Virus record (IMG/VR): IMGVR_UViG_3300036715_000626
Coordinates: 141,016-205,015 of that record
Source: a virus
Length of the DNA: 64,000 bases
Reading direction: 5' to 3' (one strand)
Position 1 is the stretch's first letter, and every line of letters starts with the position of its first letter. Position numbers and translations under genes: made by a program. Of this stretch, positions 1 to 64,000 are shown piece by piece. The notes under the pieces are model-generated. The model saw nothing but the letters and a program-made list of their open reading frames with translations, was not told where the DNA came from and made no database searches.

Positions 1-125
1 TTGATAATACTATCTAAGAATTCTGGTACGTGTTTAAGTATGCTTGTAGATGTGCCCTCCGTAACATCTTTGTTTATCTGTGGCGTGTGGTTAAGTACCA
101 TAGCGGAAAATATATCGTTCATCAT
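1..125 (-). CDS. Hypothetical protein, 5' part only
   Basis: This reading frame runs off the left edge of the window, so only about 41 N-terminal residues are visible. Two adjacent ATG codons follow an AAAGGGG ribosome binding site. It lies 7 nt after the stop of the gene at 133-1338, so the two are probably co-transcribed. No domain is recognisable in this fragment. Confidence 0.6.
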   Translation of the reverse strand, partial: MMNDIFSAMVLNHTPQINKDVTEGTSTSILKHVPEFLDSII

Positions 126-132
126 TACCCCT

Positions 133-1338
133 TTAGAAGATTTTAATCGCAGTATTTGCGAATGTTATTAACTTAGATCCAACATCCAATACCGATTTAG
201 TATTGTCTATCTTATTTTTAAACATTAGTGTAGCCATTTCGATTTTAAACTTACTTAATGTTATATGTAGATCTGTCATTCCCTTGCCGTACACTAAATT
301 AGTTTCTACACGTTTTTTATGCATTTCGAGTTCGTGCTTCTCTTTATAGTGTTCCATTTCTAAACGTAACTTCTCACGCTCATACGACATTTTATCATAC
401 TCTAACTTTATTTTAGATAGATCTAATTCAAGTTTACGCACTTCAGCCAATTTAGCAGTATCTCCTTCGGTTATAGCTTGGTCATAAGTTCTGTAAATAC
501 CCATACCGGATAAATCTGATATACCACAACGGTTATCATCTGTCTGATAAGAACCGTTCTTTTTAATCGACATATACCCACCATTGATCTTTGTAGGATC
601 TTTATGCGATAGTATCTTATGTACATCGTTACCAATCTTAATAAAATAAGGTATGGTGTTGTCATTGTCGATTATCTCTAAATAGATAATATTGTTTCCT
701 TCCATGTTTTGTAGTTTGTTGGTAACTGCTTTATCTGTTACCGAATTTGGATGTATTAAACCTGGATTAATGTTACCATTAATTAAGACAATATTAGGAC
801 CTGGTACAAATACGTTTGTGTGTTCGTGAAGCGCCTTCTCGCCTATAAAATTTACTAACCGTAATTGTATCTCTGGTGGTATCCTGTTGCCTTTACGTTC
901 ACCAAGAGTCTTGATGATGTGTTCGGTTACATTATAATCGATATTGATATTATGGGACTCTAGGTAATAATCTATTGCAGATTCTCCTATCGTAGTAGCA
1001 TCGCTTCTAATAGTAAAATACTCTACAATATAAATACCATTAGACACATTGTTTTTACCAAGATGTTTAGCAATCTCAGCATACATTCCATAACCATTTA
1101 AAGTTGTTTTTAATCGAATAGGAAGTACCATGTTATTAGGGTACATTGCATTTACCCCTTTACCCATAGTACTAAATAAGTATTGTGTGTAATCAGGTTT
1201 GTTATAATCTCTATCATTCACTATCATATTGCTACCAGGATTGTAGCCTACAATAGTATTAAATACCATATCATTCTGCGGTGTTTGTTTACTGTGGAAT
1301 ACGATGGGTGGTACAGCAGTTATTATAGTAGAATTCAT
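133..1338 (-). CDS. Hypothetical protein with C-terminal coiled coil
   Basis: The product has 401 residues and I do not recognise its family. The N-terminal 280 residues look globular and lack cysteine clusters or transmembrane segments. Residues about 295-345 are rich in Lys, Glu and Leu with heptad spacing, consistent with a coiled coil. A short mixed hydrophobic tail follows. It has its own putative promoter (1393-1403) just after the hairpin that follows the capsid gene, so it may be expressed separately from capsid. Function is unknown. Confidence 0.75.
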   Translation of the reverse strand: MNSTIITAVPPIVFHSKQTPQNDMVFNTIVGYNPGSNMIVNDRDYNKPDYTQYLFSTMGKGVNAMYPNNMVLPIRLKTTLNGYGMYAEIAKHLGKNNVSNGIYIVEYFTIRSDATTIGESAIDYYLESHNINIDYNVTEHIIKTLGERKGNRIPPEIQLRLVNFIGEKALHEHTNVFVPGPNIVLINGNINPGLIHPNSVTDKAVTNKLQNMEGNNIIYLEIIDNDNTIPYFIKIGNDVHKILSHKDPTKINGGYMSIKKNGSYQTDDNRCGISDLSGMGIYRTYDQAITEGDTAKLAEVRKLELDLSKIKLEYDKMSYEREKLRLEMEHYKEKHELEMHKKRVETNLVYGKGMTDLHITLSKFKIEMATLMFKNKIDNTKSVLDVGSKLITFANTAIKIF

Positions 1339-1392
1339 ATCATGCTCCGAAAGGAAGGTTAATTTAGAATTTACATTCTAAACACTTATATT

Positions 1393-1403
1393 AATAATAT
1401 ATG
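1393..1403 (-). promoter_or_regulatory. Putative phage promoter, TATATTAT class
   Basis: On the minus strand this reads CATATATTATT, about 55 nt upstream of the start at 1338 and after the hairpin at 1444-1474. The same core recurs upstream of about nine other minus-strand genes here. Confidence 0.5.
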
Positions 1404-1443
1404 TTTATAGAATATTGATATTCTGAATAGACGTCAATTACCA

Positions 1444-1474
1444 GATACACTACAGCGGTATGCTGTAGTGTATC
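1444..1474 (-). terminator. Hairpin after the capsid gene
   Basis: A perfect 13-bp stem (GATACACTACAGC and its complement) encloses a 5-nt loop. It starts 13 nt past the capsid stop. Unlike most hairpins in this window it lacks a clear T-run, so it may terminate weakly or act as an RNA end-protecting or processing stem. Confidence 0.5.
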
Positions 1475-1486
1475 GTAGTGGTACTG

Positions 1487-3643
1487 TTAGACAGTGTGCA
1501 TGTTGATGGCAAGTTTGCCAAGAGCAAGGTTAAGGTTAGCAACAGTGATCTGTGCAAGGACCGGAAGGTTGATGATGTGCATGTAACGAGGGATATTGTG
1601 GAATTCACGAATAACCGCTCCACCATTAGAACGAACTACGTCAGTAGTAATCGTTGGCGCCCACAAGAAGTTACCGAAGTTCAATGGGTTAATCACTGAA
1701 TTTTTCTCAGCATCATCGACAACGAATGTGATGAAGATTTTACCAGAAACAAGTTTGTTAGGTGTACTAACAACAGTAACTTCGAATTCTTCACCGATGT
1801 TCAAACGACTTGAATCAGATGTCAAGTATTGTTTAAGGTGTGGGTCTGTACCGATAACAACACCGATTTTACCGCCAAGGTTACCACGCATAACTTCATG
1901 AGCAACATTGTAGTTACTAGAAACGTACATGCTAAGTACTTCTTCACGGATTTTGTTTACCAATGCAGCACGGATGTCATTGTAACGTTCATTAGATTTG
2001 ATACTATCAACAGATGTACCAAGGTCTACAGAGAACTCATGGTAGTAAGGGTTAACCAAGTAACCACCAGCACCGACAAGTTTAACGTCAGCAGCAGCAC
2101 CAGAACTAATCACTTGGCTCAATGTACCAGCGTAGTTAGTAAGTGTTTGAACTGCAGAAACGTTTGCACGAATACCAGCTGTTTGAATTTGGCTTGTCAA
2201 TTTAGAAGCATCGTTATCGACACCACCAGCATTGTTAACCGGAGAAAGAACAGTGATACCAGAACGGTAGTTAACGTTGTAAACTTGAACATATTTGTCG
2301 TTAGTTACAAGCAATCCACGAGTACGCAAGTTGCTGTTAGTACGCCATGCATCAAGAGTATAACCAAGGAATGAACCAGTGTTGAATACCGCAGCGATTG
2401 CGATGTAGTCAGCGTTAGTAGACGGAAGAACGTCTCCAGCAGCATTTTTGATTTCAACGATTTCGAACGCAGAACCATATACAGAAATATCACCAACTTG
2501 AACGTTAGCATCACCGTGTAGTTTCATTTTCAAACGTACAGTGTGGTTGTTAGCAAGACTACCAAGAATAGTAGACGCAGCGCCATTAGCCATAGTTGTA
2601 GTATCTGTGTTAACAATGATTGAATCGCTGTCGAAAGACAATGTCATTGTTTTGAAGTTACCTTGTAGTTGACCAACAAAGTTAGCACCAGGGAATGCAG
2701 AAACAGTCATACGGAAAGTTTCGGTTACAAGTGATTGACCGCTGCCTTCAGTAAGTGTGAAATACACTTTGTCAAGGTTGATGCTGTGGTCGATTGCATC
2801 AGTTGAATCCATTACACCTTTTGCAAGCATAGCCGGAGTTTGTGAAATACCAAGAAGGTTAACAGTTTTACCGATAGCCAAAGGTGCAGTTGTGAAAGTT
2901 TCACCATTTGCAGTAACGCTTGTATCTTGATTCGCGACAAAGAATGCAGAAGAATCTGTAGTTTTTACTGGAATAAGACGGTTTTTGTCTGTACCGAACA
3001 ATGTGTTATCATAGATCGCTTTAACAACCGGAGTACGTTGGAACTTAGCTGCATTAGAAGCACCAGAAGCGCTACGCTCGAAGTCAGTATAGATAGACGT
3101 AAATTCAACGTCAACAGAAATACCAGAAACAGTTGGATCGATAACGATAGTTGGGAAGAATGCTTCACCGAATGTATCTTGACGAGCAGCACCTGCATTG
3201 AAAACGATAGAGTAGTAAAGGGCATTGTTAACCGCTTGACCATCAAAAGCTTCGGTAGATAGCATATCAGATTGAACAACATCACCATAACCAAGTGATT
3301 CAGCGCTTACTTGTGTAGAACCAGCTGGCGCAGTTACTTCACGAAGTGGAGCACTCATGTACGACTTAGGATCAACTGCAAGTTTAGCGATCATCATAGC
3401 CGCTTGACGTTGAGTACCTGAAAGTTTGAAATCTTCATTACCAGCTGAAAGCATAGTGATTGAACGATCAATCGCTTCAGAAAGAGAATCAGATGCTACT
3501 TGAGCATGACTACGAGTCGCTTCATCAAGACCTTCTGCTCCAAGAGCAAGACCTGTAATTTCTTTACGACCATCAAGGCCACTAGCGGTAATAGTTTGTT
3601 TGGTTGATTTAAGCAAATCACCAACGAATGACTTAAGATTCAT
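1487..3643 (-). CDS. Major capsid protein, phiKZ-like
   Basis: The 718-residue product matches the size and look of phiKZ-type HK97-fold major capsid proteins (about 700-750 residues). The segment around residues 150-170 (ARQDTFGEAFFPTIVIDP) is characteristic of that family as I know it. The N-terminal 100 residues are helical and charged, as expected for a region removed during maturation. A SAE tripeptide near residue 115 fits the (S/A/G)-x-E cleavage rule of phiKZ-like head proteases, which is inference. The gene has a strong GGAG ribosome binding site, is less AT-rich than its neighbours and is followed by a hairpin, all fitting high late expression. Confidence 0.85.
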   Translation of the reverse strand: MNLKSFVGDLLKSTKQTITASGLDGRKEITGLALGAEGLDEATRSHAQVASDSLSEAIDRSITMLSAGNEDFKLSGTQRQAAMMIAKLAVDPKSYMSAPLREVTAPAGSTQVSAESLGYGDVVQSDMLSTEAFDGQAVNNALYYSIVFNAGAARQDTFGEAFFPTIVIDPTVSGISVDVEFTSIYTDFERSASGASNAAKFQRTPVVKAIYDNTLFGTDKNRLIPVKTTDSSAFFVANQDTSVTANGETFTTAPLAIGKTVNLLGISQTPAMLAKGVMDSTDAIDHSINLDKVYFTLTEGSGQSLVTETFRMTVSAFPGANFVGQLQGNFKTMTLSFDSDSIIVNTDTTTMANGAASTILGSLANNHTVRLKMKLHGDANVQVGDISVYGSAFEIVEIKNAAGDVLPSTNADYIAIAAVFNTGSFLGYTLDAWRTNSNLRTRGLLVTNDKYVQVYNVNYRSGITVLSPVNNAGGVDNDASKLTSQIQTAGIRANVSAVQTLTNYAGTLSQVISSGAAADVKLVGAGGYLVNPYYHEFSVDLGTSVDSIKSNERYNDIRAALVNKIREEVLSMYVSSNYNVAHEVMRGNLGGKIGVVIGTDPHLKQYLTSDSSRLNIGEEFEVTVVSTPNKLVSGKIFITFVVDDAEKNSVINPLNFGNFLWAPTITTDVVRSNGGAVIREFHNIPRYMHIINLPVLAQITVANLNLALGKLAINMHTV

Positions 3644-3669
3644 AGGAGTCCTTTTTGTTTTTTATAATT

Positions 3670-4305
3670 TTACGATCGAATAAAAGATTTAAAAAGATCT
3701 GTTTGATAAACAGTCTCTTCCCCGAAGGCATTAAACACACAATCCATTAACTTGTTTAAAAAATAAACTTTAAAGGCATTACTGTTGTAAACCAAAAAGT
3801 TGGTAAACCCGCTATGAAGAATAACAAATACAGTATTATCAGTTACTTGGAACTCAAATACTTTTTTGTAGCTATCATCTTCACTCAGTATAATAGCATT
3901 AATATCAACGTCTCGGTTACTATAGAATGTTATAAAGTCATTAATACTGTAACTTGTATAAAGTTCTGCTGCGTAAGATAACTCATCTGTGATATACATA
4001 CCTAGACCTCTGTCACGCACAGAGTAGTCCGATTTACTAGGAAGGATGTGATCTCGTAACATTATATTAGCGAGTTTGAGATCAATAAGATCCGTTTTTG
4101 AGACACGCTCTAAAAACATAGCGTTTAGTAATTTAACGTTTTCGCTATTACTAAGAGTGCTAGTTTCAACAGAAGTAATTTTATCCAGTTGTTCAAATGT
4201 GATGCCTACAGCAGGTAGGGTTTTTGCTAAATAATCAGGTATCATCGCAACACTAACTGGTTTAGTGTTTTTATATTGCATACCTTTAGTAACACTCTCG
4301 GTCAT
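3670..4305 (-). CDS. Hypothetical protein upstream of capsid
   Basis: The 211-residue product has no motif I recognise, no transmembrane segment and no signal peptide. It ends 26 nt before the capsid start and is read in the same direction, so it is probably in the same transcript. Its position suggests a head-related role, but nothing in the sequence proves it. It is divergent from the helicase gene, with a 78-nt gap between them. Confidence 0.7.
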   Translation of the reverse strand: MTESVTKGMQYKNTKPVSVAMIPDYLAKTLPAVGITFEQLDKITSVETSTLSNSENVKLLNAMFLERVSKTDLIDLKLANIMLRDHILPSKSDYSVRDRGLGMYITDELSYAAELYTSYSINDFITFYSNRDVDINAIILSEDDSYKKVFEFQVTDNTVFVILHSGFTNFLVYNSNAFKVYFLNKLMDCVFNAFGEETVYQTDLFKSFIRS

Positions 4306-4383
4306 ATTGGCTCCTAAAACATAATTTCAATTAAAGTTTCTATTCTATGCTATTATATAGACAAGAACGAGCAAGGATACTTT

Positions 4384-5895
4384 ATGAATAAACTCGATAT
4401 ACTATTAAAATGTATTATGTTGTTATTCCGAGAACGAGAATTAGAGAACAGCAGTGATGACTCACGTGACCTTGTGAAGACCATTTTAACAACATTTAAA
4501 TATGTAAGAGGTAAATCAGTTATTGGCGGAGAGACTACTTTATTAGAAGACTTGAAGCATTTCATCACGGATATGATTAACAATCCTGATGGACATGATA
4601 AAATAACCATTCTTCAATCTTTAGAGATTATACTTAAAGATAAAGAAGCGGTCTTTAAAACATTAGAGAAATCTATATCGCCAGATATGTCAGTAGCAAG
4701 TATTAAACGTAATGTGGTAACACTCCGTAACACATTAAACAACTACTATACTGAGCACGAGATAACTAATCTTATAACAAGAGCTAACTATGCGTTAACA
4801 ACCGGTAAGTTTGACGATGGTGAAAACGTTCGTGACTACACAGCTAAGTTGGTAAGTAACTTAGAAGCTCTTAATGTATTATCAGTAACTAAAGATCCTG
4901 GTATTGTGGATGAATTAGATATTTCTGATCATGAGAATATGTCTAAAGTACTTAAGAAAGCTAAGAACAATGCTTTGGGTGGTGGTAAGTTAATAACAGG
5001 TTGGAAAGAAATCAATGCCATGACACAAGGCGGTTTTAGAAGGGGAGAGTGTGTTGTAATTAACGCACTGCAGCACAAGTATAAGTCTGGATTTACACAG
5101 AGTTTATTTATGCAGCTTGCTTCTAGAAACGTTCCTATTATGGATGACGTTAGTAAGAAGCCACTTATTATTTATATTAGTTTTGAAGATGATACCGAAG
5201 TATATACTTCGTTTATGTATAAGTATCTTTACTATAATGAAAATAAAGTTATGCCTGATATGTCACTGGTTACTGAAGGTGACATTGCTAAGTATATATC
5301 TGAACGTCTGTGTAAGACTGGTTACCACGTTAAGATTATGCGTGTTAATCCGTCCGAGTGGACTATTAAGCATATGTTTAATAAGATTATTAAATACGAA
5401 GCAGAGGGTTATGAGATACATGCAGTGTTAGCAGACTATCTTGCTAAATTACCTACTATTGGTTGTACTAATACAGGTCCTGGTGGAACTGAAGTTAGGG
5501 ATTTGTTTAACAGATCTCGTAACTTCTTTGGTAGTAGACGTATTTTGTTTATAACACCACACCAAATGAGCACGGAAGCTAAACAGCTTATTCGTAACGG
5601 GGTACCTGATGCTAACTTCGTTAAAGAAGTAGCTGGTAAAGGTTATACGGAGTTATCTAAACAGATCGACCAAGTAGTTGACTTAGAATTATACATACAC
5701 ATTGCAAGTATTAACCGGAAACCACATCTTACGATATTCCGTGGTAAGCATCGTGTGGATAGTATTCTGGATGAAGATAAGTTCTATGCTGTATTACCAT
5801 TCCCTTACAAAGCTCCTATTCTTGAGAATCTTGACGAACCTGATACGGGAGATATTCTTAGTGAAAAGGGTCTTAGTGATGATATGGATTTCTAA
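4384..5895 (+). CDS. DnaB-like replicative helicase, divergent
   Basis: The 503-residue product has an N-terminal helical region (to about 195) and a RecA-like core starting at a glycine-rich GGGKLITGW, as in DnaB and phage replicative helicases. The P-loop is degenerate. Residues 228-235 read ALQHKYKS, keeping the Lys-Ser but replacing the glycines that normally precede it. A Walker B-like strand (LIIYISFED, about residue 262) and a later VLADYLAKL segment follow the usual order. It probably unwinds DNA ahead of the phage polymerase. It leads the plus-strand pair with the small membrane protein at 5905. Confidence 0.7.
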   Translation: MNKLDILLKCIMLLFRERELENSSDDSRDLVKTILTTFKYVRGKSVIGGETTLLEDLKHFITDMINNPDGHDKITILQSLEIILKDKEAVFKTLEKSISPDMSVASIKRNVVTLRNTLNNYYTEHEITNLITRANYALTTGKFDDGENVRDYTAKLVSNLEALNVLSVTKDPGIVDELDISDHENMSKVLKKAKNNALGGGKLITGWKEINAMTQGGFRRGECVVINALQHKYKSGFTQSLFMQLASRNVPIMDDVSKKPLIIYISFEDDTEVYTSFMYKYLYYNENKVMPDMSLVTEGDIAKYISERLCKTGYHVKIMRVNPSEWTIKHMFNKIIKYEAEGYEIHAVLADYLAKLPTIGCTNTGPGGTEVRDLFNRSRNFFGSRRILFITPHQMSTEAKQLIRNGVPDANFVKEVAGKGYTELSKQIDQVVDLELYIHIASINRKPHLTIFRGKHRVDSILDEDKFYAVLPFPYKAPILENLDEPDTGDILSEKGLSDDMDF

Positions 5896-5904
5896 AGGAG
5901 TTGT

Positions 5905-6078
5905 ATGTTAGTAGAATTGTATAAGATACTTATGGTTATCACTATTGTAAGTTTTCTTGCAGTAGGTCTTGTTAAAGATGAAGGCGGTATGCTAGGTGGG
6001 TTAAATCAGTTTATATGGTTTATCATATGGTTAATCCTTAACCTAGTTATGTGGTTGTTATACTTTGCTTTAAAATAA
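5905..6078 (+). CDS. Small membrane protein, two hydrophobic segments
   Basis: A 57-residue frame starts 9 nt after the helicase stop behind a perfect AAGGAG ribosome binding site. It has two hydrophobic stretches, about residues 7-23 and 36-56, separated by a short charged loop (KDEGG). Size and topology would suit a small holin-like or membrane-anchoring protein, but its place next to the helicase argues against assuming lysis. It ends at a bidirectional terminator. Confidence 0.6.
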   Translation: MLVELYKILMVITIVSFLAVGLVKDEGGMLGGLNQFIWFIIWLILNLVMWLLYFALK

Positions 6079-6088
6079 AAAAAATAAT

Positions 6089-6117
6089 ACACTAGACAGT
6101 CATTGACTGTCTAGTGT
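6089..6117 (-). terminator. Bidirectional intrinsic terminator
   Basis: A 14-bp perfect stem (ACACTAGACAGTCA) has almost no loop. On the minus strand it is followed by ATTATTTTTTTTATTTT. It sits between the convergent genes ending at 6078 and 6124. Confidence 0.8.
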
Positions 6118-6123
6118 TGTACT

Positions 6124-6891
6124 TTAACTATCGAAGATAGTTTGGCATAATGTTTTTAACAAGATACTACCAACAGTCATAATATCATCCTGAAGTTCTT
6201 CTGGTACGTTAAACATAAGACGTAGTATACCAAGATCAATATTAACACCATCGTTACCCTGAATTTCATATTTAATAACATTACGATTAACCGTGTTTAG
6301 CATATTATTGTAAACAGTGGCTGCGTCAATAAGTCGGCCTATCGTTTTATCTTCGATATTAGTGATCAGACATTTAGTCAAAATTGATTTTTCATAATCA
6401 GTACATGATGTAAGTATGCTGTCCGTTAAGTAACTTGATCCGGCAATCAGTATTAAATACTTAGGTGGTTTTTCTCTGTAGGTAACGCAGACATCTTCCA
6501 TCACTTGTTCTGTAGTCTGTTTACCAGCGGACATAAGATATTCTCCGTCGATACTTCGACTAAGTTTGTCAATATACTTTTCAAACTCTAGTTTACAACT
6601 TAATGGTAACAGAGTTCTTCCAAAACGATTACCCATTCGGTCTAGTGAGGTATCACGCATTACCCCAAGACAATTATACATAACACGATAGCCAGAACCA
6701 GTACTAAGATTAGCTTCGTGAACTTGGTCTTGGTTAAGCATTGTTGTGAACTCAACAAGAATGTATGTTTCATCTGTTCCTGGATAAACCTGATAGGTCC
6801 CGTGTGCCACAACCAAACCAACACCGCGTAATATATCGTAAACTTTTGCGTCATGCGCTAACCACAATGGTATTATTTTTTCTTCATGCAT
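6124..6891 (-). CDS. Hypothetical protein
   Basis: The product has 255 residues and no family I recognise. An upstream in-frame ATG at 6939 would overlap the preceding gene by 32 nt. I prefer the ATG at 6891, which follows an AAGGAATAAATACT ribosome binding region. There is no signal peptide, membrane segment or cysteine motif. It is the last gene of a two-gene unit with the exported protein at 6908 and ends just before a strong terminator. Confidence 0.65.
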   Translation of the reverse strand: MHEEKIIPLWLAHDAKVYDILRGVGLVVAHGTYQVYPGTDETYILVEFTTMLNQDQVHEANLSTGSGYRVMYNCLGVMRDTSLDRMGNRFGRTLLPLSCKLEFEKYIDKLSRSIDGEYLMSAGKQTTEQVMEDVCVTYREKPPKYLILIAGSSYLTDSILTSCTDYEKSILTKCLITNIEDKTIGRLIDAATVYNNMLNTVNRNVIKYEIQGNDGVNIDLGILRLMFNVPEELQDDIMTVGSILLKTLCQTIFDS

Positions 6892-6907
6892 AGTATTTAT
6901 TCCTTTT

Positions 6908-7237
6908 TTAATCTTTATCATCAGTAGGAACTTTGCCATAAAGTTCTGTACATTTCCATACTTCAGGTTTTATAGTAGATGTACCGAATACAATGCTACC
7001 ATCATTCTTAAGACCGATAACGATCTTTTCTTTAAATCCGTTTACTCCTGTAAACAGATTTAGTTTACGGTCGTAAGTTAAATCAATATCATCACCGATG
7101 ATGTGATTTTTGTCTTTAAGGTATATATATACCTCACCTTTGTTATCCGGACTCACACAGCTATAGTGTGAGTGTGTTTTTAAAGGACTCGCTGTTAACA
7201 ACGAGAACGTGATCAGCAAGATAGCCGCAACTTTCAT
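6908..7237 (-). CDS. Small exported protein
   Basis: The 109-residue product begins with a classic signal peptide: MK followed by a hydrophobic core to about residue 16. The mature part has two cysteines, near residues 27 and 95, that could form a periplasmic disulfide. There is no lipobox. It probably acts in the periplasm or is a membrane-associated envelope factor. It is divergent from the M15 peptidase, with a promoter-like element between them. The family is unknown. Confidence 0.65.
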   Translation of the reverse strand: MKVAAILLITFSLLTASPLKTHSHYSCVSPDNKGEVYIYLKDKNHIIGDDIDLTYDRKLNLFTGVNGFKEKIVIGLKNDGSIVFGTSTIKPEVWKCTELYGKVPTDDKD

Positions 7238-7268
7238 ATGAACTCCTCTCTTATTTGGATCTACTTAT

Positions 7269-7276
7269 ATAATATA
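7269..7276 (-). promoter_or_regulatory. Putative phage promoter, TATATTAT class
   Basis: An exact TATATTAT on the minus strand lies about 32 nt upstream of the start at 7237, in the divergent gap 7238-7336. Confidence 0.45.
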
Positions 7277-7336
7277 AGGGTGTAAAAAAATAAGAATGTC
7301 TAATAAACTTTCTTGATAATAATATAAAGGACTACT

Positions 7337-7858
7337 ATGCCATACGTAAACTTACGTTTGTCTACTAATTTTACATTAGACGAACTTACTGATTCTGCTA
7401 ACCATCCCGATCTTGTACCTGGTAACAGAGCAGAAATTGCTTCTAAACCAGAGCTAATTAAAAACATAACTGATCTAGCAGTACATGTATTACAACCACT
7501 TCATGATGCGTTATCAAAACATTTTGGTAAAACGGTATCGGTGTTCGTATCGTCTGGATACCGTGGAACCGTTTTAAATGTAAAAGTAGGTGGAAGTCCT
7601 ACTGGAGCACACCCGCGTGGTCACGGAGCTGATATTAATGTACATGAGTTTAGTGTCGATGATTTGTTTCAGTTTATTAAAGATAACTTGAATATCTTTA
7701 ATGGTTGGTTAGATAAATGTATCATCGAGAAAGTTGGTGATAAAGAATGGATACATATTTCTGCAGATATTCCAGAGAATGCTCGATGTGAGTTCTATAC
7801 CACTAATGATGGTAAGAAATATGACCTAGTGTATAAAGGTCTTGTCGCTAAGAAATAA
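7337..7858 (+). CDS. M15 family peptidase (endolysin or envelope peptidase)
   Basis: The 173-residue product carries the zinc ligands of D,D- or L,D-carboxypeptidase-like M15 enzymes. These are H92-x-x-G-x-G-A-D99 (HPRGHGAD) and a second histidine in EWIHIS (H140). An SSGYRG segment before them is typical of the fold. It has no signal peptide, so export would need a holin or virion delivery. It is convergent with two other cell-wall enzymes, a permuted NlpC/P60-like protein and a GH108 muramidase. It probably cleaves peptidoglycan cross-links during lysis or entry. Confidence 0.8.
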   Translation: MPYVNLRLSTNFTLDELTDSANHPDLVPGNRAEIASKPELIKNITDLAVHVLQPLHDALSKHFGKTVSVFVSSGYRGTVLNVKVGGSPTGAHPRGHGADINVHEFSVDDLFQFIKDNLNIFNGWLDKCIIEKVGDKEWIHISADIPENARCEFYTTNDGKKYDLVYKGLVAKK

Positions 7859-7888
7859 GATACAGTACTCCATATGGAGTACTGTATC
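7859..7888. terminator. Bidirectional intrinsic terminator
   Basis: A perfect 30-nt palindrome centred on CATATG starts right at the peptidase stop. It has T-rich tails on both strands (TATTATTTTT on plus, CTTATTTCTT on minus) and serves the convergent genes ending at 7858 and 7891. Confidence 0.8.
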
Positions 7889-7890
7889 TA

Positions 7891-8337
7891 TTATTTTTCG
7901 TTAAATGTGTATTGTAACAATTTCAATAAGTCTTCCGGAGAGAACTTATTGGGAACATAATATCCATGTATTACTTCAGCCTTTAATAAGGCAGCTAATA
8001 CAAACTCACTGCAGAACCATTTAGAAGTACTTTGGTGTCCGGCATTAATAATCTGCGATAAGAAGATACCAGACCAATCATAATCACAACCAAGTTCATC
8101 CTCACAGTATTCTAGTATGTTCTCTAATTCTTCATCAGTAACTGATATAGGAAATAACTCGTAATCAGTTATTACAATATCAACTGTCTTACGTGTTCCT
8201 TTAAATGGAACCGCACCATACATAATTCCTTCTATCAAGAACTCTACGTGAGAAGTAGTTCCTTTAGTCCAGAATCTAATAAGTGTATCTAATAGATTAC
8301 CTTTAGCAGTATAGAATGCTATATGGATAGTTCGCAT
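7891..8337 (-). CDS. Permuted NlpC/P60-like (YiiX/LRAT-type) hydrolase
   Basis: The 148-residue product has the circularly permuted papain-like arrangement. A catalytic histidine comes early in TSHVEF (H30) and the nucleophilic cysteine later in KWFCSEFV (C109). Such enzymes hydrolyse amide or thioester bonds in peptidoglycan or lipids. There is no signal peptide. It begins 1 nt after the muramidase stop, so the two are co-translated and probably act together on the host envelope. An alternative role is processing of virion or host proteins. Confidence 0.7.
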   Translation of the reverse strand: MRTIHIAFYTAKGNLLDTLIRFWTKGTTSHVEFLIEGIMYGAVPFKGTRKTVDIVITDYELFPISVTDEELENILEYCEDELGCDYDWSGIFLSQIINAGHQSTSKWFCSEFVLAALLKAEVIHGYYVPNKFSPEDLLKLLQYTFNEK

Positions 8338-8338
8338 A

Positions 8339-8911
8339 TTAAGCTCTTTGTGCTCTGGTTATCCAGCCATCTAAGAATTCTGCTTGAGAGGGGTCGTTGA
8401 TAACTATCTTTTTAACAAAAGATACTCTTGATTTTCTAAGATCGTTAAGGAGACCTACTTGATCAGGATACGCGTTTATTTTCTTAACTGTGTTAGGACC
8501 AATATCACCGTCTACTACAGAGCCTACAAGAATCTGGATAGCTTTAGCTGGATAGCCTTCACCCGAGTTTACTTCCCAATCATAAAGGGTGTTAGCTATG
8601 TCTTGAGATACAATAAGATCGCCACAGATGGTATCCCAGAAGTTAACTTTATAAAAAGCTGTTACTAATTCATCTAGTCTAGGAATTTTAGCTAGATAGG
8701 TATCAATAATTTTCCAGTTATCTTTGGCATGTAGGTCTTGTGGGAAACCAGGTAAAGTTTTAGCTCCGTCTATGAGTACCCAGCCAGACCATTTAGGCCA
8801 GTTAACTCTAGATATACCATCGTAGGTTTCTTTACCTTTATCATTAGGGTTATTAGAATACCCACCTTCATTACCACCTGTTTTCTTTTTAGCTATTACA
8901 AATTCCGCCAT
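8339..8911 (-). CDS. GH108 N-acetylmuramidase (endolysin)
   Basis: The 190-residue product matches the glycosyl hydrolase 108 family. The N-terminal NEGGYSNNPNDKGKETYDGIS block contains the catalytic glutamate (E15). The C-terminal part has the family's usual peptidoglycan-binding 3 region, with VDGDIGPNT near residue 133. It cleaves the glycan strand of peptidoglycan. There is no signal peptide, so it should need a holin. It forms a lysis cassette with the neighbouring cysteine hydrolase. Confidence 0.85.
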   Translation of the reverse strand: MAEFVIAKKKTGGNEGGYSNNPNDKGKETYDGISRVNWPKWSGWVLIDGAKTLPGFPQDLHAKDNWKIIDTYLAKIPRLDELVTAFYKVNFWDTICGDLIVSQDIANTLYDWEVNSGEGYPAKAIQILVGSVVDGDIGPNTVKKINAYPDQVGLLNDLRKSRVSFVKKIVINDPSQAEFLDGWITRAQRA

Positions 8912-8931
8912 TTTAGTTCCTTTAAATAAAT

Positions 8932-8961
8932 AAGTAACGTAGTCAAATGACTACGTTACTT
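8932..8961 (-). terminator. Intrinsic terminator of the tail-fibre unit
   Basis: A 14-bp perfect stem (AAGTAACGTAGTCA) with a 2-nt loop is followed on the minus strand by ATTTATTTAAAGG. It starts about 10 nt after the TGA that ends the in-frame extension at 8972, the usual stop-to-terminator spacing in this genome. Confidence 0.75.
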
Positions 8962-8971
8962 AGAAAAGTTA

Positions 8972-9133
8972 TCACGCCATTGCAGTCGTTGAGAATATAG
9001 TTTTAACAGTTACGTCAGGTTTGACATAACCTGCTCCCAATTTAGTAAGTTTGTAAGTTAATACGCTTGTTGTTGTGCTATATCCAACTAAGAACATATC
9101 AATTTGAGCAGGGTCATTAGCCGCAACACTTGT
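8972..9133 (-). pseudogene. In-frame 53-codon extension after the tail-fibre stop
   Basis: Directly after the TAA of the tail-fibre gene (9134-9136) the same frame stays open for 53 sense codons, to a TGA at 8972. The composition is that of a phage beta-structured protein (for example MFLVGYSTTTSVLTYKLTK). There is no start codon with a ribosome binding site. The terminator follows at the normal distance from the TGA rather than from the TAA. It is either the detached C-terminus of the upstream protein after a nonsense mutation or a readthrough domain. Confidence 0.6.
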
Positions 9134-10729
9134 TTATAAGCTATAGCCAAAAGCTTTAGTTTCTATATGGCATACCCAAGTAGTATATCGGTTAAGATTA
9201 TTCACCTGAAGATTCCCAGATGAAATTTGAATACTTGGGGTTACCCCATTCATTCCAAAGTCAGAAACTAAAGTAGTCATATCAATTGTAGCTAAATCAC
9301 CACGAACTAAAAATTTTAATTCGGAATAATGTGTAACTGTTGAACTTTCCCGTCCTATAAGAACCAATCTTATAAGTTGCGGAACCGCTGAAAAGACATT
9401 CATAGGAGTTAGTGTGTTCCACGATGTCGAATAGTCAGATGTCGAATAATCCCCCAATCCTATCCATGTAATGAAATCTTTAGCAGTAGTATTCGCACCT
9501 AGAACGAGACCGCCTTTGGCTGTTATTTTTGCATCAGACGTAATACCCACGTTGGTAGAAAGACCATTTGATCTATCAAATACACTATACGATGCGCCAG
9601 AAGCAAAGGTTATTCCATTTATATAAGTATTGGTAAATAGTTTCTCACAACTTATAGCTGTGAATGAACTGTTACCAGTCATTGTGTTATTAAATATTCC
9701 AGTAAAATTGGCATCAAAAAATACGCCATTTAAGTTTATGAAACCTTGAGTAAGACTAACACTGCTATTTATTAAACTAGTAGGCGTTGTCGAATTTCCA
9801 TAATAAAATCCACCATTAATATTTAGACATAATGTAGGTGATGCGTTCAATATAATAGTTCCGGCATGGTCCTCGCTATAAGCAGAATTAATATTAATAG
9901 CCCCTGCTAAACTCCCAAACTGGTAATCAGCTGTAGTGGATCCTTCTATAATTGATTTGCTTATTGTTACGTTTTTAGAATTTACGTAAAGATTTACTAC
10001 ATTACTTTCAATTCTAGAATTAGATATATCTGAAGCTTGAATAGCACCATTAGGGTCATAAATACCATAATTATTTCTACGTATATCCAATTTACTTAAT
10101 CTACAACCAAGAGACTCATATCCACCAATAGCACCATCAAAAGCTATAGGTTTGTCTAGACCATATGCGGAAATATTGAAAAGCTCTACACCAACTGCTT
10201 TCCTGATAAATATTCCTCCAGAACCCGCAACTTTTGAATTTGTTGCATCATTACAATAAAATCCATTAATCTTAGGATTAACGACTATGTTAGTGACTAA
10301 AGCGCCCCCAGTTGTTTGCCCGATAGTAATGATTGGATAAGTTGTGGGCGTAAATGAACCAACACAAATCACTTCTTGGTAGTTTAAAGTCATGCATAAA
10401 GTTGCAGACGGAACATACAAATCGCCGTCGAGAATTACATATTTATTATAATTTATAGCAGATTGATAAGCGGCGGTCGTTGTTCCGAACCAGTTAGCAT
10501 AGATATACTTGTCACATTCACGAACAAAATAAGTCGAACTTATACCCGCAAATGTAATTCCGTTGTCAATGCTTCCGCTTCCAACACGGTTAAATATACC
10601 GCCTTGTATAACATCTTTAACATATACAGTTGCTATAGTTAACGGGACTGTTAATAAATCTGTAACTAGAGCTACTGTGTATGTGTGGTTTCCAACTCCC
10701 GAAGGAGTTTTGAATTCTTGTATAGGCAT
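9134..10729 (-). CDS. Tailspike or tail fibre with beta-helix-like body
   Basis: The 531-residue product starts with an adaptor-like module (residues about 10-85). It contains a DVIQGGIF motif, an IDNGITFAG motif and ends in ANWFG, as in two larger neighbours. Residues 90-400 are rich in short beta-strands with NxG and GNS turns, like right-handed beta-helix tailspikes. No catalytic residues can be assigned. It is probably a receptor-binding or depolymerising spike. Its stop may be premature, as a coding-like in-frame extension continues to 8972. Confidence 0.75.
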   Translation of the reverse strand: MPIQEFKTPSGVGNHTYTVALVTDLLTVPLTIATVYVKDVIQGGIFNRVGSGSIDNGITFAGISSTYFVRECDKYIYANWFGTTTAAYQSAINYNKYVILDGDLYVPSATLCMTLNYQEVICVGSFTPTTYPIITIGQTTGGALVTNIVVNPKINGFYCNDATNSKVAGSGGIFIRKAVGVELFNISAYGLDKPIAFDGAIGGYESLGCRLSKLDIRRNNYGIYDPNGAIQASDISNSRIESNVVNLYVNSKNVTISKSIIEGSTTADYQFGSLAGAININSAYSEDHAGTIILNASPTLCLNINGGFYYGNSTTPTSLINSSVSLTQGFINLNGVFFDANFTGIFNNTMTGNSSFTAISCEKLFTNTYINGITFASGASYSVFDRSNGLSTNVGITSDAKITAKGGLVLGANTTAKDFITWIGLGDYSTSDYSTSWNTLTPMNVFSAVPQLIRLVLIGRESSTVTHYSELKFLVRGDLATIDMTTLVSDFGMNGVTPSIQISSGNLQVNNLNRYTTWVCHIETKAFGYSL

Positions 10730-10743
10730 AAATGTTCCTTTGG

Positions 10744-13700
10744 TTAAACGCGCAACGCGTTCATAGAGTATTTATAATAAGTATTAGCTGCGCTAGCACT
10801 CGTTACACGAAGTCTCATATATCCACCAGATATATCTACGGTATAGGTACATAACGCAGTACCTATCAGTATTTCATTACTAGGAACATATGTAACCGTC
10901 GCTCCATTATGAATAGCTTTGATATTTATACTGTAATAATTACCAGAATCATCACTAACTTGTAATTCAACAAACATAGTTCTGTGCGACGTAATCGCTA
11001 CTTGAACTAAGGTAGTTTGCGTTACAGTCGCTAGCGTCATATCGTACTTAACGTCGCCTAGAATTTCCCAAGGCATCTGTGATGAAGCCCCAGAATTTAA
11101 AGAATTTCCTGCAGCCCATTTGGGCTTAAAAGTAATGCCTTTATTTACAGTACCTTTAGTGCATTGTATCAATGCTGTGAACGGCGTAGCGTCCACTTGC
11201 ATTGTAACATCACGAGTTAATACCCACGGAATTTTAGTAGTACCTACTTGAGTCATCATGTATAGACCATTATATAGATCTTTAGAAGCCATTGCTAACC
11301 CACCAAGATTAATTTGGTTCTTAACTATAATACGTTCTTTATAAGCTGGGTTAAACCCATCGACTAGTAACGCAACAACTGATTGGTTAAACAAAGTTAC
11401 TTCATTAGTTACTGTAGCTAATGAATTAGCAGACATCGTATACTGAGTAGCACTCTGAATACTTAAAATAGTAGTTCCTGAAGGGAACGAAGTGGTAGTA
11501 GTATTAACGCTAGCACCAACTTTTAAATCAGCAGTAGAAGCTACGGTAACTATAGGTGATCCTGACGACGTAGTTAACTTCTTAGGAATAGCTTGATCGA
11601 AAGAAGTATCAGCTGTTCCAGATGTTCGTACAAAAGAAATAGTTCCTTGTACAGTAGCAGTCGTGGCAATATTGTTACCGCCGTTCCATGTTACGGTTGT
11701 AGTGGTACAACCAGTTACAACAAACGTACCATTCATACTAGCTGGAGTTAATCCCGACACAGTAATAGAAGAATTTACCTTATAAGGTATGTAAGTTTGT
11801 GCTGCAAAAGTAGCTGTTACAACGCCAGTATTAGCAGCTCCCACAACACTTGTTGTGACTATGTCTGGTAATGGTGTCATTACAAATGTAGTAGCGTTAG
11901 TAATAGACGCAATAGTACTACCAGCAGGTGCAAATAATGTAGCGAGCAATATAGGTGACCCAACTATGAATCCAGAAGTATCAGGAACCGTGACATTATA
12001 GTTACTAGTATTATGAGTACACGATACATAAAGAGAGCCTGAATACCCTTGTAAAGTACTAGCCGCACCAGCTAATCTAGAACTTGCTCCTAGATCATCA
12101 GTTGTTGCAAATACATCTTTAATAGTTTCATAGTTACCATCGAAGAACCTATAATCTGACCCATCGAACCATACTGGTTTATTAGGAACAGTCTTAGACA
12201 TAAATTGATAACCGGCAAAAGGGCTAATTGAACGTCGATCATTGTTAGTAAACGAAAGATCATTAGCACCATAGCCTTCTGAAGTTCTCCAAAAGTCGTA
12301 AGGTATTTCAGTATCAGCATAAGTCCCACCCATTACCGATGATGACATTGAAGAATCACAGGCTGCGATTAAGTATGTTGGATTTCCTTTTGGTACACCC
12401 GCAGTTCCTGAATAACCAAAACTTCTACCAGTTACCTCAAAAAATCTTCTACCCTGAGCACCAGTCCTAACCGTTAGTAAACCACCCGAATAGGAATCCC
12501 CATATATTGAAGATAAACGCATAGCTGTTCTAATTGTGCCATCGATGACGTATTCCCCTTCTAAAAGGTTATAAAAATCTCGATACGTCATTATGCCATT
12601 TGTACCTGATGGTTTAATGTAATAATGTAAACCATCAAAAGCAACAATGCCTGTGGAATCAAGGGTTAGGATTAAATTTCTATTATGTAAATCTTGTACA
12701 CTAGATTTTTCTGCAGAAGTGTAATCTAAGTTAACTTTCTCAATCTCATAACTAGCCTGAGGATTGCCAATATCAATAGAAGGAATTCCTAAACTATTAC
12801 TTTGAAGACAATAGGCGTAGTTTTTATTTGAAACTGGCCCATTCCAATCCCAAGGTAAGCAGGACTCTAAATCTAAGGCTGAAGTACCTACAACTTTAGC
12901 AAAGTACATAGTATACGTAGAAGATTGGTGAGAACAGTTCTGGACAATACCATTACACCCTTGTGGAATATTAGTCACAGCCCCACCCGGATTTGTACAT
13001 TCAGAAACGAATCCGAATAACACATCTTCCATCTGCCAATCATTCATAATAGAGGTTGTAATCCAAGGAGCAATCGTCAACCCAATATAAATCCATTTTA
13101 AGCCATCGAAGTAGATATAGTAATTTTGTGTCCAAAAAGTATTTCCATCGATAGAGGAGTGACCAGCTGTTGTGATAAGATAGTAGTCTCCCATTGTACC
13201 AACACCAGACGTAATTGCAGGTGTATTGGTTTGAGCGTTCCAAGTTCCCTTATTAGTTCCATTTGCGATGCGAGAATCAATATCAGCATACAGCTGTTCA
13301 ACTTTAAGATGACCACCTATGTACCATTCACCGTTTACACGGATATTATCAAAGCTGAATCCCCACGGGTCGAAACCTTTACCTGTAGAGTGTACTCTGA
13401 CTGCAGAACCACCTGAAACACAGTTGTTAGTAAAGTTACTAAATATAGAAGTTGAAATACCAATATCCTCTGCATGTTGGTCACGACCTCCAAACCAATG
13501 ACTCCAAGGTAACCATAACGGTCTCCCATCATAATCCCCCCCAGCCAATGTGCTACCATCACCACGAGTGAATTCATTCCACTCACTATTTATATACAAT
13601 CCTGAACCGAAGAAGCGATCAACGTTTGAAATAGTTCTACCCATAATTGTAGCAGTGTATGCTGTCATAATGTTGGTTTGAACGGTCATTGTTGTTGCTG

Positions 13701-14508
13701 TTACAGATAATACTGTGTAAGTCCCATCTAAGACGTGTCTAGGGATGTTTGCAACTGCTACGACAGAACCTAGTAACTCTATTTTAGACCCTATTGGGAA
13801 ATTTGTGGGGACGGTTGCATCGGAATCATAAGTGATAGTTGCAACACCTGAAGAAGAATTAGATACGGCAGTGTTAACTTTGTATTTGCCATTACCGGCC
13901 GCTACATGTAAGTCAAACCCAGCTGCTCTCGTTTTAGCTCCTAACCAAATACAGTTATTAGTTTGATTTGCGACAATGCTACAATCTTGTTTAAATACAA
14001 GACGTGAGTTCTTAGGCCCGAGTATACCAACACCTTCAATAAGTTTTAACTCAGTGTTGTTTAGTAAGTACATTCGGTTAGTTCGCAATAACCAAGTTAC
14101 ATGCGGTATTGCCATACACGCAAGGAATACTGCTGTATCATCAGTACCTGTTCTTAGATCCCAGTTATAGTCACCTTGAGCTCCAAACCATTCAAACTCA
14201 TAGTGAGCTACTTCAGTTCTTACCCAATAACCACTAGTACCAGCAAACACAATACCATTGTCAACAGTATATCCTGTTGCATACCAGTTGAATACACCCC
14301 CACGAAGAGGGTCTGATACTCTTACCGTTCTAACTGCTGCTGGTACGTTAGTAAAGTTACTAACAGTGGCAATAGTAAAATAAGTATTAGCATCAGCAGA
14401 ACCGGCTATCCCGGTTATACCTGCACCGTTTCCTACTAAATAACCAGCGGTGATAGTACCAGATACTAACATATCGCCGATATATCGTATAGCTTTCTTA
14501 AGTCCCAT
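10744..14508 (-). CDS. Large tailspike protein
   Basis: The 1254-residue product shares the adaptor-like module (residues about 40-120: VSDPLRGGVF, VDNGIVFAG, EWFGAQGD) typical of phage tailspikes that continue into a beta-helix. The middle is beta-rich and carries at least three small modules of the GTYTV-type beta repeat. Examples are near residues 225-295 and 880-965. The last 100 residues resemble the C-terminus of the next gene (14522-18385), with a shared VDISGG/TDISSG motif, suggesting a common trimerisation or receptor domain. It probably binds or degrades a surface polysaccharide. Confidence 0.78.
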   Translation of the reverse strand: MGLKKAIRYIGDMLVSGTITAGYLVGNGAGITGIAGSADANTYFTIATVSNFTNVPAAVRTVRVSDPLRGGVFNWYATGYTVDNGIVFAGTSGYWVRTEVAHYEFEWFGAQGDYNWDLRTGTDDTAVFLACMAIPHVTWLLRTNRMYLLNNTELKLIEGVGILGPKNSRLVFKQDCSIVANQTNNCIWLGAKTRAAGFDLHVAAGNGKYKVNTAVSNSSSGVATITYDSDATVPTNFPIGSKIELLGSVVAVANIPRHVLDGTYTVLSVTATTMTVQTNIMTAYTATIMGRTISNVDRFFGSGLYINSEWNEFTRGDGSTLAGGDYDGRPLWLPWSHWFGGRDQHAEDIGISTSIFSNFTNNCVSGGSAVRVHSTGKGFDPWGFSFDNIRVNGEWYIGGHLKVEQLYADIDSRIANGTNKGTWNAQTNTPAITSGVGTMGDYYLITTAGHSSIDGNTFWTQNYYIYFDGLKWIYIGLTIAPWITTSIMNDWQMEDVLFGFVSECTNPGGAVTNIPQGCNGIVQNCSHQSSTYTMYFAKVVGTSALDLESCLPWDWNGPVSNKNYAYCLQSNSLGIPSIDIGNPQASYEIEKVNLDYTSAEKSSVQDLHNRNLILTLDSTGIVAFDGLHYYIKPSGTNGIMTYRDFYNLLEGEYVIDGTIRTAMRLSSIYGDSYSGGLLTVRTGAQGRRFFEVTGRSFGYSGTAGVPKGNPTYLIAACDSSMSSSVMGGTYADTEIPYDFWRTSEGYGANDLSFTNNDRRSISPFAGYQFMSKTVPNKPVWFDGSDYRFFDGNYETIKDVFATTDDLGASSRLAGAASTLQGYSGSLYVSCTHNTSNYNVTVPDTSGFIVGSPILLATLFAPAGSTIASITNATTFVMTPLPDIVTTSVVGAANTGVVTATFAAQTYIPYKVNSSITVSGLTPASMNGTFVVTGCTTTTVTWNGGNNIATTATVQGTISFVRTSGTADTSFDQAIPKKLTTSSGSPIVTVASTADLKVGASVNTTTTSFPSGTTILSIQSATQYTMSANSLATVTNEVTLFNQSVVALLVDGFNPAYKERIIVKNQINLGGLAMASKDLYNGLYMMTQVGTTKIPWVLTRDVTMQVDATPFTALIQCTKGTVNKGITFKPKWAAGNSLNSGASSQMPWEILGDVKYDMTLATVTQTTLVQVAITSHRTMFVELQVSDDSGNYYSINIKAIHNGATVTYVPSNEILIGTALCTYTVDISGGYMRLRVTSASAANTYYKYSMNALRV

Positions 14509-14521
14509 AATAATTCCTTTC

Positions 14522-17500
14522 TTATACTTCTATAAGTGTTGCAGTGTATTTAAACACTGTGCTGTTAGCTGTTGCTGGTGTAAGAAGTATTCTTACATTA
14601 CCACTACTTATATCAGTAGATACGGTAAATTGATCTGTGCCAATTACCAATGAAGCTAATTCAATATGATTAGGAGTCGTGCCATCATGATTAACCAATA
14701 TTTCGGTATCATGATAGTTAGTACCCTGTGTTGCTTGAATTGTCATACGAACAGACCGATAGGTTGCAATAGGAAAAGTAGCCAACACCTGGTTAGCTGT
14801 AACCGAAGTAGTTGTTAATGATCCTTTACAAGTACCGATATCCCAAGTTGCACCATTCCATGTTATACTGCAACCTAGTGTGGTATCGTAATAACGTTGG
14901 TTAATTTTAAGATTAGTAGCTGGTCGTTGAGCGGTAGTTCCAGAGGTTAACGCATCTGCTGGAGTTCCCAATTCATCACTATTAATCCATATACTACCAT
15001 TCCAGATAATATTTCTTCCAAGTGTTGTGTCGAAATAAGGTTGACCAACTACCATAAAGGTGTGTGCTGGGCGTTGCGCTGTGGTTCCTGAAAATAACTG
15101 TTCTACTAATGATTCGTTAATAACTAAATAACCATTTTCATCGACGTATCCAGCACCCACTCTTCTATATACTTCTCTAGGTGTCGATAAATCAGATATC
15201 CATATATCATCACCATTCTGGTATACATCTTTTCCATAAGTTAGGTTTGCTTTAGTAGATAATCTACTAGCTAATGCATATCTACCAGAACTATCTTTCC
15301 AGAATGTTCTAGATATCTCTTTATCGGCAAATACTGATGATTCAATATTAGCTAATGAATAACCTAAACAAGCAAATAATACACCAGTTCTCGCACCACC
15401 AGCATATCGGTCAAGTACTAATCTAGTAGGTGTTCCGGATGTAACAGTTACTGACGTACTAGATACATATGTATATGTATTAGCATCAACTACTGTGATA
15501 TATTTATCCATTTCTTCAACTACGTTGTCTAGATTAGTATCAAAACTTAATATTTTACCAGTGCTGTAACCATGAGCAGTATGTGTAACTGTGGCTGTTG
15601 TTCCTGATTGTGCATAAGTAGCACTATTAATAACAGTAGGAATAGATTGTGTTACAGGGGTATATCGTAAAAATTTAATACCATCATAACCTTCCCAGAC
15701 ATCTAAATAACCAGGTTCTGCTGGTGTATTAGGATTCCGCATTTGTAAACTGGTAGTAACATTACTATCATTAGCGATATAATAACGTCCGTTAACCAAA
15801 CGAGCAATATCTCTATAGGTCCATTTACCAACACTGTTAGCAAGTTTAGAAGAACCTTTTGTAGGTAATGTATTTTGAATTAGTGTAGTCTCTTGTCCAA
15901 ATACAGATGGGTTAACAGCACCTAAAGTAATCTGTTTACGTATTTCAGAATTTGCTTTAATCAACATTCTAACAGTACCATTAGTGGTAGATGATGATGC
16001 TGCTACATATGTAAAGTTATTAGCATCAACAACACTAGCTATAGTATATTGACCATCGTAACCTGAACCAGTATTATATTTAAGCCATACATAATCGCCT
16101 ACAGATTTACCATGATTAGGTATATTTACATTAACTGTTGTAGTACCAGTCATAGTATAAGTACCAGAAACATACTCACCACGAATATCAATGTTACCAT
16201 CAATAGAGTCTAGGTCTGTAAATTGAGCACCACTAAAGTTAGTAGTTTGGTTAATAGCATAACCTTCATTCCCGATAGAATAAGGTTTATAGGTAGTTCC
16301 GGTAGCAGGATTACAGTTAGCTGTGTTCGCCCAGTCCCAAGGAGTACAGTTAATAAGTCTTGGATTGTGAGAACTCATGCCATAGAAGAATACTTCTGAT
16401 CTCCAGCGAGTCATAGTTGTATTGACACCTGAAGCCGTAACTAACGCAGGTTGATCAAAAGTTACTGTGGTACCATTTATATTAGTAATTTTACTACCAA
16501 ATATAAATTGTGTCGTAGTAGTAGCTACCATATGACCGATAGCTAACCCACTAACCGATGCAAATGTAGCATCGTATGAACCAGCAGTAGTTGTAACAGA
16601 ATATGTAGTACCAATAGTATCATTAACTGCTTGCGCCCATATATTAGTATACGTTGTTTTAGCGATCTCACCACCGAGTTGTGACGTGATAGTTTTACCA
16701 CCTGTATTTCTGTGGATTTCTCTAATAATATTTTTAGAAGATGCTACTGTGAAATCTTCAAAGTTACCAGAGTTAATCCAAGAATAATGCGATGTAGTGT
16801 CACTATCTGGATACATCTGATCAGCGATAGTAGAAATAGTCCAGTCCCATTTACCAGAAACATGGATTTCTCTAAATAAGTGTCCCCACGGGGAAGTACC
16901 TTTACCAGTAGCGATACAAGTAATAGCCGAGGCACCATTAGAGACTCCGTTATTATTCCACGATGAACCAAGAGATATTCCATTATCTGCTAAGATAATA
17001 GATACTTTACTTACTTTAGGTCTACGTGTCATGTCACCATAAGCATAGCCATTCGAATCAATTCCACCAGAAGATAATACATAGGATTCATATTGAGCAT
17101 AGGTATTATATTCACTATTGTACATAATACCAGAACCTGCAAAGGTAGTATTGTGTATTCCTAAACGGATACCATCTATGATACAAGGACCTGCTACCCA
17201 TAAACCAGATTTAGTAGAACCAGCTGTTGAGTAAGTAATATCCATTACAGCACTACCGTCACTTTGTAGTTTACAGGTAGACGGAACTTTAAATTCGATA
17301 TCTGTAAATTTATAAGTTGTATTATGTGTTAAAATCAAAGATTTCAAAGTACCGCGCCAACGCATATATGCATTGTTATAATCAGTAGTTTCCGTAGAGT
17401 GTCTAAACCACTCTAACTTACAGTATGTATCACCATAATCACGTTTAAGATATGTGTTAGATAAACCGGCAAATATAGTACCATCGTCAGTATAGAATTT

Positions 17501-18385
17501 AACATAACCACATTCAGTAGATGATACATCAGAAGTAACTATCAAATCATAGGTACCTGCTACAACACTACCAGAAGAAGTATACGTTACAGAGTTAACA
17601 TCACACGCGGTAACGGTAACAGTACCGTTGTATCCAGTTTTAGCAGTAACTGTGATAGATTGCCCGACGGTAAATGGTGCTTCTGCTTGGGTAATACCAA
17701 ATGTTGCCACAACAGGTTTTGCGCTTCCAGAAGTAGCTACATAAACACGACTAAAACGAATATAACGACACACTTCAGCAGTTGAAGTACGTTTAAACGT
17801 ACCACCACGTAATGGGTCTGAAACAATTATGTTATTATATGTTACAGGTACAGTTGCGAGATCATCTACGGTAGCAACGATATATGGAGCTGGTAATGTG
17901 ATATCTGCAGTATCGTCAAATAGAGTACCGTGAATATGAAAAGCGGCAAAAGCACTCCCGCTACCGCCACTGATAACTATATTACCAGGACCAATAATAG
18001 AGTTATTATTAATAGTTTTTAAGTTACTAAATAATGTATCTATTTGACTTGTCGAATAAGCACCAATTTGCGCTGGCGTATGTGTATGATCGCTAGCAGC
18101 TTTATTAGCTAAAGCAGTAGCTAATCCTGCGATATTGCTAATAGATAATGTATCTAAAGTAGTTTTATTTAAAACGATATAATCTACTATCTCTTGAAGT
18201 GTGTCAAGATTAACATTATTACTACCTACGAGTGTGATTAAGTTATCAATGTACCCTTTAAGTAACTTACCTTGATTAGCGCTAAGTGCTTTACTAGTAG
18301 CAGTAGATGTTAAGTTATCTATAATATCACTTATGGTCATTCCACCAGAAAGCGTTCCTGGTACTCTTAGTGAACCGAATGGCAT
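14522..18385 (-). CDS. Large tail fibre/tailspike protein
   Basis: The 1287-residue product has several recognisable parts. The N-terminus (1-130) is tail-fibre-like, with ATSKALSANQGKLLKGYID and a SDHTHTPAQIGA block. An adaptor-like module (SDPLRGGTF ... EWF) follows, interrupted by about 95 inserted beta-rich residues. A long beta-structured body follows. Near the end are two copies of a GTTAQRPA ... DTTLG ... WNG repeat. The C-terminal domain is shared with the gene at 10744. It probably serves as the receptor-binding fibre and heads a run of three same-direction spike genes. Confidence 0.78.
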   Translation of the reverse strand: MPFGSLRVPGTLSGGMTISDIIDNLTSTATSKALSANQGKLLKGYIDNLITLVGSNNVNLDTLQEIVDYIVLNKTTLDTLSISNIAGLATALANKAASDHTHTPAQIGAYSTSQIDTLFSNLKTINNNSIIGPGNIVISGGSGSAFAAFHIHGTLFDDTADITLPAPYIVATVDDLATVPVTYNNIIVSDPLRGGTFKRTSTAEVCRYIRFSRVYVATSGSAKPVVATFGITQAEAPFTVGQSITVTAKTGYNGTVTVTACDVNSVTYTSSGSVVAGTYDLIVTSDVSSTECGYVKFYTDDGTIFAGLSNTYLKRDYGDTYCKLEWFRHSTETTDYNNAYMRWRGTLKSLILTHNTTYKFTDIEFKVPSTCKLQSDGSAVMDITYSTAGSTKSGLWVAGPCIIDGIRLGIHNTTFAGSGIMYNSEYNTYAQYESYVLSSGGIDSNGYAYGDMTRRPKVSKVSIILADNGISLGSSWNNNGVSNGASAITCIATGKGTSPWGHLFREIHVSGKWDWTISTIADQMYPDSDTTSHYSWINSGNFEDFTVASSKNIIREIHRNTGGKTITSQLGGEIAKTTYTNIWAQAVNDTIGTTYSVTTTAGSYDATFASVSGLAIGHMVATTTTQFIFGSKITNINGTTVTFDQPALVTASGVNTTMTRWRSEVFFYGMSSHNPRLINCTPWDWANTANCNPATGTTYKPYSIGNEGYAINQTTNFSGAQFTDLDSIDGNIDIRGEYVSGTYTMTGTTTVNVNIPNHGKSVGDYVWLKYNTGSGYDGQYTIASVVDANNFTYVAASSSTTNGTVRMLIKANSEIRKQITLGAVNPSVFGQETTLIQNTLPTKGSSKLANSVGKWTYRDIARLVNGRYYIANDSNVTTSLQMRNPNTPAEPGYLDVWEGYDGIKFLRYTPVTQSIPTVINSATYAQSGTTATVTHTAHGYSTGKILSFDTNLDNVVEEMDKYITVVDANTYTYVSSTSVTVTSGTPTRLVLDRYAGGARTGVLFACLGYSLANIESSVFADKEISRTFWKDSSGRYALASRLSTKANLTYGKDVYQNGDDIWISDLSTPREVYRRVGAGYVDENGYLVINESLVEQLFSGTTAQRPAHTFMVVGQPYFDTTLGRNIIWNGSIWINSDELGTPADALTSGTTAQRPATNLKINQRYYDTTLGCSITWNGATWDIGTCKGSLTTTSVTANQVLATFPIATYRSVRMTIQATQGTNYHDTEILVNHDGTTPNHIELASLVIGTDQFTVSTDISSGNVRILLTPATANSTVFKYTATLIEV

Positions 18386-18386
18386 A

Positions 18387-18653
18387 TCATACCTCCTCGC
18401 ACCAGATCACATCAATAACATAATCACTATCAGACCAAACCCATGTTGGTAGGTGTCCTCCGTACTCAATATAGGTACTGTTACTTAGCGGAAACCCAAA
18501 AGTAGGTTGCGTCGTGCTATGTGCATACCGTGCACCTTGAAAAAATTCTACTCCTTTAACAGACTGACCTTCCACACCAAACTTAACTTCTACTGATCCA
18601 TCTGATATTTGGAATGGTACATTCCCGACATCTAATTCACGTTTCATACCCAT
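18387..18653 (-). CDS. Small hypothetical protein upstream of the tail fibres
   Basis: The 88-residue product ends 1 nt before the fibre start and begins after AAAGGATATATT. It is beta-rich and tryptophan-containing, with no motif I recognise. Its position first in the fibre unit suggests a small virion or fibre-assembly protein. Confidence 0.65.
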   Translation of the reverse strand: MGMKRELDVGNVPFQISDGSVEVKFGVEGQSVKGVEFFQGARYAHSTTQPTFGFPLSNSTYIEYGGHLPTWVWSDSDYVIDVIWCEEV

Positions 18654-18762
18654 AATATATCCTTTGCATAAGTTAACATTTATCGCTAAATGTTACTATA
18701 AATTTAAACGATTAACTTCATGTAAATATCGAAAATCCCTGATAGGAAGAAAAAAATAACTT

Positions 18763-18791
18763 AGACTACAGAGCTTATAGCTCTGTAGTCT
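18763..18791 (-). terminator. Intrinsic terminator
   Basis: A 13-bp perfect stem (AGACTACAGAGCT) with a TAT loop is followed on the minus strand by AGTTATTTTTTTCTTCC. It lies 11 nt past the deaminase stop. Confidence 0.82.
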
Positions 18792-18801
18792 TAAGGTATA
18801 A

Positions 18802-19374
18802 TTAACAATCGATTTGTTCAACAACAACACCTAACCTACGAAGTTTATCAATACCTTTAGTATTAGTATAATCATGCTTGTAAACCACTCTACTTATTTT
18901 AGATTGAATAAGTGCGTTAGCGCATTTTATACAAGGTGCTAACGTTACATAGATAGTTCCTCCTCTAGCAGCTATACCGTTAGCAGCACAATCTGATAGT
19001 AAATTAATTTCAGCATGTATAATGGCATCATCATCACCATGTTTTTCTATAACGATAACTGGAATAGGCACATCATCCGGATATACAGTTTTGGTGCCAC
19101 ATATGTATTTATTATGCTCGTTTGCGTCATCAAAGGCTTCAAATTCCATACCGCAATGACTGCATACATAGTAATCTTTTTCACAACAGTTATTATCACC
19201 AGCAACAGTTCCATTTCGTGAGCTGGCTCTCTCACGCTCATCTACCACTAATACACAACCAACTTTAGCGTTAACACAAGTTGATTCTTCAGCCCATTTC
19301 ACAGCTGATCTCATAAAGATATAATCATCTTTAGTAAAGTCAACATCATTCATTCTTTCCTCAAACACACCCAT
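18802..19374 (-). CDS. dCMP deaminase
   Basis: The 190-residue product has the cytidine/deoxycytidylate deaminase motifs HAE (H120, E122) and PCxxC (P147, C148, C151). These bind the catalytic zinc and shuttle protons. Between them and the N-terminus is a second cysteine/histidine set (C71, C74, H87, C92), a C2HC-type zinc site like the extra one in T4 deoxycytidylate deaminase. It converts dCMP to dUMP, feeding the ThyX-like synthase and the thymidylate kinase in the same window. It is the last gene before a strong terminator. Confidence 0.88.
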   Translation of the reverse strand: MGVFEERMNDVDFTKDDYIFMRSAVKWAEESTCVNAKVGCVLVVDERERASSRNGTVAGDNNCCEKDYYVCSHCGMEFEAFDDANEHNKYICGTKTVYPDDVPIPVIVIEKHGDDDAIIHAEINLLSDCAANGIAARGGTIYVTLAPCIKCANALIQSKISRVVYKHDYTNTKGIDKLRRLGVVVEQIDC

Positions 19375-19383
19375 AGTATTTCC

Positions 19384-19749
19384 TTAATTAGATACAAATT
19401 GTGTATATTTAAGACTAACATCACAGTCAAAACGTTTTTTAGCTGTGATTATATTATCAACATCCATAGGATATAACCCAAACACATAAGGTATACACTC
19501 ACCCGGTCTGAAAACGTACGGTGTGTCTTTATTATCATCAGTATGCCCGATAATACGTAACCGGCTTGGTTCGGTATTAAAATTAAGATTCTTCATCACC
19601 AACTTATCGATAATTGGTAAGTATTCTGATGGGATTTGTTCTCTTAAACGAATCATATCATTGGTATCGTTAATTACGATATCAATATCCTCTTTTACCA
19701 GTAACACAATTGTTATTCCAGAAACATTACGAAAAGTATTTTTTGTCAT
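19384..19749 (-). CDS. Hypothetical protein
   Basis: The 121-residue product has no motif I recognise. It is soluble-looking with a mixed alpha/beta pattern. It lies 9 nt upstream of the deaminase in the same direction, after the hairpin that follows the gene at 19815, so the two probably form a unit. Confidence 0.65.
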   Translation of the reverse strand: MTKNTFRNVSGITIVLLVKEDIDIVINDTNDMIRLREQIPSEYLPIIDKLVMKNLNFNTEPSRLRIIGHTDDNKDTPYVFRPGECIPYVFGLYPMDVDNIITAKKRFDCDVSLKYTQFVSN

Positions 19750-19784
19750 GAGAGACCTTTCTTTATTATTAGATATTTAACGTA

Positions 19785-19818
19785 CTAACACACATATCAT
19801 ACATGATATGTGTGTTAG
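19785..19818 (-). terminator. Hairpin terminator overlapping a stop codon
   Basis: A 15-bp perfect stem (CTAACACACATATCA) with a TACA loop overlaps the stop of the gene at 19815. The following minus-strand sequence is AT-rich but without a long T-run. Confidence 0.6.
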
Positions 19819-20045
19819 ATTATTCGTGCTTTACCAGCATCGACAAGATTGTTCACAGGTATAAAAATAGTACCCGACATAGTTTTACTAATTCCGAAAC
19901 ACGGAAACGAATCTTTATCATTTCCGATGTCAAAAGAGTCACCTTTTTTAAGGGCAACTTTAAATCCATCTTCAGCAGTACTGTCAAGGGGGTACATATC
20001 AATATCCTGAGTTAACACTACTTTAGGTGGTGCTTTTTCAGTCAT
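19815..20045 (-). CDS. Small hypothetical protein
   Basis: The 76-residue product has no recognised domain. It starts with an ATGA-type 4-nt overlap with the stop of the upstream gene (20042), indicating translational coupling. It is the last member of a run of overlapping genes from 23946 down to 19815. Confidence 0.65.
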   Translation of the reverse strand: MTEKAPPKVVLTQDIDMYPLDSTAEDGFKVALKKGDSFDIGNDKDSFPCFGISKTMSGTIFIPVNNLVDAGKARII

Positions 20046-21196
20046 CGCAGTTCCTTATATTTAGTCTCAAGGTCATGTAATAGGGCTTTGTCACCTTTTC
20101 TACGTTTGAGCTGTTTAATTTGTCGTTTAAGATCCGCTCTTTCGAGCATACGTCTTTTATCTTCTTCTGACTGAGTTGGTGGTTCGTTACGAAGTGATGA
20201 TTTTAAACCATCAAATGGGTTAGGCAACACAGGACAATCCGTACTACCCGTCATGGCTATTAAACTAGCCAACATCATATTAGCCGCTCTACCTCGTCCG
20301 GTATTAAGCTGATTAGTAGCAGAAAAATATTCCGAAGTTTCAGGTATATCATCCATAAAACCAGTGGTGTCGTATCGAATTGCCTCGCCGCCACAGCTAT
20401 CAAAGTCAGTACCTAACCCTCTTAAAGCTTGAAGCATTTGCTCTGGTTCATACTGAGCTTGTTCGCCTCTCACTATGTGAGTTCCGGAAGAATGATGACC
20501 TACCATATTACCACCTGCGTCGTGATGCTCGATCGCAACCGCAGACATATCTAGAGTCGGTCTGTTCGCCATAATTCTTTTAAATAAAATATTCATGGAG
20601 AGTTTCATCTCATCTGCTAGTTCAGGTGTATCGAACAATCCGTCAGCATCAAGACCAAATACATCTAGTGTATTTAACCAATTAGGATTTTCATCTTTAT
20701 ATGCTTGTATTTTTTCTTCTACCAAACCTATGGTAAACTCTTCATTTACTGGAGGTATATTGTCAGAATTAAAAGAAATAACTCCGGTATCACTAGGTAG
20801 TTCAAAATAAGGATTATAACCATAGCCATGTGGCTTGGTATCATCTTTAAAAAGAACATCCATTGGTTTGTGGTCGTATGGTGTTATAGCGTTGTACCTA
20901 CTGTAAGAGGCTATTTTATGTTCATCCACCGCGGCGTAAGTTTTATCAAATTCATTATGAAACTGACCTGTATTACATTCTGAACAAAGCATAAGAATAT
21001 CCGTAGGGGGTTTAATACCGTTAGGAAAATTACGCAAAGTCTCTTTTGTTAAATGTGTACCAAGGTTAACTTCATCACCATATCCTTGCATTTCCATCAT
21101 ATGCATGTTAGGATAACTTGGATCGGTACCAGCACCTATATCAGCACAAGCGGTATTCTCAATACACCGACAATTTTCACATACGAATAAACTCAC
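20042..21196 (-). CDS. Hypothetical protein with N-terminal zinc-ribbon cysteines
   Basis: The 384-residue product has cysteines in a CxxCxC-x5-C pattern within the first 17 residues and a CSEC pair near residue 71. This suggests one or two structural zinc sites. The C-terminal 50 residues are highly charged and helical (many Lys/Arg/Glu) and may be a coiled coil or nucleic-acid-binding tail. Family and function are not recognised. It overlaps both neighbours by 1-4 nt, so it is co-translated with them. Confidence 0.7.
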   Translation of the reverse strand: MSLFVCENCRCIENTACADIGAGTDPSYPNMHMMEMQGYGDEVNLGTHLTKETLRNFPNGIKPPTDILMLCSECNTGQFHNEFDKTYAAVDEHKIASYSRYNAITPYDHKPMDVLFKDDTKPHGYGYNPYFELPSDTGVISFNSDNIPPVNEEFTIGLVEEKIQAYKDENPNWLNTLDVFGLDADGLFDTPELADEMKLSMNILFKRIMANRPTLDMSAVAIEHHDAGGNMVGHHSSGTHIVRGEQAQYEPEQMLQALRGLGTDFDSCGGEAIRYDTTGFMDDIPETSEYFSATNQLNTGRGRAANMMLASLIAMTGSTDCPVLPNPFDGLKSSLRNEPPTQSEEDKRRMLERADLKRQIKQLKRRKGDKALLHDLETKYKELR

Positions 21197-21558
21197 TATT
21201 GCTCCTCTTTCATCTTTAGAATATTTATGTTTTCTCTGCCATATCTAAAGAAAGATTCACCAAGCATATTAAAAGCTAAATATAGCCTAGCCTGATTTTG
21301 ATCATCGGCCTTGTAAAATAAGTCCAATACGGCGGTATCAAAACTATTTAAGTTACGTTCTTTATAAGCAATCATTAACTCTTTCAGTTTAACAACGTCG
21401 TAGTTACTAAAATTAGCTCTGCGGTGAAAAATTGCGGTAACAACAATTATATCAATATCAGAGGGAGTTTTATCAAAACCATCATGATCTATAGCATCCT
21501 GAATCAAGGCTAGGCCAGCTTTGCTAAATATACTTTCTACATTTACTGTATTGTTCAC
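21196..21558 (-). CDS. Hypothetical protein
   Basis: The 120-residue product looks helical and soluble and has no motif I can name. It overlaps the genes on both sides by one nucleotide, so it belongs to the coupled run 19815-23946. Confidence 0.65.
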   Translation of the reverse strand: MNNTVNVESIFSKAGLALIQDAIDHDGFDKTPSDIDIIVVTAIFHRRANFSNYDVVKLKELMIAYKERNLNSFDTAVLDLFYKADDQNQARLYLAFNMLGESFFRYGRENINILKMKEEQ

Positions 21559-21965
21559 TATTCCTCCTTTTTATAGTTTTTGTCAAACGCGTACCAACCA
21601 TCATCACCAGGTATTTTTATACCCATAATACTGCAATCCGGATAAGTAAAGTCGGTTAAATACGCGCCATCTTTATCAACGTATATGAATACAGGCATGT
21701 TATCGATAATGCGTATATCTACATACGCCACAGTTGATTTGTTAAGTAACAGTACATGATTGCTAAAAATAGGGTTTCCGCCCATATCAACACAGTTTGT
21801 AGGGAAACCAACATCTTGTAATAGAGATGTCTCTATAAATATATGATTCTGTGTACAGAATGTTATGTTTGGAACAAAAATATATGCTGGGTCCGAATAC
21901 CCGGCCTTAATTTTTACATGACCTTCTAACGCAGATTGGTTAGCTTTATTATTATGCTGCGACAT
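21558..21965 (-). CDS. Hypothetical protein
   Basis: The product has 135 residues from the ATG at 21965, which follows TTAAGGAAAACA. An ATG five codons upstream lacks a ribosome binding site. It is beta-rich with three cysteines and no known domain. It overlaps the upstream gene by 14 nt. Confidence 0.62.
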   Translation of the reverse strand: MSQHNNKANQSALEGHVKIKAGYSDPAYIFVPNITFCTQNHIFIETSLLQDVGFPTNCVDMGGNPIFSNHVLLLNKSTVAYVDIRIIDNMPVFIYVDKDGAYLTDFTYPDCSIMGIKIPGDDGWYAFDKNYKKEE

Positions 21966-22293
21966 TGTTTTCCTTAACACTAAGATATTTAGCCAACTGA
22001 TTGAATTCTTCGTAACTAATAGCTAACTTTACAGTAGCTTTACCCAAGTGAGTTATTTTTATTAACTCGTTATCAAGTAGATATTTCATAACTAACTCAC
22101 ACTCAGTAACACTACTTGTGAGTACTTGAGCTCGTTTAGTTACATACACAGTAAGTTCTTCTGGTAACACCATAGACTTGTTAGTAGCCAGTATTTTACC
22201 AAATGCATCCAAACGGCGTTTATCTAACTTGGAAAGTCCAGTAGCAAACTGAACAACTAATTTACCGATAATCTTTTCAATGTTAGAATTCAT
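21952..22293 (-). CDS. Hypothetical protein, winged-helix-like region
   Basis: The 113-residue product is helical in its first 60 residues. The C-terminal half alternates helices and short strands (ELVMKYLLDNELIKIT ... ATVKLAIS) in a way reminiscent of a winged helix. This is only an impression. It is basic overall and has no membrane segment. Function is unknown. Confidence 0.6.
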   Translation of the reverse strand: MNSNIEKIIGKLVVQFATGLSKLDKRRLDAFGKILATNKSMVLPEELTVYVTKRAQVLTSSVTECELVMKYLLDNELIKITHLGKATVKLAISYEEFNQLAKYLSVKENNVAA

Positions 22294-22345
22294 TATTTCC
22301 CTTTAACTATTTTATACCGTCTTATGACGTTATTGATATCGTTAG

Positions 22346-23605
22346 CTAACTTTCAGCCTCAACCGAATCGTCAAGAGTAGCATTGTTACTATTATAGTAC
22401 ACAGTGTCTACAATATTACGAATAGCTTTAACCGCAGTAGAAGTTTGCTCCTGGGTCCAGTTCTTCCAAACATCTTGGTTAGCGTTACGTTCGGTGAATA
22501 GGTGCTTCCATACCTTAGGGTCGTTAAACCAACCGGTCATGATCATTTCTTTATAACGGAACTCAAGCATAGCTCGTTGGTAGATCTCTTTAGGATAACC
22601 AATATACTTAAGAAACTGCATAATGGTGTGTTGTGAGTACTTGTGAATAAAGTCATACACAACGCCATCAATCGATGTTTTAGTTAGAACACTGTGAAAG
22701 ATATCCTGAAGTTCATTAGGAATCATATGTGGATCTTGATAATTAACATTGTAAGTTCGTTTACGAAGATCTTCCGGCAACCAATAATCGACATCTGAGA
22801 TATCAACCATGCGCTCACTACGAGACTCTTTTGAAATAGCTGTGTGTGTAATCAAATGGTTAAACACGAACATAGGAATTTTGGCTTTAACCGCTTTGAA
22901 GTCTTTAAGTTCTTCAACAGTGTTATAAGGAATATCCTCATAATCGATACCGGCATTAAGACACGCGCGCATGTTAGTAAACAATTTGAAAGAACTTTGA
23001 TCGTGAGGGAGTTCGTTATATTCAACATAACCGAATTTAGATAAGTTATTTAAGAAGTCATCTCCCCACATAGTTACCCAGTTACCACTTTTAGTTACTA
23101 TAGAAAGTCTTAGAGGGTTGTCAGACATAATTTGACAATCCAACATTACTGGGCAAAATTCCAAAGGACGGCTAGGGCTTCCCTCTAATTTAGACTTCCA
23201 GTTAGGAAGTAACCCATTTACAGAATACTCTGTGTATCCACATTTTGAGCACTTAATTTCCATTCCGATAGATTTAGTCTCAAGAACACCTGTAGCTACC
23301 TCTACCTTTTCGGTATCGTTATGCATTTCAACAGTACCACTTTTGCATTTAGGACACATAATAACGCCATTATCGCTAAGCGTGTTATACGTATCAATGG
23401 TATCTTGTGTCGGAGCAGCTTCTTTAAGAAGTGCTTGATAACGTTTAGGAGGGTTAGCACTCTCCGATTTACCTCTTGAAATCGCCGCAAGATCTGTTAC
23501 GAACTTGATACGATTTTCTTCGTTAAGGTTAGCTTCACAAGCTTTGACTGTTGATACCTCATCTGTTGCGTATCCTAACGCATATCCGTAAAAATGTTCT
23601 ACCAT
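22346..23605 (-). CDS. ThyX-like flavin-dependent thymidylate synthase with zinc ribbon
   Basis: In this 419-residue product residues 253-266 (THTAISKESRSERM) align with the ThyX signature RHRxxSxNExSxRY, keeping the His, both Ser and the final Arg. Downstream, residues 343-390 (AMLEFRYKEMIMTGWF ... W..LF.ER) match the second half of ThyX. A CPKC ... CSKC pair (C84, C87, C119, C122) adds a zinc ribbon that typical ThyX enzymes (about 220-250 residues) lack. It probably makes dTMP from dUMP using folate and FAD. The family call is moderate because the signature is divergent. Confidence 0.6.
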   Translation of the reverse strand: MVEHFYGYALGYATDEVSTVKACEANLNEENRIKFVTDLAAISRGKSESANPPKRYQALLKEAAPTQDTIDTYNTLSDNGVIMCPKCKSGTVEMHNDTEKVEVATGVLETKSIGMEIKCSKCGYTEYSVNGLLPNWKSKLEGSPSRPLEFCPVMLDCQIMSDNPLRLSIVTKSGNWVTMWGDDFLNNLSKFGYVEYNELPHDQSSFKLFTNMRACLNAGIDYEDIPYNTVEELKDFKAVKAKIPMFVFNHLITHTAISKESRSERMVDISDVDYWLPEDLRKRTYNVNYQDPHMIPNELQDIFHSVLTKTSIDGVVYDFIHKYSQHTIMQFLKYIGYPKEIYQRAMLEFRYKEMIMTGWFNDPKVWKHLFTERNANQDVWKNWTQEQTSTAVKAIRNIVDTVYYNSNNATLDDSVEAES

Positions 23606-23946
23606 TGTATTTCCTTATTACATATTTTTTGTAGAGTTTCTAAATATATTTTAAAATCCAATTTCATATCTATAATAGAAACAAACTCTAATATAGGTTT
23701 ATAGTATGAATTGTATTCTTTATTAGATAAAGAACTAAACTTATCTTTAGTTAATTCCATTATTAACAACTCTGTTAACGCACGCGGACCTTCGCCTGAA
23801 TAACCCCAACTTATTCCGCTATTAACAGCTTCCATAGGGTCAATTTCTTTTAAAATAGCTATTCCGCCAATAGCACCTTCAGCACAATATTGTAAAACAT
23901 TTGCATAAGGTTCTTTTTCTACAACTCTGTAAAAGTATTTAAGCAT
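23599..23946 (-). CDS. Hypothetical protein, DUF6166-like
   Basis: The 115-residue product contains SWGYSGEGPRALTELL. This resembles the GYGGSGPAQLALALL core that I associate with the small DUF6166 family of phage and bacterial proteins of unknown function. It overlaps the ThyX-like gene start by 7 nt and has its own upstream promoter-like element, so it may lead the unit that includes ThyX. Confidence 0.6.
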   Translation of the reverse strand: MLKYFYRVVEKEPYANVLQYCAEGAIGGIAILKEIDPMEAVNSGISWGYSGEGPRALTELLIMELTKDKFSSLSNKEYNSYYKPILEFVSIIDMKLDFKIYLETLQKICNKEIQW

Positions 23947-23970
23947 TTTAGCTCCTTCGTTAGTTACTTA

Positions 23971-23985
23971 AATAATATATGGTTA
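23971..23985 (-). promoter_or_regulatory. Putative phage promoter, AACCATATATTATT
   Basis: The minus strand reads TAACCATATATTATT, one of the best matches to the recurrent element, 25 nt upstream of the start at 23946. Confidence 0.55.
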
Positions 23986-24028
23986 AACTATATTGATTAT
24001 GGAAAACTCAACACCGAGTCTTTACCGC

Positions 24029-24451
24029 TTATCTATAACTGGATAATGTTTCTAGTATCTTTAAAGCTTCGATACTATCTTTAAAGATTACTAATTCCCA
24101 CATCCGTCTTTCCGTAATTAAACATTCGTCTAGATGAGAAGTTACAGTACCAGAACCCTTATCAGTATGATAGTTATATATAGGAAAATAACTACCTATA
24201 GTAACATTAGACCTACTGAAGGTGTCAAACTTTTGAATAATCGGTTCGTTAGCAACTCTTTTCTTATCTTTACGACATAACACACTGGCTAAGTTAGTAA
24301 CCACTTCTTCTAAGGGATACTTTATTATGTTTATCTCATGTGGAACTTCACCAAGATATACACCTATCTTAACTTTACCATTTTTTGTATATACCCAAAT
24401 ACCATCTATATTAAATGTTGAATGTGTGACGCAGTCGTTAATTTCTAACAT
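24029..24451 (-). CDS. Hypothetical protein
   Basis: The 140-residue product is mixed alpha/beta with no signal, membrane segment or motif I recognise. It is divergent from the ribonucleotide reductase gene. The gap between them (24452-24592) is AT-rich and must hold at least the reductase promoter. Confidence 0.65.
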   Translation of the reverse strand: MLEINDCVTHSTFNIDGIWVYTKNGKVKIGVYLGEVPHEINIIKYPLEEVVTNLASVLCRKDKKRVANEPIIQKFDTFSRSNVTIGSYFPIYNYHTDKGSGTVTSHLDECLITERRMWELVIFKDSIEALKILETLSSYR

Positions 24452-24592
24452 AATAATTCCTTTAGTTAGTTGTCAGTTATAAATTCTAATTGAAATTTTT
24501 ATCTGTCCGATTACTGTATATAATAGCTATGTTTTAAATAGTAATTTTAACTACCTATTATTATGAATATCACAATATAAAAAAGGTTAATT

Positions 24593-26905
24593 ATGGACAC
24601 TAAACAGCTGTTATCTGACTCGAAATACTTTGAGTCATACGCTAGATATTTGGACGACAAAGGTCGTTATGAAACATGGGATGAAGCTGTAGAGCGTGTA
24701 ATGGGGATGCATAAGACATACTATGCTGACAAACTGACTCCTGAACTTATTGGACTACTGGATGAAGTAGAAGAAGCGTATAAAGATAAACTGTTTTTAG
24801 GCTCACAAAGAGCTCTACAATTCGGCGGAGAACAACTTCTAAAAAATCACTCTAAACTTTATAACTGTACCGCCTCTTATTGCGATCGTGTTGAAGTATT
24901 CGGCGAAATTTTCCATCTCATGCTTTCTGGTTGTGGAGTAGGGTTTAGTGTGCAACAGCAACACATATCTAAACTTCCAAACTTACTACCGCGTGGTGAA
25001 AAGACTGTTACTTATATAGTAGAAGATTCTATTGAAGGTTGGGCTTCTAGTGTTGATGTACTATTAAGTTCATTTTTCGACAATGGTGGTAAACACCCTG
25101 AGTATCACGGGTATCAAATTCATTTTGATTTAAGCAATATACGACCTAAAGGTTCCTTTATTTCAGGTGGATTTAAAGCTCCTGGTCCAGATGGTTTACG
25201 TATGGCTCTCGCTAAAATTGAATTGTTGCTAATTAAACTATTAGAAACAAGTAACGTTATTAATAGTATAACCGTTTATGATATTATTATGCACATAGCA
25301 GATGCCGTTATTTCGGGTGGTGTTCGTAGAGCAGCAACTATTTGTCTGTTCTCTAAAGAAGATACCGATATGATAACTGCTAAAACTGGCGATTGGTATA
25401 CCACTAATCCTCAAAGAGGAAGATCTAATAATTCATGTTTGTTATTACGTAACGATACAACTAGAGAAGAATTTGAAACTATCATGGCAAGTGTTAAAGA
25501 ATACGGTGAACCCGGATTTATTTGGACTGATAGCTTAGAGCTGCTTTTTAACCCATGCGTTGAAATTGGTTTATACGCTAAAACTGCTAGCGGTGTTTCT
25601 GGTTTTTCTATGTGTAACTTAACAGAGATTAATGGCGGTAAAAGTGACAATGCTGATACGTTTTACTTACAATGTAAAGTAGCCTCTATTATGGGAACTT
25701 TACAAGCTGGATACACAGACTTCAAGTTTTTATCACCGGCTACTAAAGAAATTGTTGATCGCGAAGCACTTCTTGGTGTATCTATCACTGGGTGGATGAA
25801 CAATCCTACAGTATTGTTCGATCCGGATATTTTAAAAACTGGAGCTGAAATTGCTAAACAGTGGAACAAGATTACTGCTAAACTTATCGGCATTAATGCA
25901 GCTGCCCGGGTGACTACAGTTAAACCTAGTGGTAATGCGTCAGTGTTGCTAGGAACAGCTTCTGGTATACACGGAGAACATTCTAAACGGTATTTACGGC
26001 ATGTACAATTTAATAAAGAAACAGAGATTGCTAAAGCATTTCTTAAACATAATCCTAAAATGTGTGAGCAAAGTGTATGGGGAACTACTGATATTGTTGT
26101 AGCGTTCCCTATTACTCCTAAAGAAGGGTCTATTTATAAGAAAGATCTATTAGGGGTTAAGCAACTTGAATATGTTGTTAAAGCACAGCGAGATTGGGTT
26201 AATAACGGACGTAATGATGATCTTTGTGTTATGCCATTTCTTAAACATAATGTTAGTAATACTATCACCGTAGATGATTGGGACAATGTATCTGATTTTA
26301 TTTATGATAACCGTAACTTCTTAGGCGGTGTGTCATTGTTAGCTGCTGGTGGTGATAAGTCGTATCCACAAGCTCCATTTACAGAAGTATTTACTTATGA
26401 CGAGATCGTTTCTAAATACGGTGAAAATACTTTATTCACATCAGCACTTATTGAAGCTGGATTAACAGCATTTAATAATGATTTATGGGCAGCTATCAAT
26501 ACAGCACTTGGTTATGGCGAGCAGCTTAAAGATAGTCGTCTTGACGAACTTCGTACTAAATTGAACTCAGTTATTGGTAATGAAGTATTGCTCGAAGAAG
26601 GTGAAAAAAATAGTCTTTATGAATCTATTAATAACGCTATTCAATATAGCGGGGTTCTCGGTGAAAGTAGTATTGATTTACTTAAGCGCGACTTTGTACG
26701 TCGTTTCAATAAGTTTGCTAAACGGTTTGAATCCGCACATGTATGTGCTGACTGTCTTAAGGATGTATATAATCTGCATAAGTGGTCTAATATACAACTT
26801 AACTTCACAGATGTAGATTGGTTAGTGCATTTAACAGAAAAAAAATACGTTGACGTTAATACCTTAGCGGCACAAGCATGTTCTGGCGGTAAATGCGAGA
26901 TTTAA
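24593..26905 (+). CDS. nrdJ: Class II (adenosylcobalamin-dependent) ribonucleotide reductase
   Basis: The 770-residue product is of the monomeric B12-dependent ribonucleoside-triphosphate reductase type. Key features are NCT (C92), NPCVEI (C322, E324), CNLTE (C341) and a C-terminal redox pair (C763-x4-C768, CSGGKC). A KPSGNASVLLGTASGIH segment is characteristic of the class II fold. It reduces ribonucleotides to deoxyribonucleotides independently of oxygen, using host thioredoxin-like reductants and cobalamin. It is a single-gene plus-strand unit between minus-strand genes, followed by a bidirectional terminator. Confidence 0.92.
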   Translation: MDTKQLLSDSKYFESYARYLDDKGRYETWDEAVERVMGMHKTYYADKLTPELIGLLDEVEEAYKDKLFLGSQRALQFGGEQLLKNHSKLYNCTASYCDRVEVFGEIFHLMLSGCGVGFSVQQQHISKLPNLLPRGEKTVTYIVEDSIEGWASSVDVLLSSFFDNGGKHPEYHGYQIHFDLSNIRPKGSFISGGFKAPGPDGLRMALAKIELLLIKLLETSNVINSITVYDIIMHIADAVISGGVRRAATICLFSKEDTDMITAKTGDWYTTNPQRGRSNNSCLLLRNDTTREEFETIMASVKEYGEPGFIWTDSLELLFNPCVEIGLYAKTASGVSGFSMCNLTEINGGKSDNADTFYLQCKVASIMGTLQAGYTDFKFLSPATKEIVDREALLGVSITGWMNNPTVLFDPDILKTGAEIAKQWNKITAKLIGINAAARVTTVKPSGNASVLLGTASGIHGEHSKRYLRHVQFNKETEIAKAFLKHNPKMCEQSVWGTTDIVVAFPITPKEGSIYKKDLLGVKQLEYVVKAQRDWVNNGRNDDLCVMPFLKHNVSNTITVDDWDNVSDFIYDNRNFLGGVSLLAAGGDKSYPQAPFTEVFTYDEIVSKYGENTLFTSALIEAGLTAFNNDLWAAINTALGYGEQLKDSRLDELRTKLNSVIGNEVLLEEGEKNSLYESINNAIQYSGVLGESSIDLLKRDFVRRFNKFAKRFESAHVCADCLKDVYNLHKWSNIQLNFTDVDWLVHLTEKKYVDVNTLAAQACSGGKCEI

Positions 26906-26914
26906 AAAAATATT

Positions 26915-26944
26915 GTACATAGCTAACAACTGTTAGCTATGTAC
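26915..26944. terminator. Bidirectional intrinsic terminator
   Basis: A 14-bp perfect stem (GTACATAGCTAACA) with a 2-nt loop lies between the convergent genes ending at 26905 and 26937. The minus-strand tail is CAATATTTTTTT. Confidence 0.8.
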
Positions 26945-27470
26945 TTTCTTTGGTTAATTGTTTATTTAAAAAAGCCTGAGCTTCTTTAAATTTGTCGACA
27001 GTATGTTTATTTTCTTCAAGCATACGAACCGCCGCTATTATTTTTGCTTTAACACTATCCGGTTTATCAATAGCGTTATATTTTTTCAGAATAGCATGTT
27101 CTTTAGTTATAGAACTTATCATAGCTTTTTTATCTTTTAATACCGAATATACTCGACTTTTATTAATAAGAAGCTCGCTTTTAGTATACTCTAAAAGCTT
27201 TACATATTTAAAAGCATTCTTAATTTTCTTAAGTGCGGAATCATGAGAAGCTTCATAAGATAAATATGCTTTATGAAGTTTCTCCAACTCTTCTATAGTA
27301 AAATTCGACATAGATGCTTTTTGGGTTATCCCGATCATAGGACACATATCATACACATTATACATAACATTTGAGTTAAGGTTGCCGTTAGTTGCTAAAT
27401 TAATAACTTCTAATTCTTCCTTATTCATAATAACATCAGTATACTTATTCTTCGGCTTTAACTCAGTCAT
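26937..27470 (-). CDS. Hypothetical helical protein
   Basis: The 177-residue product is almost entirely helical and lysine-rich, with possible coiled-coil stretches around residues 65-150. There are no recognised motifs. It has its own promoter-like element at 27503. It is divergent from the cysteine-rich gene at 27605. Confidence 0.68.
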   Translation of the reverse strand: MTELKPKNKYTDVIMNKEELEVINLATNGNLNSNVMYNVYDMCPMIGITQKASMSNFTIEELEKLHKAYLSYEASHDSALKKIKNAFKYVKLLEYTKSELLINKSRVYSVLKDKKAMISSITKEHAILKKYNAIDKPDSVKAKIIAAVRMLEENKHTVDKFKEAQAFLNKQLTKEST

Positions 27471-27502
27471 ATTGACTCCTTGGTCTTTTAGATTCTACTA
27501 TT

Positions 27503-27515
27503 ATAATATATGGTT
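27503..27515 (-). promoter_or_regulatory. Putative phage promoter, AACCATATATTAT
   Basis: The minus strand reads AACCATATATTAT, 33 nt upstream of the start at 27470. Confidence 0.55.
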
Positions 27516-27604
27516 AATTGATACTAGGAATATAAAAAATGATTCTGAATATGAAGATCTATTATTAACATTAAACAGCTTATAGATATTAAAAAAGGAT
27601 GAAT

Positions 27605-28093
27605 ATGACATACCAAGAATGGGTAACAGATCACAATGAAAAGGTGTCTAAAATATTAAATAAATTATCTTTACAAGGAATATCTACTATTGAAGAAATA
27701 GTAGATTACTTTGATTTTGATAGTATGGCTAAAAATGAACCTGAGTTTTGTCCACTTTATAAGGATAATATCAAATGCCACAGTATAGAAAAACTTAATT
27801 GTTATCACTGTGCGTGTCCTCACTTTGTTATTAACAAGAATCCTGCTACTAAAGGTAAGACTACCATAGCCAGTGTATGTAGTATTGATTCTCGCTTTAA
27901 AGATGAGTTCTACGAAAATCCAGATGAGAATAATGTAGTTAAAATACATTGTGATTGTACTAACTGCTACTTACCGCATAAGCAGTCTTATGTTTTAAAA
28001 TCATTACATAACCAACAAAAAGACTATATTAAATTAAAAGAGTGTGATTCATTATTAGATTACTTACGTGTAAATCAAATGAAGAAAAAATAA
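27605..28093 (+). CDS. Cysteine-rich protein, possible metal-binding
   Basis: The 162-residue product starts at the second of two in-frame ATGs, because the first overlaps the AAAGGA ribosome binding site. It has about ten cysteines clustered at FCPLYK, KCHS, LNCYHCACPHF, VCSID and HCDCTNC, with nearby histidines, suggesting metal or Fe-S binding. I recall similar short FCPLY ... CHxxxxLNCY ... CPxF proteins in Campylobacterota genomes but cannot verify this. It forms a single-gene plus-strand unit. Confidence 0.65.
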   Translation: MTYQEWVTDHNEKVSKILNKLSLQGISTIEEIVDYFDFDSMAKNEPEFCPLYKDNIKCHSIEKLNCYHCACPHFVINKNPATKGKTTIASVCSIDSRFKDEFYENPDENNVVKIHCDCTNCYLPHKQSYVLKSLHNQQKDYIKLKECDSLLDYLRVNQMKKK

Positions 28094-28123
28094 GACTACA
28101 TACCGCATCTGCGGTATGTAGTC
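28094..28123. terminator. Bidirectional intrinsic terminator
   Basis: A 14-bp perfect stem (GACTACATACCGCA) with a 2-nt loop lies between convergent genes. The minus-strand tail is TTATTTTTTC. The stem half CTACATACC recurs in the terminators at 38783 and 39316. Confidence 0.8.
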
Positions 28124-28752
28124 TAGTATTTAAACACGTAACCTGATGCATTTGACAAACTATCAATATCCGTAACGTTAATGTCTTGAGTACCGTCATT
28201 ATTAATGATGTATACTTTAAGATAGTCACCGCTCTTAATAATTTTAAAAACATATTTAGGTATATCAGAAGTTTTTAAACTACCATTAGAACCAAAAGTA
28301 CCAGACACCACAGTTGTCTTACCGAGGTCTAATGTTAAAGCACGTTCTTTTTCTTCTAATGATTTCCAGTTACCACGGTTATTAGAATAGTATTGTGGTA
28401 TCATGTTCGCCATAGAAAAACTCTCATATTGCGAGCTAGTAGTCGGCATATTCCCACACGGAGCTAAATGACCCTTATCGTACTCACTATTTACGAAGTT
28501 ATGTAATATATGTGTGTTAAGTTTAGGGTCCTCGTGAAATGCGTCCACTCTTGGTACATTATCTGCTTTACGTAAGTTAGCTGCTGTTAAGTCCTCAACG
28601 CTATAAACTGATCTATTTAGATCATTCGAGTAACAAGTTGTAAAATGTGTATATTTAACGCATTTAACTGTGTAAGGTGAAGTTATTGAGATAAACTCGC
28701 TAGCCAACATGTTACTATATATCAATAGTAAAAGAAAAAAGATCTTAATCAT
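28123..28752 (-). CDS. Exported DNA/RNA non-specific endonuclease (NUC1 type)
   Basis: The 209-residue product has a signal peptide (hydrophobic residues 4-17) and then an Endonuclease_NS domain. The catalytic motif is DKGHLAP, a common DRGH variant with the general-base histidine. The metal-binding asparagine block is MANMIPQ ... NRGNW. These enzymes cut DNA and RNA without sequence specificity using one magnesium ion. The signal peptide implies action in the periplasm or outside, not on the phage's own cytoplasmic DNA. A terminator at 28791 separates it from upstream genes. Confidence 0.85.
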   Translation of the reverse strand: MIKIFFLLLLIYSNMLASEFISITSPYTVKCVKYTHFTTCYSNDLNRSVYSVEDLTAANLRKADNVPRVDAFHEDPKLNTHILHNFVNSEYDKGHLAPCGNMPTTSSQYESFSMANMIPQYYSNNRGNWKSLEEKERALTLDLGKTTVVSGTFGSNGSLKTSDIPKYVFKIIKSGDYLKVYIINNDGTQDINVTDIDSLSNASGYVFKY

Positions 28753-28790
28753 CGGTACTCCTTAGTATTCAAGTAATAAAAAAAGATTCT

Positions 28791-28818
28791 CTGTATATAG
28801 GGATATCCCTATATACAG
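28791..28818 (-). terminator. Intrinsic terminator
   Basis: A 13-bp perfect stem (CTGTATATAGGGA) with a 2-nt loop has a minus-strand tail AGAATCTTTTTTTATTAC. It lies 9 nt past the small frame ending at 28827, supporting that frame as a gene end. Confidence 0.8.
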
Positions 28819-28826
28819 TATATGAT

Positions 28827-28940
28827 TTACTCCACCTTTAGATTAGGCTCGGTTATTTTAACAATGTAACGAGTAGGGTCATTCATCCCATCACTATCAA
28901 TAACCCAATGAGCTAATCTTACAACATCAATCGGTTTCAT
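28827..28940 (-). CDS. Possible 37-residue small protein
   Basis: A short frame (MKPIDVVRLAHWVIDSDG...) lies between the gene at 28951 and the terminator at 28791. It stops 9 nt before the terminator stem, as expected of the last gene of a unit. It has no good ribosome binding site, so it would depend on translation from the upstream gene. Confidence 0.4.
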   Translation of the reverse strand: MKPIDVVRLAHWVIDSDGMNDPTRYIVKITEPNLKVE

Positions 28941-28950
28941 TCGCGATGGG

Positions 28951-29205
28951 TTATGATAATGTAGTGATACGGATATTACTGTCCGTATTGACTTCGATAA
29001 TTGTCAAAGTCCAAACAGCTGTATTAAACTCTGGAAAGACACTACAAAATTTTTCTTTTTTAGCAACAGCCCAGTTATCAATACGATCAGTCATGACTTC
29101 GATTGAATCGAAGTCACAGCTATTAAACTCATTCGCAGAAGTTACGAAACTAGTATCTGTAAGTTTTCTAGTAAGTACTCCTATAAAAACAATATTTGCC
29201 GACAT
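28951..29205 (-). CDS. Small hypothetical protein
   Basis: The product has 84 residues from the ATG at 29205. That ATG overlaps the upstream TGA (TGATG) and follows AAGGAG. An upstream GTG is less likely. It has a beta-rich start and no recognised domain. It is translationally coupled to the HEPN-like gene. Confidence 0.58.
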   Translation of the reverse strand: MSANIVFIGVLTRKLTDTSFVTSANEFNSCDFDSIEVMTDRIDNWAVAKKEKFCSVFPEFNTAVWTLTIIEVNTDSNIRITTLS

Positions 29206-30113
29206 CACCACTCCTTATTTTGTTGTATTTTAATATAGCCATTCTCTAGCTCATCTTCACTATATAATTCCTTCACGCACACTATGCCTTTCACAGCATC
29301 AGTTATAACCATTTCGGAATATAACCTATGGCACATGTCTATCTCACTTTGCTTTAATGCATCACCTTTTTCAAGTTTATTAATAGCTTGTAAGTAAGCA
29401 CCAAACGCACACAACTTTGCTTTATGGTTAACCACTAGCTTGAATATTACCGTATTAGACTCTAGAACACACGCTTTAGACATGTATAGTGTATCTATAG
29501 GTATGTGCTTAAGCATAATATAAGAGCGTGAGTTATGTATAAACAAATTACGAATATGTCCTAACATTCTTAACAAATTGTATTGTTGTTTAGTTACCAA
29601 TTTATTTTCATAGCACAAATCTAACGCTTCGCTATAAGAATAAATAATATCTGTGCTTAATAACAATATATTAAGTAACGCCTCAGCTGTGTCAAACATA
29701 GCTCTAAGACTCAATTCGAATCTATCGCTAAAGATTTTACAATTACCCCAGAGTAATTCCACCTTTTTAAAATTGGATGGTTTCTTACTCCCGCCGTCTT
29801 TAATTTTGATATCTTCGATTTCTTCTTTAAGCTTAATTATCGTTGTCAAGTTTTTAGAAACCATTGGTGTACCAGACTTTATAGATTCTAAATTGTCTTC
29901 ACCAGCATATGCTATGCCGTTTATTAACTCTAAAGCCACATCAGTCATTGTTACCCGTCTCATTTTTTTACTGTACATTAGTAACTCTTTCGATTTACTA
30001 TACACATCAGAACTCTCAGAACTTAAAAAGTTTCTTAAATCTGATAACTTCTTTTCTTTACCTAACCGCTCTTGTTTATCTTTAACGGTTTCTACAACTC
30101 GAATACTTTTCAT
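29205..30113 (-). CDS. HEPN/MltR-like domain protein, possible RNase or RNA binder
   Basis: In this 302-residue product the region from about residue 140 to 200 is helical and ends with HIRNLFIHNSRSY. It contains the R-x4-H motif (R188, H193) that defines HEPN domains and is found in MltR-like proteins just after an aLxLcyexxLit-type helix. HEPN proteins are often RNases in toxin, defence and RNA-processing systems. Others lack activity. The N-terminal 110 residues are basic and unassigned. It starts after GGAG, has its own putative promoter at 30144 and is coupled to the next small gene. Confidence 0.6.
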   Translation of the reverse strand: MKSIRVVETVKDKQERLGKEKKLSDLRNFLSSESSDVYSKSKELLMYSKKMRRVTMTDVALELINGIAYAGEDNLESIKSGTPMVSKNLTTIIKLKEEIEDIKIKDGGSKKPSNFKKVELLWGNCKIFSDRFELSLRAMFDTAEALLNILLLSTDIIYSYSEALDLCYENKLVTKQQYNLLRMLGHIRNLFIHNSRSYIMLKHIPIDTLYMSKACVLESNTVIFKLVVNHKAKLCAFGAYLQAINKLEKGDALKQSEIDMCHRLYSEMVITDAVKGIVCVKELYSEDELENGYIKIQQNKEW

Positions 30114-30143
30114 TTAGACTCCTCAATCTTTATGTATAAAGCT

Positions 30144-30151
30144 ATAATATA
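30144..30151 (-). promoter_or_regulatory. Putative phage promoter, TATATTAT class
   Basis: An exact TATATTAT on the minus strand lies 31 nt upstream of the start at 30113 and directly after the topoisomerase terminator. Confidence 0.45.
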
Positions 30152-30155
30152 ATGT

Positions 30156-30184
30156 GTAAGTAGGAAGCAATGCTTCCTACTTAC
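30156..30184 (-). terminator. Hairpin terminator at the topoisomerase end
   Basis: A 14-bp perfect stem (GTAAGTAGGAAGCA) with a 1-nt centre overlaps the topoisomerase stop. The tail is AT-rich without a long T-run. Confidence 0.65.
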
Positions 30185-32534
30185 GATTAAACTTTTTGAA
30201 GGGTTTCTTTTTAACAGGATCGTTTTCCTGTTTCGCTATAATAGCAACGACCTCATCGACGGTTAAGTTTCTTATAGCACTTTCTAACATATCTTTAGGT
30301 AATTTAAAGTTACCTTTTGGATATCCACCACCCACCCCATGTCTGAGTATATATGGTCCAAACCGACCATTTATAATACTAATTTCTCCATAGGGATTAA
30401 TCGTTTTATTCCAAAGTAATGCAGTTGCTTTCTTCTCATCAATCTCTTTGATAATATCTAATGCTCTAGATATTTCTATAGTATAGACATTATCTTGCTC
30501 TGAGTTAAGAGGATAGTATTTATTTCCAGATTTTAGATATGGACCAAACTTACCGATACCGACAATTACATTTTCCCCTTTATTATTTTTACCCAGTATC
30601 TTAGGAATAGTTAAGTACACCAAAGCTTGTTCTAATGTTACTTCGTTAAATTTCACATCCCTAGGTACTGTCGCTACTTTAGGTTTTATCTTTTTCTCTT
30701 TATCAGGATCGCCTACCTGAATGTAGTTTCCGTAATTACCAGATTTAACTTTAATAGCTAACCCAGTTTCAGCATCTACCCCAAGCACTCGTTCTTCCGT
30801 GTATTGAACACGCTCACCATCTTCTTTAGCTACCAAATCTTTACTAAAGTTGGTATAGAAGTTACGGATAACCTCTTGCCACTCAATTTCACCTGCGGCT
30901 ATCTTATCAAACTCTGCTTCAATATTCGCAGTGAAAGCTATATCCACGATATAAGGAAAGTTCATCGTTAAGTAATCAGTAACAGCCATAGCAATAACAG
31001 TAGGTACCAGTTTCTTATCGCCATCAATCTCAACATAACCTCTGGTTGTTATGGTAGATAAAGTAGAAGCATAGGTTGATGGTCTACCGATCCCTTCTTG
31101 CTCCATCTTCTTAACTAGAGAAGCTTCCGTGTATCTAGGAGGTGGTGATGTAAAATTTTGCTCGGCTGAAAGAACTGTATTATTAAACATGGTATTCAAA
31201 GGAACGTTAGGAAGAAACTTTTCTTTCTTACCTATACTCTCATCACCATCGTCATTACCTTCGGTATAGGCTTTCATAAACCCAGGAAATAATATCTTGG
31301 TTCCTTTAGCTACGAATTCGTATTCTCTATTAGAACCTCCATATATTTTATAGGTAGTAGTAGCAACTTTAGCTGCTGTCATTTGTGTTGCTAATGTTCT
31401 TTGCCAAATCAACGTATAGAGCTTTAACTCTTTGCTGTCAACATACCGAGCAATATCACTTGGCTTAATAGACATATCAACAGGCCGTATAGCTTCATGT
31501 GCTTCTTGGGCAGCTACTTTAGCATTACCTTTGGCGCTATAAGTTCTAGGTGAACTAAGAGCATACTCTGTTCCGTAGTCAGAGAGTATAACCCGTTTAC
31601 AAGCATCAAGAACCAGCTGTGAAAGATTGAGACTATCTGTTCTCATATACGTTATAAGACCACCAGGTTGATTGGGTATACTAAACCCACCTTCATACAG
31701 CTTCTGTGCAACAGACATAGTTTGTTTAGGAGACATACCTGCTTTGGTACTTGCTTCTTGTTGTAATGATGATGTTGTAAACGGAGCAGGAGGAGTTCTA
31801 AAACTATCCTTCTCATCAACACTACTCAGAACATAATTACTCTTATCACACTCAGCTTTTATAGTGGATGCTTGTAACTCGTTTTCTACTTTAATAACCT
31901 TACCGTTGTGTTTAGAAAATTCAGCCTTAAATGCCAGGTCAGTAAGTATGTCAAGTTTTAGCTTCCAAAATTCATCTGGTATAAAACTTTTTATTTCACG
32001 TTCTCTGTCAACAACAATTTTAAGAGTAGAGCTTTGAACCCTACCAGCACTCAGGCCACCTTTAACTTTCTTCCATAATAGAGGAGAGAGCTTGTAACCA
32101 ACGATACGATCAAGTATGCGTCTAGCCTGCTGAGCATTAACCATATTGATATCTAACTCTCTAGGGTGCTCTAACGCGTGCAGGATAGCAGACTTGGTTA
32201 TCTCGTGAAATACAATCCGTTTAGGATTGTAATTCTCAATACCTAGCGTAGGAATAAGATGCCATGATATAGCTTCACCTTCACGGTCTTCATCACTGGC
32301 TAGGTAAATAGTAGTGTCTTTACCTATATATCGTTTTAGTTCAGATATAACTCTTTTCTTATCGACAGAAACTTCGTACTGAGGATTGAAGTTATTTTCA
32401 GTATCTACTCCTAAAGTAGATTTAGGAAGATCTCGTATATGACCATATGACGCCAGTACTTTGTATTCACTTCCTAAAAACCCAGTAAGTGTTTTGGCCT
32501 TAGCAGGAGATTCTACAATAATCAGATTTTTCAT
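30177..32534 (-). CDS. topA: DNA topoisomerase I (type IA)
   Basis: The 785-residue product is a near-complete bacterial-style topoisomerase I. It has a Toprim domain (IVESPAKAKT at the start, SDEDREGEAISWHL near residue 118) and an active-site block GGLITYMRTDS holding the catalytic tyrosine. It also has the Q-rich central domain and the EGIGRPSTYA motif. The C-terminus has two or three GxxGxY-type repeats (GKFGPYLK, GRFGPYIL) of the kind found in many bacterial TopA proteins, not zinc fingers. It relaxes negative supercoils during phage replication. Its full length suggests capture from a bacterium. Confidence 0.92.
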   Translation of the reverse strand: MKNLIIVESPAKAKTLTGFLGSEYKVLASYGHIRDLPKSTLGVDTENNFNPQYEVSVDKKRVISELKRYIGKDTTIYLASDEDREGEAISWHLIPTLGIENYNPKRIVFHEITKSAILHALEHPRELDINMVNAQQARRILDRIVGYKLSPLLWKKVKGGLSAGRVQSSTLKIVVDREREIKSFIPDEFWKLKLDILTDLAFKAEFSKHNGKVIKVENELQASTIKAECDKSNYVLSSVDEKDSFRTPPAPFTTSSLQQEASTKAGMSPKQTMSVAQKLYEGGFSIPNQPGGLITYMRTDSLNLSQLVLDACKRVILSDYGTEYALSSPRTYSAKGNAKVAAQEAHEAIRPVDMSIKPSDIARYVDSKELKLYTLIWQRTLATQMTAAKVATTTYKIYGGSNREYEFVAKGTKILFPGFMKAYTEGNDDGDESIGKKEKFLPNVPLNTMFNNTVLSAEQNFTSPPPRYTEASLVKKMEQEGIGRPSTYASTLSTITTRGYVEIDGDKKLVPTVIAMAVTDYLTMNFPYIVDIAFTANIEAEFDKIAAGEIEWQEVIRNFYTNFSKDLVAKEDGERVQYTEERVLGVDAETGLAIKVKSGNYGNYIQVGDPDKEKKIKPKVATVPRDVKFNEVTLEQALVYLTIPKILGKNNKGENVIVGIGKFGPYLKSGNKYYPLNSEQDNVYTIEISRALDIIKEIDEKKATALLWNKTINPYGEISIINGRFGPYILRHGVGGGYPKGNFKLPKDMLESAIRNLTVDEVVAIIAKQENDPVKKKPFKKFNRK

Positions 32535-32655
32535 CGGACCTCTTTTGTTTATTATTATTTACTAGAACGTAACTCAAATATACGTATGTAATTATCATAT
32601 TGTTCTAATAGTGAATTGCCTGGTACACATTCTTGTTGATTGTGTAAGAGTATAG

Positions 32656-32853
32656 TTAATACATCGTTAATTCTTCAAGTCCCTTTAAAGCTTCTTTGGT
32701 TTCTTCTATACTAGGAATCTCAGGAATACCTGTTTCTTCACCTTTTTTAGGAAACTTATCATTACCACGATATTGAATATCGCGCACATTACCATTTTTC
32801 GCTATTTCTTTACTACCACCTACAAGGTTTAACATAGGTTGGGCTATTAGCAT
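32656..32853 (-). CDS. Small hypothetical protein
   Basis: The product has 65 residues from the ATG at 32853, which follows AGAGGAG. A longer frame to 32916 would cover the promoter-like element and a terminator stem. It is polar, with a Gly/Lys/Glu-rich middle and no known domain. The 121-nt gap to the topoisomerase start holds only a coding-like frame without a start codon. Confidence 0.55.
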   Translation of the reverse strand: MLIAQPMLNLVGGSKEIAKNGNVRDIQYRGNDKFPKKGEETGIPEIPSIEETKEALKGLEELTMY

Positions 32854-32883
32854 TGTAACTCCTCTTAATATATTGCTACTTAA

Positions 32884-32891
32884 ATAATATG
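32884..32891 (-). promoter_or_regulatory. Putative phage promoter, weak match
   Basis: The minus strand reads CATATTATTTA, a variant of the recurrent element, about 31 nt upstream of the start at 32853. Confidence 0.4.
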
Positions 32892-32913
32892 TGTTTGTAA
32901 AAAAATAAGAGGA

Positions 32914-32937
32914 CACACTAGCTTAAAAGCTAGTGTG
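32914..32937 (-). terminator. Intrinsic terminator
   Basis: An 11-bp perfect stem (CACACTAGCTT) with a 2-nt loop is followed on the minus strand by TCCTCTTATTTTTTTAC. It lies after the phosphoesterase stop at 32954. Confidence 0.8.
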
Positions 32938-32953
32938 CGTATCACTTTTTATT

Positions 32954-34171
32954 CTACTTACTGTACAGATCTACTTTAAGTTTGAAGTTGTCAACAACTT
33001 CATTATAGGTATCCCCGACAGCATCGATTAAATCGATACCTGTGTTAACATAACAATACCATGTATTGGTATGACGATTATACGAGATCTCTCCTATACA
33101 ACCTTCATATTCGACAGTATTGTTACTAAAATTATTAAACTCGATATGTTTATCGTTATTAAAAATATCGTAATTAAAAATATCGTAATAATCACGAATA
33201 TCAATACTTTGGTTATCAATTTCTCCAAAGGTTCTCAATAAGAACATACCCATATCAAAAACTACACCTGGTGCGGTGATGCAGTTAAAGAATTCTGCCA
33301 TATCTAAGTTAGCGCTATCTAGCGGTATACTTCTACCCGCAGCATGTTTATGTCCCTTAGGAACTAATAACTTAGTTAAATCGATACTTGGATCAGATGA
33401 TCGAAATGAAAACACTAACTCAGTAGCTGTAAAGAAATACATCATAACAAATGGATATTGTTTAGACAACTCATTACCGATTTCAGATATTAACGTAGTT
33501 GTATTTAAACAAGGTATTTCATATTTACCCCATTTAACTAACGCAGGTTGTTTAGAAGCTACTTTAGTAATAATACTTGCTTGGTATTCTAAAATACCCT
33601 TACCGCCAGTCGTAGCTCCTAATAAAAATTCACTATCAGACACATCATACATTGTTTTAAGTGTTGATATATCATTAATGTAAAGTGATAAATAAGCATT
33701 AACTTCTTTAGAAAACGACTGTTCCCATTTCCAAATATCACGATCCTCTATATATTTAAGCATGAGAGGAACTTCTCTAAATGGAAATAAGAATTGAAAT
33801 GTCAACACAGCGCCTGAATGGGTCTTATCAAAGATACAGAAATCTAAACCTGTAAGTTCTTTTTCAGCTGATTCATGATGGTCGATTAAGACTAATGAGT
33901 TTGCCTCTTTTTCCATCGCTAATAAAGTTTCTCTATCGAATGAGAAATCTGCTATTAAAACATTTTTACCTTTAACATCCGGTTTTACCGGATTTTGCCC
34001 GTACTGAGCTGAGTATACTTCGGGTCTTTCGATACCCGCCTCGTCAGCCGCTTGGTTACAGGCGAGAATACACCCGTTACCATCCATGCAACCCTTATGG
34101 GTAATTAAAACCCATGGTCGATCATTTTCTAAAATCGCATTTATGAATGCATCTTTTTTTTCTTGTGTCAT
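32954..34171 (-). CDS. DHH/DHHA1 family phosphoesterase
   Basis: The 405-residue product has the DHH-superfamily metal ligands in order. These are HKGCMDG (H25, D30), ADFSFD (D75), LIDHHE (D97-H98-H99) and an EDRDIW block near residue 143. The DHHA1-type glycine/histidine motif GHKHAAGRS follows near residue 273. Relatives remove phosphate or nucleotides from small oligonucleotides, pAp or cyclic dinucleotides, or are polyphosphatases. The EDRDIW...EVNAYL pattern resembles the oligoribonuclease/NrnA-like branch. In a phage it could recycle nanoRNA or destroy nucleotide defence signals. The substrate is unproven. Confidence 0.78.
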   Translation of the reverse strand: MTQEKKDAFINAILENDRPWVLITHKGCMDGNGCILACNQAADEAGIERPEVYSAQYGQNPVKPDVKGKNVLIADFSFDRETLLAMEKEANSLVLIDHHESAEKELTGLDFCIFDKTHSGAVLTFQFLFPFREVPLMLKYIEDRDIWKWEQSFSKEVNAYLSLYINDISTLKTMYDVSDSEFLLGATTGGKGILEYQASIITKVASKQPALVKWGKYEIPCLNTTTLISEIGNELSKQYPFVMMYFFTATELVFSFRSSDPSIDLTKLLVPKGHKHAAGRSIPLDSANLDMAEFFNCITAPGVVFDMGMFLLRTFGEIDNQSIDIRDYYDIFNYDIFNNDKHIEFNNFSNNTVEYEGCIGEISYNRHTNTWYCYVNTGIDLIDAVGDTYNEVVDNFKLKVDLYSK

Positions 34172-34199
34172 TTTACTTCCTTTTATTTTATCTGTTATT

Positions 34200-34207
34200 A
34201 TAATATA
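34200..34207 (-). promoter_or_regulatory. Putative phage promoter, TATATTAT class
   Basis: The minus strand reads CTATATTATAAT, 29 nt upstream of the start at 34171. Confidence 0.5.
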
Positions 34208-34246
34208 GAACTATAAAATATTGGAACTAACATAAAAAAAGAACTA

Positions 34247-34274
34247 CTACACTAACCCAATTGGGTTAGTGTAG
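34247..34274 (-). terminator. Intrinsic terminator
   Basis: A 13-bp perfect stem (CTACACTAACCCA) with a 2-nt centre is followed on the minus strand by TAGTTCTTTTTTTATG. It overlaps the stop of the small gene at 34266. Confidence 0.8.
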
Positions 34275-34418
34275 GTAATTACAATGTGCGAGTGAATCTA
34301 TAAGCTGCTCTTGTATGTCTTGGTCTACTAGAGACCGATACTTATCAGAAGCATACTTTTTATATAACTCGAGATCTGTAGATACGTATTGATTTGGTAC
34401 TTTTACATTGTTATCCAT
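34266..34418 (-). CDS. Small hypothetical protein, 50 residues
   Basis: A short frame starts 1 nt after the stop of the upstream gene (TAATATG) behind an AGGAGG at a somewhat long spacing. It ends inside the terminator stem, as other last genes do here. It is polar and helical with no motif. Confidence 0.55.
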   Translation of the reverse strand: MDNNVKVPNQYVSTDLELYKKYASDKYRSLVDQDIQEQLIDSLAHCNYLH

Positions 34419-34419
34419 A

Positions 34420-34764
34420 TTACAAAGAGCCTCCTATAACTCGCGCTGCAACAGATTCAATCTGGTTACTAAGGTCGTCTATGAACGCACGCATACACGT
34501 TATAAACATCATAACGAATGCTGTTTCACTAGATAAACCACCTAGTTGAAAATGGTTTAAGATGACATCTGGAAGATAGTCACTAAGAGTAACTCCCAAT
34601 GACTCCATACTTTCTTTCACTTCATCTACCATTTGATTAACACGAGTAATGTTTATTTCATTACTATTTAACTTTTGCATACTGCAAAGTTCGGTGTAAC
34701 TAGGCATTATAATGTTATCAAGTTTATCAATAGCCTCTGCTACTAATTCTTTAGGTGTTTTCAT
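34420..34764 (-). CDS. Hypothetical protein
   Basis: The 114-residue product is helical. Residues 75-95 form a hydrophobic stretch (TAFVMMFITCMRAFI) that could be membrane-associated or a buried core helix. Its ATG overlaps the TGA of the broken gene upstream by 4 nt. No family is recognised. Confidence 0.62.
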   Translation of the reverse strand: MKTPKELVAEAIDKLDNIIMPSYTELCSMQKLNSNEINITRVNQMVDEVKESMESLGVTLSDYLPDVILNHFQLGGLSSETAFVMMFITCMRAFIDDLSNQIESVAARVIGGSL

Positions 34765-35104
34765 TTGCCATCCTTAGAAACAAGTAAGATAGGTTCGACA
34801 TCAATTTTATTTTCATTAGTATATTGTGGTGTTTCGAAGTCGATCACCGCTCGTGCCGCGACATCATTATTACGAGTATCAACTATAGTTTCAAGACCAC
34901 AGATAATATAGTTTCAAGACCACAGATAATTCCTTTTTCTAAACTTAATGGAGTTAAGATTTCTAACCACTTAGCTTGAATGTCAGGTTCCCCGTAATTT
35001 TCATAGTCTTGAAAAGTGTTACGACCATCAGGTATTTTGATAGCTACTTTTTGTAAAGTATTATCTATAAAAATAGACAATAAAACATATAAATCTGAAT
35101 TCAT
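34761..35104 (-). pseudogene. Small gene frameshifted by a 23-bp tandem duplication
   Basis: From the ATG at 35104 the frame reads about 73 residues and stops inside a duplicated segment. Removing one 23-bp copy restores an open frame of about 106 residues. That frame ends in a TGA at 34761 overlapping the next gene's ATG (ATGA), the usual coupling in this genome. So the visible product (34883-35104) is probably a truncated form. Family is not recognised. Confidence 0.7.
34884..34929. repeat. Exact 23-bp tandem duplication
   Basis: Two adjacent identical 23-nt copies occupy 34884-34906 and 34907-34929. The unit begins TATAGTTTCAAGACC. Since 23 is not divisible by three, the duplication shifts the frame of the gene it lies in. 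Confidence 0.9.
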
Positions 35105-35206
35105 TTACACTCCCTCTATTTTTGTTATATATTCAAAACTATGACCAGTTTTACCACACCACTCACGTAGATCGTCTAATAACTCTTCTGTGATAATTTT
35201 GGTTTT
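35105..35206 (-). other. Coding-like frame after the thymidylate kinase, possible shifted C-terminus
   Basis: In the frame +1 to the kinase, 33 codons stay open (including ITEELLDDLREWCGKTGHSF). They end in a TAA directly before the next ATG at 35104. There is no start codon. The in-frame kinase end, in contrast, is Arg-rich and looks out of frame. Removing one A from the A-run at 35203-35206 would join the kinase to this frame. Confidence 0.5.
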
Positions 35207-35933
35207 CTATAAACTCTTTTCTAGCAGTTAGTCGTGATTCTTGGTTATCTAATAACCCCGTTCCATAATGTGAGTTATCGTTAAACCTTTTAGCGGATTT
35301 TGATAAAGCCTCTTGTATCAACTCAGGCGCAATCTCGGCTATAATATCATGAACAACATACGACATAACCTGACCACCATCAATAATCTTGAAACAATGC
35401 TTATCAAAAGTTTCACACCCACTATAAAATAACATAATACTAGAGTATAATTCAGATTGTTTTTTAGCTTTATCAATAGTAGTAAATACATCTCCAACGC
35501 TATTATCTCCTCTGAGGTGTAAACGTTTTATTGCTACATCAGGTTTGACATCAATATAAAATGTCAAGTCAGGTTTGATGTCGAACTTAGCCATTCCTAC
35601 AATGTCTGAAAATAATGAGTCATCGAGATACGCGATAGTGGAATAAAACCAGCGGTCACATAGAACAATAATACCTTGATCTAGATATACCTTAATCTCT
35701 TCTACAACATTATGTAGTTCTGCTAAGAATAAATTAGCAATATATCTATCATTAACATAAGGTTCCTTATGATTAATAATATCTCTAAGCAATACTCCTA
35801 AAGGTCCTTTAGTAATATTCTTAACAGCGACTGCAGGAACAGCGTTGCTGTTAAGTATGTTTGCTACAGACTCTACAGCAGATGATTTACCCGCGCCATC
35901 AATTCCTTCAAATACGTATAATTTACCGTACAT
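35163..35933 (-). CDS. tmk: Thymidylate kinase
   Basis: The 256-residue product begins with a P-loop in the TMPK context (FEGIDGAGKSS, residues 8-18). A DRW motif follows near residue 93 (LCDRWFYST), with a YIDVKPD strand and an arginine-containing lid (RLHLRGD). It phosphorylates dTMP to dTDP, completing the route from dCMP deaminase and the ThyX-like enzyme. The last 15 or so residues look like out-of-frame sequence (see 35105-35206), so the true C-terminus may be about 20 residues longer. Confidence 0.88.
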   Translation of the reverse strand: MYGKLYVFEGIDGAGKSSAVESVANILNSNAVPAVAVKNITKGPLGVLLRDIINHKEPYVNDRYIANLFLAELHNVVEEIKVYLDQGIIVLCDRWFYSTIAYLDDSLFSDIVGMAKFDIKPDLTFYIDVKPDVAIKRLHLRGDNSVGDVFTTIDKAKKQSELYSSIMLFYSGCETFDKHCFKIIDGGQVMSYVVHDIIAEIAPELIQEALSKSAKRFNDNSHYGTGLLDNQESRLTARKEFIENQNYHRRVIRRST

Positions 35934-35942
35934 AGTCTTTCC

Positions 35943-36410
35943 TTATTTAATTTTAGCCAGAAGTTGTTTTACTACTTTGCCTATCTCTTTAGGTATAGCA
36001 TCGTATACCATTTCTATTGGTAACATATCATATTGTTGTTCCAATCCTGATATATCTACCATACCAATAACACCGTCTCTTACCGTGTCGATAGCAGTGT
36101 AATAATCATTTTGCGATAGATTATACATAAACGCAGAACATATTACATAACCACCGGCTTGAACCATATTAAAAATTCCTTCCATCAGTTCTTTAAATAT
36201 TACAGATGAAAATATCTGACCTATCTTAATCGATGTTTGTTCGGGGTCTGTACCTACATCACTTAGTAATAACGCAACATCTTTCTCCATATTGTTATCT
36301 ATAATGATAACTGTGTATCCTCGTTTAACAAGAACACGTTTAATATAGATAGAAACTATTGCACTAATAACTGGGTCATTTTCAACAACCGCTACTATAT
36401 TACCTACCAT
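35943..36410 (-). CDS. Hypothetical protein
   Basis: The 155-residue product is alpha/beta-looking, with an N-terminal strand (NIVAVVENDPV) and a second strand (YTVIIIDNN) that suggest a Rossmann-like fold. No P-loop or other catalytic motif is visible. It lies between thymidylate kinase and the AAA ATPase, all closely spaced on the minus strand, so it may serve DNA metabolism. Family is not recognised. Confidence 0.65.
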   Translation of the reverse strand: MVGNIVAVVENDPVISAIVSIYIKRVLVKRGYTVIIIDNNMEKDVALLLSDVGTDPEQTSIKIGQIFSSVIFKELMEGIFNMVQAGGYVICSAFMYNLSQNDYYTAIDTVRDGVIGMVDISGLEQQYDMLPIEMVYDAIPKEIGKVVKQLLAKIK

Positions 36411-36422
36411 TTTATTCCTTTG

Positions 36423-37421
36423 TTATGTGCTATAAAATAGATCTTCTATTTGTGGTCCTGAAGTACCGGCTTCGCCTGTAAAACTACCATCATCACTTAC
36501 TAATAGCACCATTAATCCGTTACCAGATCTACAGGTAACTTTATCGTTATCAATGCTAATAACATCTTTACCAGAAATACTAATAGTCGTATAATCTTTA
36601 AGACTAATATACTCCCTACCGTTCTTATCAAAACGATCCTTAGGGAAACTGTACGGATTAAACTCTACTGGTTCGTTATCCGTGTTTCTTATTTCCTTAA
36701 CAATATACATAATGTCTTTAGTAAGTATATCAAGATTAAGTATTGTAAGTAGATACTCTAGACTATCATTAGGATGAGCCAAGTGTTCTTTGACTAAGGC
36801 TTGTAAATGATCGAAGCTAAATACAATTGACTTCTTATAGATATTTTTCAAATCATTATGAAATTTGGGATCTACATTATAGTCAGCGCAGTATTCAGTA
36901 ATAATGCTTTCTTCAATACGACTATAGTCAATTCGATAGAGTGCCCTGCCGGGTCTACTACGAATAAAACTAGAGATAGTATGTTTGTTATTCTCTGTTA
37001 TAAAAAACAGTTTCTTAGTACGGTTAATACCGGATAACATGGTTAACATTTTCTCTTGAAGTTGCATATTGAAATTCTTACTGAACTCGTCAAACAGTAT
37101 GACTGCGTCAGTTACACCATTGATATATTTAACCGTATCAATATCAGCATTTATATCCGTTACAACGATAACCGGTAGCCCACAATCTATAGCGATATTG
37201 GCAGTTACTTGCGCTTGCTCAGTTTTACCAGATCCTGAATTACCTGTAAGTATTACTCCGATAGATTTTTCAGATACAGCAAAGGTATTCCAAAAACGAA
37301 GAGCTAATTGTTCTACATTACCATACAGTTTCTTAGGTAAAGTGAATCTTTCGATATCAGGTTCGATGTAATGAACATTATCTTGTTTTCTTAAATAATA
37401 TACTCCAGCTGGGTATTGCAT
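36423..37421 (-). CDS. AAA+ family ATPase
   Basis: The 332-residue product has a perfect Walker A (GNSGSGKT, residues 60-67) and Walker B (VILFDEF, D111-E112). A sensor-1-like strand (KLFFITENNKH) and an arginine pair (RSRPGRAL) follow. The last 60 residues are a beta-rich unassigned domain. It could be a clamp-loader-like, helicase-loading or remodelling ATPase. Its exact role cannot be told from sequence. It heads the unit that includes thymidylate kinase and has a good upstream promoter-like element. Confidence 0.75.
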   Translation of the reverse strand: MQYPAGVYYLRKQDNVHYIEPDIERFTLPKKLYGNVEQLALRFWNTFAVSEKSIGVILTGNSGSGKTEQAQVTANIAIDCGLPVIVVTDINADIDTVKYINGVTDAVILFDEFSKNFNMQLQEKMLTMLSGINRTKKLFFITENNKHTISSFIRSRPGRALYRIDYSRIEESIITEYCADYNVDPKFHNDLKNIYKKSIVFSFDHLQALVKEHLAHPNDSLEYLLTILNLDILTKDIMYIVKEIRNTDNEPVEFNPYSFPKDRFDKNGREYISLKDYTTISISGKDVISIDNDKVTCRSGNGLMVLLVSDDGSFTGEAGTSGPQIEDLFYST

Positions 37422-37461
37422 GTTATCTCCTAGTGCTTCTATTTAATAGAGGTCTCTATAA

Positions 37462-37474
37462 ATAATATATGGTT
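37462..37474 (-). promoter_or_regulatory. Putative phage promoter, AACCATATATTAT
   Basis: The minus strand reads CAACCATATATTATT, 41 nt upstream of the ATPase start, in the divergent gap 37422-37522. Confidence 0.55.
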
Positions 37475-37522
37475 GTCTCTTTTTAAATATATGTTTGAAA
37501 TAAAATGATTACAGGAACTACT

Positions 37523-37708
37523 ATGCCACAGACCACTACACAAAAACAATTTAACCAAGCTATACAAGAAATATTAAGAAATATTGATTTAAATCAAGGA
37601 GATATGGGAGAGGATGGCTGTTTAACAGACCAGTTCTATGACAGAGATGACATTTCTGCTGAAAAGAAAAAGATTCTTAAAAATCTAACTACTATGCTGA
37701 AAGGTTGA
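37523..37708 (+). CDS. Small hypothetical protein
   Basis: The product has 61 residues from the ATG at 37523, which follows AGGAACTACT. An in-frame ATG at 37505 lacks a ribosome binding site. It is acidic and helical. Its stop lies 2 nt before the next start, so it is coupled to the coiled-coil protein. Confidence 0.6.
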   Translation: MPQTTTQKQFNQAIQEILRNIDLNQGDMGEDGCLTDQFYDRDDISAEKKKILKNLTTMLKG

Positions 37709-37710
37709 AC

Positions 37711-38772
37711 ATGCTTATTATAGAAGATTTAAATACTGGGGCTATACATAAATTAGAGAATACCTGTATTACTAAAAGCTTACGAGCTATTCGTGAATAT
37801 GAAAACATTATCTTGTTTCTGGATAAAGTGTCGTTTAAACAACTAACTGAGCAACAGAAAAGTGTGTTATTAGATTATACGATAACTAACTATAATTATG
37901 ATGTTTTTAAACTACCGGCTTTAGAGATAGTGGTATTTATGTATAATAAACCTTCAGATATTAACCGCATAAAAGATGGCTTTGTAGATTATAAGAATGC
38001 GCATGGAATTACCATAACTCATAATTATTTTTTAATACGACCATTTATACATGATAATAATCTTAAAGGAGCATGGGAAATGGCTACGTTACCAAATCTA
38101 CCAATCGAGCATATTGTTGCCAGTGTTAATGTAAATGAGACTGGTATATGGACACGTTTAAAGAAACGTTTAGGAATATACAGTACAAAAGATCTTGTTG
38201 ACGCTTCTAACTATACTTTGAGTATAGCTAATGACCAGATATCTCGTATGAATAGTGCAAATACTATCTTGGGTACAAACTATAGAGAAATGCAGGATAG
38301 TCGCGATGCTATGAGTAAAGATCTTAAAGAAGCTCTTATTGCAGTTGAAGTAGGTAAAAATAGTTCTGCTGCCATAGTTACTAAACTAAACGAAGAAAAA
38401 TTAACTGCTCTCGATGACCAGTCTCGTAGATATGAAGAACGTCTACGTGACAATAATGCGGCACACGAAAATATTCGCGTTAAACTTGAAGGTTCTGTTA
38501 ATGAGCTAACACGTATTAATAAAGATCTTGAATCTAAACTTACTGACACATTAATACAACAAGCTTCAGCGAGTTTACCGATTCCAATTCCGGAAAATTT
38601 TACTAAAGTTAAACCAACTATTAGACTGTTTAGCTGTGAAGAAGTAACCGCTATTCGAGAAATGGCTGATAAGCATTCAGTTCCTCTTAAACTTCTTAAA
38701 ATCGTAACTGGGTCATCAAGTTCAACACTTTCTCGTATGATTCGTAAACTTACGTATGCGGAATGCAAATAA
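37711..38772 (+). CDS. Coiled-coil protein of unknown function
   Basis: The 353-residue product starts at the ATG after AAAGGTTGAAC. The first 140 residues are alpha/beta. Residues about 165-290 are a long charged coiled coil. The C-terminal 45 residues contain a possible helix-turn-helix (HSVPLKLLKIVTGSSSSTLSRMIRKL) that could bind DNA. I do not recognise the family. With the 61-residue protein it forms a plus-strand unit ending at a bidirectional terminator. Confidence 0.68.
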   Translation: MLIIEDLNTGAIHKLENTCITKSLRAIREYENIILFLDKVSFKQLTEQQKSVLLDYTITNYNYDVFKLPALEIVVFMYNKPSDINRIKDGFVDYKNAHGITITHNYFLIRPFIHDNNLKGAWEMATLPNLPIEHIVASVNVNETGIWTRLKKRLGIYSTKDLVDASNYTLSIANDQISRMNSANTILGTNYREMQDSRDAMSKDLKEALIAVEVGKNSSAAIVTKLNEEKLTALDDQSRRYEERLRDNNAAHENIRVKLEGSVNELTRINKDLESKLTDTLIQQASASLPIPIPENFTKVKPTIRLFSCEEVTAIREMADKHSVPLKLLKIVTGSSSSTLSRMIRKLTYAECK

Positions 38773-38782
38773 AAAAAGACTG

Positions 38783-38808
38783 CTACATACCGGATATCCG
38801 GTATGTAG
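38783..38808. terminator. Bidirectional intrinsic terminator
   Basis: A perfect 26-nt palindrome (CTACATACCGGATATCCGG...) lies between convergent genes. The minus-strand tail is GCAGTCTTTTTTTATTT. Confidence 0.8.
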
Positions 38809-38812
38809 TTAG

Positions 38813-39256
38813 TTAATATTTTTCATCAAAGTTTTGACCTTTAATGGTAATGCGTTCCGCTTTATCCATATTAGCCAAAGCTAATGATATCTTAGCATTA
38901 GAACGTACTAAGCGGACTTCTTGCTCAAGAGACTTAACCGTGTCTCTTAGTGAACTAATACTATCTTCAAGACCCCATACCTCTTTAAAGAACATTTTAA
39001 GTTCACGTGCTTCTACTAAAACATCTCCGGTTAAACCGGAGTTAATTAACTCTACTGGAGTAATGTATTTATTATTACCCCTAGAATTTCTATTACCGAG
39101 TTCACTCACAACAATAGTAGCTTTAGTAGCTACTTTATTGTTAGCATCTTCGATCATCTTTATGAGCATTTGTACCTCGCCTGCTGTGATGTCAATCCGT
39201 TTATCCGGGTTCATCAACTTAATCTCACCTAGTGACACTGGTCTGCTTTTAAACAT
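38813..39256 (-). CDS. Hypothetical protein with coiled coil
   Basis: The 147-residue product has a heptad-like stretch at about residues 90-125 (VWGLEDSISSLRDTVKSLEQEV). The N-terminal part contains no motif I know. It is a single-gene unit between a promoter-like element and a terminator on the minus strand. Confidence 0.65.
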   Translation of the reverse strand: MFKSRPVSLGEIKLMNPDKRIDITAGEVQMLIKMIEDANNKVATKATIVVSELGNRNSRGNNKYITPVELINSGLTGDVLVEARELKMFFKEVWGLEDSISSLRDTVKSLEQEVRLVRSNAKISLALANMDKAERITIKGQNFDEKY

Positions 39257-39288
39257 GATAATACCTCTTTAGTATGTTATACTATATT

Positions 39289-39296
39289 ATAATATA
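39289..39296 (-). promoter_or_regulatory. Putative phage promoter, TATATTAT class
   Basis: The minus strand reads GACTATATTATAATATAG, 33 nt upstream of the start at 39256. Confidence 0.5.
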
Positions 39297-39315
39297 GTCC
39301 TATAAAAAAATAGAA

Positions 39316-39341
39316 CTACATACCACATATGTGGTATATAG
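39316..39341 (-). terminator. Intrinsic terminator of the virion block
   Basis: A 13-bp stem with one G-U-type mismatch (CTACATACCACAT) is followed on the minus strand by TTCTATTTTTTTATAGG. It lies just after the stop at 39344. Confidence 0.75.
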
Positions 39342-39343
39342 GG

Positions 39344-40237
39344 CTAATAGGTACTAAATTGAATTGCTTTAAATACATTGTCTAAATTTGTTTTAACTAA
39401 CATAATATAGATCATGTTACTAGCAAATATATTTGCCGTAACTATAGGCTTAATACGGCGGGATACTGTATCAAAATCAGTATCGTATACATCAATATAA
39501 AATATCTGTGTAGCAGAATCGTTATGTATTTGATATATAATAACAGATAAACTACTTACGCCTATATTATACATAAAATCAAGTGTGTAGTTTTTATTAA
39601 CCACGATATCATTCAACGGTGACACAATACTCGCGTTGATATCTCCGGAAGTAATAAATGTCATAGTGGCGACTTGAGAACTATCATTACTACTACTATT
39701 AAAAATAGCTCTAGCGCGATATGCATTGTTTTCTTTAAGAATAACATCACAAATCAGCATATTGTTTAAATTAATACTATCTGCGATATGTTCCCATACG
39801 ACTACACCAAAGATATCTTCAATAATCCATGTAGTAGATTCGTGTGTTCCAGTGCCGTACGAGCTATACCCATGCACACTTAAAGTGAACATCGTTGTAA
39901 GGTGATTAGTGGCGTCTGATGAAGATGTCAATATAGGTGTAGAAAGCACGCTAGGCATCTCAGAACGTAGATCAAGATCTCCTAGATAGTTTGGAGTGGT
40001 AACATCAATATTACCCCACACCGTGTATCCTGTAGTAAGTAAAGACCGTGCTCTCGCGTAATAGCGTGATGTCGGATCAAGAGCATCGTTAAACATAATA
40101 CTAGATAGGTTAACATTATCCCCCATAGAACTAATAATAACATTAGTAAATTGTAAGTCGGTAGCTACCTGCCAATCTGTAGCAAGATGAGTTACTCCTG
40201 GTGGTAACAATAGTTCTGTAATTTTTAAAACAACCAT
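39344..40237 (-). CDS. Probable virion protein with Ig/FN3-like domains
   Basis: The 297-residue product is beta-rich. It contains an FN3-like segment (TDWQVATDLQF ... YYARARSLLTTGYTVW) near residues 20-75, typical of phage surface proteins. It is the last gene of the long virion block 47777-39344 and is followed by a terminator. The role is probably a minor tail or baseplate component; this is inference from context and composition. Confidence 0.65.
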   Translation of the reverse strand: MVVLKITELLLPPGVTHLATDWQVATDLQFTNVIISSMGDNVNLSSIMFNDALDPTSRYYARARSLLTTGYTVWGNIDVTTPNYLGDLDLRSEMPSVLSTPILTSSSDATNHLTTMFTLSVHGYSSYGTGTHESTTWIIEDIFGVVVWEHIADSINLNNMLICDVILKENNAYRARAIFNSSSNDSSQVATMTFITSGDINASIVSPLNDIVVNKNYTLDFMYNIGVSSLSVIIYQIHNDSATQIFYIDVYDTDFDTVSRRIKPIVTANIFASNMIYIMLVKTNLDNVFKAIQFSTY

Positions 40238-40249
40238 ATTTTTCCTTCC

Positions 40250-40561
40250 TTAGTTCAATGCAATGATGGTATCTAATTTCTCTACATACCCACCATAGAT
40301 AAATTTACCATAATATACTTTATCATCGTCAGAGCGCATCTCGTAAAGCATATTAACATATGTATCAAGATATTCTTTAGAATTTATAATGTTACTAGTG
40401 CTCCAAATATATACACCAGGTATCTTAGTACTCTCATGACATACATTAGTAGTAATATCCACTAATGTATCTGTGATTATGTTAAGTAGTTTAATCGTAA
40501 CGGTTTTACCTGTAGCAAATATACCTATTAACCCATTCTCTTCATCTACACTATAACGCAT
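40250..40561 (-). CDS. Small probable virion protein
   Basis: The 103-residue product is beta-rich, with an Ig-like pattern (TVTIKLLN ... KIPGVYIWS). It lies 4 nt after the repeat protein's stop and 12 nt before the next gene, so it is co-transcribed with virion genes. Confidence 0.6.
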   Translation of the reverse strand: MRYSVDEENGLIGIFATGKTVTIKLLNIITDTLVDITTNVCHESTKIPGVYIWSTSNIINSKEYLDTYVNMLYEMRSDDDKVYYGKFIYGGYVEKLDTIIALN

Positions 40562-40564
40562 TTA

Positions 40565-43024
40565 TTACTCCCATTCTACATATCTAAACATACTACAATC
40601 ATTAATTATATTGTTACAGGATAAACTTAACCCTGTTTGTATCGTAGGTATTTCCACAATTATCCCACATCTTATGTCAGGCGTATTTATAACATACTCT
40701 GTGTGTATGCTAGATAGTTTAGTGTTAGCTACACCTGATGCTGTTATACCAGCAAATGAAGTACCGGTAGTTATGTTGTTTATAGAGGTAACTGTACTAA
40801 CATTTATATTCATAGCTGGATATTGTGTAACTGTGTTTATGTTATTTACTTTAGTATTAGAATATCCATGTGCATTTACGGCATTAAACACCGTACTGGT
40901 TGTTATAGGTACTACGGTAGCAATTGTGTTACTTCTACAAGTAACATTATTAAATACCGTTCCTGTTATTATAGGCGCTAACGCGATTAAATTGTTACCA
41001 GTAACAACTTCTAGAGGGAATAATGTTGTCGTAGATATCGGTATTATCTCGGCAGTAGCTTTGCCTATTACACTCGTAGAATTAAACGAAGTAGTGGTGT
41101 CTATAACACTAACCAAACTTCTGCTTGATCCATTAGCTGTCAAACTAGGAAATGTAGTACTAGTATTAATAGATGCGATATTAATATTTTGGTCTAGTTT
41201 AATCTTTATTTCATTATAAGTGGTATTAGTTTCTATAGTTAAAATAGCTATATTGTTACTACCATTAGCATTTACTGTTACTAAATTTGTAGAGGTATCA
41301 ATTGATGTGGCGTGACCTGTAGCACCGGCTCTTCCTGTTACATCTAGACTATTAGTGGATACTATAGTTCCAATCTGCGTAACTGCGCTACCGTAAACAT
41401 TAACATCTGTAAAAGAAGTATTAGTAACTAGGCTGGTTAACGTGACATCAGCGCTGTTTCTAACATATAAGTTACTAAATACCGTCTCGGTGTTTATGCT
41501 GTTTACAATAGCTTTAGCGTCACCTGTAGTATGCACTGTATCTATATAACCAAAACTATCGATACTGGTAATAGAAGTTATCGAGCTACCGTGTGCTAAA
41601 ATAATACCATTTATAATTGTATGTGTTTCTATTCCAGAAACACTAGTATACGCTAAACCAGTAATAGCTATATTATTTATAACAGTGGTAGTTGTTATCA
41701 TAGGCGTTGTAGATACACTACTACCGCTGCTGGTATTATTATTTATTATCGTGCTAGAAGGAATTGATAATAGATTTGTTTTACTATCACCAGTAACATT
41801 GTTATTATTAAAATTACTATTTGAATTTATAGCGGACACAACAGTGGTACTGTCACCGGTGCAATTTATATTATTAAATATAGTATTGGTTACTATAGTA
41901 GGTACAAGTGTATTTATAGGAATTCTTGCGATGATTCCGGTGACGGTAGTTGTCGTCTCTATACCGCTTATGCTAGTAACACTATCACCTTTTATAACAC
42001 CTGAATTTATATCTGTATATGTTTGTAAGGCAGATACCGGTGTTACTGAATACCCCATAGACTGTATTGATGTGAAATTAGTACTTGTCGTTATATTATC
42101 AATAGTAGTGTGTGAGTTACCGATTACGCTCATACTATTAAAAATAGTGTTAGCAATTATTTGGTCAATCGGAATAACTGCATTATTACGGATAGATATA
42201 CTAGGGAACGTAGTACTTGTATTAATAACAGTGGTATTAGTTATGCAGTTACCCTGAACACTTAATGTGTTAAATGTTGTATTGGTAACTATAGTATTAA
42301 TGGTGCTATTAGAAGAACCTTTAACAGTGGGAGTACCTATAGTGGTGCTCGTAATGTTAGCTATAACACTAGTTATTGCATCGCCACTAACAAGTATTTC
42401 GTTAAATACTGTATTCACACTTATATAACTTAACGCAGTATTAGATATCCCGTTCGTAGTGGATACGTTAAATAGTGTACTAGAAGGTATTGTTAACAAA
42501 TTAGTCTTGGATTCCCCAATTACTGTTATGTTATTAACTGTACTTGTTGTCAAAATAGGCGAAATTACCGCACTCGCACTAGCTTGAACTGTTATTGGTG
42601 TAAAATCCGTAACTGTATTTATCACCGGTACCACAACAGTCTCAGGTAAAGATATTGTTATAGGATTGAATGTAGTAGTAGTGCTAATACCATTAATACT
42701 AGTAGAAGCGCTACCGTAAACATTAATCGTGTTAACATTAGTACTGCTATTTATAGTGTTAGAAACAGTATGCGCATTTCCATTAATACTTATGCTTTGA
42801 AAATCACTAGTTGTTGATAACTCTGTAAATCCTGCTGTGGCGTTACCATTTACAGATATGTTATTAATAGATGTATTTGTACCTATAACACCACTAGCTG
42901 CGTTAGCATCTCCCGTAACAATTATATCGTTAAAAGAAGTTGTCGTGGCTACTACCGCCATGTTGACGGTAGTGCTTACACTAGTTGCACCGGCAGTATA
43001 TAGGGGGTATAATGTAAGTAACAT
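40565..43024 (-). CDS. Virion-like protein built of 22-residue repeats
   Basis: The 819-residue product is almost entirely tandem repeats of 22 residues. Their consensus is roughly I-x-V-x-G-x-A-x-T-x-I-x-x-I-x-T-x-T-x-F-x-x. I count about 36 repeats from residue 12 to 803 with only one single-residue insertion and one single-residue deletion. It is very rich in Thr, Ser, Asn, Ile and Val and nearly free of charge and aromatics apart from the repeated Phe. This regularity suggests a beta-solenoid or long beta-fibre. It lies between other virion genes, so a fibre, whisker or tape-like role is likely but unproven. Confidence 0.7.
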   Translation of the reverse strand: MLLTLYPLYTAGATSVSTTVNMAVVATTTSFNDIIVTGDANAASGVIGTNTSINNISVNGNATAGFTELSTTSDFQSISINGNAHTVSNTINSSTNVNTINVYGSASTSINGISTTTTFNPITISLPETVVVPVINTVTDFTPITVQASASAVISPILTTSTVNNITVIGESKTNLLTIPSSTLFNVSTTNGISNTALSYISVNTVFNEILVSGDAITSVIANITSTTIGTPTVKGSSNSTINTIVTNTTFNTLSVQGNCITNTTVINTSTTFPSISIRNNAVIPIDQIIANTIFNSMSVIGNSHTTIDNITTSTNFTSIQSMGYSVTPVSALQTYTDINSGVIKGDSVTSISGIETTTTVTGIIARIPINTLVPTIVTNTIFNNINCTGDSTTVVSAINSNSNFNNNNVTGDSKTNLLSIPSSTIINNNTSSGSSVSTTPMITTTTVINNIAITGLAYTSVSGIETHTIINGIILAHGSSITSITSIDSFGYIDTVHTTGDAKAIVNSINTETVFSNLYVRNSADVTLTSLVTNTSFTDVNVYGSAVTQIGTIVSTNSLDVTGRAGATGHATSIDTSTNLVTVNANGSNNIAILTIETNTTYNEIKIKLDQNINIASINTSTTFPSLTANGSSRSLVSVIDTTTSFNSTSVIGKATAEIIPISTTTLFPLEVVTGNNLIALAPIITGTVFNNVTCRSNTIATVVPITTSTVFNAVNAHGYSNTKVNNINTVTQYPAMNINVSTVTSINNITTGTSFAGITASGVANTKLSSIHTEYVINTPDIRCGIIVEIPTIQTGLSLSCNNIINDCSMFRYVEWE
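40616..42991 (-). repeat. About 36 tandem 66-nt (22-codon) coding repeats
   Basis: The repeat is clear in protein and degenerate in DNA, with a conserved position-5 glycine and position-20 phenylalanine. Repeats 5, 16 and 27 all lose the glycine for Leu or Ile, and repeats 7 and 18 share SKTNLL(T/S)IPSST. Both hint at an 11-repeat (242-residue) super-period. Confidence 0.8.
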
Positions 43025-43027
43025 ACT

Positions 43028-45871
43028 TTAGAACCAGAGCATAGTACGGTATAACTCGGCTCCGCTATTACGCATGTGATAAAGGTAATTTATACCAGAA
43101 TCACTTTTTACAATTTCCATACGGTTACCAATAGCCGGAGCTAACTGTGTATTAGGTACAGCACCCGCTCCAAATATTCTACCAAGTGTTATATCATAAT
43201 AGTATACATACTGCACAACTCCAGAAGCAACAGCTGGTGAAAAATATATACGGTTAACTCCGTCATATGCATAATAAGTACCAGCCCCCATAGTATCTGT
43301 TTGAGGAGTAAAGAATAACGAATACTCAAATAGTTCCGTTGTAATGTCATAACGATCAGCTGTATTAGATCCTCCGCCGCGCGGTAAAAACATATATTTA
43401 CCATTAGATACTCCACCAAACATCCATAGTAATTCAATACCCACACCTCTATTAGGTACACTTAGTATAGTATAGGTCGTAGTTGCATCAGGAGCAAAAC
43501 CTGTAATCGCTGTGAATGTCAATGTATTCGAAGTGTTCGAAACAATTGTTATTTCATTAAGCGCCGCTGCTAAACCGAACCCACTACCACCAGTGATACG
43601 GACTTTCTTACCTGCCCATTGATTAACAACCCAGTTTTGGGTGGTATCTACTAGTGTAGATGCAGAACCAGCCCCAGTGCAAACACCAAAACTATCCTGA
43701 ATAATATATCTAGTAGTCGAATCTGGCGTAAACGACTGTGTTGCATACGTTAATGTATTGTTAGTATTACTAGTAATAGTTATATAGGTATCTCTACCGG
43801 TACCTGCTAATATTCTAAACCGATAACCAGCCCACTGATTAGTGTTCCAATTTTTAGTAGTATCTACTAATGTGGTCGTAGAACCACCTGTAGCTAACCC
43901 ATATGAACTTTTTGTAAGATCCTTATATTGCTCATCTCTACCAAACATACTATTATTAACAATAACATATCGACCGGTACCGTTTACAAGTGCGGTTGTG
44001 ATAGTAGCTACCGTTAAGGTAGTCGCTGTGTTAGAAGTAATTATACGTGGTTGAACTGCTCCAGATGTACCTACTAAATGGGTCTGAACTATTTTACCAA
44101 CATGTTCGTTAACGGTCCAGTTTTTAGTAGAATCTACTATAACGGTAGCTGATAATGCATTAGCCGCGGTCATGTTACCAGATGCTGCCGTAGCAAAATC
44201 GAAACCAGTTAATGAATCACACCCTATAATGGTAACAGTACCTGCGTACGAGGAATCTCCCGAAAGAACTACTGAATCGCCTATTTTAAAGTTATGGTTA
44301 ATAGCGGTCACTACGTTACACACAACACCTACTACAGTTACGTTAGCTACAAATCCAGTTCCGACACCAGTTGTCGCAGATTGCGCGAAAGTAGTTACAG
44401 AATAACCACTACCTGGACGGTACAGCGATATACCAGTTACTACACCACCAGCACTAACTGAAGTTACTTGCACCTTACCACTAGTTCCGGTCACAAGAGT
44501 GATTATTTCACCGACGACATACCCAGTACCCGCTGCAGATATAGTTACTGTTTTAATACCAGATGTTGTTCTTGTACCTGAAGTTAGAGCTATTGTAGGG
44601 GTATCCAAACCAGGAAAGTTAGCGCCTAAAATACACGCCACCCCGTCATCATATTTACTACCTTCTATCACTAAGTCTGAATCTACATCATATTGTAACA
44701 TAGCCGCTTGAGCATTACCTGTAATATAAAATTTATCTTTATCTGCTATAATTTCATATACTGATGTATTATCAGGTGTAATAGTCCATTTTCTAGCAAC
44801 TTCTACGTAATTTGTTCCGGTACTAATTATTCGTCTTTGTTGCCCCACACCAGTACCAGAAGTAATACGTACTCTATAATTATTATATTGATTTACTGTA
44901 TATGCTTTAGCCGTGTTGACTAATGTATAGACGGTACCGGAAGTAGCTGTTCCGGTATCATATATTCCCCCAATCTCACTAGTACGTTCAAGTGTTCCGT
45001 CCGTACCAAATGCAGCCAGTGTTATATTGGTAGGTACTGTTTTATATTGCCATGTATCCATAGCAGTATCATAATACTGTAATGAAAAAAACGGAGCTGC
45101 TACAGAAGATGTTAACAACCAACAACCACCCGACTCTACTTTATAGGTAGATGTGTAATCTGGTTGTACAGTCCATGGTGTATCGACAGTTACGTCTGAA
45201 GCTTCAATAACAAAGTGGGATTGTGAACCGGCTGTTGTAGACGGAGTAGTAACAAAACTGACATTATTAAACGGATATAGCGGTTGGTAGTTAGCATCTG
45301 CAACATACAATGTTGTATTATCATTATACAAAATCTTACGTATTTGTGTCATACCAGTACTAAAGGTAATTCGTACTTGATAACCGCACCATTGATTCAT
45401 TTTCCATTTTTTAGTAGAATCACCGATACTTGTAGCTGATGCAACAGTAGCTACTCCTTGATCATACTTTGTAGGAATCCCTGTCGTAGTTATTGTTCTA
45501 GTTTGTCCGCTACCAGTACCAGAAGTAATACGTATTTTAAATCCATCTAAAATATTTGCATTAAATCCAGCTATTCGTATTTGATTAGCGGCAGGAGTAC
45601 TGATAACACGCCCGTATGTTCCACTGAACGCAGAATATCTTAAAGATGCAAATACTGTAGGGGAAAGCAAAAGAGGAGCAAGTTTATGCGGGACATTACC
45701 ATAGGTATCGTATTTATAAAATGACGCTCCGGACACATAATAAATTCCCCTTCCCTTCCCGTCTTCTTGTGTAGTTAATGCGGACAACGCACTTGAAGCT
45801 ACTGGTAGCGGTTCCATAGATTGCCAAAGTTGTTTATTGTCGATTGTGTGGTTATTATTCGTAGTGGCCAT
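43028..45871 (-). CDS. Large virion protein with 60-residue beta repeats
   Basis: The 947-residue product contains five to six diverged copies of a roughly 60-residue unit. The unit reads: VDTTKNW, then NQWAGYxVRI, then GTGxxxxRxIxSNTxxTL, then PDxTTxYxI. Copies lie near residues 145-205, 315-375, 575-637, 665-725 and 737-803, with a partial copy near 105. Between them is a beta module (INHNFKIGDSVVLSG ... TVTIIGC) like those in the tailspikes. The C-terminus resembles galactose-oxidase/kelch-type strands. It is probably a tail or baseplate structural protein. Confidence 0.7.
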   Translation of the reverse strand: MATTNNNHTIDNKQLWQSMEPLPVASSALSALTTQEDGKGRGIYYVSGASFYKYDTYGNVPHKLAPLLLSPTVFASLRYSAFSGTYGRVISTPAANQIRIAGFNANILDGFKIRITSGTGSGQTRTITTTGIPTKYDQGVATVASATSIGDSTKKWKMNQWCGYQVRITFSTGMTQIRKILYNDNTTLYVADANYQPLYPFNNVSFVTTPSTTAGSQSHFVIEASDVTVDTPWTVQPDYTSTYKVESGGCWLLTSSVAAPFFSLQYYDTAMDTWQYKTVPTNITLAAFGTDGTLERTSEIGGIYDTGTATSGTVYTLVNTAKAYTVNQYNNYRVRITSGTGVGQQRRIISTGTNYVEVARKWTITPDNTSVYEIIADKDKFYITGNAQAAMLQYDVDSDLVIEGSKYDDGVACILGANFPGLDTPTIALTSGTRTTSGIKTVTISAAGTGYVVGEIITLVTGTSGKVQVTSVSAGGVVTGISLYRPGSGYSVTTFAQSATTGVGTGFVANVTVVGVVCNVVTAINHNFKIGDSVVLSGDSSYAGTVTIIGCDSLTGFDFATAASGNMTAANALSATVIVDSTKNWTVNEHVGKIVQTHLVGTSGAVQPRIITSNTATTLTVATITTALVNGTGRYVIVNNSMFGRDEQYKDLTKSSYGLATGGSTTTLVDTTKNWNTNQWAGYRFRILAGTGRDTYITITSNTNNTLTYATQSFTPDSTTRYIIQDSFGVCTGAGSASTLVDTTQNWVVNQWAGKKVRITGGSGFGLAAALNEITIVSNTSNTLTFTAITGFAPDATTTYTILSVPNRGVGIELLWMFGGVSNGKYMFLPRGGGSNTADRYDITTELFEYSLFFTPQTDTMGAGTYYAYDGVNRIYFSPAVASGVVQYVYYYDITLGRIFGAGAVPNTQLAPAIGNRMEIVKSDSGINYLYHMRNSGAELYRTMLWF

Positions 45872-45880
45872 ATTGATCCT

Positions 45881-46330
45881 TTATACGTATTGTATGTTAT
45901 TTAATATTCCAGTATTAAAAGCTGTATCCATCTGAGCTTCTACCACACGTTGCGCTTGTACATCCCCTATTCGAGCTTGATTGGATAAAGTACCTACAGT
46001 TGTAGTAGTAGCAACTGTTGTTACTGTTGTTACGGTCCCAACTGTTCCTAGTCCTCCGGATTTAGCTAAATTTACATATAACTGTTTAGCTGGATCGGTA
46101 ATCATGCCAAATTCTAATCGATCTAGAAAATATGCCATAATGTTGTATATGTCAGTCATAGTTTTATCGTTGGTAGGCATCGGGTTATCAGTAGAAACTA
46201 ATCCACCATCTACAGAACTTCCACCTAATTGCAATTTAACTATTTGTGTTTCAGTATTGTCAGTTAGCTTATCCGTGTTAACACTATGTAGTGTACTATT
46301 AGTGTCGCTAAGCACTACTTCAGTTTGCAT
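45881..46330 (-). CDS. Probable virion protein
   Basis: The 149-residue product has a low-complexity Thr/Val stretch (about residues 95-113) and a GGLVSTDNPMPT segment that I associate with phage tail-associated proteins. It lies 9 nt before the large repeat protein and is followed upstream by a terminator, so it starts that unit. Confidence 0.6.
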   Translation of the reverse strand: MQTEVVLSDTNSTLHSVNTDKLTDNTETQIVKLQLGGSSVDGGLVSTDNPMPTNDKTMTDIYNIMAYFLDRLEFGMITDPAKQLYVNLAKSGGLGTVGTVTTVTTVATTTTVGTLSNQARIGDVQAQRVVEAQMDTAFNTGILNNIQYV

Positions 46331-46363
46331 GTTGTCTCCTTGTATGTGATAAAAAAATACTAC

Positions 46364-46390
46364 GTTCTAGAGGATATAATCCTCTAGAAC
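46364..46390 (-). terminator. Intrinsic terminator
   Basis: A 12-bp perfect stem (GTTCTAGAGGAT) with an ATA loop is followed on the minus strand by GTAGTATTTTTTTATCAC. It lies after the stop at 46414. Confidence 0.8.
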
Positions 46391-46413
46391 TATTGTACCG
46401 AATATGTGTTAAA

Positions 46414-46821
46414 TTAATTCCATACAAAAATACCAGCGGCATTGTTGATATCAGCCACGAACGCGCCATCTGTAGATGTACGATCGCTTCCGAAGTCAAT
46501 GACGCAAACACATTTGTTACCGTTGGTAGCGTTGTAGATCATCGCGCCACGTGCTGTGATACTAGCTGCCGGCCAAGTGATGTCATCACAAGTAAACCCT
46601 ACAGCTGGGGCAGCTGTAGCTAAGGCGACATTGACTAACGATTGTCCGCCTGCAGTATATCCTGTTCCGGATACTTCACCTGTTGTTGTGTACACTGTAG
46701 TAGTAGAACTTAAAGTCGCTGCTGATGTGTATAGTGCAATTTTATAGGTATCCGCTAAATGATGTTCCCCGTTAAAAACCTGTTGTTTGTACGATGTGGC
46801 TAGGCCAGCACTGATTGCCAT
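46414..46821 (-). CDS. Phage structural protein (YKIALYTSAATL family)
   Basis: The 135-residue product has the pattern KQQVFNGEHH ... DTYKIALYTSAATL ... GEVSGTGYTAGGQSL seen in a widespread family of small phage virion proteins. It is beta-rich and almost free of charge. It probably is a small tail or capsid-decoration component. It is a single gene ending at a strong terminator, which fits high expression. Confidence 0.7.
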   Translation of the reverse strand: MAISAGLATSYKQQVFNGEHHLADTYKIALYTSAATLSSTTTVYTTTGEVSGTGYTAGGQSLVNVALATAAPAVGFTCDDITWPAASITARGAMIYNATNGNKCVCVIDFGSDRTSTDGAFVADINNAAGIFVWN

Positions 46822-46880
46822 GGTAATCCTTTTCTGTTATGAGGTATGTATTTTTAGTACTAATCATTAAATAAACAATC

Positions 46881-47411
46881 TTACACACCAAAGGTATAAG
46901 TAGTATTTATAATGTTCGCACCATCTAATAGGATTGTTTTAATAAGTGGTTTAGGATAACCAGTTTTACCTGTTAGTGTTATTACAATTTTATTTTTAAT
47001 TGTTCTATCAATAACCGCTATTACAGTATCAGTACTATTTATTTTATATGTTTTAGTTATGAGTTTTTTATTACTCATATCAGTTGTAACTGGAAAACTA
47101 CCCATATTTTTATAGATACGCTCGAACGTTACGCTCGTCAACGCGTTATTCATAGCTATGTATTCAGCTGTGTGCAACGGCGGGTATTCTGGATCCACTG
47201 GCGGTTCTGGATCTGTAGGTGGTAAGTTAGTTATATCTGTGCAATTCCCCGTTAATCGACACAATGGGTTATTGTTTTCTGCTTTATAACTAGCTAGACT
47301 TAAATTGTCTATGACACCAGTATCTTCTTTAACAGTGACGTTGGCAGATTTCTCTGTAATATTGAATGGGTTGGGACTATTTAGACCTGTTAAAAATGTA
47401 TTACTTATCAT
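46881..47411 (-). CDS. Probable virion protein
   Basis: The product has 176 residues from the ATG at 47411 (after AAGGATTACC). It has a proline-rich linker (PPTDPEPPVDPEYPP, about residues 65-80) joining an N-terminal part to a beta-rich C-terminal domain. No family is recognised. An upstream in-frame ATG at 47435 has no ribosome binding site and lies in a terminator stem. Confidence 0.6.
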   Translation of the reverse strand: MISNTFLTGLNSPNPFNITEKSANVTVKEDTGVIDNLSLASYKAENNNPLCRLTGNCTDITNLPPTDPEPPVDPEYPPLHTAEYIAMNNALTSVTFERIYKNMGSFPVTTDMSNKKLITKTYKINSTDTVIAVIDRTIKNKIVITLTGKTGYPKPLIKTILLDGANIINTTYTFGV

Positions 47412-47435
47412 GGTAATCCTTAAAAGTATCTTCAT

Positions 47436-47465
47436 GTATAACTTGGAGAAAACTCCAAGTTATAC
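47436..47465 (-). terminator. Intrinsic terminator
   Basis: A 13-bp perfect stem (GTATAACTTGGAG) has an AAAA loop and a short T-run (ACTTTTAAGG) nearby. It overlaps the stop of the gene at 47460. Confidence 0.65.
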
Positions 47466-47777
47466 AGTAGTGGTTATTGAAGTAGGGACAACGGGGGATA
47501 ATACCGCAATCGGATCAGTGATGACTGATGTGCGTATTTCTTCAATACGGTTAAGTTTAATCATCGTGTCGGTAATAATCGGATCGTTTTTAATCTCAGG
47601 TATTTTGTCTACAATAACGTTTAACATGGTTATTAGTAAATTGATTTGCGCATATTCAGCACCAACCTCGCTGAGAATGGTTTGTCGTTTAGCAGCTTTA
47701 TCTGCAGGCCACAGTGTCGGTTCATCTTGGTACATAGTTTTATGCACGCGGTCTGTTGTAATTTTAACTACTTTCAT
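47460..47777 (-). CDS. Small helical protein, probably virion-associated
   Basis: The 105-residue product starts 4 nt after the stop of the kelch-like gene at 47782. Its body is helical, with a WPADKAAKRQTILSEVGAEYAQINLL segment reminiscent of fibre-assembly or tail-associated proteins. The function is unknown. Confidence 0.6.
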   Translation of the reverse strand: MKVVKITTDRVHKTMYQDEPTLWPADKAAKRQTILSEVGAEYAQINLLITMLNVIVDKIPEIKNDPIITDTMIKLNRIEEIRTSVITDPIAVLSPVVPTSITTTV

Positions 47778-47781
47778 AAAG

Positions 47782-50151
47782 TTAAACCACCTTTGTTAAT
47801 ATTGTTCGTAAACGTTTGATTCGGTTCTCAGCTTGTACTGCTACCATTTTTTCTTGGATAACTCTAAATGAGTAAGCAGTAGCTACTTTGTTATAATCCA
47901 CGGTCATACTCATTTCAACTTCACTAGCAATATAAGCTTGTTTAATAAGCTGCGTACCACCATCTATCACATGTGCGGTATAAGGTAATACAGTTGCTTC
48001 GATTAGTCCATTGTACATATGCTCAATTGTTTCCCAACCATCGGCAAATGGTGCTAAATAAATATTACTCACCCCAGTGTTACCAGAGGTATTAACCATA
48101 CCACCCGCTAAATAAATACCGGATTTAGTTACAAATAACGCACTGTTTGTTAATAATACTGGAAGATCACTAATCTGAGTTAACGTAATAACACTTCCAG
48201 GCGCTACTGGGTTGTTATCTGTATCTATATCGAAATAGTATACTGAATTAGTTATAGTGGTGCCGTTAGTGTTACCACCTATTAAGTATACTCTATTCTT
48301 AGTTTGAACTATACTGGCTATTACTTTATTAAAAGGTAATATTGCATATAGTGTCCACGAGCTTAACAATCCATTAGCATCGATAGTTGCTTTATACACA
48401 CTGTTAACGGTAGTATAGTTAGACATAGCCCCGCCAACTAAGAATACGTTATTACCAGAAACAAACATTCTAGAATAACCTAAAGCCGCAGGTAATGCAT
48501 TACTGTTAGTAGACCAAGAACCTAAATCTCCTGTAACAGGATCTATTGTAGCACGCATAATACTGTTTACTGCTTGCAAGATTCCGTTAACTGTTTGATC
48601 CCCACCTATAACATAGAGATGAGAATTAGTTATCAATAACTGTGTTTTGGCAATAGCTATAGGCATATTACCATATATTTCGAAACTACTTATAGTTCCG
48701 TCCGAAAGAATGGTAGCTTTTAAGATAGCTGCTAGCGCGGTACTACCATTAGCACCACCCATAATATACACATTATTCTTAATAATAGCTATTCTACCCG
48801 CATACATTGCTATAGGAATAGTTCCGTATAACGTAAAGTCGCCTATAATTCCATTAGTATCAATAGGCGCTGAATAAATAGTGTTTACAGGAACCTCGCT
48901 ACCAGCGCTTCCGCCTACAATGAACGCATGGTTATTAGTAGTAAATGTCGTACCGCCATAAAGATTTGCTGGTAAATTACCGATATCACCCCAAACTAAA
49001 TCAGTTACCGTAGAAGGTTGGTTTTGATTTTCATAATGATAATTGTTAAAGTATTGACCTTTACAATATAAACTGTTAGAACAGTTAATATTAGGATCAA
49101 TATAGGTAACTGTTCCTAAACTACCATCAATAGCTTCCCACCCATTATCCTGGGTGATATCATCAACATATACAGTAGTACCGGTTACATCGCCATAGAC
49201 AGTTACATCAGTAGCCGTGGATGTTAATCTTCTATTAAAGGTTCCTACTTTAGGAGACATCCCAAACACAGCTTTATCTGGTTCGACTGATATGTACACA
49301 GCAGGATCGATAGTGAGATAATTTGTAGCGGTCTTAGCTTTAAGGATAGGTAATGCAAAATATTCTGTTACAACACCAGCTATTACTGGAGATGTTTCAG
49401 TTTTTACTATATCGTATTGACCGTTACCGTTAACAACCACGCTACCTATTTTAACCATTACTTTGACACCATCTACAGTAACTAACGCATTATCGCCAGC
49501 AGTCAATGGCTCAGCAAGTGTGAGCAGTGTATCTGTATCGGTAACTAGTATATTAACAGGGTTAAGCATAAGCTGGCTTCTGTGTGTTACCCAATCTGTA
49601 TCTGTATCTTCTTGGTAATACTGATAAACTGCTATTTCACCATCAGTTGGCGATAGATCGGCGTCTAATCCGTTCTGCCATATCACATAGTCATCCAGAG
49701 TTTCCATCAGTTGTAAATTACGCACGGCGACAGTTGTCACAGTGCTAACTGTTTTACTAGACATCTTAGCCGATATGAACAATGATGTGTCAGTAGTACT
49801 TGTTACTGGGTGAAATACCACTGTCAATACACCATTATAAACAAAACCTGATATAACATCTTCATTCTGGGATTCAACAGTATATGTTATATCGTGTGAG
49901 TAGTTGGTAATAGTCACATTGACGCTACTACCTTCTGAATACTGTAGTGTATATGTAGACAGTGTAGGAGCATCTGTAACGCTAATAACAGAAAAAATAG
50001 CCAATGTTTCATTGACGTCTACATCAGTAATTAATATACCTGGCTTTACAGGAAAGTATAAGGTCTGGTTTGAAAGCATAGATGTTGGTGTTATAACAAT
50101 ATTCTTATCAGTAACAGCATCGTGCATCGGAATATTTGGTAGTGACGGCAT
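47782..50151 (-). CDS. Kelch-like beta-propeller fibre protein, paralogue 1
   Basis: The 789-residue product has an N-terminal attachment region (about 1-170) ending in a conserved WQNGLDADL block. An adaptor domain follows, then a kelch-like propeller at about residues 385-700. Its repeated unit is hydrophobics, then AxIVGG, then VxxxP IDxNGxIGxWxxxGxLP. The C-terminal 70 residues are helical. It is the most diverged of three tandem paralogues and is 0-1 nt from the next. It is probably a host-surface-binding tail fibre or adhesin. Confidence 0.72.
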   Translation of the reverse strand: MPSLPNIPMHDAVTDKNIVITPTSMLSNQTLYFPVKPGILITDVDVNETLAIFSVISVTDAPTLSTYTLQYSEGSSVNVTITNYSHDITYTVESQNEDVISGFVYNGVLTVVFHPVTSTTDTSLFISAKMSSKTVSTVTTVAVRNLQLMETLDDYVIWQNGLDADLSPTDGEIAVYQYYQEDTDTDWVTHRSQLMLNPVNILVTDTDTLLTLAEPLTAGDNALVTVDGVKVMVKIGSVVVNGNGQYDIVKTETSPVIAGVVTEYFALPILKAKTATNYLTIDPAVYISVEPDKAVFGMSPKVGTFNRRLTSTATDVTVYGDVTGTTVYVDDITQDNGWEAIDGSLGTVTYIDPNINCSNSLYCKGQYFNNYHYENQNQPSTVTDLVWGDIGNLPANLYGGTTFTTNNHAFIVGGSAGSEVPVNTIYSAPIDTNGIIGDFTLYGTIPIAMYAGRIAIIKNNVYIMGGANGSTALAAILKATILSDGTISSFEIYGNMPIAIAKTQLLITNSHLYVIGGDQTVNGILQAVNSIMRATIDPVTGDLGSWSTNSNALPAALGYSRMFVSGNNVFLVGGAMSNYTTVNSVYKATIDANGLLSSWTLYAILPFNKVIASIVQTKNRVYLIGGNTNGTTITNSVYYFDIDTDNNPVAPGSVITLTQISDLPVLLTNSALFVTKSGIYLAGGMVNTSGNTGVSNIYLAPFADGWETIEHMYNGLIEATVLPYTAHVIDGGTQLIKQAYIASEVEMSMTVDYNKVATAYSFRVIQEKMVAVQAENRIKRLRTILTKVV

Positions 50152-52418
50152 TACATACTCCTTTTAGTAAGATATGTTGTGATATTCCGTATAGCTGCTA
50201 ATGCAGTTTGTGGTAATGTAAGGGTTAAGTAGTTTTGTATATATCTAAACGACGGCAACGGCGTTATACTCGTAAAGGATACTTTAATATCTGTATTAGC
50301 ATAGCTAACTGACGCTTTAATATCTTTAACATAAGCAACTGCAGATAAATCATTACTAATACCTGTTCTAGTACTTAGTTCTGGTAGAACATAAGTTTTA
50401 TCAATATTATCAGTAATTACTGGCGTGGTTAATGCTTTCTTAAAACGATATGCTGTTTTACCTGCGGTATTGTCATTAAGACGGCAATCCCAGCCATCTA
50501 CTGTAGCTGAATAGTATTTTTCTAAGGTGTTACCGAAGATATATAATTTATTATTAATAATGAAAGTTTTCATTTTATTATCAGCAGTCCAAACACTCGT
50601 CATTAAGCTGAGATTATCGCTATCTAAAAGAATTGTTGGGGTTGTTAAATATCCGTCGGTATCTACTATAAATTTTATTATTTTAGTATGCCCATTTTCT
50701 ACAGCAGTTGAGTGTGTATGGTTTTGATAATAAACGGGTTTTCTAATAATCATATAGACATAATTACTAGTTACAATTACGTTAACATGTTTAATAGAGT
50801 ATATAGCGTTATTATCTACGAGTTCCATTCCTGAATATATCCAAGAACCTATACTTCCAGAACTATCAATGTCGCTGTAATATAAAAAATAATTTGCAGA
50901 ACCATTTATAATAACTTCAGAACCATCTCCAATAACTGCGTATACTCTGGATTTTGTTTTAAATATGTTATGTACGTAATAGTTATTCTGTCCTGTGAAT
51001 CCTGGTGCTACTACACTACCAACCAGAGCGTCTAAATAACCGTCATTAGTTAAACTGTAAAGACTACCACTCCACCCAGTTCCGTCAGTGTTACCGTAAC
51101 CATAAATGTATAATTTACCTTTAGTTACTACAAATGAAGGATCTGATAAACGTGGTGAAGTATTGTTAATAATCACCCAGCTACCAATATGTCCGTTAAT
51201 ATCGATAACAGCAGAGAGTAAATAACTTAATAACCCACCTGTAGACAATGTTCCTAGCTGACTAGTTATTATGTTGCTACCACCAGTTATATATATTTTA
51301 TCTTTAAGCTGTACAAGCGCCGCTTCATACATAGCTACTGGTAACCCAGACACACCGGTATCTTCTACCCAAGGGGTAGATGGTATAGATCCATCAGGAT
51401 TAAGCTCTTTGTAAAAAGAACGATTTGTAACAGCAGCTATCCATCCTTGTATCGGGTCGGTAAAATAGTTGTATGTATAAATTCCTCTAGTACAACCACC
51501 AAATCTGTATATACGACTACTGGTAACTATAGACATACTGTCAGCATAACCAATATCAGTACTTGACGTTATTGTAGGTAAATTTGGTAACGTTGAATCA
51601 TATGTCACCGGATCTATGGTTTTTAACAAATTAGTATTGTTATAGTTATCATAATGAGTAAATTCACAAGGATAACCTAAAAACGCATTGGTATTGTAAC
51701 TTGAATTATCGTTAACTTTAGCGAGATTTAAATTACCCATTGTGGTGTGTACCGCAACATCAGTTCCTACCGGAATTTGTATAGAGGTATTAACATATGT
51801 AGCATCTTCTGATAAAAACACATTATTAGCAGCCAGTACAACATCATTTTGATAGGTCACCCAATCAGTTTCACCTACTCCTTGAGCAGCTACCGATGTT
51901 TCTACAACACTAGCACTTGAATTCAAATCGGTATCAACTCCATTTTGCCAAGTAACCATATTGTCAGCAACGGCAGGAATAACTAGATTATTAATAACGA
52001 TTACATTTTGGCTACTTTGTATTTTACCAGATTCAGTACATGTGATACTTATAGTTCCAGTGGTATCAGTTCGCACTGGTAAGAATGTTACATGGATAAT
52101 ATCGCCAGCTCTGCTAGTGGTAACTAATCCTGATGTGTTGAATATGCTATATTGATTACCTGGAATATAGTTAGTGATAGTTATGTCGACAGTACTGCCT
52201 TCATAGTACGTAAGTGTGTTTGTATTTACTGTAGGTTCGCCTGTAATTATTCCATAACTAAGAGCTGTTAACATGTCATTGAGATCATCTTGAACTAGCA
52301 TAGTACCAGTTCTAGCAGGTAATTGTAATAGGGTGTCTACTGTAATATCAGTATCTGGTTTCAGTTCTATTTTTTTACCAGTCGAAGAATCGACTAGCTT
52401 TATAGTAGAGTTTGGCAT
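50151..52418 (-). CDS. Kelch-like beta-propeller fibre protein, paralogue 2
   Basis: The 755-residue product is closely related to the gene at 52420. Shared segments are a WQNGVDTDL block near residue 155, GYPCEFTHYDNY near residue 245, a KELNPDGSIPSTPW run, and VSGLPVAMYE. The propeller repeats KxxIYITGGS and VDINGHIGSW follow. The C-terminal domain (SVKAY..LP.FR.IQN) is shared too. It probably forms an alternative or partner receptor-binding fibre. Confidence 0.75.
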   Translation of the reverse strand: MPNSTIKLVDSSTGKKIELKPDTDITVDTLLQLPARTGTMLVQDDLNDMLTALSYGIITGEPTVNTNTLTYYEGSTVDITITNYIPGNQYSIFNTSGLVTTSRAGDIIHVTFLPVRTDTTGTISITCTESGKIQSSQNVIVINNLVIPAVADNMVTWQNGVDTDLNSSASVVETSVAAQGVGETDWVTYQNDVVLAANNVFLSEDATYVNTSIQIPVGTDVAVHTTMGNLNLAKVNDNSSYNTNAFLGYPCEFTHYDNYNNTNLLKTIDPVTYDSTLPNLPTITSSTDIGYADSMSIVTSSRIYRFGGCTRGIYTYNYFTDPIQGWIAAVTNRSFYKELNPDGSIPSTPWVEDTGVSGLPVAMYEAALVQLKDKIYITGGSNIITSQLGTLSTGGLLSYLLSAVIDINGHIGSWVIINNTSPRLSDPSFVVTKGKLYIYGYGNTDGTGWSGSLYSLTNDGYLDALVGSVVAPGFTGQNNYYVHNIFKTKSRVYAVIGDGSEVIINGSANYFLYYSDIDSSGSIGSWIYSGMELVDNNAIYSIKHVNVIVTSNYVYMIIRKPVYYQNHTHSTAVENGHTKIIKFIVDTDGYLTTPTILLDSDNLSLMTSVWTADNKMKTFIINNKLYIFGNTLEKYYSATVDGWDCRLNDNTAGKTAYRFKKALTTPVITDNIDKTYVLPELSTRTGISNDLSAVAYVKDIKASVSYANTDIKVSFTSITPLPSFRYIQNYLTLTLPQTALAAIRNITTYLTKRSM

Positions 52419-52419
52419 G

Positions 52420-54609
52420 TTAACCTCGTTTTGTTAAATATGTTCTGATTCTAATAATTACACGCACAGCATTTTTAATAATAACGTTATGCTGCATAGC
52501 TCTAAAACTATTGATAGGTTTATAACCTGCATAATTAATTGTAATCGTATTATTAATTTTAAATGCATCAGCCGTGATAGGTGTTACAGTGTCAATAACG
52601 GAATAAATAAATCTGGCACTAAATGTACCTACTATATCCATAGCTGTTTTAACGCTAAGCTTAGGTAATAAGTATATAGTATTAGGCGTATTTGTTAATA
52701 CCGGTAATGTTTCAAGTTTCTTAAACTTATATTGGCTGGTAAGTGCTGTAGTATCGTTTAATCTACTATTCCAACCATCTACTGTTATATGTAAATATTG
52801 ACTCATATGTTCGTCAAATAGTATAAAAGTGTTATTAATAATAAATACACCACTCCACCATTTAACACTTAATGACCATATACTATTAAATGGTATTGTA
52901 GTAAGTGTACCTAACATGATATTGGTCCCCAGGATTCCATTACTATCAATACTCGACCTACTTAATTTAGTGTAACCGCCATTCGCATCGTGTATTATAA
53001 AATAAACATAATTATTAAATACTAAAGTAGCTAACCCGAAACTACCAGTAGCATACCCAGTAGTACCATAAACACTTGCTGTACCTAATGGTTGTGAAAT
53101 CCACGCACCTATACTCCCATCAGAATTAATTACAGCATAGTAACCATCTGTTATGTATAGTCTAGATTTAGTTTTGAATAAGTAACCTTTCGATTGACTA
53201 CCTGTGTTAGGTAATGTAATAGCGACAAATGATCCCAAGGTACCATCAGTGTTGATATCAAATTTAAAACCCACTCTAGTACTAGAAATAAAGTTACCGG
53301 GAAAAGCTATCAATAACCCAGATAGATACATTTTATTCTTAGTAATAACTATACTAGGTTCTGATATATTAGGAGATACTCCGCTAGAAACCCATGCGCC
53401 AACATGACCGTTAATATCAATAGGAGCTTTATAAATAGTGTTATTAATACCACCACCTGTATAATTTCCTGATGATGTAGTAAAATTATTGCCACCAACC
53501 AAATAAACAGTGTTTTTTAACACTATTAAGCCGAACCCATTTAGTCCTGTTGGTAACCCAGACACACCGGTATCTTCCATCCAAGAGGTAGATGGTATAG
53601 ATCCATCAGGATTAAGCTCTTTGTAATAGGATTTATTTATAGAAGCGCCGACACCGTTAAACACATAGGTATACCCACCAAACTTATATATCCTACTTGA
53701 TGTAATAATAGACCCTGGATTAGCCCATAACGCATTATCTTGTGTATAATATGAATCGCTAGTATTATTAACTGGCGCTGTTAAAATAGCATTATCATAA
53801 TTAACTGGGTCTATAGTTTTTAGTAGGTTATTATTCCAGTAATTGTCGTAATGACTAAATTCGCACGGATACCCTATATATGCTCCAGTAGTAGCATTTA
53901 CGACATCTCCTACCTTAACCACACCAGTATCTACTACAAGCAAATCGTCACCGTTAACAACTGGATCAGTTACAGTTATATAAACGCCATCATCTGCCGT
54001 GAATATATTGTCGCCGGCAATCATTTCTAGTTTATCAGTATACATAACCCAATCAGTCTCGCCATCACCTTGTAACGCAATACCCGTTGAGATTACATCT
54101 AGACCGGATCCTAGATTGGCGCTTGTACCATTCTGCCACATAACTAAATCGTCGGTAACTTCGGCTATATTCATATTGGTAATCGCTACCATAGTTTTAT
54201 AACTTTCAAGTTTACCAGGAGCTGTCATTTTAACAACTAAGTTACAGCTAATATCGATATTTGTAGGAAGAAACGTCAAATAAATATTAGCTCCAGTTCT
54301 CGATACTTGAACGATCCCAGTAGTATCAGCATAAATATTAAAAGTATTGGCAGCATCATAGTTACTAATGGTTACTATAGCTACACTTCCTTCATATTGC
54401 GAAAGAGTTGCTACCGATAGTATAGGTCCAGCAGTTACCATGTTATTATTAAAAGAAGAAATAGCTGCCGTTAAATCGGCTCTTGTTAAGAGTATCCCGT
54501 TTCGAGTAGGCAGCCGTAATGTTAAATCGTTTGGTACTTGATCTGGTAACTGTATCTCCAATAGTTTACCATTTATTTTATTCCGAAAAGTTATTGATTT
54601 AGAAGCCAT
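52420..54609 (-). CDS. Kelch-like beta-propeller fibre protein, paralogue 3
   Basis: The 729-residue product has the same order of parts as the gene at 50151. The N-terminal attachment part includes PTRNGILLTRADL. It then has the WQNGTSANL block, GYPCEFSHYDNY, KELNPDGSIPSTSW, VSGLPTGLNG, kelch-like repeats and a C-terminal helical end. The propeller region differs more than the flanks. It is the first of the three tandem fibres, just after the outer-membrane-protein cassette's terminator. Confidence 0.75.
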   Translation of the reverse strand: MASKSITFRNKINGKLLEIQLPDQVPNDLTLRLPTRNGILLTRADLTAAISSFNNNMVTAGPILSVATLSQYEGSVAIVTISNYDAANTFNIYADTTGIVQVSRTGANIYLTFLPTNIDISCNLVVKMTAPGKLESYKTMVAITNMNIAEVTDDLVMWQNGTSANLGSGLDVISTGIALQGDGETDWVMYTDKLEMIAGDNIFTADDGVYITVTDPVVNGDDLLVVDTGVVKVGDVVNATTGAYIGYPCEFSHYDNYWNNNLLKTIDPVNYDNAILTAPVNNTSDSYYTQDNALWANPGSIITSSRIYKFGGYTYVFNGVGASINKSYYKELNPDGSIPSTSWMEDTGVSGLPTGLNGFGLIVLKNTVYLVGGNNFTTSSGNYTGGGINNTIYKAPIDINGHVGAWVSSGVSPNISEPSIVITKNKMYLSGLLIAFPGNFISSTRVGFKFDINTDGTLGSFVAITLPNTGSQSKGYLFKTKSRLYITDGYYAVINSDGSIGAWISQPLGTASVYGTTGYATGSFGLATLVFNNYVYFIIHDANGGYTKLSRSSIDSNGILGTNIMLGTLTTIPFNSIWSLSVKWWSGVFIINNTFILFDEHMSQYLHITVDGWNSRLNDTTALTSQYKFKKLETLPVLTNTPNTIYLLPKLSVKTAMDIVGTFSARFIYSVIDTVTPITADAFKINNTITINYAGYKPINSFRAMQHNVIIKNAVRVIIRIRTYLTKRG

Positions 54610-54664
54610 AGTGATATCCTAGTTTCAGTATTAATTCATTTATTTGCGTCGCTAAAAATAATGT

Positions 54665-54697
54665 AACAGTACTACCGACATAGTCGGTAGTACTGTT
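54665..54697 (-). terminator. Intrinsic terminator ending the signalling cassette
   Basis: A 15-bp perfect stem (AACAGTACTACCGAC) with an ATA loop is followed on the minus strand by ACATTATTTTTAGCG. It overlaps the stop of the outer membrane protein at 54696. Confidence 0.8.
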
Positions 54698-55886
54698 AGA
54701 AATCTGAATACCATTGTAGCATAATAGAACTTGATGATGTAACACTATCTTTAATAGTATCATTATTACCATATTCAGGAGTAAATCCTTTATAAGTACT
54801 AACTCCATCGGAATCATAATGACAGTATCTTAGTTTAAGTAGGTTATCTTTATTTAGCGATACTCCTATACTGGCGTTAATAGTTGTTCCTATATCAGCA
54901 TACGACAACAGCGATATCGGTTTACCGGCTAATAAACTATGGTATCCAGGAGATTTGTAAGCGTACTCGATTCCGAATGACATATCCTTATTCCAGATGA
55001 CGTCATCTACTTCTTTTTTAAATCCAGCAGTTATACTATAACCAGCTGTGTCATAACCACCAAAGTAATAGCCGTCATCTTCAAAAGGTTTCTTAGTAGG
55101 AGAGAGTTGTTCATTGTCACCAGATGATTTAGTTAATACCACACTACCATAATAAGTAAATCCAGTATTCTCTTCGTCACTATATGTAAAAGCTCCTCCA
55201 AGTATATCTGAAGCTATAATAGGGTTACTATTGATAACTTGTTCTATCTTGTAATAGTTAACTTCTAAATACAGATTATCCAACTGATGTTTATCTATAA
55301 TAAAATAACCACCGGTATTTTTATAACTATCGTAGGAAACCGGACCGCTACTAGCATCATAATCGTAGAATGATTTAAAATATTTATCAAAGTTTATCTT
55401 ACCACCGCTTAAAGTATGTTCCTTAGTTGGTTTATAGGTAAGTATGATTCCTTGCATTGTTACATCGTTTACATTATACAATCCGTTACCTAAACGAGTA
55501 CCATTATATGCCATTTCATAAAGAGTGCCTTTTCTAAAAGGAAACAAACCAACTGACACAGAAACATCTTTAAAGATGTTATATGTATAATACAGTTCAT
55601 TCAGATAGATAGCTTTCATCTTAGTGACATCATCTTTAACAATGCTGTTGTATACAGAATTATCTGTATAATATATACCTGGTGAAAAAGTAAACTTACT
55701 ATTACAAAAGTAGAAATCGTTATTAACAACAACGTCTACTGTATCAATATGCGAAGATATGTTCTTCCCATTCTCTTTATAAGTAGATAACGCGCTTGTT
55801 AGCTCTGCATTACCAGACATGTCGTATTTGAAATCAACAGGGTATAAAAAAGAGAAACATAAAACCATAAAAACGATGAACTTCAT
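54696..55886 (-). CDS. Outer-membrane-barrel-like protein
   Basis: The 396-residue product has a signal peptide (residues 1-16, hydrophobic core FIVFMVLCFSFL). The rest is many alternating amphipathic strands with short turns and it ends in a terminal Phe (QWYSDF), the usual sign of a beta-barrel substrate of the BAM complex. It lacks a lipobox. The style resembles porin-like proteins of Campylobacterota, but I cannot assign a family. Its start overlaps the stop of the secreted protein (ATGA), so the two are coupled. It is the last gene of the two-component cassette. Confidence 0.75.
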   Translation of the reverse strand: MKFIVFMVLCFSFLYPVDFKYDMSGNAELTSALSTYKENGKNISSHIDTVDVVVNNDFYFCNSKFTFSPGIYYTDNSVYNSIVKDDVTKMKAIYLNELYYTYNIFKDVSVSVGLFPFRKGTLYEMAYNGTRLGNGLYNVNDVTMQGIILTYKPTKEHTLSGGKINFDKYFKSFYDYDASSGPVSYDSYKNTGGYFIIDKHQLDNLYLEVNYYKIEQVINSNPIIASDILGGAFTYSDEENTGFTYYGSVVLTKSSGDNEQLSPTKKPFEDDGYYFGGYDTAGYSITAGFKKEVDDVIWNKDMSFGIEYAYKSPGYHSLLAGKPISLLSYADIGTTINASIGVSLNKDNLLKLRYCHYDSDGVSTYKGFTPEYGNNDTIKDSVTSSSSIMLQWYSDF

Positions 55887-56173
55887 CGTGGATCCTCCAA
55901 GTCGGTATTTTCAAAACTTCTATAACTAACAGAGGTTACTTCTTTATCGATACACTCTTTTAGTAGATGTTTATCTTTCACAGATAAGGGTAATTTTGTA
56001 TACAATTGTAATTTATTATTATTATAGGCCCGTAACCAGCCTTTCGGCTTTTTTATATTCATGTCAATACCGTATTTATTAAATACATTTTCGCAGTATT
56101 GTTCTGGTTGGTCTGGGTATATGTTAGTTGCTATTAAACAGTTAAAAAATAATAATAGGATAAATTTATTCAT
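55883..56173 (-). CDS. Small secreted/periplasmic protein
   Basis: The 96-residue product has a clear signal peptide (hydrophobic residues 4-16). The mature part has two cysteines (CEN near residue 27 and KECID near residue 74) that could form a disulfide. It is translationally coupled to the outer membrane protein by a 4-nt overlap and lies directly after the sensor kinase. It might be a ligand-binding or partner protein for the kinase or the barrel; this is inference from position. Confidence 0.7.
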   Translation of the reverse strand: MNKFILLLFFNCLIATNIYPDQPEQYCENVFNKYGIDMNIKKPKGWLRAYNNNKLQLYTKLPLSVKDKHLLKECIDKEVTSVSYRSFENTDLEDPR

Positions 56174-56193
56174 CTAGCATTCCATTAAAGTAT

Positions 56194-57594
56194 TTAATCA
56201 TCGCGTCTCGGTTTAACAGGAATAGTTATTTTGAACAACGTCCCATCTTTAGACGTATTTATCAGCTTAACATCCCCACCGGAATTAACAGCGATTCCTT
56301 TTGTAAATGATAGACCAGCTCCTCTTGGGACAATACTGTCCTTAAGTATACCAATCTTAACCATGAATTTAAGGAACCAAGATCTATTATTAATATTTTC
56401 ACCTTGCATAGTTTTAGTAGTATACCCATAGCTAAATATTTCATTTGTTTCTACTATATTACCAGCTCTATCTCTGATACCTCTACCGTTATCGGAGAAA
56501 TAAATATTAAGTTTATACTTACTTGGTAATAACTCAGCTCCGATAGTGATGACCGTAGCTTTAGCTTCTATACTATTAGTAGTATGAGCATGTATTATAT
56601 TTAATAGATCGCCATTAGTCATACCATAACCGACAGCATAATTCTTTAATATATCGAGGTTATTATAAACCACGGTTACTTTATTAACCTTCAAACTGTT
56701 GTTTGTTTTTATAATATTATCTATAATACTATGTATCGCTGTATTACCGTTACTGTATTTTATATGTTTACTGGCAGCCATTTGATTTAATGGTGCTTCT
56801 AAACGTTCTATAGCAAACTTCATCTTTAAGAAATAGTTCTTAGCTATATCGTCATTAATTAGATCTTTATTGCGTAAAACACAATCAGCACATTTTGTAG
56901 TATCTACATCAGTTTCAGAGGTGCATAGATTACATATCCCGGACTTACTATATGAACATGGGAATAGTGTAGAATATAAGTCCCATACTAATGTTTTAAT
57001 AAGAGCTACTGGCATACCCATTTCATGGTGCGCAGATTCTGACATATCTCTCTGTAGTTTATTTTCTAATCCTATCTTATACGACGTTTTCTCAATAGCG
57101 GCATTACGGTTTTCTATGTATAGCTGTTTAAGAAATATGTAGCTATACAATAAAAAAAATATGAACGAGTTTAAATACATAATATTAAGAAATGTATCTA
57201 TGTAACGCTTATCGTTAACAACGATCGTATGATCATTATATCTAAGTACGGTCTTAAGATCAGCAGTAAAACTTCCCAAATATTTAGCCTGATCTGGTTG
57301 AGCAGGAGTTAATAATAAATACCCATCTTTACCTAAGATGTAATTCATATTACCATCTGTAATAGTTTCACATGACACTACACTACACATAAGACTAAGG
57401 TCTTCTCCTTCTCTACTTACAATAGTAGAGAGCTTCTTAATATAATCAGTCATAGTTCCTTTATAAATAGAATGCACTGTAGATACTTCTATTATTAGGA
57501 AAATTATAAAAAACATTATATAGTACTTAATAAATTTATATATTGTTTTGCTATTAAAAAACAGCATGAACTTATCAATGTCTATTTGTAACAT
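56194..57594 (-). CDS. Membrane sensor histidine kinase with cysteine cluster
   Basis: The 466-residue product has transmembrane helices at about 24-40 and 137-156 around a 95-residue periplasmic region with two cysteines (C70, C75). An H-box follows (AHHEMGMP, probable phospho-acceptor H190). A cysteine cluster (C213, C221, C224, C235, C238) sits between the two expected DHp helices. The GHKL ATPase motifs are complete: N-box LLNIIHAHTTN, G1 SDNGRGI, F-box FSYGYTTK, G2 GAGLSFTKG. It should autophosphorylate and pass phosphate to the receiver encoded 4 nt upstream. The cysteine insert could bind zinc or sense redox state. Confidence 0.88.
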   Translation of the reverse strand: MLQIDIDKFMLFFNSKTIYKFIKYYIMFFIIFLIIEVSTVHSIYKGTMTDYIKKLSTIVSREGEDLSLMCSVVSCETITDGNMNYILGKDGYLLLTPAQPDQAKYLGSFTADLKTVLRYNDHTIVVNDKRYIDTFLNIMYLNSFIFFLLYSYIFLKQLYIENRNAAIEKTSYKIGLENKLQRDMSESAHHEMGMPVALIKTLVWDLYSTLFPCSYSKSGICNLCTSETDVDTTKCADCVLRNKDLINDDIAKNYFLKMKFAIERLEAPLNQMAASKHIKYSNGNTAIHSIIDNIIKTNNSLKVNKVTVVYNNLDILKNYAVGYGMTNGDLLNIIHAHTTNSIEAKATVITIGAELLPSKYKLNIYFSDNGRGIRDRAGNIVETNEIFSYGYTTKTMQGENINNRSWFLKFMVKIGILKDSIVPRGAGLSFTKGIAVNSGGDVKLINTSKDGTLFKITIPVKPRRDD

Positions 57595-57598
57595 GACC

Positions 57599-58228
57599 TT
57601 ACTCGTACAAGAAACTGTTTATACGGGATACTCTATCAGAGTTTTTATTCATATAGTAGTTGTTAATATTTAAACCGGTTACTGTTTCAAATTTATTAAT
57701 ATAATACATAATATCCGCATTGCGGCGGTTCATGGTATGCGCAGTACTAAATAGTATTTTAGCATTAGGGTTCTTATCTAGAATAAGAATAGCGATGTCC
57801 ACACCATCGAATTCTACATAAGCTCCATCTTGCAGCTTAACGATATAACCAAGTGTTATATCTAAGATAGCGTAATCGACTTTACCATTTTCAATACTAC
57901 AATACTTATGTGCCATTAACCCTGCTCTAGGATCAAGACATTTAACCAAAGTGAAATCGTTTAAAACATCCTTCTGGTACAAACGTTTTATATTTTTAAA
58001 ATCTACTGAATAAAGTATGTATGTTTCTGGAATATCATCCATAATAAATAGATATGGTTTGTCACAGCCTACACAAGATACTTCTGCTGAGGGAACACTA
58101 GTATAGTCAATAGTTGTATCATATACTGTTTTAGCATGTGTTTCTGTTATAGCTTCCAGTACTGGAGATATAGCCGAAGTATTATCTTTCTTAAATAGTC
58201 TGGTTAATAGCTTTATATATTTTAGCAT
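57599..58228 (-). CDS. Stand-alone response-regulator receiver protein
   Basis: The 209-residue product has the receiver-domain residues in order. These are an acidic pair IMDDIPE (D64, D65), a phospho-acceptor strand YAILDITLG (D123), ILFSTAH (T162) and a conserved lysine in YYMNKNSD (K195). Spacings are longer than in CheY, with an insertion after the acceptor strand. There is no DNA-binding output domain. The N-terminal 55 residues hold a CVGC pair. It ends 4 nt before the kinase, so the two form a classic receiver-kinase gene pair. Confidence 0.72.
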   Translation of the reverse strand: MLKYIKLLTRLFKKDNTSAISPVLEAITETHAKTVYDTTIDYTSVPSAEVSCVGCDKPYLFIMDDIPETYILYSVDFKNIKRLYQKDVLNDFTLVKCLDPRAGLMAHKYCSIENGKVDYAILDITLGYIVKLQDGAYVEFDGVDIAILILDKNPNAKILFSTAHTMNRRNADIMYYINKFETVTGLNINNYYMNKNSDRVSRINSFLYE

Positions 58229-58229
58229 T

Positions 58230-58670
58230 TTAGTTTCCTGTAAAGATTGATCGAATCATATCTAGTATTTCTTTTGTCAATGTTGGATTTATGTAATGTA
58301 TACCTACCAATATAACTATTAAAATACCGATAGAAATTATAATTTTACCGCTATCCGGAAAATCACTAAAAAACCCTTTACTAGGTTTAACAACAACAGG
58401 TGCAGCTTCAGAATTAACATTCTTTTTTAAACTAGAAAGCATTTCAATGTTAGCATCTATTAATTTATTTAAAGTTACTATTTGACTAAACTTCATAGTT
58501 TGCATAGAGGATTTATAATTACTATGTAACAATATTAATGTTTCGAATACTTCATCAGTTACATCTTTTAATTGTACTAAACGTGTAAAGTCATCATTGT
58601 TATCATTTTCAATATGAGTGTCATATATTTCATCTTTTAGAGCAAGCAATCTTTTTTCTACATTATCCAT
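58230..58670 (-). CDS. Membrane-anchored coiled-coil protein
   Basis: The 146-residue product is helical and charged in residues 1-95 (heptad pattern) and has one transmembrane segment near residues 113-132 (IIISIGILIVILVGIHYI). A short tail follows. The soluble part is predicted on the N-terminal side of the anchor. It ends 1 nt before the receiver's stop-to-start gap and probably starts the cassette. It might tether or partner the receiver at the membrane; this is inference only. Confidence 0.68.
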   Translation of the reverse strand: MDNVEKRLLALKDEIYDTHIENDNNDDFTRLVQLKDVTDEVFETLILLHSNYKSSMQTMKFSQIVTLNKLIDANIEMLSSLKKNVNSEAAPVVVKPSKGFFSDFPDSGKIIISIGILIVILVGIHYINPTLTKEILDMIRSIFTGN

Positions 58671-58720
58671 CTTTTTCTCCCTTAAAATCGTTAAATAATC
58701 AATAAATACTCAAAGATTAA

Positions 58721-58749
58721 TACAACACATAGCATAGCTATGTGTTGTA
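58721..58749 (-). terminator. Intrinsic terminator upstream of the cassette
   Basis: A 13-bp perfect stem (TACAACACATAGC) with an ATA loop sits after the stop of the holin-like gene at 58757. The minus-strand tail is TTAATCTTTGAGTATTT. Confidence 0.7.
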
Positions 58750-58756
58750 TCATATG

Positions 58757-59062
58757 TTATTTAGTAACGGTTTTCTCGATGTTAGATAAAACATTTGTTA
58801 TTGGGTTATCCGTACTAGCACTTGTTGATGTGTAGAATCCGTACGCTGCTGCTAGTGCTGCACATATTGTACCATAGAGTACATTGGTTGCTCCGTCTGG
58901 TTTACCCCATGCAAATATCATAACAATACCAATAGTAGATATTACCCATGTTACAAGGATAGTTAAAAGGACTGCTTTTCTAAATCGTGTAGGTTCACCT
59001 TCAGTCCATAGTATAAACTTACGAACATAGGTATTTTCGTTTTTAATAGTTTCTTCTTCCAC
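58757..59062 (-). CDS. Holin-like small membrane protein
   Basis: The 101-residue product has two hydrophobic segments, near residues 27-50 (AVLLTILVTWVISTIGIVMIF) and 62-80 (GTICAALAAAYGF), and a charged N-terminus. Size and topology resemble phage holins, but it is not near the lysin genes at 7337-8911. It could equally be an accessory membrane protein of the region. It is a single gene between two terminators. Confidence 0.6.
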   Translation of the reverse strand: MEEETIKNENTYVRKFILWTEGEPTRFRKAVLLTILVTWVISTIGIVMIFAWGKPDGATNVLYGTICAALAAAYGFYTSTSASTDNPITNVLSNIEKTVTK

Positions 59063-59112
59063 ACAGTATCCTTAATTTTAAAATAATCACTAAAGATCAA
59101 AAAAATAACCTA

Positions 59113-59138
59113 GTATGAAGGTCATATGACCTTCATAC
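59113..59138 (-). terminator. Intrinsic terminator
   Basis: A perfect 26-nt palindrome (GTATGAAGGTCATATGACC...) is followed on the minus strand by TAGGTTATTTTTTTGATC. It overlaps the stop of the gene at 59122. Confidence 0.8.
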
Positions 59139-59625
59139 CATTTTTAAGATTAAAGATCATGATTAGCGCATTATTAATCACGATCTCTATTACAGGGGGT
59201 TTCCCGAAGTCATAATCGACTAACTCTTTCTCCGGTACTTGTTTAGAACCCGTATTAATCGGGATCGTGTACATACCGGGATACTCACCTCTGGTAATGC
59301 TACCATTGGCAAGATATAGAACATTTATACCATCAGTGTATAAATCATTCTCTTCGGTGATTTTAATAACATCATTACTAGCACTACTAGTAAAATGTTC
59401 TATAAGTTCCCCTAAGTGACCTATTCGGTAAATATCGTGGTTAAAGATATTTTCATCTTTAGCTAAACGCTTACCGGAATTAATATAAAACAAAATACTA
59501 CCAACACTTCCATAACGTGCTGTATACAAATTGGTATAGAACACCGATCCAAAGATACGATGTTCTACTTGCTTAATTAGGACAATACTGTCTATCTTAT
59601 TTTGTTCTACTACAAATATGGACAT
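59122..59625 (-). CDS. Hypothetical protein
   Basis: The product has 167 residues from the ATG at 59625, which follows GAAGGAGGACAGT. A longer frame up to 59862 is rejected because it would cross the terminator at 59688 and overlap the helicase gene. It is soluble and beta-rich with no recognised motif. It forms a single-gene unit between two terminators. Confidence 0.65.
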   Translation of the reverse strand: MSIFVVEQNKIDSIVLIKQVEHRIFGSVFYTNLYTARYGSVGSILFYINSGKRLAKDENIFNHDIYRIGHLGELIEHFTSSASNDVIKITEENDLYTDGINVLYLANGSITRGEYPGMYTIPINTGSKQVPEKELVDYDFGKPPVIEIVINNALIMIFNLKNGMKVI

Positions 59626-59687
59626 ACTGTCCTCCTTCACTCTTAAACTATTTTTATAATATGTATTCAAAAAAAATTGAAACCTAT

Positions 59688-59715
59688 AGTAGTAACCGTA
59701 TATACGGTTACTACT
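59688..59715 (-). terminator. Intrinsic terminator at helicase end
   Basis: A perfect 28-nt palindrome (AGTAGTAACCGTATATACGG...) is followed on the minus strand by a T8 run (ATAGGTTTCAATTTTTTTTG). It overlaps the helicase stop at 59711. Confidence 0.85.
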
Positions 59716-61228
59716 TAGTACGCACCATTTTAGGATAATCCATAAGAATATATGTTTTTGCTTTAGGCTTAATAATCTTCGTTCGATCATGATGCATTTT
59801 AACTTGTTTAGGTATATCCTTAGAATAAAGATAACCATAGTATACTTCACGACCATCATCAAGTTTTCTTAACCTTCCAACATTTTGCAAGTTAGCTTGG
59901 ATACTACTTATTAAAACTGTTTGTAATACAGCAATAAGATTAGGTATATCAAGAGCCGTACCAGCACTTAGAGTAGTACTAAAACAGATATCACTTTCTA
60001 ATACGTTTACTAACGGGTCATCTTCCACATATCTTCGTACGTCAAATTGTTTATACTTACGATTAAAATGATTTGCTAGGACAGTACACATACGTATAGA
60101 CGCTGCGAAAATCAGAATCCGATCGCCCGGTTTCCTACGACTAATATATAAGTCCGCTATATAGTAATCGATCATGTTAATATACTCTCGCAAGAATACA
60201 CTATTGCGCATAAGCGTTTGTTCGAATAAGATATGGTTATAACCCTTAACCCCCATGAACCTAATTCCGCGTAACGATTCAATCTTATAGTTAATAGCAA
60301 TAACGTTAGCATATTTATCATACTCTACGATATTACTTATACGATTTGTAGCAGGAAATAGATTCATATACATTTTATTCACATCTGGTTGATTACTAAG
60401 TAACGTTGCAGATGAACCTATAAGGTATAATGGGTTAAGATATAAAATACATTTGAAGATACTATAAAATTCTTCATGAGTCTCATCATTATAGATAATG
60501 CCTATACCAAGAGTTTCAAGTATCTTATCGGGAGTTATCGGAAAAGTATAGCTATGACATTCCTCAAAATCGGTAATAAGATTCATCATGGTTCTACTAC
60601 TAAAAATAACAAACTTATACGAAGTATTTTTATCTTCAATAAGATGTAATAAACTTTCTTCACCCTGTACGATATAAATATCGTTATCAGTTACATCAGT
60701 ATACTTCTTAAGATCGATTATCCATTTCTCGATATACTTAGGTCTTAATAATAGACCTGTTCGCATATTGAGTTTAGCAACGGCAGCCATCGCTATGACC
60801 GATTTACCGCGACCTGTCTGTAGGTCAATAAGTGTTATTTTAGTGGCGTTTTCAGCTACTAATGCGTTTATATAAATATGTTGATAATCTCTAATAGTAA
60901 AAGACGAGTTAACTTTAATGTTAATGGGTTTAATATTAAAATTCTTACGATATTCCACATGTATCATATCTCTAGTGACATAATGGCTACCAAGTAACAG
61001 CATGAAATCTTTTAAATTCATTATACTGAATCTATACGTATTGGTATGTGGTAAATGTGACATGAATATCTTATCACGCTGTCGTATATTTCGTTTAAGT
61101 ATTTTATCATATACAAAATCATAAGTAGACAATTCGTTTATCATAATGTTTAAAACACTATTCAGTTTTTCATCAAGCAGCTTAACGGTGAATGATGTGT
61201 TAAATATTACTATTTCTAAGCGTTTCAT
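59711..61228 (-). CDS. SF2 DNA/RNA helicase (UvsW-like)
   Basis: The 505-residue product has the superfamily 2 motifs in order. These are motif I LQTGRGKS (residues 136-143), motif II YNDETHEE (a DEAH-like box, near 245), and motif III GSSAT (near 281). Motif V is STTLSAGTALDIPNL and motif VI is NLQNVGRLRK, with the arginine finger. The N-terminal 110 residues are a separate domain as in T4 UvsW. It could reverse stalled forks or remodel R-loops during replication and recombination. phiKZ-like phages carry similar helicases. Confidence 0.8.
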   Translation of the reverse strand: MKRLEIVIFNTSFTVKLLDEKLNSVLNIMINELSTYDFVYDKILKRNIRQRDKIFMSHLPHTNTYRFSIMNLKDFMLLLGSHYVTRDMIHVEYRKNFNIKPINIKVNSSFTIRDYQHIYINALVAENATKITLIDLQTGRGKSVIAMAAVAKLNMRTGLLLRPKYIEKWIIDLKKYTDVTDNDIYIVQGEESLLHLIEDKNTSYKFVIFSSRTMMNLITDFEECHSYTFPITPDKILETLGIGIIYNDETHEEFYSIFKCILYLNPLYLIGSSATLLSNQPDVNKMYMNLFPATNRISNIVEYDKYANVIAINYKIESLRGIRFMGVKGYNHILFEQTLMRNSVFLREYINMIDYYIADLYISRRKPGDRILIFAASIRMCTVLANHFNRKYKQFDVRRYVEDDPLVNVLESDICFSTTLSAGTALDIPNLIAVLQTVLISSIQANLQNVGRLRKLDDGREVYYGYLYSKDIPKQVKMHHDRTKIIKPKAKTYILMDYPKMVRTK

Positions 61229-61251
61229 AATTGCCTCCTTTAAAAAATAAG

Positions 61252-61273
61252 TAAGCGGGGAAATTCCCGCTTA
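61252..61273 (-). terminator. Intrinsic terminator
   Basis: An 8-bp GC-rich stem (TAAGCGGG) with a 6-nt loop is followed on the minus strand by CTTACTTATTTTTTAAAGG. It overlaps the stop of the gene at 61271. Confidence 0.7.
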
Positions 61274-61636
61274 TGGTGTTAGTAGCATCTGTATTAATGC
61301 TACTAATAATAGTGTATTACACACAGCTATAGTATACATAAGTGTGTATACCACTATCAAATAAACATCGAGTGTTTTGTAGGGTTTCCAGAACAATGCA
61401 GTTAAAAACAATATCATAAGTGCTATTCCGAATATAACTAAATACATGGATATATCCGTGTACTGGTTAAAAACATAACCAAGGTAATGCATACAGTACC
61501 ATACAATACCCCAATTAAAACTATTTATTATTACCATCCCGATATTGTAAAAAGTTACATATTGGATTAGTCTAACTAATTTCCAATTAGTACCTAACGA
61601 CATGACATCAAGATGCAAAAGTCTATTTATAAACAA
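61271..61636 (-). CDS. Integral membrane protein
   Basis: The 121-residue product has three or four hydrophobic segments (near residues 25-43, 62-82 and 92-118) with a positively charged start. It has no signal peptide. Family is unknown. It lies 10 nt after the RNA polymerase subunit's stop, in one transcription unit with it, so it may be expressed at the same stage. Confidence 0.65.
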   Translation of the reverse strand: MFINRLLHLDVMSLGTNWKLVRLIQYVTFYNIGMVIINSFNWGIVWYCMHYLGYVFNQYTDISMYLVIFGIALMILFLTALFWKPYKTLDVYLIVVYTLMYTIAVCNTLLLVALIQMLLTP

Positions 61637-61646
61637 GATAAACTCC

Positions 61647-63659
61647 TTAGTTTACAATTGATCCGTAGTAGTCCAAGATAGTCTTATTAGGAGATAACAG
61701 AACATCCAGTGGGTGGTCGCAAGCATTGCGTCCATTAAACGTACCTGGTGAAAGTATGGTATGTATAACACGTTCCCATGCATATGAACCACCAGCACTT
61801 CTATTAGGTAGGATACCTTCGATTTTCATCAACTGTGTGTCATCACTGTTTCTACCGAGATCGTAATTCTTGTCTTTAATAGACATGATACTAAATGCAT
61901 ATACAATAACTTCTAACAAAGCAATGTTAACATTTAGTTTGGTATTAACCGTATCGAACAATGATTGTAGTAATGACTCTTGTGTTTCAGAACTACGCAC
62001 ACCTTTAACAATTTCCATATGTTTAAACATAGAAGTAACATCCTTAGAAAGTGCCAAGAAGTTAAATTCTACTTGCGGTAGAACAATAAACGGAATAGTG
62101 GATTTCCATCCTGAAAGATCCATTACGTATCTATCCATATCGTCCAGTACATACCCAGTATTGATAATGTATTTTAGGAATTCATACGTAAATGATCCGT
62201 ACTTACTTCCTTCCTTAACAACGATTGGATAATACTTATCTTTACCATTATCATTTACTACCAGTATAAACGAATCGATACGTGTCACCCGTGAGATGTT
62301 CAGTGTATAGACATCAACGGTTTTGTTCAAGTCTTTAATACCGAATGCCGCAAACTGTGTAACGATCATCCGGTAAGAGATATTCTTCTTACCGATAATT
62401 CCTGGTTTGAAACCATAACCATTCTTGCTCTTAACATTGAAGAACATCTCAGCATTCTTATCCAAAACAATATCACCGGTAGTTGCGTTCGAGGTAATAT
62501 GTTTAGTAGATAGGATATTCTGAGAAATTTGTTGTGTTAATGTAGTACTACAGATATGTCCAATACTAGTATGTTTATGAATACCATATGATAGTTCTCC
62601 AAAACATGCTGTACATATTTGTCGTTTATCGGGTAGTTTACATTTAGTAGCAATACGCAACTTAATGGTGTTACCTTCTAAGTATTTATGCTTCTTAGTG
62701 ATAACCTCTTCACGCCCAGTATCTTCATTAAGGAATCGTTTACCAATAAGATTATCGATATCGGATTTACCAGTAATCTCAGGACCTCGTACATACCAAT
62801 GTAAGTAATCTTTGTTACCACAGTCACCGTCAACTAGATTTTCTACCATCATAGTAACCAATTGTAACTCACGCGCTGAATACTCACTCGTTTGAATAGC
62901 TTTATTCGATAAGAACAACGCTTTAGCGCCTGAACGTGATTCAACAGCTAAGTCATACAGATCCGACATACCTAACGTAAATGACGACGCGATAGGGTAT
63001 TTAAAGATACTACTATCAATCTCAGTAACATAACCACGAGACGCAAGCATTTGATTAACTTGGTTCTTATTGAAAGTTCCTGAGATATAACCACGAGCTA
63101 TGATGTTATTTCGTAACTCTGGTTTAGTGTAAATAATTCGTTCTAGTATTTCATAAGTCTTATTAACGGTTTCAAGAGTCTTTTCAGTATAGACATCTTT
63201 CATAGCCGATATTAACTCTGGATCGAACTGGATATCCAAAAAGTCTTTAATATTAATAGACACCGCATAGTGAATATTATCATACGTAACTTCATTATAG
63301 ATATCGTTAAAGATATTATACATACGTTCATACACTACTGGTAAGAACTCTCTGTTATCAAGAGGTTTGATATACGCCACAACAATAGCTTCCAGTATAA
63401 CTTCAAAAGCTTTGTTAATTGTTTTAGCGGTATAAATACCATTTGTGTAGAAGTTAGTAATACTGAACTCAGACCGGATAGCTAATTCTGGTACAAGTTC
63501 CAATACACCAAACACATAACGGTTAACTATGATCTCACGCGATGTAAGATTAAGTACTACGTTATCTTCAAAAAGAACGGAATGGTTTTGTTTTAACCCA
63601 CTCATAAGTTCTTTAGGTTTAAATTTCATAAACTCTCTTACAGGTACTACTTTAGACAT
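61647..63659 (-). CDS. RNA polymerase beta-prime-type subunit (C-terminal part)
   Basis: The 670-residue product matches the C-terminal half of bacterial beta-prime, as in the split multisubunit RNA polymerases of phiKZ-like phages. A SARELQLVTMMVENLVDGDCG block resembles the SGYLTRRLVDVAQDVVVxxxDCG region, followed by the second zinc-site cysteines (C280, C340, C349, C352). The GHICSTTLTQQISQNILSTKH segment resembles the GxxAAQSIGEPxTQLTxxTFH block. It lacks the NADFDGD active-site loop, which should be encoded by another subunit. Whether it is the virion or the non-virion polymerase cannot be told here. Confidence 0.85.
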   Translation of the reverse strand: MSKVVPVREFMKFKPKELMSGLKQNHSVLFEDNVVLNLTSREIIVNRYVFGVLELVPELAIRSEFSITNFYTNGIYTAKTINKAFEVILEAIVVAYIKPLDNREFLPVVYERMYNIFNDIYNEVTYDNIHYAVSINIKDFLDIQFDPELISAMKDVYTEKTLETVNKTYEILERIIYTKPELRNNIIARGYISGTFNKNQVNQMLASRGYVTEIDSSIFKYPIASSFTLGMSDLYDLAVESRSGAKALFLSNKAIQTSEYSARELQLVTMMVENLVDGDCGNKDYLHWYVRGPEITGKSDIDNLIGKRFLNEDTGREEVITKKHKYLEGNTIKLRIATKCKLPDKRQICTACFGELSYGIHKHTSIGHICSTTLTQQISQNILSTKHITSNATTGDIVLDKNAEMFFNVKSKNGYGFKPGIIGKKNISYRMIVTQFAAFGIKDLNKTVDVYTLNISRVTRIDSFILVVNDNGKDKYYPIVVKEGSKYGSFTYEFLKYIINTGYVLDDMDRYVMDLSGWKSTIPFIVLPQVEFNFLALSKDVTSMFKHMEIVKGVRSSETQESLLQSLFDTVNTKLNVNIALLEVIVYAFSIMSIKDKNYDLGRNSDDTQLMKIEGILPNRSAGGSYAWERVIHTILSPGTFNGRNACDHPLDVLLSPNKTILDYYGSIVN

Positions 63660-63728
63660 ATTACTCCCTCTCGGTTAATCACTACAACTTACTTAGATAA
63701 AAATTTTATCTAAGAGTATTCTACATAA

Positions 63729-63742
63729 ATAATATATGGTTA
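63729..63742 (-). promoter_or_regulatory. Putative phage promoter, TTAACCATATATTAT
   Basis: The minus strand reads TTAACCATATATTATTTA, 70 nt upstream of the polymerase subunit start and directly after a terminator. Confidence 0.55.
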
Positions 63743-63764
63743 AATGCTGGTGAAAAAAAAATAT

Positions 63765-63792
63765 GTAGACTAGCGGTTACCCGCTAGTCTAC
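63765..63792 (-). terminator. Intrinsic terminator
   Basis: A 12-bp perfect stem (GTAGACTAGCGG) with a TTAC loop is followed on the minus strand by a T9 run (ATATTTTTTTTTCACC). It overlaps the stop of the gene at 63792. Confidence 0.85.
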
Positions 63793-63989
63793 TATAACGC
63801 GTTGATAATAGCAGCAAAATCTTTGTAGCATTTACTGTTAACTATGATCTCGAAAACAATTCGACGCATTTCGATTGCTTTTTCCAGTTGTGTTTCTGAG
63901 TCTGTGTTCCATATATTATGGTACATAAGCCGGATGGATTTAGCTTGCGCTAAACCACTAAACTCTTTAAAAATCGCATGTTTACACAT
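63792..63989 (-). CDS. Small hypothetical protein, possibly cut by the window edge
   Basis: The product has 65 residues from the ATG at 63989, but there is no ribosome binding site before that ATG. The frame stays open to the window edge, so the gene may begin beyond 64000. It is helical, with no motif recognised. It ends at the strong terminator at 63765. Confidence 0.5.
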   Translation of the reverse strand: MCKHAIFKEFSGLAQAKSIRLMYHNIWNTDSETQLEKAIEMRRIVFEIIVNSKCYKDFAAIINAL

Positions 63990-64000
63990 ACCATGATCAA

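Follow-up and report, generated by a model that had tools for sequence, protein, structure and literature searches.

Do five tightly packed genes of a jumbo phage, two of which resemble a sensor kinase and its receiver, form a signalling system of the phage's own, and what might such a system control? The window analysed here, a stretch of 64,000 nucleotides, covers bases 141016-205015 of a virus record 205 kb long. By sequence, its owner is a phiKZ-like jumbo phage: the protein encoded at 61647-63659 matches the phage RNA polymerase family phrog_3015 (PHROGs, E 1e-127) and, by tblastn, 268 phage records, and its gene is followed by a helicase gene at the same place as in phiKZ-like phages. 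Comparison of topoisomerase I led to no coherent host phylum. The window also codes for a DNA/RNA non-specific endonuclease with a signal peptide (28123-28752, minus strand; PF01223, E 5e-32), an exported nuclease in a phiKZ-like phage that is possibly active on periplasmic DNA.

The cassette occupies positions 54696-58670 on the minus strand, between the helicase gene and the genes of three successive large paralogue-like proteins (789, 755 and 729 amino acids; 47782-54609, minus strand) with kelch-like stretches, which are probably tail or fibre proteins. All five packed ORFs announced by the earlier note were found there. In gene order, 1, 4 and 20 nt separate the members of the first three pairs, and those of the fourth overlap by 4 nt. 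The note had also placed terminators at both ends. The downstream one is sound: an intrinsic terminator with a 16-bp stem and a T tail (54664-54698, minus strand) overlaps the stop codon of the last gene and closes the cassette. The upstream boundary is weaker than first claimed, since the T tail of the near-perfect palindromic hairpin at 58720-58750 was scored on the plus strand only. This makes the place in the cassette transcript of the gene directly upstream (58757-59062, minus strand) uncertain, and that gene is a possible cassette member; an additional hairpin at 59111-59140 was scored on both strands. The gene codes for a 101-long small membrane protein with one detected transmembrane segment, whose matches in PHROGs (phrog_1544, E 0.0022; phrog_1528, holin, E 0.13) amount to a weak holin-family similarity. 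Comparison shows it to be unrelated to the small membrane protein found beside one of the cassettes described below, that of G084.

Single-sequence homologue searches of viral contigs and phage records returned nothing. Use of RNA polymerase beta' as a hook gave 80 phiKZ-like loci, in which the cassette is absent from the vicinity of the polymerase gene. Over 85 phiKZ-like records and reference phages, HATPase_c was matched by a single one, G001 (IMGVR_UViG_3300028534_000022), the 84 others being without a match; Response_reg gave no match over 40 phiKZ-like records. G001, reached via the polymerase hook, has a polymerase 48% identical to that of the window phage and repeats at L089:4510-7118 the order of the first three cassette genes, with an anchored protein of 169 aa, a receiver of 225 aa and a kinase of 473 aa (28%, 51% and 36% identity, respectively, over the aligned parts). 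An alignment of receivers led to G041 (IMGVR_UViG_3300026521_000148), whose region L092:9523-13468 has the five genes arranged as in the window, and to G042 (IMGVR_UViG_3300026544_000001), where an anchored protein, a receiver, a 203-aa protein with two transmembrane segments and a kinase succeed one another at L094:9270-12207. A wider alignment added G083 (IMGVR_UViG_3300007623_000015), with coil protein, receiver and kinase, and G084 (IMGVR_UViG_3300024260_000002), again with all five genes in order (L099:9372-13280).

Anchored protein, receiver and kinase thus follow the same order in six of six viral records, the first of them being homologous to the window protein in four of the five relatives, and the full five-gene order, which the earlier note had proposed to look for in related phages, is found in G041 and G084 besides the window. 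Three of the records (window, G001 and G041) are phiKZ-like. Among the 195 ORFs of the window phage, 27 have a match in G001 and 35 in G041, as counted in the retrieved parts of the records; on the same basis G084 shares ten (four from the cassette), G083 three (two from the cassette) and G042 a single one, which is a cassette gene. Since these last three phages share almost nothing else with the window phage, the cassette is kept as a unit, and the recurrence of its gene order in other phages bears out the idea of a phage-owned system that behaves as one. It is almost certainly a conserved functional unit. Its proteins have diverged to about 20-50% identity, and the pairwise identities of coil protein, receiver and kinase co-vary (r 0.77-0.85 over 15 pairs, which are non-independent). 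The cassette is located behind an M15 peptidase gene in G001, about 13 kb beyond the tail-type genes that come directly after the helicase gene, next to a ribonucleotide reductase gene in G041, behind an endolysin gene in G042, behind PhoH in G083 and between virion-type genes in G084. This change of position from record to record, together with the absence of HATPase_c from the 84 other records, indicates that it is rare, accessory and horizontally exchanged.

Several genes of these records were observed alongside. The 203-aa protein inserted between receiver and kinase in G042 (L094 10399-11010, plus strand) has eight cysteines besides its two transmembrane segments and resembles a separate sensor subunit; upstream of the same cassette lies the gene of an HD_5 domain protein (7358-7960, plus strand; E 4e-24). 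The kinase gene of G083 is directly followed by two more stand-alone receivers (L098 8174-8581 and 8547-8978, plus strand; PF00072, E 2e-9 and 9e-5), which makes three receivers in a row; in a profile comparison the extra receiver of G083 gave no alignment to the cassette receiver. G001 has tail-region proteins made of many near-identical repeats of the type LTASDAxDxDxFGxSVxLSxDGLVLVVGA (L008 14340-21986, plus strand), and in the ribonucleotide reductase gene of G041 (L092 13509-17063, minus strand) the reductase sequence is interrupted by an apparent intein several hundred residues long. In the window, a 155-aa protein (35943-36410, minus strand) is superficially similar to the start of a receiver and has no Pfam match; its gene adjoins that of an AAA-type ATPase with homologues in G001 and G041.

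The kinase gene (56194-57594, minus strand) codes for a 466-long protein. In the record-wide frame search it scores 24.3 bits to HATPase_c, and 27.5 bits with its frame neighbours, for a cut-off of 26.4, while the kinase ORF alone gives 22.5 bits; it is the only HATPase_c match within the 205-kb record, and its relatives reach 30-46 bits. HisKA is found below cut-off in the kinases of G083 and G084 (E 0.0025 and 0.0012). The kinase of G042 is homologous to the other cassette kinases (E 5e-22). Alignment of the six homologues reveals that H190, the predicted phospho-acceptor in the DHp helix, and E191, N327, N340, D368, N369, G370 and G372 are identical in all of them, as are F387, G425, G427, T452 and F454. 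Hydropathy predicts transmembrane helices at 25-43 and 135-153 with an extracytoplasmic domain of about 90 residues in between, carrying C70 and C75. An extracytoplasmic Cys pair is present in all six kinases (C-x4-C in five, C-x5-C in the sixth). Close to its tip, the DHp hairpin likewise has cysteines in every one of them, five in the window kinase. On this sequence evidence the protein is, as had been proposed, a histidine kinase of the membrane whose catalytic boxes (N, G1, F and G2) are complete. Classical HisKA kinases have Thr or Asn at position H+4 for phosphatase activity; the residue is M, L and M in the phiKZ-like members, against T, T and N in the other three, which suggests that the phiKZ-like versions may be biased to the kinase reaction.

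The 209-long protein encoded upstream (57599-58228, minus strand) had been read in the earlier note as a stand-alone receiver keeping its Asp pair, acceptor Asp, Thr and Lys in order, a reading that depends on its fold. In the AlphaFold model (pLDDT 80.9, six aligned sequences as input), strands and helices come in receiver order, with a hairpin insert after strand 3 and residues 1-35 unresolved, and the best PDB fold matches are all receivers (ArcA, Spo0F, DrrB, TrrA and CheY; E 3e-4 and up); a PDB search by sequence gave nothing meaningful. The acid pair D64 and D65, the acceptor D123, T162 and K195 are identical in the six aligned homologues. Pfam yields no match to the G001 homologue and no Response_reg match to the window protein. 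The G084 homologue matches Response_reg at E 3e-4, and the best homologue scores 21.2 bits for a curated cut-off of 30.2, which is not reached. Fold and residues decide here, so that we call the protein a divergent receiver despite the sub-cut-off Pfam score. The one Pfam near-hit of the window protein is to cREC (PF20274; E 0.17, 13 bits against 27), a divergent jumbo-phage receiver for which, reportedly, no association with a histidine kinase has ever been seen (PMC7824862). The two have in common a receiver-like domain in a large phage, but such a very weak match and the adjoining partner kinase rule out that the window receiver is cREC. Neither Pfam nor the model reveals an output domain: the window protein consists of the receiver domain and an N-terminal extension. 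A strongly amphipathic N-terminal stretch, seen by hydrophobic moment in four of the six receivers, makes attachment to the membrane plausible. No relative of the receiver turned up when the genomes of 84,980 bacterial and archaeal species were scanned by pattern. In the viral structure library, isolated receivers and kinases occur in other phages and giant viruses, and receiver domains as such are therefore not new in viruses.

The first gene of the cassette (58230-58670, minus strand) encodes a 146-aa protein with a helical, coiled-coil-like cytoplasmic N-terminal part and one transmembrane helix near the carboxyl terminus (110-128), predicted by hydropathy to be tail-anchored. Homologues occupy the same position in G001, G041, G083 and G084, the proteins of the last two being homologous to those of the phiKZ-like group with an hhalign E of 3e-8. 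G042 has instead a 156-aa anchored protein of the same layout, whose homology is not provable by comparison and which we count as an analogue; the relation of an 84-aa anchored protein of the same phage is not provable either. A similarity of the coil protein to Ni-SOD, far below cut-off, was dropped as an effect of helical composition.

The last two genes encode exported proteins. The 96-aa protein (55883-56173, minus strand) has a signal peptide and a Cys pair, C27/C74, kept in its relatives, which lie at the same place in G041 and G084. The 396-aa protein (54696-55886, minus strand), likewise with homologues in G041 and G084, has a signal peptide and a C-terminal Phe; with too few homologues, its predicted structure has a pLDDT of 28. 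It has no direct Pfam hit of its own and matches at E 2e-14 the G084 homologue, which belongs to DUF3373 (PF11853; 39.4 bits, cut-off 26.1). The suspected resemblance to an outer-membrane barrel is thereby supported through the G084 homologue, the signal peptide and the terminal Phe, the window protein differing from the DUF3373 family in being tied to a phage signalling cassette. Members of DUF3373 are frequent among Campylobacterota, a group in which the host of the phage might lie. The pair is kept jointly and in order in three records (window, G041 and G084) and is absent from the other three (G001, G042 and G083), so these proteins would be accessory rather than essential envelope outputs.

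Judged by residues and predicted fold, the cassette belongs to the two-component systems, its receiver being a divergent one. It shares with canonical pairs of a membrane histidine kinase (ZraS/DcuS-like) and a single-domain receiver (Spo0F/CheY-like) the HATPase_c boxes, the H-box His, the receiver fold and the five receiver residues. It differs from them in being encoded by a phage, in the N-terminal extension, hairpin insert and sub-cut-off Pfam score of its receiver, and in the constant presence of an anchored helical protein beside the latter. PADLOC defence models have no match among the window proteins, SspD reaching E 0.0042 on one receiver homologue only, and none of the known defence systems corresponds to the cassette. 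The literature covered, which took in only a minority of subscription journals and preprints, yielded no account of a comparable gene set; in a jumbo-phage review of 2026 no kinase is mentioned (PMC13282480).

We tentatively privilege the hypothesis of a phage-owned, horizontally exchanged and membrane-confined two-component module that adjusts late envelope events, foremost the timing of lysis. The kinase would read the state of the periplasm or of the inner membrane via its small Cys-pair sensor domain, autophosphorylate on H190 and hand the phosphoryl group on to receiver residue D123. Such a transfer is suggested by active sites that are complete and invariant, and a working phosphorelay is, from the sequences, very probable. 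The receiver would act by protein contact, for which gene order designates as the likeliest partner the helical, tail-anchored product of the preceding gene. The lack of an output domain and the anchored helical neighbour present in every record make protein contact likelier than transcription, and a non-transcriptional output at the membrane is, on balance, the more credible one. In the cassettes that have them, the barrel of DUF3373 type and the secreted Cys protein may carry sensing or effect as far as the outer membrane. The module would probably serve to adjust late envelope events, first of all host lysis timing; action late in infection, confinement to the membrane and an effect on lysis are what we infer for the module as a whole.

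The lysis part of this proposal draws on the genes that surround the cassette in the relatives. In G001 only 23 nt lie between the end of an M15 peptidase gene and the coil gene, and M15 endolysin genes (phrog_465, E 4e-37 and 5e-34) end 345 nt before the anchored-protein gene in G042 and about 1.5 kb before the cassette in G083; two Pfam models find a single M15 gene in each of these three contigs. An M15 gene is thus present at most 1.6 kb upstream of the cassette in three of the four contigs that have one. With random placement, at least three of four M15 genes would fall within 1.53 kb with a chance of about 2e-4, a figure attached to a post hoc hypothesis and to phages that are non-independent, and for these reasons the association is a lead and not a proof. 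On the other side, the M15 gene of the window lies 47 kb from the cassette, and the two Pfam models have no match in G084. Upstream of the G041 cassette are a papain-like protein and small membrane proteins. The suggestion of lysis timing thus draws support from the neighbourhoods of three relatives and not from the window itself; taken alone, lysis timing is a possible but somewhat doubtful target of the cassette. A hypothetical parallel is lysis inhibition of phage T4, which involves the holin T and the antiholins RI and RIII and in which periplasmic RI senses superinfection (PMC8385771). Common to both would be periplasmic sensing that sets the time of lysis and a small secreted protein, but the T4 system operates by direct binding without phosphorylation, whereas the cassette has a kinase and a receiver. 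No lysis family of PHROGs, the T4-type ones (RI, RIII and T) included, was matched above chance by the five cassette proteins.

The exported pair could also be taken as the heart of the matter. The kinase would then monitor arriving phages or envelope damage, and the receiver would gate a change of the outer membrane by the barrel and the secreted protein, such as receptor masking, exclusion or altered permeability. That the pair accompanies the core with its order kept in three records, and that the barrel belongs to an outer-membrane family, agree with such control of superinfection or of the surface. Half of the six records have the core without the pair, however, and PHROGs shows no resemblance between either member of the pair and a known exclusion protein, and we consider this explanation unlikely. 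The single-domain architecture of the receiver, Spo0F and CheY being among its best fold matches, and its lack of an output domain would suit equally a phosphate sink or relay coupled to host kinases or phosphotransfer proteins, by which host regulation would be altered during infection. Yet the kinase gene follows the receiver gene in all six records and the co-varying identities point to mutual partners, while the amphipathic N-terminus and the anchored neighbour suggest a local role at the membrane, so that rewiring of the host, too, seems improbable. Capture of sensor kinase genes by phages is documented, phoR being an example (PMC10987575), and DUF3373 is listed among bacterial outer-membrane pore-forming families (PMC4827864), but a host sensor operon with a porin, recently picked up and without a role for the phage, is very improbable in view of the scan of bacterial and archaeal genomes without a receiver relative and of a deep divergence with kept gene order and active sites, which speaks for a long stay in phages under selection. 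The phage-borne PhoR/PhoB auxiliary genes (PMC10987575) are near copies of host regulators, unlike the cassette receiver, whose lack of a DNA-binding output domain rules out that the cassette is of this type.

The membrane-confined module that we privilege bears on how phage sensor kinases, usually viewed as stray captured host genes, are understood: a kinase-receiver pair whose neighbours are kept across several lineages of phages, and for whose receiver no bacterial relative was found, would amount to signalling that phages maintain for their own use. In its widest form, which we regard as rather unlikely, large phages would pass among themselves an autonomous phosphorelay by which the envelope of the infected cell is read and the time of lysis is set, via a membrane-anchored effector and not via transcription. 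If true, this would be a route to lysis timing unlike the T4 antiholins or the peptide systems of lysogeny. Should the cassette set lysis time or respond to superinfection, it would illustrate how a virus monitors the envelope of its host in real time, and phage decisions would become testable by standard two-component biochemistry with His and Asp mutants.
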